DNA of 26,924 bases from a virus: the IMG/VR virus record IMGVR_UViG_3300025127_000215, positions 1 to 26,924 of that record. The stretch is one strand, 5' to 3'. The position numbers were made by a program, and so were the translations under genes. Positions 1-26,924 of this stretch are shown here, piece by piece. The notes beneath the pieces were generated by a model. That model made no database searches. It saw nothing but the letters and a program-made list of their open reading frames with translations, and had not been told where the DNA came from. The first letter of the stretch is position 1; the number at the start of each line of letters is the position of its first letter.

Positions 1-1
1 A

Positions 2-139
2 ATGATGAATCCCAAGGTTAATAGAATAACCTATGAGGAGGTTATTAATGGAGGCGATAATGCAACATCTGGAGACCCTTTACACACAGAAGAAGGGACT
101 AGATCTTCAATGGGAGCAGGAGCATCTGAAAGAGGGTAG
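2..139 (+). CDS. possible C-terminal end of an upstream gene (partial, open at left edge)
   Basis: A reading frame is open from the window edge to the TAG at 137-139. Its last residues are rich in Gly, Ser and Thr (ending GAGASERG), as is common for the loose tail of a phage portal or capsid protein. It would overlap the next gene (start at 48) by 92 bases in another frame. That is a long overlap, so the true upstream end could instead be the TAA at 19-21 in frame 1. No function can be assigned from this fragment. Confidence 0.25.
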   Translation: MMNPKVNRITYEEVINGGDNATSGDPLHTEEGTRSSMGAGASERG

Positions 140-275
140 ATATACTCTCGATATGGTTAAGATTGACAGAAAAGTCAGAGAAGTAATTAGCCAGATTAAA
201 CTTGCAGAAGCAGAAAAAGCTGATGCAGAAAATAAAATAGAAGCTGCGGCTCCTCAAGTTTCAGTAGCTACTTAA
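48..275 (+). CDS. small charged coiled-coil protein, unknown function
   Basis: A 75-residue protein, highly charged and predicted by eye to be helical, with heptad-like Leu/Ile spacing over residues 5-60 and an Ala-rich end. The start at 48 is preferred over the in-frame ATG at 33 because GAGGAG lies at 35-40, seven bases before the ATG at 48. It precedes a decoration-like gene and is read in the same direction as the virion genes. Small coiled-coil proteins at this place in phage genomes are sometimes scaffold- or connector-related, but nothing in the sequence proves this. No cysteine, signal peptide or membrane segment is seen. Confidence 0.7.
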   Translation: MEAIMQHLETLYTQKKGLDLQWEQEHLKEGRYTLDMVKIDRKVREVISQIKLAEAEKADAENKIEAAAPQVSVAT

Positions 276-323
276 TAAAAAGCTACATCGTTGGAAAAAA
301 ACCAATCCACATCACAGGCTCTC

Positions 324-352
324 TTGCGCTCTATTAAAATCTAGTATATAAA
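324..352 (+). promoter_or_regulatory. weak candidate sigma70-like promoter for the decoration-like gene
   Basis: TTGCGC at 324-329, a 17-base spacer, then TATAAA at 347-352. The -10 matches five of six consensus bases and the -35 only three. It sits in the 161-base gap before the gene at 437, one of the longest gaps in the late block, so a promoter here is reasonable, but AT-rich DNA yields such matches easily. Predicted transcripts would begin near 359 and carry the hairpin at 372-416 in the leader. Confidence 0.25.
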
Positions 353-371
353 AAAATAACTATACAAATAA

Positions 372-416
372 GTTTATGTAGACGCGTATAGTCGACGGCC
401 TAGAGACTACATAAAC
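372..416 (+). repeat. 10-bp perfect inverted repeat in the leader of the decoration-like gene
   Basis: GTTTATGTAG at 372-381 is the exact reverse complement of CTACATAAAC at 407-416. The 25-base loop is GC-rich compared with its surroundings and holds several short palindromes: ACGCGT at 382-387, GTCGAC at 391-396 and GGCC at 397-400. The 3' arm ends seven bases before the AGGAGG (423-428) of the next gene. It could be an mRNA-stabilising leader hairpin, a protein-binding operator or a recombination site; the first fits best with a strongly expressed structural gene. Confidence 0.6.
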
Positions 417-436
417 GTAACTAGGAGGATAACACT

Positions 437-973
437 ATGGCAAACACTACGTTCCAAGGACCAGTAACATCCAAAGCAGGATTCATTACTACAGGTCCGG
501 CTAATGTCGTAGACGCTGATTCTAGCATCTCATTAACAGTTGCTTCTCATTCGGGAAAAATTGTACACAACGATGCAGCAGGAGCAGTGACTTACACATT
601 ACCAGCGACAAATGCAAATTCTGATTCTGCAGTTGCAGGACCAGGCGCTGATATAAACAACTTATCTAACGTTGGTGCAAAATTTGAAATCTTTTCTTCA
701 ATTACGAAGACTGGAGATCTTGTTGTACAAGTTGCAAACGCAACTGACGTTATGATCGGAAGTGCATCATTTATTGATGACACATCTGATAACATGGTTG
801 GTTTTGAAACAGCTTCAACATCTGATACTATTACTTTAAACGGTACTGATACAGGTGGTGTAACATTTGCAAAAATCGAATGTACAGTTATTGCTTCAGG
901 TAAATGGAAAGTTGACGTGATTTCAGGTTGTACTGGAACACCAGCGACTCCGTTTAGCGCGGCAGTAAGTTAA
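437..973 (+). CDS. putative virion decoration/structural protein
   Basis: A 178-residue protein rich in Thr, Ser, Ala, Gly and Val, with little charge and a beta-strand look throughout, ending in a Pro/Ala-rich tail. The opening (MANTTFQGPV, then a GF motif near residue 16) resembles head decoration or fibre-like proteins common in marine phages. AGGAGG at 423-428 is well spaced from the ATG. It is the only gene here flanked by a leader hairpin (372-416) and a strong GC hairpin after its stop (984-1007), as expected for a very highly expressed virion gene. At 178 residues it is too short for a typical HK97-fold major capsid protein, so decoration is the safer call. No enzyme motif is visible. 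Confidence 0.6.
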   Translation: MANTTFQGPVTSKAGFITTGPANVVDADSSISLTVASHSGKIVHNDAAGAVTYTLPATNANSDSAVAGPGADINNLSNVGAKFEIFSSITKTGDLVVQVANATDVMIGSASFIDDTSDNMVGFETASTSDTITLNGTDTGGVTFAKIECTVIASGKWKVDVISGCTGTPATPFSAAVS

Positions 974-983
974 TAATTAATTT

Positions 984-1007
984 AGTGTGGGCCTTCGGGC
1001 CCATACT
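984..1007 (+). terminator. UUCG-capped GC hairpin, probable partial terminator or mRNA 3' stabiliser
   Basis: Ten base pairs (984-993 with 998-1007, one G-U) close a TTCG tetraloop at 994-997, with a run of six G-C/A-T pairs next to the loop. It lies 11 bases after the stop of the decoration-like gene. The sequence after it is AT-rich (1008-1015) but not a clean T run, so it may let part of transcription through, or protect the upstream message from 3' decay. Its 5' arm contains the 10-mer also found at 26458-26467. Confidence 0.65.
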
Positions 1008-1031
1008 TAAATTTTAAGGAGAATAAAAATT

Positions 1032-1310
1032 ATGAAGGGCGATGTAAAAGCAGTTAGAGTTACAGCCACAGGGGCAGTATTCGCTGGAAGAACTAGACTT
1101 AGAGGAATTGTATTAGCATCTGATGCAGGTGGTGCTGGCACTATAATTCTTCAAGATAATACGGATAGCACAAGTTTGTTCCAAGCTGACGTTCCTAATG
1201 GAGATGTTTTTTCAATGAACATTCCTGAAGATGGGATATTATTTCCAGGTGGGATGAAAGTATCTACTATTACAAATATAGAAGCAGCTACTTTATTGAT
1301 TGATAAGTAG
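1032..1310 (+). CDS. small beta-rich virion-associated protein
   Basis: A 92-residue protein of alternating hydrophobic and polar residues typical of a small beta-sandwich. AAGGAG at 1016-1021 serves the ATG. Its stop (TAG, 1308-1310) overlaps the TAGGAGG ribosome-binding site of the next gene, so the two are tightly joined. The pattern (an N-terminal VRVTATG, central LRGIVLASD, Gly-rich turn, then IILQD) is reminiscent of small structural proteins encoded between capsid and connector genes in marine phages. I do not recognise a named family. It has no cysteines, no membrane segment and no enzyme motif. Confidence 0.6.
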   Translation: MKGDVKAVRVTATGAVFAGRTRLRGIVLASDAGGAGTIILQDNTDSTSLFQADVPNGDVFSMNIPEDGILFPGGMKVSTITNIEAATLLIDK

Positions 1311-1318
1311 GAGGTTAA

Positions 1319-2044
1319 ATGGCTAACACTACCTCGGGGACAGCAACGTTTGATAAGAATTTTTCTATTGATGAGATAGTAGAAGAAGCTTACGAGCGTA
1401 TTGGACAACAAAACGTTTCAGGTTATCAACTTAAATCTGCAAGACGATCTCTTAACATTCTATTTCAAGAATGGGCTAATAGAGGTTTACACTATTGGGA
1501 AGTTGCAAATAACAGTATTACTTTAGTTGCAGATCAAGCAGTATATACTATGTTTAGATCTACTGGAGATGGTACATCAGATGCGACGGCTGTTTATGGA
1601 GTTGATGATGTATTAGAGGCTTCATTTAGAAACTCTAATATAGATACACCACTTACAAAAATTAATAGATCTCAGTATCAAGCTTTATCAAATAAAACAT
1701 CTACAGGAGTTCCAACACAATATTTTGTTCAAAGATTTATAGATAAAGTTACAATAACTTTATACTTAACACCTGGTTCTGATCAGGCAGGAAAATTTAT
1801 AAATTTTTATTATGTAAAAAGAATACAAGATGTAGGTGATTATACAAATGCAACCGATGTCCCTTATCGTTTTGTTCCGTGTATGTGTGCAGGATTAGCT
1901 TATTATCTTGCTATTAAAAATGCACCACAAAGAGTGCAAGAATTAAAATTATTGTACGAGGATGAATTACAAAGAGCTTTATCAGAGGACGGCTCATCAT
2001 CTAGTACTTATATTAGTCCTAAAGTTTATTATCCGGAGGCATAA
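1319..2044 (+). CDS. adaptor / head-completion protein (P22 gp4- or T7 gp11-like role)
   Basis: 241 residues. The N-terminal third is helical (FSIDEIVEEAYERIG, then ARRSLNILFQEWANRG), followed by a beta-rich middle and a helical C-terminal stretch (residues 190-222), ending Ser-rich. This helix-beta-helix layout, with RIG near residue 26 and EWANRG near 50, is the pattern of podoviral adaptor rings that sit under the portal. The next gene but one (2535) has a related layout. AGGAGG at 1309-1314 is ideally placed. The TAA overlaps the next ATG by one base. The role is inferred from layout and position; the exact family was not searched. Confidence 0.65.
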   Translation: MANTTSGTATFDKNFSIDEIVEEAYERIGQQNVSGYQLKSARRSLNILFQEWANRGLHYWEVANNSITLVADQAVYTMFRSTGDGTSDATAVYGVDDVLEASFRNSNIDTPLTKINRSQYQALSNKTSTGVPTQYFVQRFIDKVTITLYLTPGSDQAGKFINFYYVKRIQDVGDYTNATDVPYRFVPCMCAGLAYYLAIKNAPQRVQELKLLYEDELQRALSEDGSSSSTYISPKVYYPEA

Positions 2045-2535
2045 TGGCGTTATCTTCAGGTAAATATGCAAAATTTATATCAGACAGATCAGGACAAGAA
2101 TTTCCATATTCAGAAATGGTTATTGAATGGAATGGGTCTAGAGTTCACATATCTGAATTTGAAAAGAAACACCCACAATTAGAACCAAAATCACACTCAG
2201 CAGATGCACAGGGTTTATTAAATGCAAGGCCTGATAGAACAGAGCCAGCAGTGGCTAGAGTCTTAACTTTAAATCCTTTTAAAATTACAAATGGTTCTAC
2301 AACTGTAACTGTATTTGAAGAAAACCATGGTAGATCTACAAGTGATACTGTTAGATTTAGAAATGCAGAAGGTTCTCTTGGATTAACAAGCTCAGATTTA
2401 AATAAATCTGTGGGATTTACAATTGCTAGAGTTGATGCTAATAATTATACATTTACAGCTGCTGGTACAGCAACTGCAAATTCAAATATAGGAGGAGGGA
2501 GTGTATCGGCTGGTCCGGTAACACTAACACCATAA
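2044..2535 (+). CDS. virion structural protein with FCCH-like beta domain
   Basis: 163 residues in two parts. Residues 1-55 hold a charged, aromatic-rich segment (GKYAKFISDRSGQEFPYSEM, then IEWNGSRVHISEFEKKHPQL) that I associate with many marine phage structural genes. Residues 75-163 form a beta domain (ITNGSTTVTV, ENHG, VRF, then a Gly-rich end) resembling the small FCCH-like modules of phage tail proteins. A comparable module occurs near residues 100-190 of the nozzle-like protein at 11040. Start and stop are both shared by one base (TAATG) with its neighbours, so translation is probably coupled to both adaptor-like genes. Role: connector or tail assembly, by position. Confidence 0.55.
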   Translation: MALSSGKYAKFISDRSGQEFPYSEMVIEWNGSRVHISEFEKKHPQLEPKSHSADAQGLLNARPDRTEPAVARVLTLNPFKITNGSTTVTVFEENHGRSTSDTVRFRNAEGSLGLTSSDLNKSVGFTIARVDANNYTFTAAGTATANSNIGGGSVSAGPVTLTP

Positions 2536-3239
2536 TGGCAGGATTAAGCGCATCAGGATTAAAAACACAAATAAAAAGTTATACTGAAACAGATTCAAAT
2601 GTTTTAACAGATGCTGTTTTAGAGAATATTATTTTAAATGCACAATACAGAATATTTAGAGACGTGCCTATTGATGCAGATAGAAAACAACAATTAGGTA
2701 ATTTAGTTGCGGGTCAAGAAACAATTAATGCTCCTGCAGGAGCAGTTTTTATTAGAGGTATACAAGTTTATGATTCAACATCTGCTACCACTGGTGCCAA
2801 TGTTTGGCTAGAAAAAAAAGATGTCACGTATCTTCAAGAATATATATCTTCAACAGAATCAGCTAAAAGAGGGCAACCAAAATACTATGCTATGTTTGGT
2901 GGTGCTACAGGGGAATCAGATACCACATCTGGAAGAATGATATTTGCCCCTGTTCCTGATACCACATACAAATTTAGAGTTCATTATAATGCTGCCCCTG
3001 CATTATTAGAAAATGATGATACTAATTATATTAGTCTTAATTTTCCAAATGGACTATTATATTGTTGTCTATCAGAGGCATATGGATTCTTAAAAGGCCC
3101 TACAGATATGTTGACACTATATGAAAATAAGTATAAACAAGAGGTGCAGAAGTTTGCTGCAGAGCAAATAGGTAGACGTAGAAGAGACGATTATACAGAT
3201 GGCACAGTTCGTATTCCAGTCCCTTCACAGACACCATAA
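2535..3239 (+). CDS. second adaptor-like / tail connector protein
   Basis: 234 residues. Helical start (residues 5-45, with VLENIILNAQYRIFRDVP), a beta middle with RGQPKYYAMFGG (residues 111-122) and FAPVPDTTYKFRVHYNAAP (136-154), then helices (LYCCLSEAYGFL and a 40-residue Lys/Glu-rich stretch) and a basic RRRRDD turn. This order, including the G-x-P-x-x-Y and P-x-P-D-x-x-Y signatures, fits the phage adaptor group that includes the SU10 adaptor. It begins on the stop codon of the previous gene. With the gene at 1319 it likely forms the stacked rings between portal and nozzle. Confidence 0.65.
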   Translation: MAGLSASGLKTQIKSYTETDSNVLTDAVLENIILNAQYRIFRDVPIDADRKQQLGNLVAGQETINAPAGAVFIRGIQVYDSTSATTGANVWLEKKDVTYLQEYISSTESAKRGQPKYYAMFGGATGESDTTSGRMIFAPVPDTTYKFRVHYNAAPALLENDDTNYISLNFPNGLLYCCLSEAYGFLKGPTDMLTLYENKYKQEVQKFAAEQIGRRRRDDYTDGTVRIPVPSQTP

Positions 3240-3252
3240 AAGGAGATAAATT

Positions 3253-3690
3253 ATGGCAATAACATCGGCAATTTGTAATAGTTTTAAACAAGAACTTTTA
3301 GTTGGAACACACAATTTTACTGCATCGTCAGGAAATTCTTTTAAAATAGCTTTGTATACAAGCTCAGCAACTTTAAATAAATCAACAACAGCTTACTCAA
3401 CAACAAACGAAATTTCAAATACATCTGGATCTGCATATAGTGCGGGTGGCGCAGCCTTAACTAGTGTAACTCCAACTTTAGATTCAGATACTGCAGTTTG
3501 TGATTTTGCAGACGTTAGTTTTACCTCTGCAACTTTTACTGCTAATGGTGCTTTAATTTATAACGACACACAGTCAGATAAAGCTGTTGCAGTAATAGCT
3601 TTTGGTGGTGACAAAACTGTAACGAGTGGAACTTTTACAATTCAATTTCCAACAGCTGACGCATCTAACGCTATTATCAGGATAGCATAA
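3253..3690 (+). CDS. conserved marine-phage tail/virion protein
   Basis: 145 residues, beta-rich. The opening CNSFKQELLVG followed by FKIALYTSSATL, and the later GALIYND and FGGDKTVTSGTFTIQFP, are the hallmarks of a family I know from many phage tail regions, function unknown. AGGAG at 3241-3245 serves the ATG. The stop of the previous gene and this start can pair (CCATAA 3234-3239 with TTATGG 3251-3256), leaving the ribosome-binding site in the loop. It ends inside the 5' arm of the hairpin that masks the next gene's start, so its own translation would open that gene. Confidence 0.65.
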   Translation: MAITSAICNSFKQELLVGTHNFTASSGNSFKIALYTSSATLNKSTTAYSTTNEISNTSGSAYSAGGAALTSVTPTLDSDTAVCDFADVSFTSATFTANGALIYNDTQSDKAVAVIAFGGDKTVTSGTFTIQFPTADASNAIIRIA

Positions 3691-3706
3691 GGAGGAACTC
3701 CTTATG
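3686..3706 (+). promoter_or_regulatory. 9-bp hairpin masking ribosome-binding site and start codon of the cupredoxin tail gene
   Basis: Positions 3686-3694 pair perfectly with 3698-3706 around a GAA triloop at 3695-3697. The 5' arm contains the stop codon of the upstream gene (TAA 3688-3690) and most of the GGAGG site; the 3' arm ends with the ATG at 3704-3706. Both the Shine-Dalgarno and the AUG are thus base-paired unless a ribosome finishing the upstream gene melts the stem. This is a clear layout for translational coupling. Confidence 0.75.
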
Positions 3707-4930
3707 TCTGTTACGACATTTACAGTCACAGTCGTAAGCACTGACGATGGTAATAAATACTTCATTAATGGTGTACGACAAGATAGTGTTTTATTATCAA
3801 GAGGTGGCGTTTATCAATTTGATCAATCCGATAGTTCTAATGAAAATCACCCACTAAGATTATCTACAACAGAAAATGGAACACACGGAGGCGGCAGTGA
3901 ATATACAACTGGCGTAGTAACAAACGGAACTCCAGGAAATTCTGGAGCGTATACTCAAATAACAGTTGCATCTGATGCACCATCTATTCTTTTTTATTAT
4001 TGTAGCAGACACTCTGGAATGGGTGGCAGTAGTTATATAGGAGACAGTGATTGGGGGGAAAATACATGGGGATCTAATTCCTGGCAATCAGGTGTAAATT
4101 TAATTTCTTTAACAGGTGTTTCAGTTACATCTTCCGTAGGAACAGTAGATGCCTTTCCTGAAAAAGGTTGGGGCTCTGATAGTTGGGGTGATGAAAACTG
4201 GGGAGAAAGTAGTTTAGATGTAACCTTATCAGGAGTATCTGCAAGTTTTTCTATAGGTTCTGTTACCATAAGTTCAGAAATAAATTCAGGTTGGGGAAGA
4301 CAAGCTTGGAACGATAATGCGTGGGGTATTCAAGGAACAATTTTACTTGATGGTCAATCTATAACATCTAGTGTTGGATCTATTTCCCCATCTGATGTAA
4401 TGGGACTAACGGGTCAAGCAGCAACTTCTAGCGTTGGATCTCCTACTATAATTGGTAATGTATCATTATCATTAACAGGTATTTCTTTAACTTCTAGCGT
4501 TGGATCAATTTCTCCTGCGGATGTAATGGGATTAACAGGTCAAGCAATGACATCTAGCGTTGGATCTATTTCTCCAGCTGATGTAATGGGACTAACCGGG
4601 GTTTCTGCAACAACATCACTTGGAACTATAAGCACAAATAGTAATCCGATTGTAGATGTAACGGGAGTTTCTGCAACATCTAGCGTTGGATCAATTACAC
4701 CTGCAGATGTAATGGGATTAACAGGAGTATCAGCAACTGGTAGTGTTGGATCAATTACTCCTGCTGATGTAATGGGATTAACAGGTCAATCAATGACATC
4801 CTCTGTAGCAGGTTTTGGCACAGCTACAGGCTTTGGAATTCAAGCATATCAAGCGGTTGACACAGGGTCAAATTCTTCGTATACAGATGTTGCAACTGGA
4901 TCAAATACAAGTTATACTGACGCTGCATAG
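3704..4930 (+). CDS. tail protein with N-terminal cupredoxin-like domain, Trp triplets and LTG repeats
   Basis: 408 residues. Residues 1-112 look like a cupredoxin (type 1 copper) fold: a Y-x-F strand, then HP (His49), a Gly-rich loop, and YYCSRHSGMGG with Cys100, His103 and Met106, the His-Cys-His-Met set that binds copper in plastocyanin-like domains. Residues 117-208 carry three W-x4-W-x4-W triplets (Trp117/122/127, 156/161/166, 197/202/207). Residues 136-370 hold about ten LTGxSxTSSVGS units, five of them with DVMGLTG. The end repeats GSNxSYTD twice. No export signal is seen, and it sits among tail genes, so it is probably a fibre or surface protein. Copper binding is inferred from the ligands and not shown. 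Confidence 0.7.
   Translation: MSVTTFTVTVVSTDDGNKYFINGVRQDSVLLSRGGVYQFDQSDSSNENHPLRLSTTENGTHGGGSEYTTGVVTNGTPGNSGAYTQITVASDAPSILFYYCSRHSGMGGSSYIGDSDWGENTWGSNSWQSGVNLISLTGVSVTSSVGTVDAFPEKGWGSDSWGDENWGESSLDVTLSGVSASFSIGSVTISSEINSGWGRQAWNDNAWGIQGTILLDGQSITSSVGSISPSDVMGLTGQAATSSVGSPTIIGNVSLSLTGISLTSSVGSISPADVMGLTGQAMTSSVGSISPADVMGLTGVSATTSLGTISTNSNPIVDVTGVSATSSVGSITPADVMGLTGVSATGSVGSITPADVMGLTGQSMTSSVAGFGTATGFGIQAYQAVDTGSNSSYTDVATGSNTSYTDAA
4370..4814 (+). repeat. tandem coding repeats, period about 60 bases
   Basis: Within the cupredoxin tail gene, units encoding SSVGSI(S/T)PADVMGLTG recur with a 20-residue period, interrupted by two variant units. The DNA itself is repeated: TCTAGCGTTGGATC occurs four times exactly (near 4428, 4492, 4551 and 4678) with further near copies. 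Repeats that are so alike at DNA level can change number by recombination or slippage. Confidence 0.8.
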
Positions 4931-4940
4931 GAGATAATTT

Positions 4941-5687
4941 ATGGCATCAACATACACACCTTTAGGGGTAGAACTTCAAGCAACTGGTGAAAACGCCGGT
5001 ACATGGGGTACAAAAACTAATACTAATTTACAAATTATAGAACAAATTTCCGGTGGATTTACTCAGCAATCAATAGCGGGTGGTGCACAAACAACAACTT
5101 TATCTGTTTCTGACGGATCAACTGGTGCAGTTTTATCTCACAGGATGATTGAATTTACTGGTACAATTACAGGAAATCAAATTGTAACAATACCTTTAGA
5201 TGTTCAAACTTTTTATTTTTTAAGAAATTCTACTTCTGGTGCATACACAGTACAGTTTAAATATGTTTCTGGATCTGGTGATAGTTTTACTTTTTCTGCT
5301 ACAGACAAGGGAGATCAATTAATTTTTGCATCAGCTAATGATGGAACAAACCCTGATATTATTACTTTAGCTTTTGGTGATGGTGATGTAACTTTAACAG
5401 GAACACAAACACTTACAAATAAAACACTGACTTCTCCTAAAATTGGAACTTCAATTTTAGACACAAATGGCAATGAGTTATTTTTATTAACAGCAACAAG
5501 TTCAGCAGTTAATGAATTAACTTACGCTAATGCAGCTACTGGAAATGCACCATCATTTACGGCTTCAGGAGGAGATAGTAATATAAACATTAATTTAGTG
5601 CCAAAAGGGACAGGTCAAGTCCAAGCAAATGGTAGCGGATTAGCAACAACAGGAAAAGCTATTGCAATGGCATTAGTTTTCGGTTAA
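4941..5687 (+). CDS. tail fibre protein
   Basis: 248 residues. The N-terminus (YTPLGVELQATGENAGTWG, then TNTNLQIIEQ) is a very common marine-phage fibre signature, thought to be the part that docks to the tail. Around residues 150-175 lies TLTNKTLTSPKIG, a motif repeated in many phage fibres as a beta-helix or shaft element. The C-terminus (INLVPKGTGQVQ, then Gly/Ala-rich) is typical of these short fibres. AGGAG precedes the ATG. It is followed by other host-contact genes. I see no chaperone or peptidase domain at the end, so it is probably a shaft or spacer that carries the following adhesins. Confidence 0.7.
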   Translation: MASTYTPLGVELQATGENAGTWGTKTNTNLQIIEQISGGFTQQSIAGGAQTTTLSVSDGSTGAVLSHRMIEFTGTITGNQIVTIPLDVQTFYFLRNSTSGAYTVQFKYVSGSGDSFTFSATDKGDQLIFASANDGTNPDIITLAFGDGDVTLTGTQTLTNKTLTSPKIGTSILDTNGNELFLLTATSSAVNELTYANAATGNAPSFTASGGDSNININLVPKGTGQVQANGSGLATTGKAIAMALVFG

Positions 5688-5708
5688 AAGAACACAGGAG
5701 AATAAATT

Positions 5709-6077
5709 ATGGCAGCACCAAATCTAGTAAATGTATCAACGATTACAGCTAAATCTGTTCAAGCAACATTAAATACAACATTAACAACTGAGATTCTTGC
5801 AAATGCAAGTTCGTCAGATAAAGTTTTTAAAGTTAATAATATTATTGTCGCAAACATTGATGGCTCATCAGCCGTAGATGTTTCAGTTTTTATAACTAAA
5901 AGTGGTGGTTCACCTATCGCTATCGCAAGTACTATTTCCTTACCTGCAGATGCAACTCTAGTCGTTATAGATAAAAATACAGGTATTTATTTAGAAGAAG
6001 GAGACAACATTGAGGCTGGTGCTAGCGCAAACTCAGACGCAACTATCACTATCAATTACGAAGAATTATCAGATTAA
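5709..6077 (+). CDS. small beta-sandwich virion protein (paralogue of the gene at 13542)
   Basis: 122 residues, beta-rich, without cysteines. The line of motifs, LTTEIL, a V-x-NIIVAN strand, DVSVFITKSG, IYLEEGDNIEAGAS and a final strand ITINYEE, matches in order the protein at 13542-13883 (LTTLYTVP, SLLVANDSG, DVTLVDASS, VVEESEIIKVQASD, then VIASILEI). The two are therefore probably paralogues with the same fold. GGAG lies eleven bases before the ATG. Position between fibre and glycine-rich adhesin suggests a virion role. I do not know a named function. Confidence 0.6.
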   Translation: MAAPNLVNVSTITAKSVQATLNTTLTTEILANASSSDKVFKVNNIIVANIDGSSAVDVSVFITKSGGSPIAIASTISLPADATLVVIDKNTGIYLEEGDNIEAGASANSDATITINYEELSD

Positions 6078-6089
6078 TAGGAGGTATAG

Positions 6090-6974
6090 ATGCCATCTAA
6101 CGGCGGAATTATAGGACCAACAATAGAACCATCAGCAGCAACTTCAGAAAATTTAACTGCGTTCACTTCGAATGGTACATTCACAGCTCAATCAAACCAA
6201 ACCTCAGCTACGGTTTTATTAGTAGCAGGAGGCGGTGGAGGCGGACCGACGGGGCCAAATGAGGCTGGCGGCGGGGGCGGCGGTGCCGGCGGGTTTCGAG
6301 TTTTAACAAATCACCCAATCCCTGCATCATCAGTTTCTGTGACGGTCGGTGCCGGAGGTAGTGCTGGTTCTAAAGGAAATAATTCTACATTCGCTTCAGA
6401 TACACCTATATCTTCAACAGCTGGAGGTAGAGGCGGAGGAGCAGAATTAGGCGGGACAGATATGAACGGAGGTTCAGGAGGTGGAAAAGGAAATTTATCT
6501 GGGGGATCAAACCCAGGAAATCCACCAATCAATTCAGGATCAGGAAACGCTGGAGGTTATTCTCCACCAGAAGGAAATCAAGGTGGAAATACTGGCGGAG
6601 GGCCCCTTTATGCTGGAGGCGGGGGCGGAGGTGCTGGAGCACAAGGCGGAAATGGCCCTGCTTATCCAAATAATGCAGGAGCAGGAACTGCTTCAGATGT
6701 AAATAGTCCAACTGCATCCCCGTCAAATACAACTTATGCGACTGGTGGAATATCTGGAAGATATCCACAACCAGGAGGCGGCAGCTCGGGAAGTGCCAAT
6801 ACTGGAAACGGTGGTGGAGGAGCTAATTGCACAATTCCAGCAGGAAACGCCGGAGGAGCAGGTGGATCAGGAATTGTTGTAGTTAAAGAAACTGCACAAA
6901 CAGCAGGAGCTTCAGGAATTTGGTCAATGGCTGATGTTGTAAAATATGAAAAAGAAGGGACATGGCCGACGTAG
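6090..6974 (+). CDS. glycine-rich receptor-binding (adhesin-like) tail protein
   Basis: 294 residues, with dense Gly runs from residue 48 to 275 (GGGGGG, GGGGGGAGGF and many GGxGG turns) between short beta strands (SVSVTVGAGG, then GIVVVKE near 270). Layers of polyglycine like this are found in the T-even gp38 adhesins and in a wide group of marine-phage glycine-rich tail proteins that contact the host surface. The end, SGIWSMADVVKYEKEGTWP, is a recurrent C-terminal cap of such proteins. AGGAGG at 6079-6084 serves the start. GC content rises steeply here because of the Gly codons. It likely sets host range; the host receptor cannot be read from sequence. Confidence 0.7.
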   Translation: MPSNGGIIGPTIEPSAATSENLTAFTSNGTFTAQSNQTSATVLLVAGGGGGGPTGPNEAGGGGGGAGGFRVLTNHPIPASSVSVTVGAGGSAGSKGNNSTFASDTPISSTAGGRGGGAELGGTDMNGGSGGGKGNLSGGSNPGNPPINSGSGNAGGYSPPEGNQGGNTGGGPLYAGGGGGGAGAQGGNGPAYPNNAGAGTASDVNSPTASPSNTTYATGGISGRYPQPGGGSSGSANTGNGGGGANCTIPAGNAGGAGGSGIVVVKETAQTAGASGIWSMADVVKYEKEGTWPT

Positions 6975-6986
6975 GAGAATTAAATT

Positions 6987-7397
6987 ATGGCACACTTTGC
7001 AGAAATTAAATCAGATGACAATACAGTTTTAAGAGTTGTTGTAGTTAACAATTCAGATGTTGATGCTAACGGTGGAGACCTATCTGCTGAAGCTGAAACT
7101 TGGGTTGCTAACAATACCCCTGAAGATCCTTTAATAAAAGAAGAATTAGGTGGAACTTACCCTGATACTTATTGGAAACAAACATCTTATAATAATAATT
7201 TTAGACAAGTATATGCTGGATCAGGATATACTTATGATTCATCAATTGATAAATTTATACCACAAAAACCACATGATAATTGGGTATGGGATGAAACAAA
7301 TTGGGCATGGAAACCACCTGTTGATGTACCAAGTGAACAAGGTCCTTGGAGATGGAATCAAGAAGAAAACACGTGGGAAAACATAAGAGGTATTTAA
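6987..7397 (+). CDS. conserved tail-region protein of marine phages, unknown function
   Basis: 136 residues. Starts MAHFAEIKSDDNTVLRVVVVNN, a signature I have met in many cyanophage and other marine phage genomes, then a Tyr-rich middle (residues 58-82) and a Trp-rich end with W-x-W patterns (NWVWDETNWAWKPP, then GPWRWNQEENTWEN). No enzyme motif. It follows the glycine-rich adhesin by 12 bases with a GGAG site, and is the last gene before the oxygenase cassette. Aromatic repeats of this kind suggest a carbohydrate- or protein-contact surface on the tail tip, but that is inference. Confidence 0.65.
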   Translation: MAHFAEIKSDDNTVLRVVVVNNSDVDANGGDLSAEAETWVANNTPEDPLIKEELGGTYPDTYWKQTSYNNNFRQVYAGSGYTYDSSIDKFIPQKPHDNWVWDETNWAWKPPVDVPSEQGPWRWNQEENTWENIRGI

Positions 7398-7418
7398 AAA
7401 TACAACTAGAAAGAAAAA

Positions 7419-8057
7419 ATGCACTATGAACATTATTATTGGTATTTTGATAGAGCGATACCAGAAAAAGTCTGTGATGATATTATAAAACTTGGAAACC
7501 TTAAACAAGAACAGATAGCTTTAACAGGAGGCATAGAAGGTTCAGATAAAAAAGAATATAAAAATTTAACAGAAGAAGAAAAGAAAGATTTAAAAAGAAA
7601 GAGAGATTCAAACATAGCATGGATAAATGACCAGTGGGTTTATGATGAAATCTTTCCTTATATAAGAACTGCAAACGTAAATTCAGGTTGGAATTTTCAA
7701 TGGGATTGGGCAGAGAGTTGTCAGTTTACAAAATATAAATTAAACCAATATTATGGTTGGCATCAGGATTCATGGGATAAAATATACACAGGTAAAAAAA
7801 ATCAAAATTTAAATGGTAAAATAAGAAAGCTATCTGTTACGGTAAATTTAACAGAGGGTGATGAGTACGAAGGTGGTGATCTAATGTTTGATTTAAGTAA
7901 TCCAGATATTAAAAATAATATTTTAACAGCTAAAGAGGCTAAAAATAAAGGATCAGTTATAGTCTTTCCTTCCTTTAATTGGCATCAAGTTTCTCCTGTA
8001 ACTAAAGGAACAAGGTATAGTTTAGTTATTTGGTGTTGTGGAAAGCCTTACGTATAA
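7419..8057 (+). CDS. 2OG-Fe(II) oxygenase, prolyl-hydroxylase-like (PKHD type)
   Basis: 212 residues. A double-stranded beta-helix dioxygenase: the metal ligands are His115 and Asp117 in YYGWHQDSW and His189 in FNWHQVSP, and Arg199 in GTRYSLVIW would bind the 2-oxoglutarate carboxylate. Strands between them (KLSVTVNLTEGDEYEGGDLMF, then GSVIVFP) match the PiuC/PKHD-like members. These enzymes hydroxylate an amino-acid side chain or small molecule using O2 and 2-oxoglutarate. Residues 40-65 add a Lys/Glu-rich insertion. It opens the cassette, 21 bases after the preceding gene, with only a poor A-rich site (AGAAAG). The substrate is unknown; tail proteins encoded next door are candidates. Confidence 0.8.
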   Translation: MHYEHYYWYFDRAIPEKVCDDIIKLGNLKQEQIALTGGIEGSDKKEYKNLTEEEKKDLKRKRDSNIAWINDQWVYDEIFPYIRTANVNSGWNFQWDWAESCQFTKYKLNQYYGWHQDSWDKIYTGKKNQNLNGKIRKLSVTVNLTEGDEYEGGDLMFDLSNPDIKNNILTAKEAKNKGSVIVFPSFNWHQVSPVTKGTRYSLVIWCCGKPYV

Positions 8058-8058
8058 A

Positions 8059-8538
8059 ATGTTATTAAAAGAATATTGGATAAAAGATCAGAATTACATA
8101 AATTCTTTAATACAAGAAATTAAAGATAACATCGATGAATCATATTCTTATAAGAGTAATGTTAGAGGAGAAAAAACTTATTGGAAACACTTTGTAAAAA
8201 AGAGTAAAAATTTTAAACCTGTTTTAGATTTATTAAATCAATATGTTTTATACGAGGCTTGGGGTAATATATTAAATAAAAATGATTACGTTGAGGAACA
8301 CAATCATTTTGATCCTATTTTAACTAACCGCTTTGTCGATACAAGTGGTATTTTGTATTTAACGAATCATGGACCAGGAACTTTTTTTAAAGACTTTAAT
8401 AAAATTATAAAACCACAAGTTGGTAAAATAGTTGTTTTCGATTCAAAATACTTACATTCTGTAAAAAAATGTGATACAGATGAACCAAGAATTACGTTAG
8501 CTTTTAATGGAAGAAAAAAAGAATCATATGAGTTTTAA
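8059..8538 (+). CDS. 2OG-Fe(II) oxygenase (2OG-FeII_Oxy_5-like)
   Basis: 159 residues from the ATG at 8059; an in-frame ATG at 8038 would overlap the previous gene and adds seven unlikely residues. An aromatic segment YEAWGNILN comes first, then EEHNHFDP with His83 and Asp85, SGILYLTNHGPGTFF, a VGKIVVFDSKYLHSV strand with distal His133, and Arg144 in PRITLAFN. This order (W-x-N, H-x-H-x-D, SG-x-x-YL, then LH-x-V and R-I) resembles the short oxygenases of the 2OG-FeII_Oxy_5 group. It is shorter than usual for the fold (about 200), with a trimmed N-terminus. It overlaps the next gene by 11 bases. Substrate unknown. Confidence 0.75.
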   Translation: MLLKEYWIKDQNYINSLIQEIKDNIDESYSYKSNVRGEKTYWKHFVKKSKNFKPVLDLLNQYVLYEAWGNILNKNDYVEEHNHFDPILTNRFVDTSGILYLTNHGPGTFFKDFNKIIKPQVGKIVVFDSKYLHSVKKCDTDEPRITLAFNGRKKESYEF

Positions 8539-9178
8539 AGATAAAAAATATACTGTGGTTAAGTCCGCTATCTCAAAAGAAAAATCAGATTTTATTTTTA
8601 AATACTTTCTTTTAAAAAGAAAGGTAGCAAGATATTTATTTGATAATTCATATATGTCGCCTTTTAGGGAAGACTGGGGCATGTTTAATGACCCTCAAGT
8701 TCCTAAAACCTACTCACATTATTCAGACATAGCGATGGAAGTTTTACTAGAAGAAATGTTACCAGTATTAAAAAAAGAAACTGAATTAGATTTAGTTCCT
8801 ACTTATTCGTATGCTAGACTTTATAAAAAAGGAGATGAATTAAAAAGACACAAAGATAGAGAGAGCTGTGAGATATCTACAACTTTAAATTTAGGCGGAG
8901 ATTCTTGGCCGATATTTTTAGAGCCAAATAAAAATGTAGGGATTTCAGGAGTAGATGGTTGCACTCCTAGCAGTAACAATCCAGGGGTAAAAATAAATTT
9001 AGAACCTGGAGATATGTTAATTTATTCAGGGTGTGTGTTAGAACATTGGAGAGAAACTTTTGAAGGAGAGGTTTGTGGTCAAGTATTTTTACATTACAAT
9101 AATATAAAAACTTCCGGAGAAGAATATAAGTTTGATAAAAGACCTTTTTTAGGTTTACCTAATTATTATAATCAATGA
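8528..9178 (+). CDS. 2OG-Fe(II) oxygenase-like protein, unusual 2OG-binding end
   Basis: 216 residues from the ATG at 8528 (an upstream in-frame ATG at 8507 lies deeper in the previous gene). The iron-site motif is KRHKDRESCEISTTLNLGG, with His108 and Asp110; the distal His is probably His173 in VLEHWRETFEG. The usual Arg about ten residues after the distal His is not present there; Arg175, two residues on, may take its place, and the strand GQVFLHYN follows. The same EHWR/FLHY pattern is in my memory of other phage oxygenases, so it is a subfamily feature and not decay. Between strands lies a long loop (residues 130-155) with several Gly and Asn. It ends in ATGA with the next gene. Confidence 0.7.
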   Translation: MSFKDKKYTVVKSAISKEKSDFIFKYFLLKRKVARYLFDNSYMSPFREDWGMFNDPQVPKTYSHYSDIAMEVLLEEMLPVLKKETELDLVPTYSYARLYKKGDELKRHKDRESCEISTTLNLGGDSWPIFLEPNKNVGISGVDGCTPSSNNPGVKINLEPGDMLIYSGCVLEHWRETFEGEVCGQVFLHYNNIKTSGEEYKFDKRPFLGLPNYYNQ

Positions 9179-9735
9179 TTTATCCAACAACGATAGTTGA
9201 TAATTTTTTTGATGATCCAGATAAAATTGTAGAATACTCAAAAAAATTAAATTACCAAAAAGATCCTAACAACGACTGGCCTGGAGTCAGAACAGAATCA
9301 TTAAATAAAATAAATTATGATTTGTTTAATACTTCTATTACAAAAATAATATCAGTTTTATATCCAATGGATTTTAAAAATATAACTTTTAAAGCAACTC
9401 AATTTTTTCAAAAAGTAAACAAAGAAGATAGAGATGTTGGTAATAAACATACAGACCCAAATTTAATTACAGCTATTATATATTTAAGTGATCATAAAAA
9501 ATGTGGTACTTCTATTTGCAGAATGGAGGGAGTAAGATCTGATTATAAAGAATCAATTATAATTGAATCTATGTATAACAGATTATTATTGTTTGATGCA
9601 TCACAGTTGCATGCTGCACAAAAATATACAGATGGTTCTAATGATGATAGACTAACGTTAATATCTTTTATTTATAGTCTACATCATGAAAATTTAAAGT
9701 ACCCCATACCTGAAATGAGAAGACTATTAATATGA
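9175..9735 (+). CDS. DUF6445-like putative 2OG oxygenase
   Basis: 186 residues. Opens with YPTTIVDNFFDDPDKIVEYS, the phrase that begins many phage and bacterial proteins of the DUF6445 kind. Metal-binding candidates are His92 and Asp94 in KHTDPNLITAIIYLSD and His146 in FDASQLHAAQKY, with Arg159 in DDRLTLISFIY as the 2-oxoglutarate arginine. So it keeps a full set of dioxygenase residues although the family has no established substrate. Overlaps of four bases on both sides (ATGA) tie it to its neighbours. The four oxygenases of this cassette are not near-copies of each other: loops and N-termini differ greatly. Confidence 0.7.
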   Translation: MIYPTTIVDNFFDDPDKIVEYSKKLNYQKDPNNDWPGVRTESLNKINYDLFNTSITKIISVLYPMDFKNITFKATQFFQKVNKEDRDVGNKHTDPNLITAIIYLSDHKKCGTSICRMEGVRSDYKESIIIESMYNRLLLFDASQLHAAQKYTDGSNDDRLTLISFIYSLHHENLKYPIPEMRRLLI

Positions 9736-11003
9736 AAGAATTAATTTTTTTAGGGGGACTACCTAGGTCTGGTAATACTCTTCTCGGATCAATGTTTATG
9801 CAACATCCGAATATAGCCATAACAGGCCACAGCAATTTAGTTAACATATTATTTAATTTAGATAATATTAAAAAAGGTAGTTTTCATAAAAATTTTCCAG
9901 ACAATATATCTATAGATAATATTTTAGATAACATAGTAGAAAGATATTATTCACACTGGAAAGAAGATGTTATAATAGACAGAGCTCCATGGGGAACACT
10001 TGGAAATCTTGAATTAATAAAAAAATATATAAAACCACAAAAGATAAAATTTATTTTATTAAAAAGATCTTTTAAAGAAATATTAGGTTCTTTTTATAAG
10101 ATGGGAGGTCCATATAAAGACATGAAACATGTGATGCATCCAAATCAAATGATAAGGTTTGATTATCAATCTGTGGGAACTGTTTTACAAGATCCTGATA
10201 TAGATAAATTAATAATAGAATACGATGACTTAGTTATAAAACCACAAGAAATAGTAGATAAGATTAGTGAGTTTTGTGGACAAAAAAGTTTTAAATTAGA
10301 CATAGATAAACTAACTCAATTAAATTTAAATGGAATTGAATATGATGATAAACATGTTGGTGCTCCTTTACATAAAATTAGATTAGGTGAAATAAAAAAA
10401 ATTAATTTTAATTATGATGAAATAATACCGAGAGATACTTATGAAGAGTATAAATATTTAGATCAAGTCTGGGAAAAAACAGAAAATTTTAATTTTATTA
10501 ATAAGATAAGTAATTTTGAAAACATAAAAAATTACGTTAAATTTTTTATGGAAAAAGATTGGAAAAAATATACCTTTAGACAAGACACATTTGATGTACA
10601 CTCAGAAACTCAAACAATACCTATTATATATAATGAAGATTTTGATAAGGAGATATTAGATAAGGGAACTCACCATGGTGTATTTGTTAAAATTTTGGGC
10701 AGTATAGAATCAGAGCTTTTGGCTAAACATGGTAGTGGACATATTGTAAGAGCCATACTAGTTAAACTACCTTCAAAATGTCAAATAAAACCACATCAGG
10801 ATCATGGTAAATCTTTAAAAGAAACACTTAGATACCACCTACCAATTATAACCAATGAGGATGTTGTATTTACCGTAGGAGGTGAGTCAAAAAATTTAAA
10901 AGAGGGTCTACTTTGGGAAATTAAGAACACTGAAAAAATTCATTCTGTAATCAATAATGGACAAATTGATAGAATTCATTTAATAATAGACTGGAAAAAG
11001 TAA
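9732..11003 (+). CDS. sulfotransferase fused to aspartyl/asparaginyl beta-hydroxylase
   Basis: 423 residues in two domains. Residues 1-260: LGGLPRSGNTLL at 7-18 is the PAPS 5'-phosphosulfate loop of sulfotransferases; LLKRSFKEILGSFY at 109-122 fits the 3'-phosphate site; VIIDRAPWG (80-88) supports the fold. Residues 265-423: IKPHQDHG (His355, Asp357), LRYHLP (Arg367, His369), FTVGGE, GLLWEI, HSVINNG (His404) and DRIHLIID (Arg414) are the ordered motifs of aspartyl/asparaginyl beta-hydroxylases. One chain could thus transfer sulfate and hydroxylate Asp or Asn. No stop or frame change lies between the halves. The DNA is extremely AT-rich (only 9 G/C in 10501-10560). Substrates are unknown. Confidence 0.8.
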   Translation: MKELIFLGGLPRSGNTLLGSMFMQHPNIAITGHSNLVNILFNLDNIKKGSFHKNFPDNISIDNILDNIVERYYSHWKEDVIIDRAPWGTLGNLELIKKYIKPQKIKFILLKRSFKEILGSFYKMGGPYKDMKHVMHPNQMIRFDYQSVGTVLQDPDIDKLIIEYDDLVIKPQEIVDKISEFCGQKSFKLDIDKLTQLNLNGIEYDDKHVGAPLHKIRLGEIKKINFNYDEIIPRDTYEEYKYLDQVWEKTENFNFINKISNFENIKNYVKFFMEKDWKKYTFRQDTFDVHSETQTIPIIYNEDFDKEILDKGTHHGVFVKILGSIESELLAKHGSGHIVRAILVKLPSKCQIKPHQDHGKSLKETLRYHLPIITNEDVVFTVGGESKNLKEGLLWEIKNTEKIHSVINNGQIDRIHLIIDWKK

Positions 11004-11025
11004 TATATTTTTTAAAAAACTCAGG

Positions 11026-11042
11026 TATAATGGGGTATTATG
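11026..11042 (+). promoter_or_regulatory. TATAAT box overlapping a small start-site hairpin, weak
   Basis: A perfect TATAAT at 11026-11031 lies nine bases before the ATG at 11040, without a recognisable -35. The same bases can pair: 11027-11031 with 11037-11041 around GGGGT, which would hold the start codon in the stem and the GGGG Shine-Dalgarno in the loop. Either use is possible; in such AT-rich DNA the TATAAT could be chance. Confidence 0.25.
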
Positions 11043-13250
11043 TTACAAAAGATAGGTTTCCAACCAGGTATTAATAAACAAATTACATCTACAGGAGCAG
11101 AATATCAATGGATAGATTGTGATAACGTTCGTTTTAGGTATGGTACTCCTGAAAAAATAGGGGGATGGAACCAGCTAGGCACCGTAAATGAAAACGAACT
11201 TACAGGAGCAGGGCGTGGTCTTCATCATTTTGTTAATACTTTAGGTAGAAGATATGCAATCATTGGAACAAATAGAATTTTATATGCATACTCAGGTGGT
11301 GTATTTTATGACATACACCCAATTAAATCTACAACAACGCTTACAAGTGCATTTACCACAACTAACGGATCACCAACTGTCACGATAACTTTTCCAAGTG
11401 GTCACGGTATTAATCCTCAAGATATTATTTTATTAGATAATTTTACATCCATAACTAATTCCAATTTTAGTTCTTCTGATTTTGATGATAAAAAATTTAT
11501 GGTGACTTCTGTTCCTACAACAGAAACAATAACAATTACAATGCCATCAAATGAGACAGGATCTGGTGCAACAACATCAGGTGGAATCAGAGTTCAACAT
11601 TATTTTCCTGTCGGGTCTGCTGTTCAAGAAAAAGGATTTGGTTGGGGTCTTGGATCTTGGGGAGGAGAAGCTTCCAACCCGGTTACAACAACTTTAAATG
11701 GAGCACTGTTAGATGATACAGCAGGAACAGGTGGATCTGGAACATCAATAGTTTTAGCAGACGCTACTCAGTTTCCAAGTTCAGGAACTAATTTTATTCA
11801 AGTGGGTAACGAAGAAATATCTTACACTGGTGTTAGTGGTGGAACTACATTAACAGGCATCACAAGAGCTGTTAGAGGCTCAACTAGATCATCACACAGT
11901 GATGGAGCTACTGTTAAAAATAGCACTGATTATGTTGCATGGGGTGAAGCAGCATCAGGAGACTTAGTTCTTGAACCAGGTATGTGGTCAATAGATAATT
12001 TTGGAGACAAAGCTATTTGTTTAATTCATGATAGTTCAGTATTTGAGTGGGACTCCTCACTATCAAATGCAACAGAAACAAGATGTAATATTATATCGGG
12101 AGCACCAACTGCATCAAGACATATGGTGGTATCTACACCCGATCGTCACTTAGTATTTTTTGGAACAGAAACAACTATTGGAGATCCTACAACACAAGAT
12201 GATATGTTTATTAGATTCTCAGACCAAGAAAATATTAATTCATATGCACCAACAGCAACTAACACAGCTGGTACACAAAGACTAGCTGATGGATCACAGA
12301 TCAGAGGAGCAATCAGAGGTCGTGATGCAATTTATGTTTGGACCGATACAGCATTGTTCTTACAACGTTTTGTTGGACAACCGTTTACTTTTGCATTCGC
12401 ACAAGTTGGAACCAACTGTGGATTAGCAGGACAGAATGCATGTGTAGAGGTTGATGGTGCTGCATACTGGATGTCAGAGAATGGTTTCTTTAGATATGCA
12501 GGTAAACTAGAATCACTGCCTTGTTTAGTTGAGGATTTTGTATTTGATGACATAAACATGGAATCAGGTAATCAAATGATTTCAGCAGGATTAAATAATT
12601 TATTTGGTGAGGTTATGTGGTTTTATCCACAAGCTACATCTACTGTTGTTAACAGAATGGTTACATATAATTATTTTGATTCATCACCACAAAGACCTGT
12701 ATGGACTGTAGGATCTTTATCAAGAACAATGTGGAGAGATTCTGCTGTATTTACTAAACCACACGCTTTAGAATACGATGCAGGCACAGATACTTCTTTT
12801 GATGTTGTCGGAAATACAGAGGGTAGAACTTCTTACTATGAACACGAAACAGGGACAGATCAAAATAGAAATGGAACTATAACAGCAATCGCATCTAACA
12901 TATCCTCTGGAGATTTTGATATTACACAAAGAAGATCAATTACTGGTCAAGGCACTGGTGTAGGTGATCTTAGAGGAGACGGTGAACACATAATGAAGAT
13001 AAGAAGGTTTATACCAGATTTTATATCACAAACAGGTAACACACAAATTACTTTACAATTAAGAAACTTTCCTAATGACTCACAAGCAAGTTCATCGTTA
13101 GGTCCTTTTACTATAACATCGTCTACACAAAAGGTAGATACACGTGCTAGGGCAAGAGCTATTGCATTAAAGATTGCAAATACAGGAGCTAGTCAAAGTT
13201 GGAAATTAGGAACTTTTAGATTAGACATACAACCGGATGGACGTAGATAA
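11040..13250 (+). CDS. tail nozzle / DNA stabilisation protein (P22 gp10- or T7 gp12-like role)
   Basis: 736 residues, beta-rich throughout. Start (IGFQPGINKQITSTGAEYQWIDCDNVRFRYGTPEKIGGW) is the conserved head of the large podoviral tail hub: binding to a site, then propeller-like blades (RGLHHFVNTLGRRYAIIGTNRILYAY, later RHLVFFG, AIYVWTDTALFLQR, AYWMSENGFFRYAG). Residues about 100-190 carry an FCCH-like insert similar to the gene at 2044; GFGWGLGSWGGE near 200 echoes the Trp-Gly motifs of the cupredoxin tail protein. The end is a receptor-free beta cap with IKIRRF-like strands. A large propeller of this size closing the tail tube matches the nozzle of P22-like and marine podoviruses. It begins 36 bases after the cassette. 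Confidence 0.7.
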   Translation: MLQKIGFQPGINKQITSTGAEYQWIDCDNVRFRYGTPEKIGGWNQLGTVNENELTGAGRGLHHFVNTLGRRYAIIGTNRILYAYSGGVFYDIHPIKSTTTLTSAFTTTNGSPTVTITFPSGHGINPQDIILLDNFTSITNSNFSSSDFDDKKFMVTSVPTTETITITMPSNETGSGATTSGGIRVQHYFPVGSAVQEKGFGWGLGSWGGEASNPVTTTLNGALLDDTAGTGGSGTSIVLADATQFPSSGTNFIQVGNEEISYTGVSGGTTLTGITRAVRGSTRSSHSDGATVKNSTDYVAWGEAASGDLVLEPGMWSIDNFGDKAICLIHDSSVFEWDSSLSNATETRCNIISGAPTASRHMVVSTPDRHLVFFGTETTIGDPTTQDDMFIRFSDQENINSYAPTATNTAGTQRLADGSQIRGAIRGRDAIYVWTDTALFLQRFVGQPFTFAFAQVGTNCGLAGQNACVEVDGAAYWMSENGFFRYAGKLESLPCLVEDFVFDDINMESGNQMISAGLNNLFGEVMWFYPQATSTVVNRMVTYNYFDSSPQRPVWTVGSLSRTMWRDSAVFTKPHALEYDAGTDTSFDVVGNTEGRTSYYEHETGTDQNRNGTITAIASNISSGDFDITQRRSITGQGTGVGDLRGDGEHIMKIRRFIPDFISQTGNTQITLQLRNFPNDSQASSSLGPFTITSSTQKVDTRARARAIALKIANTGASQSWKLGTFRLDIQPDGRR

Positions 13251-13378
13251 TGCCACTAAATAAAAAAGGTAAAAAGATAATGAAGTCTATGAAAAAACAA
13301 TATGGTAAAAAACGTGGTGAACAAGTTTTTTATGCAACATTAAATAAGAAAAAAATTAAGGGAGTTAAGAAAAAATAA
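13250..13378 (+). CDS. tiny Lys-rich protein (42 aa)
   Basis: Starts on the stop codon of the nozzle-like gene (TAATG) and ends on the ATG of the next one. The 42 residues contain eighteen Lys and Arg with a helical core (KKIMKSMKKQYGKKRGEQVFYATLNKKK). Similar mini basic proteins with Lys-rich, Q-x-G and FYAT-like phrases occur beside internal virion genes in marine phages. They may be DNA-contacting or assembly peptides packaged with the ejection proteins; the charge supports nucleic-acid contact, and nothing more can be said. Translation probably depends on coupling, since no separate ribosome-binding site is visible. Confidence 0.6.
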   Translation: MPLNKKGKKIMKSMKKQYGKKRGEQVFYATLNKKKIKGVKKK

Positions 13379-13542
13379 TGGCAAAGATTACACAAACTAT
13401 AACTAGACCATCACAAGAGTATGATTATACTGTAGCCGAAGCTCAGACTAGAGATCTAGATGGTGTTATACAAAAACTTAATACTACATATCAACAAGAA
13501 TTAAAAGACGAGGTAGAAGCACAAAACTTCTTTATAAATTAA
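13378..13542 (+). CDS. small acidic/polar protein (54 aa), unknown
   Basis: 54 residues, start TAATG on the previous stop, stop TAA shared with the next start. Opens with ITQTITRPSQEYDYTVAEAQ and then a helix (LDGVIQKLNTTYQQELKDEVEAQN). The N-terminal phrase is a beta-like docking segment and the rest an amphipathic helix. I do not recognise a family. Being kept in a one-base overlap chain between virion genes, under selection for reading frame, makes it a likely real gene of the virion set; it may be an assembly accessory for the small protein that follows. Confidence 0.6.
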   Translation: MAKITQTITRPSQEYDYTVAEAQTRDLDGVIQKLNTTYQQELKDEVEAQNFFIN

Positions 13543-13883
13543 TGGCCAATAGTTTTATAAATAAAAAAGTAGATTTAACCACAACAGATCTAACTACATT
13601 GTATACTGTGCCCACAGCAAAGACATCTGTAGTCAAGTCTTTGTTAGTAGCTAATGATTCAGGATCTGGTTGTAATATAGATGTTACTTTAGTGGATGCC
13701 TCTTCTAATATTTTTACTCTTTTTAAATCAAAGACCGTGGCAACAAACACAACAACAGAACTATTAACTCATCCTCTTGTAGTTGAAGAGAGTGAGATAA
13801 TTAAAGTACAGGCTAGCGACGCAAACGAATTACATGTTATAGCCTCAATATTAGAAATACAGCCAAGAGAGGTAACAACATAA
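13542..13883 (+). CDS. small beta-sandwich virion protein (paralogue of the gene at 5709)
   Basis: 113 residues, beta-rich. Segments line up in order with those of the protein at 5709-6077: LTTLYTVP, SVVKSLLVANDSGSGCNIDVTL, then a Thr-rich strand, LVVEESEIIKVQASD and a last hydrophobic strand. That order, and length, imply a shared fold and an old duplication. No ribosome-binding site is present; the ATG sits on the preceding TAA. Related short beta proteins are seen in many marine phage tail regions, without assigned function. Confidence 0.6.
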   Translation: MANSFINKKVDLTTTDLTTLYTVPTAKTSVVKSLLVANDSGSGCNIDVTLVDASSNIFTLFKSKTVATNTTTELLTHPLVVEESEIIKVQASDANELHVIASILEIQPREVTT

Positions 13884-14053
13884 TGAAGGTATTAGAGCCA
13901 AAAGAGATAATAGAAACTATTAGTAATATTAAGACAGGTGAGGTATACAAGAATGATAAGGAATGGAAAGAAAAAGGCATTCCTAAAGAAGATATTAGAC
14001 GAGATGTTAAAATAATCATGCCTAGTCTTGATTTGTTTGGAGAAACTAAATGA
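13883..14053 (+). CDS. small charged protein (56 aa), unknown
   Basis: 56 residues, starting on the preceding stop (TAATG) and ending in ATGA with the next gene. Sequence is charged and helical (VLEPKEIIETISNIKTGEVY, KEWKEKGIPKEDIRRDVKIIMP, then LDLFGETK). The K-x-W-x-x-KGI-x-x-x-D-I motif looks like a short folded unit and not a random tail. Similar conserved small proteins occur ahead of internal virion genes in pelagiphage-like genomes. Function unknown; no nucleic-acid or enzyme motif is visible. Confidence 0.6.
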   Translation: MKVLEPKEIIETISNIKTGEVYKNDKEWKEKGIPKEDIRRDVKIIMPSLDLFGETK

Positions 14054-14829
14054 GCATAATGCAACTAGTAAAAAAGAAAAAAGGTAAAAAACGACCTGGC
14101 TACCGTGGTCCTGGGGAGTATCAAGGTGGCGCCACAAATCAAGGTGGATCTGGTAAATCTTCTAGTAGTTCAAAAAGTGGAGGATTTACTGGAGGAGGCG
14201 GAGGAGGAGCAGATGCTTCAACACAATCTTTTGATAAATCAATAAATCCAAATAGACCAGGTGGACCAATAGGTAGGGATGATAGTGGGGGACCAGGTCC
14301 TGATCGAAGAGCAGTTAGTCAATTTTCTCAATATGGTAGAAATTTATTTGCTCAAAATTTAGATCCAAGATTAAGATTTGATCCTAGAACTGGGGGTATG
14401 AAAAAACCTTTTTTAAGCGGTTTAGGGTCTACTATATTTGGAGGTATATTAAGTTTAATAAATCCTGCGTTAGGACTAGCATTTAGAGGTGTTAATTTTC
14501 TAAGAGACAAAGTTCCTCAAACATTTCAAAATTTTAAATCGTCAAATACATTAGAAGAGTTTAGAGATAAAATGAGAGGATATGGAAGAACTATGCCGGT
14601 TATCAGCACCAACCCAGCTTTTGGCGGTATTGAGTCACTTGGTGTTTTTGATGATGATGAAGAAGAAGATATTATAATACCTGGGGCTAAGCCAACTATT
14701 CCTAGTCTATCTGATGAACTTATGGATTTTGAACAAGGCCAAACAATCTCTCCTTTACAAGCAAGAGATGGTGGTAGAATTCAATATATGGATGGTGGAC
14801 TAACTGACCTCGTAGATATATATGATTGA
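14050..14829 (+). CDS. internal virion protein with Gly/Ser-rich start and GG motifs
   Basis: 259 residues. Begins Lys-rich (KKKKGKKRPGYRGPG), then a disordered Gly/Ser stretch with GGGGGG (residues 20-60), a middle with a hydrophobic segment (FGGILSLINPALGLAFRGVNFL, about 130-155), an acidic run (DDDEEED near 200) and an end with YMDGGLTD. The M-x-GG kind of ending is shared by the next genes. No enzyme motif. The mixture of disorder, one membrane-like segment and position before the large internal proteins suits an ejected protein. It begins in the stop of the 56-residue gene. Confidence 0.55.
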   Translation: MSIMQLVKKKKGKKRPGYRGPGEYQGGATNQGGSGKSSSSSKSGGFTGGGGGGADASTQSFDKSINPNRPGGPIGRDDSGGPGPDRRAVSQFSQYGRNLFAQNLDPRLRFDPRTGGMKKPFLSGLGSTIFGGILSLINPALGLAFRGVNFLRDKVPQTFQNFKSSNTLEEFRDKMRGYGRTMPVISTNPAFGGIESLGVFDDDEEEDIIIPGAKPTIPSLSDELMDFEQGQTISPLQARDGGRIQYMDGGLTDLVDIYD

Positions 14830-14863
14830 TTATAGGAGAAAAAGGCGATAAAAAGGTAAAACT

Positions 14864-16171
14864 ATGGCAATTTCAAGGATGAATATGGAAAGACAACTTC
14901 GTAACATGGGTGGACTTATGACGCTAGAGGAGCCAAGGCAAGGGTATTTTCTAGGTAAGATTGTAAGAAAAGCTAAAAAAGCCATAAAGAAAGTTGTTAA
15001 ATCACCACTAGGTAAAGCTGCAATATTAGGCGGTATAGGTATGATTCCTTTTGGTGCTAGTAAAGCAAGTTTGTTTAGCAGACTAGGTGGTGCTTTAGGA
15101 ACTGGTGGTAAACTAAGCACACTTGGAGATATATTTCGAGTTGGTGGAGAAGCCGGAAAAGCTTTTAGTGTCCCTAGAATACTAGGTGGAATTGGTATTG
15201 GTTCTGCATTAGCTGCACCATTCTTAATGGGTGGTGATGAAGAAGAAGAGGATCCAGGTATACCTGTTTCAGGTGTACAGCCAATGGTAGCTGATATTAG
15301 AAATCAAGCTCAACAGTTTTATAGAGATCCTGCTGCAGCTGCAGCCTCTGGTTTATTTTTTATGCCACAAAGAAGATTTGTGCAAGAACCTTTTCTTGCT
15401 GCCGGTGGTGGATTAGCTGACATACCAAGAGGAGGATATGAAAGTGGTGAAATGGTTATGGAAGATTTATCAAAAGACCCTAACTACAAAGGTTGGTTAA
15501 AATTATATGAAAAAAATCCTGAAGTAGCTATGATGAATGAAAAGGCTAAAGAATATTTACGATTTAAAAACAGTAAAGCTGGAGGTGGATTAGCTGACAT
15601 ACCAAGAGAGGGATACGAGAGTGGTGAAAAAGTTTCAGGTATTTTAAAACTACTTAGTAGGCTTACTCCTGCTGGAGCAGCTAAAGAATTAGCTTCAAAC
15701 ATGGACATGGACACTTTAAAAAAACTTAGCATGTTAACTCCTTTTGGAGCTGCTAAAAAAGCAGCTGAAGGTCTTGCAAGTATGGATATGGATATTTTAA
15801 AAAAACTTAGCATGTTAACCCCTACTGGAGCTGCATTTAATTTAGGTAAAAAACTTGCTATGAAAGATGGCGGTATGATAGACATGGGTGGTTTAGAAAA
15901 AGATTATAGAGAAGGTGGCTTTGTGCCAATAGGAGCTGAGGAAAGAGCAGACGATGTACCTGCTAGACTTAGCAAGAATGAATTTGTATTTACAGCAGAC
16001 GCTGTAAGAAATGCAGGCGGAGGCGACATAGACAAAGGTGCTGAAGTTATGCAAAATATGATGGACAATCTAGAAGCAGGTGGTACTATATCAGAAGAGT
16101 CTCAGGGCAAAGAAAATCCTGCACAAGCAATGTTCGATCAAGCACAAATGTTGGAGAATAGGATAGTATAA
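14864..16171 (+). CDS. internal virion protein with internal repeats (ADDVPARLSKNEFVF type)
   Basis: 435 residues. Basic start (KIVRKAKKAIKKVVKSPLGK), then hydrophobic Gly-rich stretches (residues 50-66 and 105-123) that could enter a membrane, an acidic patch (DEEEED 125-130), a doubled AGGGLADIPRxGYESGE unit at 180 and 239, three LTPxGAA units (262-333), and a conserved end EERADDVPARLSKNEFVFTADAVRNAGGGDIDKGA. That end is a strong marine-phage signature; its role is not known. AAGG at 853-856 of the 14 kb region serves the ATG. Membrane-active stretches with basic DNA-binding parts fit an ejected, DNA-passage protein. Confidence 0.6.
   Translation: MAISRMNMERQLRNMGGLMTLEEPRQGYFLGKIVRKAKKAIKKVVKSPLGKAAILGGIGMIPFGASKASLFSRLGGALGTGGKLSTLGDIFRVGGEAGKAFSVPRILGGIGIGSALAAPFLMGGDEEEEDPGIPVSGVQPMVADIRNQAQQFYRDPAAAAASGLFFMPQRRFVQEPFLAAGGGLADIPRGGYESGEMVMEDLSKDPNYKGWLKLYEKNPEVAMMNEKAKEYLRFKNSKAGGGLADIPREGYESGEKVSGILKLLSRLTPAGAAKELASNMDMDTLKKLSMLTPFGAAKKAAEGLASMDMDILKKLSMLTPTGAAFNLGKKLAMKDGGMIDMGGLEKDYREGGFVPIGAEERADDVPARLSKNEFVFTADAVRNAGGGDIDKGAEVMQNMMDNLEAGGTISEESQGKENPAQAMFDQAQMLENRIV
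15401..15628 (+). repeat. two copies of the AGGGLADIPR unit
   Basis: Copies at 15401-15451 and 15578-15628, 177 bases apart, differ by only a few bases and encode AGGGLADIPR(G/E)GYESGE. Being nearly identical at DNA level suggests recent duplication. Confidence 0.75.
15647..15862 (+). repeat. three LTPxGAA coding repeats, period about 81 bases
   Basis: Units encode LKKLSMLTP(F/T)GAA, the best match being 15701-15754 against 15782-15835, offset 81 bases. The first unit (from 15647) is more divergent (KLLSRLTPAGAA). Confidence 0.7.
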
Positions 16172-17091
16172 TGGCGTTACCAGATTATTTACAAGAAGCA
16201 GGAAAAGATTTTGCCAAACAGTTAACGGCACAAACAGCAGTACCACTTAAAACGGATGCGTTTACAGGTCGTCAGTTTGTTGCTGGTGAAGATCCGTTAC
16301 AAACACAAGCTATCGGTCTAGCAACACAAGGTATTGGTTCTTTTCAACCATTTTTACAAGGTGCACAACAAGCTGTAGCACAAGGAGCACAAACACTTGG
16401 ACAGGTTGGACAAGATATTTCAGGACTCGGACAATTTATGGGTGCTGGAGCAGGGACCGGGGTTGGATCAATTGCAGATTTTACATCACCATTTCAACAA
16501 CAAGTTATTGATGAATCATTAAGACAATTTGATTTATCAAGACAAGCAGGTTTACAAAATATTTCTGATATGGCATTAGCACAAGGAGCATTTGGTGGTG
16601 GCAGACAAGGTGCATTAGAGGGACAATTTTTAGCTGATACTGCATTAGGTAGAGCAGGACTTGAAGCACAATTAAGAGCACAAGGTTTTGCGGATGCAGC
16701 AGCAAGAAGAGGTCAAGCATTTGGACAACAACAATCATTAGCAGCACAAAGAGCTGCATTAGCAAATCAACAAGCAAATTTAGCTAATCAACTGTTTGGA
16801 GTATCTAATTTTCAAAGAGCAGGACAAGCAGCAGACGTAGCCAACTTAGGTCAGCTTGGTGCTTTTAGACAAGGTTTAGAACAATCACGATTAGCAGCCG
16901 ATCAACAGGCAGCACAGGCAGCAGCATTTGAACCATTCCAAAGATTAGATAGATTTGGAGCAGGAATTACAAGTCTTGCTGGAGGTGTAGGAGGACCACA
17001 ATTCCAGGCACCCGCAGCTCCTAGTCCATTCTCTACGGCTTTAAGTACAGCTCTTGGTATTGGTGGATTGTTTGGAAAATTTAGGAATTAA
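16171..17091 (+). CDS. Ala/Gln-rich internal virion protein
   Basis: 306 residues, about a third Ala and Gln, nearly all helical by eye, with GAFGGGRQGALEGQFLAD in the middle (residues 139-156) and long Q/A-rich coiled-coil-like stretches (175-250). The start lies on the preceding stop (TAATG). GC rises to about 45 percent in parts because of the Ala/Gln codons. Comparable proteins with SPFQQQVIDESL and GAFGG-R-Q are widespread in marine phage virion blocks. A role in the DNA-ejection core is inferred from neighbours and composition, not from a fold match. Confidence 0.55.
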   Translation: MALPDYLQEAGKDFAKQLTAQTAVPLKTDAFTGRQFVAGEDPLQTQAIGLATQGIGSFQPFLQGAQQAVAQGAQTLGQVGQDISGLGQFMGAGAGTGVGSIADFTSPFQQQVIDESLRQFDLSRQAGLQNISDMALAQGAFGGGRQGALEGQFLADTALGRAGLEAQLRAQGFADAAARRGQAFGQQQSLAAQRAALANQQANLANQLFGVSNFQRAGQAADVANLGQLGAFRQGLEQSRLAADQQAAQAAAFEPFQRLDRFGAGITSLAGGVGGPQFQAPAAPSPFSTALSTALGIGGLFGKFRN

Positions 17092-17093
17092 TT

Positions 17094-18470
17094 ATGCGAC
17101 CATTAAATAGACCAATGTTTAGATACGGTGGCCCTATTAAAGAGGGTATTATGGACGGTATGAGAGAGCCAAAGAAAAATGGTGGTAGAATGTTGTTGGT
17201 TGGTGAGCACCCACAACAATTTAAAGATGCAAGTGGAAGAGAACAACATTTTGGACCTCTTGTTGCTATTGGATCAGGACTTATGGCTGGTTTAAGAGCG
17301 TTGCCTGTAATTGCTAGAGGAATAGCTATGAAAGGAACACCAAGAGCACCGGGAACAGGTAGCTTTTTTAGAAATTTATTACCAACTGGAAGATTTAGAA
17401 CTGTCCCTGGAAAACAACGTAGCCCAGATCCTGAATTTATAAAAGGAGATCCTACAGCATTTCCAGGAGGTCCTGGTCCAGATAAAGTATTAGGTCTTGG
17501 AGAGGCTCTTAAAAACCCTTTACTTTTAGGAAGAGCTATTAGAGAAAATCCTTTTACTGCATTAGGAGCATTACCTGTTGCTGGAACAGGGATTGAATTA
17601 ATTGGTAGAGGTATTGCAGGTGCAGCTAAAATGAGCCCAGATGCTTTAAGAGCATACGCTAACGCTGTCATACCTTTTGGAGATCCATTTACGAAAAAAG
17701 AAGAAGATGTTACAACAACCGAGGATGGCCCAGGTATAAAACGTGGTGATCCAAATAAAGATAAAGCTGTTCCAGCCCCTGATGCAGGCGGCACTCGTGG
17801 TAAATCAGATTCAGAAAAACAAATAATAAACGAAGATAGAATTAACGAAACAAGACAAAGATATTACAAAATGATGGGTCTAGATAAAATGAAAAAAGAT
17901 GCTGTCTATGATTCTTTAATCGATGCAAGTAGAATTGTATCTGAAGAAGGTGCAGATCTTAAAGGTTCAATTAAATCGGGTAGTTTACAAAATAGACTTA
18001 TACAAGCTTTAGGTAAAAACTTAGATAAATCTGCTGAGCTTAAAAGAGCAATTGACTCTGCAGTTCTTAAAGGTGAGATTCAAAAAGATATTAATCTAAC
18101 TAAACCATCAGCATTTGCAGAACAAGTAGAGTATATTAGAAATAATCCAAATGATCCATTAGCTAAAAAATTATCAGGCATGAGATCCGTAGCTGATGAC
18201 TTAGCTCTTATGGCAGATAAACCGATAACAAGTGACATTGTAGCTAGATCGGTTCAGTCTAAAGGCACAAAAGTAAAAGATGTATTAGACGATACTAAAT
18301 TCCAAAAATGGGAAAAGAACAATGAAAATAAAGACGAGATAGATTACTTACAAGAAATAACTAAAGGTGCATCATTAGATCCAGGTATCTATATCATAAA
18401 TAAAAAAGCCTTTAGAGTTGATGAGGATGGAGATACATTCCCTGTAGATTTAGATAGTATAATAGGTTAG
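17094..18470 (+). CDS. internal virion protein with MFRYGGPIKEG start
   Basis: 458 residues. The opening MRPLNRPMFRYGGPIKEGIMDGMREP is typical of a pelagiphage-type internal protein. Then come hydrophobic Gly-rich segments (residues 58-78 and 150-180), a Lys/Asp-rich linker (200-245) and a helical C-terminal half (NRLIQALGKNLDKSAELKRAID and more). A stop-start gap of two bases separates it from the previous gene; AGGAA is the only upstream signal. No catalytic motif. Likely an ejected protein, which together with its neighbours would line or extend the channel through the cell wall. Confidence 0.55.
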   Translation: MRPLNRPMFRYGGPIKEGIMDGMREPKKNGGRMLLVGEHPQQFKDASGREQHFGPLVAIGSGLMAGLRALPVIARGIAMKGTPRAPGTGSFFRNLLPTGRFRTVPGKQRSPDPEFIKGDPTAFPGGPGPDKVLGLGEALKNPLLLGRAIRENPFTALGALPVAGTGIELIGRGIAGAAKMSPDALRAYANAVIPFGDPFTKKEEDVTTTEDGPGIKRGDPNKDKAVPAPDAGGTRGKSDSEKQIINEDRINETRQRYYKMMGLDKMKKDAVYDSLIDASRIVSEEGADLKGSIKSGSLQNRLIQALGKNLDKSAELKRAIDSAVLKGEIQKDINLTKPSAFAEQVEYIRNNPNDPLAKKLSGMRSVADDLALMADKPITSDIVARSVQSKGTKVKDVLDDTKFQKWEKNNENKDEIDYLQEITKGASLDPGIYIINKKAFRVDEDGDTFPVDLDSIIG

Positions 18471-18480
18471 GAGGTAAATC

Positions 18481-21400
18481 ATGGCCTCATTAAGAGAAAT
18501 AAATTTAGCTAACGCAGAAAGTAATAATAAAGTAGGCACAATTGAATCTATACTAGCAGGTGTAGGTTCTGGTCTTCTTGCAATACCAAAAGGTTTCTTT
18601 TCATTAGGTGCAACATTATTAGATTTAGGTGTAGATCAAAACAGAGCAGCTAGAGTAGAGGCATTCTTTGATGATCTTACAGAGTTAGATGAGAAAGCAG
18701 AGGCAACCGTTGCTGGTCAAATAACAGAAGCATTAATTAATATAGGTATACCAGCTACTGCTGGTTTTAGAATAGGATCTAAGATTGCAGTTGATGCAAT
18801 GAAAGCTGCAAATAGAGGTAAGTATTTTAGACCTACAACAGAGGTAAAAAAATTAGCTGACGATGTTTTAGAATTAAATTTAAAAGGTAAAACAAATAGA
18901 TTTATTGGTGGTGCGTTAGGAGGTGGTGTTGGTGAAGCAACATTTGTTGGTGACGTAGAACAGATAGGTACATTTGGTGATCTTATTGGTGGACCTACAG
19001 AAGTAGACAGAGAGTCTGATGACCCTCTAACAGATCTATTAAACAGAGTTAAGTTTGGTACAGAGGGTGCATTATTTACAGGATTAATTGGTGGCACTGG
19101 TAAAGTTATTAAGAAACTAACTAACAGAAACAAAAATATTACAGACTCAAACGATAAGATAGATAGATTTATAGATAAGATTGCATCGGGGTTCAGGGCT
19201 AGAAGTGGTAAAACACAAGAGTTTTTTGATGTAGAAAGAGTTAACATAGGTGAAAGATCTTCTGATGCTGTGACAGCAAAAAATATATCTAGAGAATTAG
19301 ATATATCCATAGATAAAATATTTCCGCCATTTAGAAACATAGCTAACAGAACTAATCAAAAAAATAGAGACGCATTATTAAAAGATATTAATGATTTGTT
19401 GTTATCGGGTGAAGCACAAATAGATGACCTTGGTTATGCAAAGTTTGGTGCATTAGATCAAACAAAAAAAGAAGCGTTACTTAAAAAATTACAAGGATTA
19501 AATGTTGATGAAGATACTATTGGCACTATCTTTGGTAGCCTTACAACTATCAGAGACAAGTGGGCTGATCTCTTTTCTAATTTAGGAAGAACACTAGGTA
19601 AGAATGAGATAGCAGAATTTAAAAAATTATTTGGTAATAAATTTAAAAATTATATTGGTGCAACGTATGATGTTTTTCAAAATAAAAGTATACTACCCTT
19701 CTTTGCATACACACCTACAAGAGAGGCGATTGAAAAAGCTAAAACAGTATTTAAGAGTAGTGCTGCAGAAGCAGGAAAACCAATAACAGATTTGCAAGCA
19801 GAACAGATAGTAGCCAATGCATTAAAAGATCCTAACCTCCCTAAAGGTTTTAGATTAGATAAACCGTCTGATGTTATATTTAAAGTACCAGACTTTTTTG
19901 TCAATAGAACTGTGTTAGATGAAACACTACAAAGAAGAACTGCACAACCACTTGTGTCTATTGGTGAGATAAAATCAAAAGCAGATAGAGAGGTGTTTGA
20001 AGAATTATTTGGTAAACAAAAAAACCCCATGCAAACAATTATAGGTGCTACTGCAAAATTATCTATGCTTACAAGACGTAATATGTTTTACAGAGACTTA
20101 TTAAAAAAGAATGACGAAGTTGCAGAGTTATATAGATCAGGACAGAGTAATGTAAAACCTTTTTTAGCTAGAAGTGAAGATGAAGCTAGAGAATTATTTG
20201 GCACAGACTATCAATTAGTTGAAGTTATTGACCCTGCTAAACGATTAACTATTGATGCAGGTAAAGGTGTTAAGAAAGAAGTATTAGATAAAAATAATGT
20301 TGCTATGGGTGCAACAAATCCTTTCGGAGAATCGCAGTTTTTTGCAAGACCTGGTGTTGCTAAAGCATTATATGATACAGGAATGAAGCAACAGGACCCA
20401 GGGATGTTGGGTCAGCTGTATCAAAGTTTAGTTTTATATCCAAAAGGTTTATCACAAGTAGCTAAAACAATTTTATCGCCAGTCACACACATGAGAAACT
20501 TTGTTAGTGCTAGCTTCTTTGCAACAGCAAACGGTATCATACCTGATGGTGAAGCTATCAAACAAGCTTACCAAGCTTTACAAACACCACTCAAAGGGAC
20601 AAGACAACAGAATGAATTATACGAGAAACTTTTAAAACTTGGTGTAGTAAACTCTAACGTAAGATTGGGAGATCTAACAAGATTACTTGAGGATGTAAAC
20701 TTTGGTGAGACTATGACATCAGACAAAGGGTTTAGAATGTTATTAAAACCATTGTCAAAATTAAAATCTGTATCACAAGATCTATATACAGCTGAGGATG
20801 ATTTTTGGAAGATAGCATCATGGGCTATGGAACAAAAAAGAATTGAAAAAAGTTTAACAAATGTTGGATTAACAAAAGGACAAACATTTAAAAGAAATGG
20901 TGTTGACGTAGTATTTGACAATGATTTTTTAGAAAAAGAAGCAGCAGACATTGTAAAAAATAATATACCAAACTATGATTATGTATCTGACTTTGTAAAA
21001 GGTTTAAGAAAATTACCTGTAGGTAATTTCGTATCATTTCCTGCAGAGATAGCTAGAACAGGAACTAATATTGTAAGACGTGGTCTTAGAGAGATAAATG
21101 AAACAATAACTCTAGCTGACGGTACAGTAGTAAAGCCTTTTCAAGCAATAGGATATACTAGATTATTTGGTATGGGTGCAACTACGATAGCTGTACCAGC
21201 TGCAACAGCAGAAGCATTTGCTGCACTATATGATGTAACAGATGAAGAAAGAGAAGCACTTAGAAGATATGTAGCTGACTGGTCAAAAAACTCAACATTA
21301 CTGCCAATAAAAGACGAGGATGGTAATTTTAAATATATAGATTTTAGTCACGCTAACGCATACGACACACTAGTTAGACCTATTCAAACAGTAATCAACG

Positions 21401-22389
21401 CAGTCGCCGATGGTAGAACTGATGAAGATGGTATTATGGATGATTTTATTGCGGGTATGTTTGGGTCTATGAGAGAGTTTGCACAACCATTTATATCTGA
21501 ATCTATTTGGACAGAGGCAGTCGCAGATATCATAGCTAGAGGTGGTAGAACTAGAGACGGCTTCCAAGTATTTAATCCACAAGATACTGCAGGAGATAAA
21601 GCATATAAAATTATGGGCCACTTAGTAGAAGCACAAATGCCATTCTCACTTAACCAATTAAAAAGATTAGATAGATCTATAGAATCTGTTGATGTATTAC
21701 AAAAAGGTAAGTTTGATAAATTTGGACAAGCATATGAGTTTGGTGATGAGTTTGCAGGTTTATTTGGTTTTAGAACTGTAGCAGTTAATCCAGATAGAAC
21801 TTTAAAATTTAAAGTTGCAGATTACCAAAGAGGTGTCAGAGAATCTAGACAGTTATTTACTAGAGAGGCTTTACGTGGTGGACCTATTGAACCAAGTCAA
21901 ATTGTAGATTCATATTTAAATGCAAACAGAGCTTTGTTTGGTGTAAGAAAAGATTTTAAATTAGATTTAGACGCTGCAAGAACTTTAGGAATTACACAAT
22001 CAGGATTACAAACTTCTACAGATAGATTATCTAACATAGAAGTTGCATCAATAAATCAAAATATATTTAGACCAATAAATATATCACCAGAAATACAACA
22101 AGCATTTGCAGAAAATGCTGCAAAAATTGGTCAACCCAATCCATTACTTGGTGCATTTGATGCACTTGCAAGTATACAACAACAATTATCTAATACTTCT
22201 TTATTAGAACCTAACTTTCCATTTATAGAAAACCCATTATTACCTATCACACAGGATACACCTATAACACCACAAACGTTAAATTTACCTAGTGTTGATG
22301 CAAATATAGTTAATAATCCAGGTGCAGCGGGATCATTTTCTAACTTGACAACAGCACAAAAATTGCAAATATTGTTTCCACAGGGATAA
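18481..22389 (+). CDS. very large internal virion / ejection protein (1302 aa)
   Basis: 1302 residues, the largest gene here and last of the ejection set. Hydrophobic, Gly-rich segments lie at 23-50 (SILAGVGSGLLAIPKGFF), around 655-690 (LSQVAKTILSPVTHMRNFVS) and 895-918 (GATTIAVPAATAEAFAAL), with helical charged stretches between. The size and place match the gp15/gp16-type proteins of podoviruses, yet I see no lytic transglycosylase motif, in contrast to T7 gp16. The last 100 residues are rich in Gln, Asn and Pro. TAGGAGG at 18468-18474 serves the start. A murein-degrading function may lie elsewhere or be absent. Confidence 0.6.
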   Translation: MASLREINLANAESNNKVGTIESILAGVGSGLLAIPKGFFSLGATLLDLGVDQNRAARVEAFFDDLTELDEKAEATVAGQITEALINIGIPATAGFRIGSKIAVDAMKAANRGKYFRPTTEVKKLADDVLELNLKGKTNRFIGGALGGGVGEATFVGDVEQIGTFGDLIGGPTEVDRESDDPLTDLLNRVKFGTEGALFTGLIGGTGKVIKKLTNRNKNITDSNDKIDRFIDKIASGFRARSGKTQEFFDVERVNIGERSSDAVTAKNISRELDISIDKIFPPFRNIANRTNQKNRDALLKDINDLLLSGEAQIDDLGYAKFGALDQTKKEALLKKLQGLNVDEDTIGTIFGSLTTIRDKWADLFSNLGRTLGKNEIAEFKKLFGNKFKNYIGATYDVFQNKSILPFFAYTPTREAIEKAKTVFKSSAAEAGKPITDLQAEQIVANALKDPNLPKGFRLDKPSDVIFKVPDFFVNRTVLDETLQRRTAQPLVSIGEIKSKADREVFEELFGKQKNPMQTIIGATAKLSMLTRRNMFYRDLLKKNDEVAELYRSGQSNVKPFLARSEDEARELFGTDYQLVEVIDPAKRLTIDAGKGVKKEVLDKNNVAMGATNPFGESQFFARPGVAKALYDTGMKQQDPGMLGQLYQSLVLYPKGLSQVAKTILSPVTHMRNFVSASFFATANGIIPDGEAIKQAYQALQTPLKGTRQQNELYEKLLKLGVVNSNVRLGDLTRLLEDVNFGETMTSDKGFRMLLKPLSKLKSVSQDLYTAEDDFWKIASWAMEQKRIEKSLTNVGLTKGQTFKRNGVDVVFDNDFLEKEAADIVKNNIPNYDYVSDFVKGLRKLPVGNFVSFPAEIARTGTNIVRRGLREINETITLADGTVVKPFQAIGYTRLFGMGATTIAVPAATAEAFAALYDVTDEEREALRRYVADWSKNSTLLPIKDEDGNFKYIDFSHANAYDTLVRPIQTVINAVADGRTDEDGIMDDFIAGMFGSMREFAQPFISESIWTEAVADIIARGGRTRDGFQVFNPQDTAGDKAYKIMGHLVEAQMPFSLNQLKRLDRSIESVDVLQKGKFDKFGQAYEFGDEFAGLFGFRTVAVNPDRTLKFKVADYQRGVRESRQLFTREALRGGPIEPSQIVDSYLNANRALFGVRKDFKLDLDAARTLGITQSGLQTSTDRLSNIEVASINQNIFRPINISPEIQQAFAENAAKIGQPNPLLGAFDALASIQQQLSNTSLLEPNFPFIENPLLPITQDTPITPQTLNLPSVDANIVNNPGAAGSFSNLTTAQKLQILFPQG

Positions 22390-22391
22390 TT

Positions 22392-22571
22392 ATGGCTAAA
22401 AGATCAGCATTACAAAAAATAGAAGACCACGAAAAGCTTTGCAGAATTATGCAAAAGCAAACGTTCGAACAAATAAAAGAAATGAAAGAACGTATTAGAA
22501 GAATAGAATACATGATCGTAGGCGGAATGGGTTCACTTATTCTAGCTTTAATTATGAACTATATGAAATAA
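22392..22571 (+). CDS. mini membrane protein, XhlA-like lysis accessory
   Basis: 59 residues: a charged coiled-coil N-terminal half (LQKIEDHEKLCRIMQKQTF, then KERIRRIEYM) and one hydrophobic segment at the end (IVGGMGSLILALIMNYM). This layout matches XhlA-type lysis accessory proteins or small holins. It starts two bases after the large ejection gene and its stop carries the next ATG (TAATG). It lies just upstream of an M15 peptidase, which supports a lysis role. Topology and pore formation are not proven. Confidence 0.6.
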   Translation: MAKRSALQKIEDHEKLCRIMQKQTFEQIKEMKERIRRIEYMIVGGMGSLILALIMNYMK

Positions 22572-22735
22572 TGACACTTAATTTTGGTATTGGAATGTTT
22601 TTTTATGGTATGATATGCATAGCTATTGGAGCTACAGCTGTGTATTATGTACTAAATAAAATTAAAAAAACTCCAGAAGAAATAGAACAAGAAGAAAACG
22701 AAAAATATTTAAAAGAATTACAAGGAAAACTATAA
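22571..22735 (+). CDS. mini membrane protein, possible holin or inner-membrane spanin
   Basis: 54 residues. One hydrophobic segment near the start (LNFGIGMFFYGMICIAIGATAVYYVL), followed by a Lys/Glu-rich helix (KKTPEEIEQEENEKYLKELQGKL). A membrane anchor with a charged coil can be a class-II-like holin or the inner-membrane half of a spanin pair; no lipoprotein partner is seen nearby. Its start and stop both overlap neighbours by one base, tying it to the endolysin gene. No ribosome-binding site is visible, so translation is probably coupled. Confidence 0.55.
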   Translation: MTLNFGIGMFFYGMICIAIGATAVYYVLNKIKKTPEEIEQEENEKYLKELQGKL

Positions 22736-23214
22736 TGGAATTGACACGAAATTTTAGCTTGTTAGAGCTTACTAAATCAGACACTGCTATTAGAAAGGGC
22801 ATCAACAATAATCCTAATGCAGAACAAATAGAAAAATTAAAAGCGTTGTGTGAAAATATTCTCCAACCTGTTCGAGATCATTTTGGCAGAGTTAAAGTGA
22901 CTAGCGGATTTCGTAGCGTAGAACTATGTACTGCTATCGGAAGCTCTGCAAATTCACAACATGCCAAAGCTGAGGCCGCAGACTTCGAATGTGTTGGCGT
23001 AGATAACGCTGAGCTCGCTGATTGGATACATAGAGAACTTCCATATGATCAACTTATACTTGAGTTTTACACTCCGGGTGAACCTAATAGTGGGTGGATA
23101 CACTGTAGCTATACAGAAGGTATGCCAAGAAAACAATTTTTACATGCGTTTAGAAAAGACGGTAGAACACAATATAAACCTATATTAGGTAAAGCAAAAG
23201 ACTTGTTTGTTTAA
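22735..23214 (+). CDS. endolysin, M15 (D-Ala-D-Ala carboxypeptidase-type) peptidase
   Basis: 159 residues. Zinc-peptidase motif SQHAKAEAADFE gives His76 and Asp83, and WIHCSY gives His123, the three zinc ligands of the M15A fold; TSGFRS (residues 56-61) is the conserved preceding turn. Such enzymes cut peptide bonds in peptidoglycan. No signal peptide is seen, so release through a holin is expected, supported by the two membrane proteins ahead. AAGGA precedes the ATG, which sits on the previous stop. This is the last gene of the rightward late block. Confidence 0.85.
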   Translation: MELTRNFSLLELTKSDTAIRKGINNNPNAEQIEKLKALCENILQPVRDHFGRVKVTSGFRSVELCTAIGSSANSQHAKAEAADFECVGVDNAELADWIHRELPYDQLILEFYTPGEPNSGWIHCSYTEGMPRKQFLHAFRKDGRTQYKPILGKAKDLFV

Positions 23215-23278
23215 AAATACCAAAGCAAACATAAAACAAGACTAATCCACAATCCAAATCTTATAATAACACCAGGTC

Positions 23279-24712
23279 TTAAATCCATTCTTTCAACTCC
23301 TCACCCATTATCTGTGTAGCTATGTCTACTTTTTTACGCAAAGCTTTTACTATTCTAGTATCAACAGTATTTTCACATATAATATCTATGTATGTCATAG
23401 GTTTTTTCTGACCTATACGATCTATTCTAGCCTCTGATTGCTGTCTTTTTTCTAGGTCATAACCATTAGAATAATATATCATGGTGCTAGCAGCTGTAAG
23501 TGTAATACCATAACCACCAGTCTGTGTAGTTCCTACAAAGAATCGGACTCCAGAATTAGGGTCTTGAAATTTTTTAATATTCTCTTGTCTTTCTTCTTGT
23601 GGCGTTAGTCCATAATAATCTACGTAACAACCCTCTCCAAATTCATTATGTAAAGCTGCTGTAATATTATTAACGTCTCTTTGAAACTGGGCCCAGATAA
23701 CAACCTTGCCTTCTATCTCATACAATAAGTCTAATAACTCACCTATTCTATTATTAGGCATCTCATGTATGGTGCCATCGTCAGCTGTAAAATGACCACA
23801 AGTTATCTGTTGTAGTCTCATAAGCTGAGTCAACACCGTAGCTGTAGTCATCATCTTACCATTCATTTGAGCATGAGCTAGCTTTTGCATCTGTAAATAT
23901 GCTTTTGTTTGTTCTGGTGTTAACAACACCTCACGTTTCATAAATGTTTTCTTTGGTAAATCTAAACATTCATCTTTTAAAACACGATACGAAAATGCTT
24001 TTAATTTTTCTGACAGCTCCTCTAGATTTCTATAACCAACTACAATCTGTACAGACCTACCACTAAAGTTTGCTGTTCTCATAACAGCATATCTAGTTCT
24101 AAACGCATAGTAAGAACTAAAACCTAATAACTCTGGCTGTAAAAATTCACACTGTTTGTATAAATCTAATGGTGATTTTGTTACAGGAGATCCTGTAAGT
24201 ATTCTATTATATTTAGTAGCTAATCCTAATTGACATATATTTTTTGTACGTTTTGCGTTTGGATTTTTTATTGTAGTGGACTCATCGATAGCCATCATAG
24301 CTCTATGAGAAAATAAAAATTTATGTGCAAAATCATAACCTTTTTTAGTAGACAAAGATTCTACATTCATAACTAATATGTGTAAGTCCTCACCTGTCTC
24401 AAACAAAGTATTTAATTTTTTTTGTTGCTTCGCATTAATTAATGACTGCCACAATACACATTTATAATCTATATGTTTAACAATATGTGTAGGTATCTCA
24501 CCCTCATACCAGTTTTTTACCACACCCTTTGGTGCCACAATTAGAACACCATTTATCTTACCTTTATCATAAAGCATAGATATGTTATCTATTAATACTT
24601 TAGATTTACCGGTACCCATCTCCATAAAATATGCAAAGTATGGTTTATTCCATGACATTTTTAAAGCCTTCAGCTGATGCGCATACGGCTTAGTTTTAAA
24701 TTTATAATCCAT
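23279..24712 (-). CDS. SNF2-type DNA helicase/ATPase
   Basis: 477 residues from the ATG at 24712 (a longer frame to 24826 would run through the promoter region). Helicase motifs in order: Q-like HQLKAL (12-17), Walker A MGTGKS (32-37), Walker B AIDEST (141-146, DEST in place of DEAH), LTGSPV (172-177), then in the C-terminal half TQTGGYGITLT (396-406) and QSEARIDRIGQ (425-435, motif VI). Motif VI with GQ is the SNF2 mark. It is transcribed against all other genes, from the superimposed promoter at 24732-24770, with a leader of about 22 bases and a poor A-rich site (AGAAG). It likely acts in phage DNA replication or remodelling, with the primase-polymerase at 26501. Confidence 0.85.
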   Translation of the reverse strand: MDYKFKTKPYAHQLKALKMSWNKPYFAYFMEMGTGKSKVLIDNISMLYDKGKINGVLIVAPKGVVKNWYEGEIPTHIVKHIDYKCVLWQSLINAKQQKKLNTLFETGEDLHILVMNVESLSTKKGYDFAHKFLFSHRAMMAIDESTTIKNPNAKRTKNICQLGLATKYNRILTGSPVTKSPLDLYKQCEFLQPELLGFSSYYAFRTRYAVMRTANFSGRSVQIVVGYRNLEELSEKLKAFSYRVLKDECLDLPKKTFMKREVLLTPEQTKAYLQMQKLAHAQMNGKMMTTATVLTQLMRLQQITCGHFTADDGTIHEMPNNRIGELLDLLYEIEGKVVIWAQFQRDVNNITAALHNEFGEGCYVDYYGLTPQEERQENIKKFQDPNSGVRFFVGTTQTGGYGITLTAASTMIYYSNGYDLEKRQQSEARIDRIGQKKPMTYIDIICENTVDTRIVKALRKKVDIATQIMGEELKEWI

Positions 24713-24731
24713 AATATTTTTTCTTCTTTCT

Positions 24732-24770
24732 ATTGACAAAGTATATAACATCTTTATATTGTTTGTCAAT
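24732..24770. promoter_or_regulatory. superimposed divergent promoters inside a 9-bp inverted repeat
   Basis: ATTGACAAA (24732-24740) and TTTGTCAAT (24762-24770) are perfect inverted arms. On the plus strand TTGACA at 24733-24738, 16 bases, TATATT at 24755-24760; on the minus strand TTGACA (complement of 24764-24769), 16 bases, TATATA (complement of 24742-24747). The two polymerase footprints occupy the same 38 bases, so only one can be used at a time. Expected starts are near 24767 (right) and 24735 (left). The arms would also suit a dimeric repressor. Confidence 0.75.
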
Positions 24771-25125
24771 GTCAGAAAGAATAGTTTATTTAGTGCAAGA
24801 TGTACCTGGTACACAAGCTGGAACACCTAAAATAAATATTGTAGGTGCACAAAAGTATGGTGAAATAAAATCACTGTTACCAGAGTTATCTCAAATTATT
24901 TTTTCACCAGGTCCATTAATTTTTAAATTAAGAAAACTTTTAAAAGATTTTAAATCTGATGATTATTTATTACTAACAGGTGACCCTGCAATTATTGGGG
25001 TTGCATGCTCTATTGTATCTGATATTACAAATGGAAAATATAATTTACTCAAATGGGATAGACAAGAAAGAAAATACTATCCTATTAAAATTAACTTATA
25101 CGAGAAAGGAGAAGTAGATGAGTGA
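24769..25125 (+). CDS. conserved phage protein of unknown function, apparently leaderless
   Basis: 118 residues. Starts MSERIVYLVQDVPGTQAGTP and continues INIVGAQKYGEIKSLLPEL, IFSPGPLIFKL, DDYLLLTGDPAIIGVACSIV and LLKWDRQERKYYPIKI. I recall near-identical proteins in marine phage genomes but no function. The TGDPAIIG stretch with alternating strands and helices suggests an alpha/beta fold. There is no ribosome-binding site; the ATG begins about two bases after the predicted transcription start near 24767, so the message is likely leaderless. The frame could extend to 24733, but that would start inside the -35 box. It overlaps the next gene by eight bases. First gene of the early block. Confidence 0.65.
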   Translation: MSERIVYLVQDVPGTQAGTPKINIVGAQKYGEIKSLLPELSQIIFSPGPLIFKLRKLLKDFKSDDYLLLTGDPAIIGVACSIVSDITNGKYNLLKWDRQERKYYPIKINLYEKGEVDE

Positions 25126-25672
25126 TATTAATTTCGAGGCAGATCAAAGAGAGGATCTAAATTCTGTTAATGATGCAAAATCTTTATCAGATCAAGTCGT
25201 AAAACTAAAATCATTAGAGGACGACTTAGTACAAAAAGAAAAAGAATTGAAAGAACTGAAGAGACACATTGATTTAGTTTCTGGTGAGGTAATACCTACC
25301 ATGATGCAAGAGATGAACATCTCTACATTAAAACTAGCAGATGGTTCTTCAGTTGAAGTAAAACCAGTTTATGGCGCTTCTATTACAGTAGCTAATAAAG
25401 AGGCAGCCTATACATGGCTTCGAGAAAACGGCCTGGGTGATCTTATTAAAAATGAGATTACAGTTTCCTTTGGTCGTAACGAAGATAACAAGGCGAGCGA
25501 ATATGCAAACCTTGCAAAGGGTCAAGGGTACGAACCTGTCCAGAAATTAAAGGTCGAGCCTATGACTCTTAAAGCATTGGTCAGAGAGCGTCTGGAATCT
25601 GGACAAGAGATGCCCTCTGATCTATTTAATGTGTTCGCAGGAAACAGGACTAAAGTAACGAGGAGTAAATAA
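25118..25672 (+). CDS. coiled-coil early protein, unknown function
   Basis: 184 residues. Acidic start, then a coiled coil (residues 22-57: SLSDQVVKLKSLEDDLVQKE, KELKELKRHIDLV), a beta segment (STLKLADGSSVEVKPVYGASITV), a Trp-containing helix (EAAYTWLRENGLGDLI) and a helical end. AAAGGAG upstream fits the ATG. The family is familiar to me from marine phages where it lies next to replication genes, but I know no assigned role. No Walker or metal motif. Its place between the leaderless gene and a putative DNA-metabolism protein suggests an early role in replication or host takeover. Confidence 0.6.
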   Translation: MSDINFEADQREDLNSVNDAKSLSDQVVKLKSLEDDLVQKEKELKELKRHIDLVSGEVIPTMMQEMNISTLKLADGSSVEVKPVYGASITVANKEAAYTWLRENGLGDLIKNEITVSFGRNEDNKASEYANLAKGQGYEPVQKLKVEPMTLKALVRERLESGQEMPSDLFNVFAGNRTKVTRSK

Positions 25673-25674
25673 CA

Positions 25675-26436
25675 ATGAACCAAGTAGCAGAGAAAAAGTC
25701 TGCAGGTCTTCCTTCAAATGTGTTCGAAGACGATGCAGCAAAAGGTTTGGGTACAATAGGTCAAGAAGATCTAGCCCTGCCTTTTTTAAAAATCCTTGGA
25801 CAACTTTCACCGGAAGTTAACAAACGTGATGGTAAGTATGTCGAAGGTGCAGAACCAGGAATGATATTCAATTCTGTTTCTGGAGAGCTCTATGATGGAG
25901 TGCAAGGTATCAATGTAATACCATGCTTTTATAAGTTGGAGTACATTGAATGGAAAGATAGAGGAGAGGGTTTAGGTGCACCAATTGCAATCTATGATTC
26001 ATCTTCTGATATCATGTCCAAAACAAAACCAGATGCAAACTACAAAGATAGATTACCAAATGGTAATTATATTGAAAAGACTGCATCTCACTTTGTTATA
26101 GTATCGGGAGATAGTCCATCGACAGCGTTGATCTCTATGAAATCTACTCAATTAAAAATTAGTAGAAAGTGGAACTCAATGATGTCTGGTATTAAAATGA
26201 AGGGTGCAAACGGAATGTTTACACCGGCATCTTTCAGCCACATTTACAAACTAAAAACTACCCAAATGTCAAATGATAAGGGCACTTGGTTTGGTTGGGA
26301 AGTTAGTAAAGTTGGGCCAGTAACTGACAAAGGTCTTTACGATCAAGCTAAAGCATTTAGTGAAAACATTTCAAAAGGAAGTGTTAAAGCTAAACACGGC
26401 GAAGATAAACCAAAGGACCAAGCTAGCATTATATAA
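25675..26436 (+). CDS. conserved early protein, possibly DNA-binding
   Basis: 253 residues. Conserved phrases: DLALPFLKILGQLSPEVNKRDGKY, EPGMIFNSVSGELYDG, INVIPCFYK, MKSTQLKISRKWNSMM, SFSHIYKLKTTQMSNDKGTWFGWEV. The beta-rich middle with aromatic and basic patches recalls single-stranded DNA-binding proteins of the OB type, and its place before a primase-polymerase fits, but the fold was not verified. The end is Lys/Glu/Asp-rich and likely disordered, as in many SSB tails. AGGAG precedes the ATG within the last codons of the previous gene. Hairpins follow the stop. Confidence 0.6.
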   Translation: MNQVAEKKSAGLPSNVFEDDAAKGLGTIGQEDLALPFLKILGQLSPEVNKRDGKYVEGAEPGMIFNSVSGELYDGVQGINVIPCFYKLEYIEWKDRGEGLGAPIAIYDSSSDIMSKTKPDANYKDRLPNGNYIEKTASHFVIVSGDSPSTALISMKSTQLKISRKWNSMMSGIKMKGANGMFTPASFSHIYKLKTTQMSNDKGTWFGWEVSKVGPVTDKGLYDQAKAFSENISKGSVKAKHGEDKPKDQASII

Positions 26437-26449
26437 TTCCTTCGGGAAT
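26436..26449 (+). promoter_or_regulatory. short UUCG hairpin after the stop codon
   Basis: Five pairs (26436-26440 with 26445-26449) close a TTCG tetraloop at 26441-26444, starting at the last base of the stop codon. No T run follows, so a strong terminator is unlikely. The 8-mer CCTTCGGG is shared with the hairpin at 984-1007. More likely an mRNA-stabilising or pausing element. Confidence 0.5.
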
Positions 26450-26457
26450 ATGTGCAC

Positions 26458-26493
26458 AGTGTGGGCCAAACGGGAGACTGGGTGGCCCACATA
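26458..26493 (+). promoter_or_regulatory. GC-rich hairpin in the primase-polymerase leader
   Basis: TGTGGGCC (26460-26467) pairs with GGCCCACA (26484-26491) over a 16-base loop. The stem ends nine bases before the ATG at 26501, where a ribosome-binding site would be expected but none is seen. The 10-mer AGTGTGGGCC (26458-26467) is identical to 984-993. Local GC far exceeds the neighbouring DNA. Could control translation of the primase-polymerase. Confidence 0.55.
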
Positions 26494-26500
26494 AACAGTT

Positions 26501-26924
26501 ATGGAACGATACATAGAATTTTTTAATGGATATAGAAATGCTTACGGTGTAGCTGACTTCAACCACCAAGACTCTAAAATAGATCCTGAAACAGGTAAAA
26601 AGAAACCTGTATACAGGTGGAACTTTGAAGAACTCACTAAAGATATATATCAGCAACATTTAGATGGTAAACTATCCATAGGTATACAACCTTGTACAGA
26701 AGACTCAGAAGTAAAGTTTGGTGTAATAGATATAGATCCAAAAGACTATGCTGATTTTAATAAAAAAGATTACATAGATATTATACAACAATACGACTTA
26801 CCTTTACTACCAGTAGAATCTAAAAGCGGTGGTTTACATTTATTTTTATTTTTAGATAATTTTACAGATTCTAAAACTGTAAAATCTTTTCTTACAAATT
26901 TATTATCTTTATTTGGTCTCAAAC
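26501..26924 (+). CDS. primase-polymerase of the archaeo-eukaryotic primase type (partial, cut by window end)
   Basis: The first 141 codons are present. FGVIDIDP (residues 73-80) provides the two catalytic aspartates, Asp77 and Asp79, and ESKSGGLHLFLFL (106-118) provides the His113 of the S-x-x-x-x-H motif: the two main signatures of archaeo-eukaryotic primases, in the arrangement seen in the branch found in TOTE-type conflict systems and phages. W40 and the IGIQP strand (60-64) also fit. It would make primers and perhaps extend DNA. No clear Shine-Dalgarno precedes the ATG. The right half of the gene, where a helicase or zinc domain could follow, is missing. Confidence 0.75.
   Translation, partial: MERYIEFFNGYRNAYGVADFNHQDSKIDPETGKKKPVYRWNFEELTKDIYQQHLDGKLSIGIQPCTEDSEVKFGVIDIDPKDYADFNKKDYIDIIQQYDLPLLPVESKSGGLHLFLFLDNFTDSKTVKSFLTNLLSLFGLK

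Follow-up and report, generated by a model that had tools for sequence, protein, structure and literature searches.

The symmetric element at positions 24732-24770 of the window (the entire 26,924-nt stretch of viral DNA analysed here) is best explained as two divergent promoters for host σ70 polymerase laid over each other, each with its own geometry under selection and both free to slide against one another; we give this reading, which draws on sequence comparison, a probability of about 0.84. The element, to which no strand is assigned, fills the 56-bp divergent gap (24713-24768) between a helicase gene, with its ATG at 24712-24710 on the minus strand, and gp1, with its ATG at 24769-24771 on the plus strand. 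It provides a concrete sequence rule for the main divergent control point of these SAR11 phages, predicts that transcription starts at two sites, that the first message is leaderless and that polymerases compete, and offers at one gene pair a natural series of overlapping-promoter geometries. SAR11 bacteria are among the most abundant in the ocean.

The 9-bp arms of the element, ATTGACAAA (24732-24740) and TTTGTCAAT (24762-24770), repeat each other exactly in inverted orientation, each with a perfect TTGACA, at precisely the positions given in an earlier note on this DNA. The rightward promoter would consist of a -35 box TTGACA (24733-24738, plus strand) and a -10 box TATATT (24755-24760, plus strand; 11/12; TTATAT if read one base further left) across a 16-bp spacer, with a predicted start near 24767; TATTGT at an 18-bp spacer is an alternative -10. 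The leftward promoter would consist of a -35 box TTGACA (24764-24769, minus strand, read from 24769 to 24764) and a -10 box within 24740-24747 (minus strand), either TATATA at 16 bp (24747-24742) or TATACT at 18 bp (24745-24740; 11/12), which together place the leftward start at 24733-24735. The 16-base spacers that the earlier note assigned to both promoters were thus recovered, to TATATT on the plus and TATATA on the minus strand, and its predicted starts (~24735 and ~24767) follow from them. The dyad reaches further than described there, with imperfect 28-nt arms (24721-24748 and 24754-24781), because AGAAAGAA stands on both flanks. The AGAAAG flanks were considered as outer operator arms and rejected, since CAGGAG stands in their place in the helicase leader of one subclade; because of this replacement AGAAAG is read as a ribosome-binding sequence on the helicase side, and in the putative helicase mRNA leader (24713-24733, minus strand) AGAAAGAAG is the likely ribosome-binding sequence, with CAGGAG in some tight-class relatives (defined below).

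In a scan of positions 18000-26924, the right third of the window, the two promoters were the best 2 of 44 promoter-like matches. When the window was dinucleotide-shuffled 1500 times, 174 of the shuffles had an inverted pair of perfect TTGACA boxes 15-45 bp apart, so that the pair alone is not rare; together with both -10 boxes it occurred in 1 of 1500. The alphaproteobacterial σ70 consensus is CTTGAC-N17-CTATAT (PMC2873474), and the window has TTGAC and YTATAT boxes 16-18 bp apart in each direction. It resembles such promoters in its boxes, their spacing and the pyrimidine before TATAT, and differs in carrying two copies interlocked on opposite strands. Only 3-4 matches to TTGAC-N16..18-YTATAT were found per genome in three phage genomes of ~59 kb, two of them being this site. 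The symmetry itself would follow from the likeness of the boxes, the two -35 boxes both reading TTGAC and the two -10 boxes both being TATAT-like. Among the papers on pelagiphage promoters that a literature search listed, none mapped start sites in this clade, and no mapped promoters were found for it.

Among named phages, Pelagibacter phage HTVC027P and phage 023Pt_psg01 are the nearest to this virus. The window carries a helicase and early module homologous to those of HTVC023P-type pelagiphages (65.6% for the helicase and 55.6% for gp1 against HTVC027P), and a 91% identical gp1 with an identical promoter core was found on a 59.5-kb contig in the single-cell genome Pelagibacteraceae AG-422-I02. 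Judging from these matches, the virus is akin to HTVC027P-type pelagiphages and its host is SAR11. HTVC027P has no RNA polymerase gene and uses the host polymerase throughout infection (PMC12753301). To the left of the element lies the SNF2-type helicase gene (PF00176, PF00271; 23279-24712, minus strand), whose start position is kept in relatives. To the right, all on the plus strand, follow gp1 (24769-25125; 118 aa), a member of the Pam3_gp32 family (PF23992; 106.9 bits against a gathering cutoff of 27), a Pam3 gp33-like gene (PF23984; 25118-25672) as second gene of the rightward operon, a Pam3 gp34-like gene (PF23977; 25675-26436) and an AEP-type primase gene cut by the window end (26501-26923).

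For comparison, 411 loci with helicase and gp1 divergent and adjacent were collected. TTGAC...GTCAA is kept in 349 of the 411, with 151 distinct cores, counts that are not independent events as the loci are related to each other. The suggestion of the earlier note that such compact symmetry looks selected is in keeping with this retention of both -35 cores; conservation of the symmetry in relatives, which it had named as a check, holds for the arms themselves in most loci and fails for their spacing. By distinct core, the gap between the arms is 23 bp (58 cores), 24 bp (4), 27 bp (73), 28 bp (15) or 29 bp (1). This amounts to two main geometries, a tight one, TTGACATATA-N13-TATATGTCAA (gap 23), in which each -10 box abuts the opposite -35 box with one base in common, and a long, window-like one (gap 27-29) with about three bases between them. 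The gap-23/24 class has an assigned spacer of 17 bp in 61/62 forward and 55/62 reverse promoters; in the window-like gap-27 class, agreement with TATAAT is highest at 16 and 18 bp in the forward and at 17 and 19 bp in the reverse direction. Hence arm spacing shifts by 4-5 bp, and -35/-10 spacing stays mostly at 16-18 bp. Because the arms slide while the spacers hold, overlapping promoters are favoured over a fixed operator, and the comparison supports the proposal of the earlier note that two divergent, overlapping σ70-type promoters serve the helicase and the early operon. Two observations suit the promoter reading less well: a 19-bp spacer gives the reverse -10 box of the long class a score that equals or exceeds the one at 17 bp, and of the distinct 023Pt_psg01-type sequences about a quarter combine two intact arms with a degenerate forward -10 box (TTAAAC/TAAACC).

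On the helicase tree, the gap class switches six to seven times; some of the switches could stem from phages exchanging promoters by recombination. A scan of 2.9 million viral contigs for TTGACATATA-N10..16-TATATGTCAA, with loose gap and independent of any protein, returned 80 loci, of which 78 had a gap of 13 and 2 a gap of 12, and 72 lay between the helicase described here and gp1. The HTVC027P clade carries a re-set version, TTTACT-N18-TATAAT and TTGACT-N17-TATATA, with one central -10 box common to both promoters and predicted divergent starts 19-23 bp apart. Its left arm is TTTACT or TTTGCT, not TTGACA, so that the loss of one arm, which the earlier note had named as a refutation if expression persists, exists in part, with the promoters re-set on the shared -10 box. 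At the corresponding junction of HTVC023P no TTGAC dyad was found, and in DSL-LC04 the divergent gene pair is kept and the dyad is absent.

Under the promoter reading, going from left to right, the -35 box of the rightward promoter would come first, followed by the leftward -10 box, the rightward -10 box and finally the leftward -35 box. Leftward transcription would start at ~24733-24735 and run into the helicase gene, rightward transcription at ~24767 and run through gp1, gp33, gp34 and primase. Each -35 box would sit on the start site of the opposite transcript, allowing one polymerase to load at a time, and selection would keep the geometry of each promoter and tolerate mutual sliding within the ~50-bp gap. 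Because each -35 box covers the start site of the other promoter, simultaneous occupancy is sterically implausible, and steric exclusion of opposing polymerases, judged by this geometry, is very likely. At bidirectional promoters of E. coli, opposing polymerases are reported to be unable to bind simultaneously, and promoter competition appears only at high promoter activity (PMC12825309).

The bidirectional promoters described in E. coli and Salmonella by Warman, Grainger and colleagues have starts 7-25 bp apart, most commonly 18, with reciprocally overlapping -10 boxes and usually poor -35 boxes (PMC12825309, PMC10268837). The window shares with them divergent transcription from one short pseudo-symmetric stretch, and differs in that its -10 boxes are separate (24740-24747 and 24755-24760), both -35 boxes are consensus, and the predicted starts lie 32-34 bp apart, outside the range given in PMC10268837; the HTVC027P-type relatives, with their shared -10 box and more closely spaced starts, do fit the bidirectional geometry. 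In plasmid pLS20, two overlapping divergent promoters are described as driving opposite gene sets under a regulator and DNA looping (PMC4207663). The promoters of the window likewise overlap, with exclusion deduced from their geometry; unlike in pLS20 as described, no regulator or operator set is evident. Overlapping divergent promoters are thus already known; new are the interlocked geometry with predicted starts 32-34 bp apart and its repeated remodelling.

Added to the promoter reading, mutual exclusion could itself be the selected function, the pair acting as a polymerase-competition switch between helicase and early operon; we consider this possible, if on the unlikely side. Overlap is kept in three geometries, of which two are interlocked (gap 23/24 and gap 27-29) and the third has a shared -10 box. 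Competition is plausible by analogy with E. coli, where it arises at high promoter activity, because the boxes are near consensus. HTVC027P genes are transcribed in a temporal programme, and its early genes are all of unknown function (PMC12753301); because of this the annotated helicase would fall outside the early class, a hint that the helicase and gp1 directions may differ in time. Against a selected switch, the gap is ~50 bp in most relatives, so that compaction alone forces overlap; it is the simpler reason and enough to explain it. Somewhat more doubtful still is the wider proposition that SAR11 phages keep an exclusive pair as a polymerase-competition switch and have remade it in a number of arrangements (two interlocked ones that differ in spacing, one with a shared -10 box, and perhaps one with back-to-back -35 boxes at a second divergent gap), with overlap, not symmetry, being what is conserved. 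If the overlap is selected, the site would be a tractable case in which exclusion between polymerases does the regulating and no regulator takes part.

That the arms form an operator, on which a dimeric phage or host regulator bound to TTGAC/GTCAA half-sites shuts or sets both promoters jointly, is improbable. The arms hardly vary, even in sequences with a degenerate forward -10 box, a second divergent gap in these phages likewise has a TTGAC..GTCAA dyad, and of 8 independent pairs in the long class about 3 show both -10 flanks altered in the same direction and none shows them altered in opposite directions. This co-change, however, fails to reach significance (median p 0.25), and the tight class lacks it. 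Unlike in a rigid dimer site, the arm gap takes values of 23, 24, 27, 28 and 29 here and of 4, 5, 7, 8 and 9 at the second gap. The dimeric repressor or host factor reading the arms, as imagined in the earlier note, finds no support in this variable spacing, nor in the column pairs of the dyad, whose complementarity equals or falls below the expectation from column frequencies, with no pair covarying significantly. Furthermore, the position of the -35 arm relative to the opposite -10 box differs between the classes, HTVC027P-type kin do without a TTGAC left arm, and gp1 has a predicted alpha/beta domain with no obvious DNA-binding motif.

That the inverted repeat acts through its structure in DNA or RNA, be it a cruciform, an origin hairpin or a terminator, and resembles promoters only incidentally is very unlikely: a 61-nt stretch is predicted to form a DNA hairpin of -14.4 kcal/mol (z -7.1 against shuffles), z is -3 to -5 in several relatives, and GC skew flips sign around the junction, but z is only -1.9, -2.3 and -0.9 in relatives with the boxes retained or re-set, loop and spacer vary without compensatory pairs, the predicted transcripts begin outside most of the dyad, and the skew flip coincides with gene direction. 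No Rfam or tRNA match to an RNA element was obtained. The strong hairpin in the window counts somewhat against the promoter reading, as the dyad may have some structural part to play.

The overlapping promoters further predict a rightward mRNA that is leaderless or nearly so. Counted from the forward -10 box, the gp1 ATG lies 6-7 nt away in 37 of the 58 tight-class cores and at most 10 nt away in 56 of 58; the window has 8 nt. If initiation takes place ~7 nt past the -10 box, the first message would begin 0-3 nt before the gp1 AUG. The HTVC027P and 023Pt_psg01 types have room for leaders of ~12-16 nt.

Tight elements also occur in divergent gaps without gp1, at L219 2527-2558, L229 9438-9470, L230 10017-10048, L212 3387-3419, L214 5343-5375 and L217 1976-2008, and come with AAGGAGG- or AGGAGT-like ribosome-binding sites; their neighbours are the helicase and a gp33-like gene in L219 and unrelated genes in L212 and L214. 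In L080, L197, L198 and L203 the usual gp1 start is frame-shifted or lost, and a downstream ATG apparently serves instead; L080 and L197 also have a short reading frame whose terminal ATGA overlaps the new gp1 start. Sequencing errors could account for this. In L237 (5356-5440), GATGTCAAGACATGAAAGAA is tandemly duplicated immediately after the promoter.

The second divergent gap of the same phages (L473 790-816, L474 695-721, L475 756-782, and L478-L557) contains TTGAC-N4..9-GTCAA, with the right arm inside the spacer of the rightward promoter; there, forward -35/-10 spacing is constant at 16-18 bp and the arm gap is variable. It may constitute a back-to-back overlapping pair, with a weak leftward -10 box (TAAAAN, TATAAA).

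A search of the gp1 sequence profile against solved structures gave no match. Its AlphaFold2 model (pLDDT 85) is similar to the cyclic-nucleotide-sensing CARF/SAVED domains: of the 50 structural matches listed, 49 are CARF, SAVED or ring-nuclease entries. The best match is CBASS Cap5 (Z 8.0, 3.0 Å over 104 residues), a Z that can reflect a common arrangement, with a Foldseek E of only 5e-3. PADLOC gave a weak Csx15/20 match for three gp1 homologues. A role of gp1 as regulator was considered and rejected, the model being without a helix-turn-helix and its closest folds being CARF/SAVED. As a lead from the model, gp1 may be a phage early protein that acts on cyclic-nucleotide defence signals.

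Elsewhere in the window, consecutive genes at 7419-11003 resemble, by eye, 2OG-Fe(II) oxygenases or related enzymes and lie amid structural genes; PMC9599517 mentions that the 2OG-Fe(II) oxygenase family has expanded in these phages.
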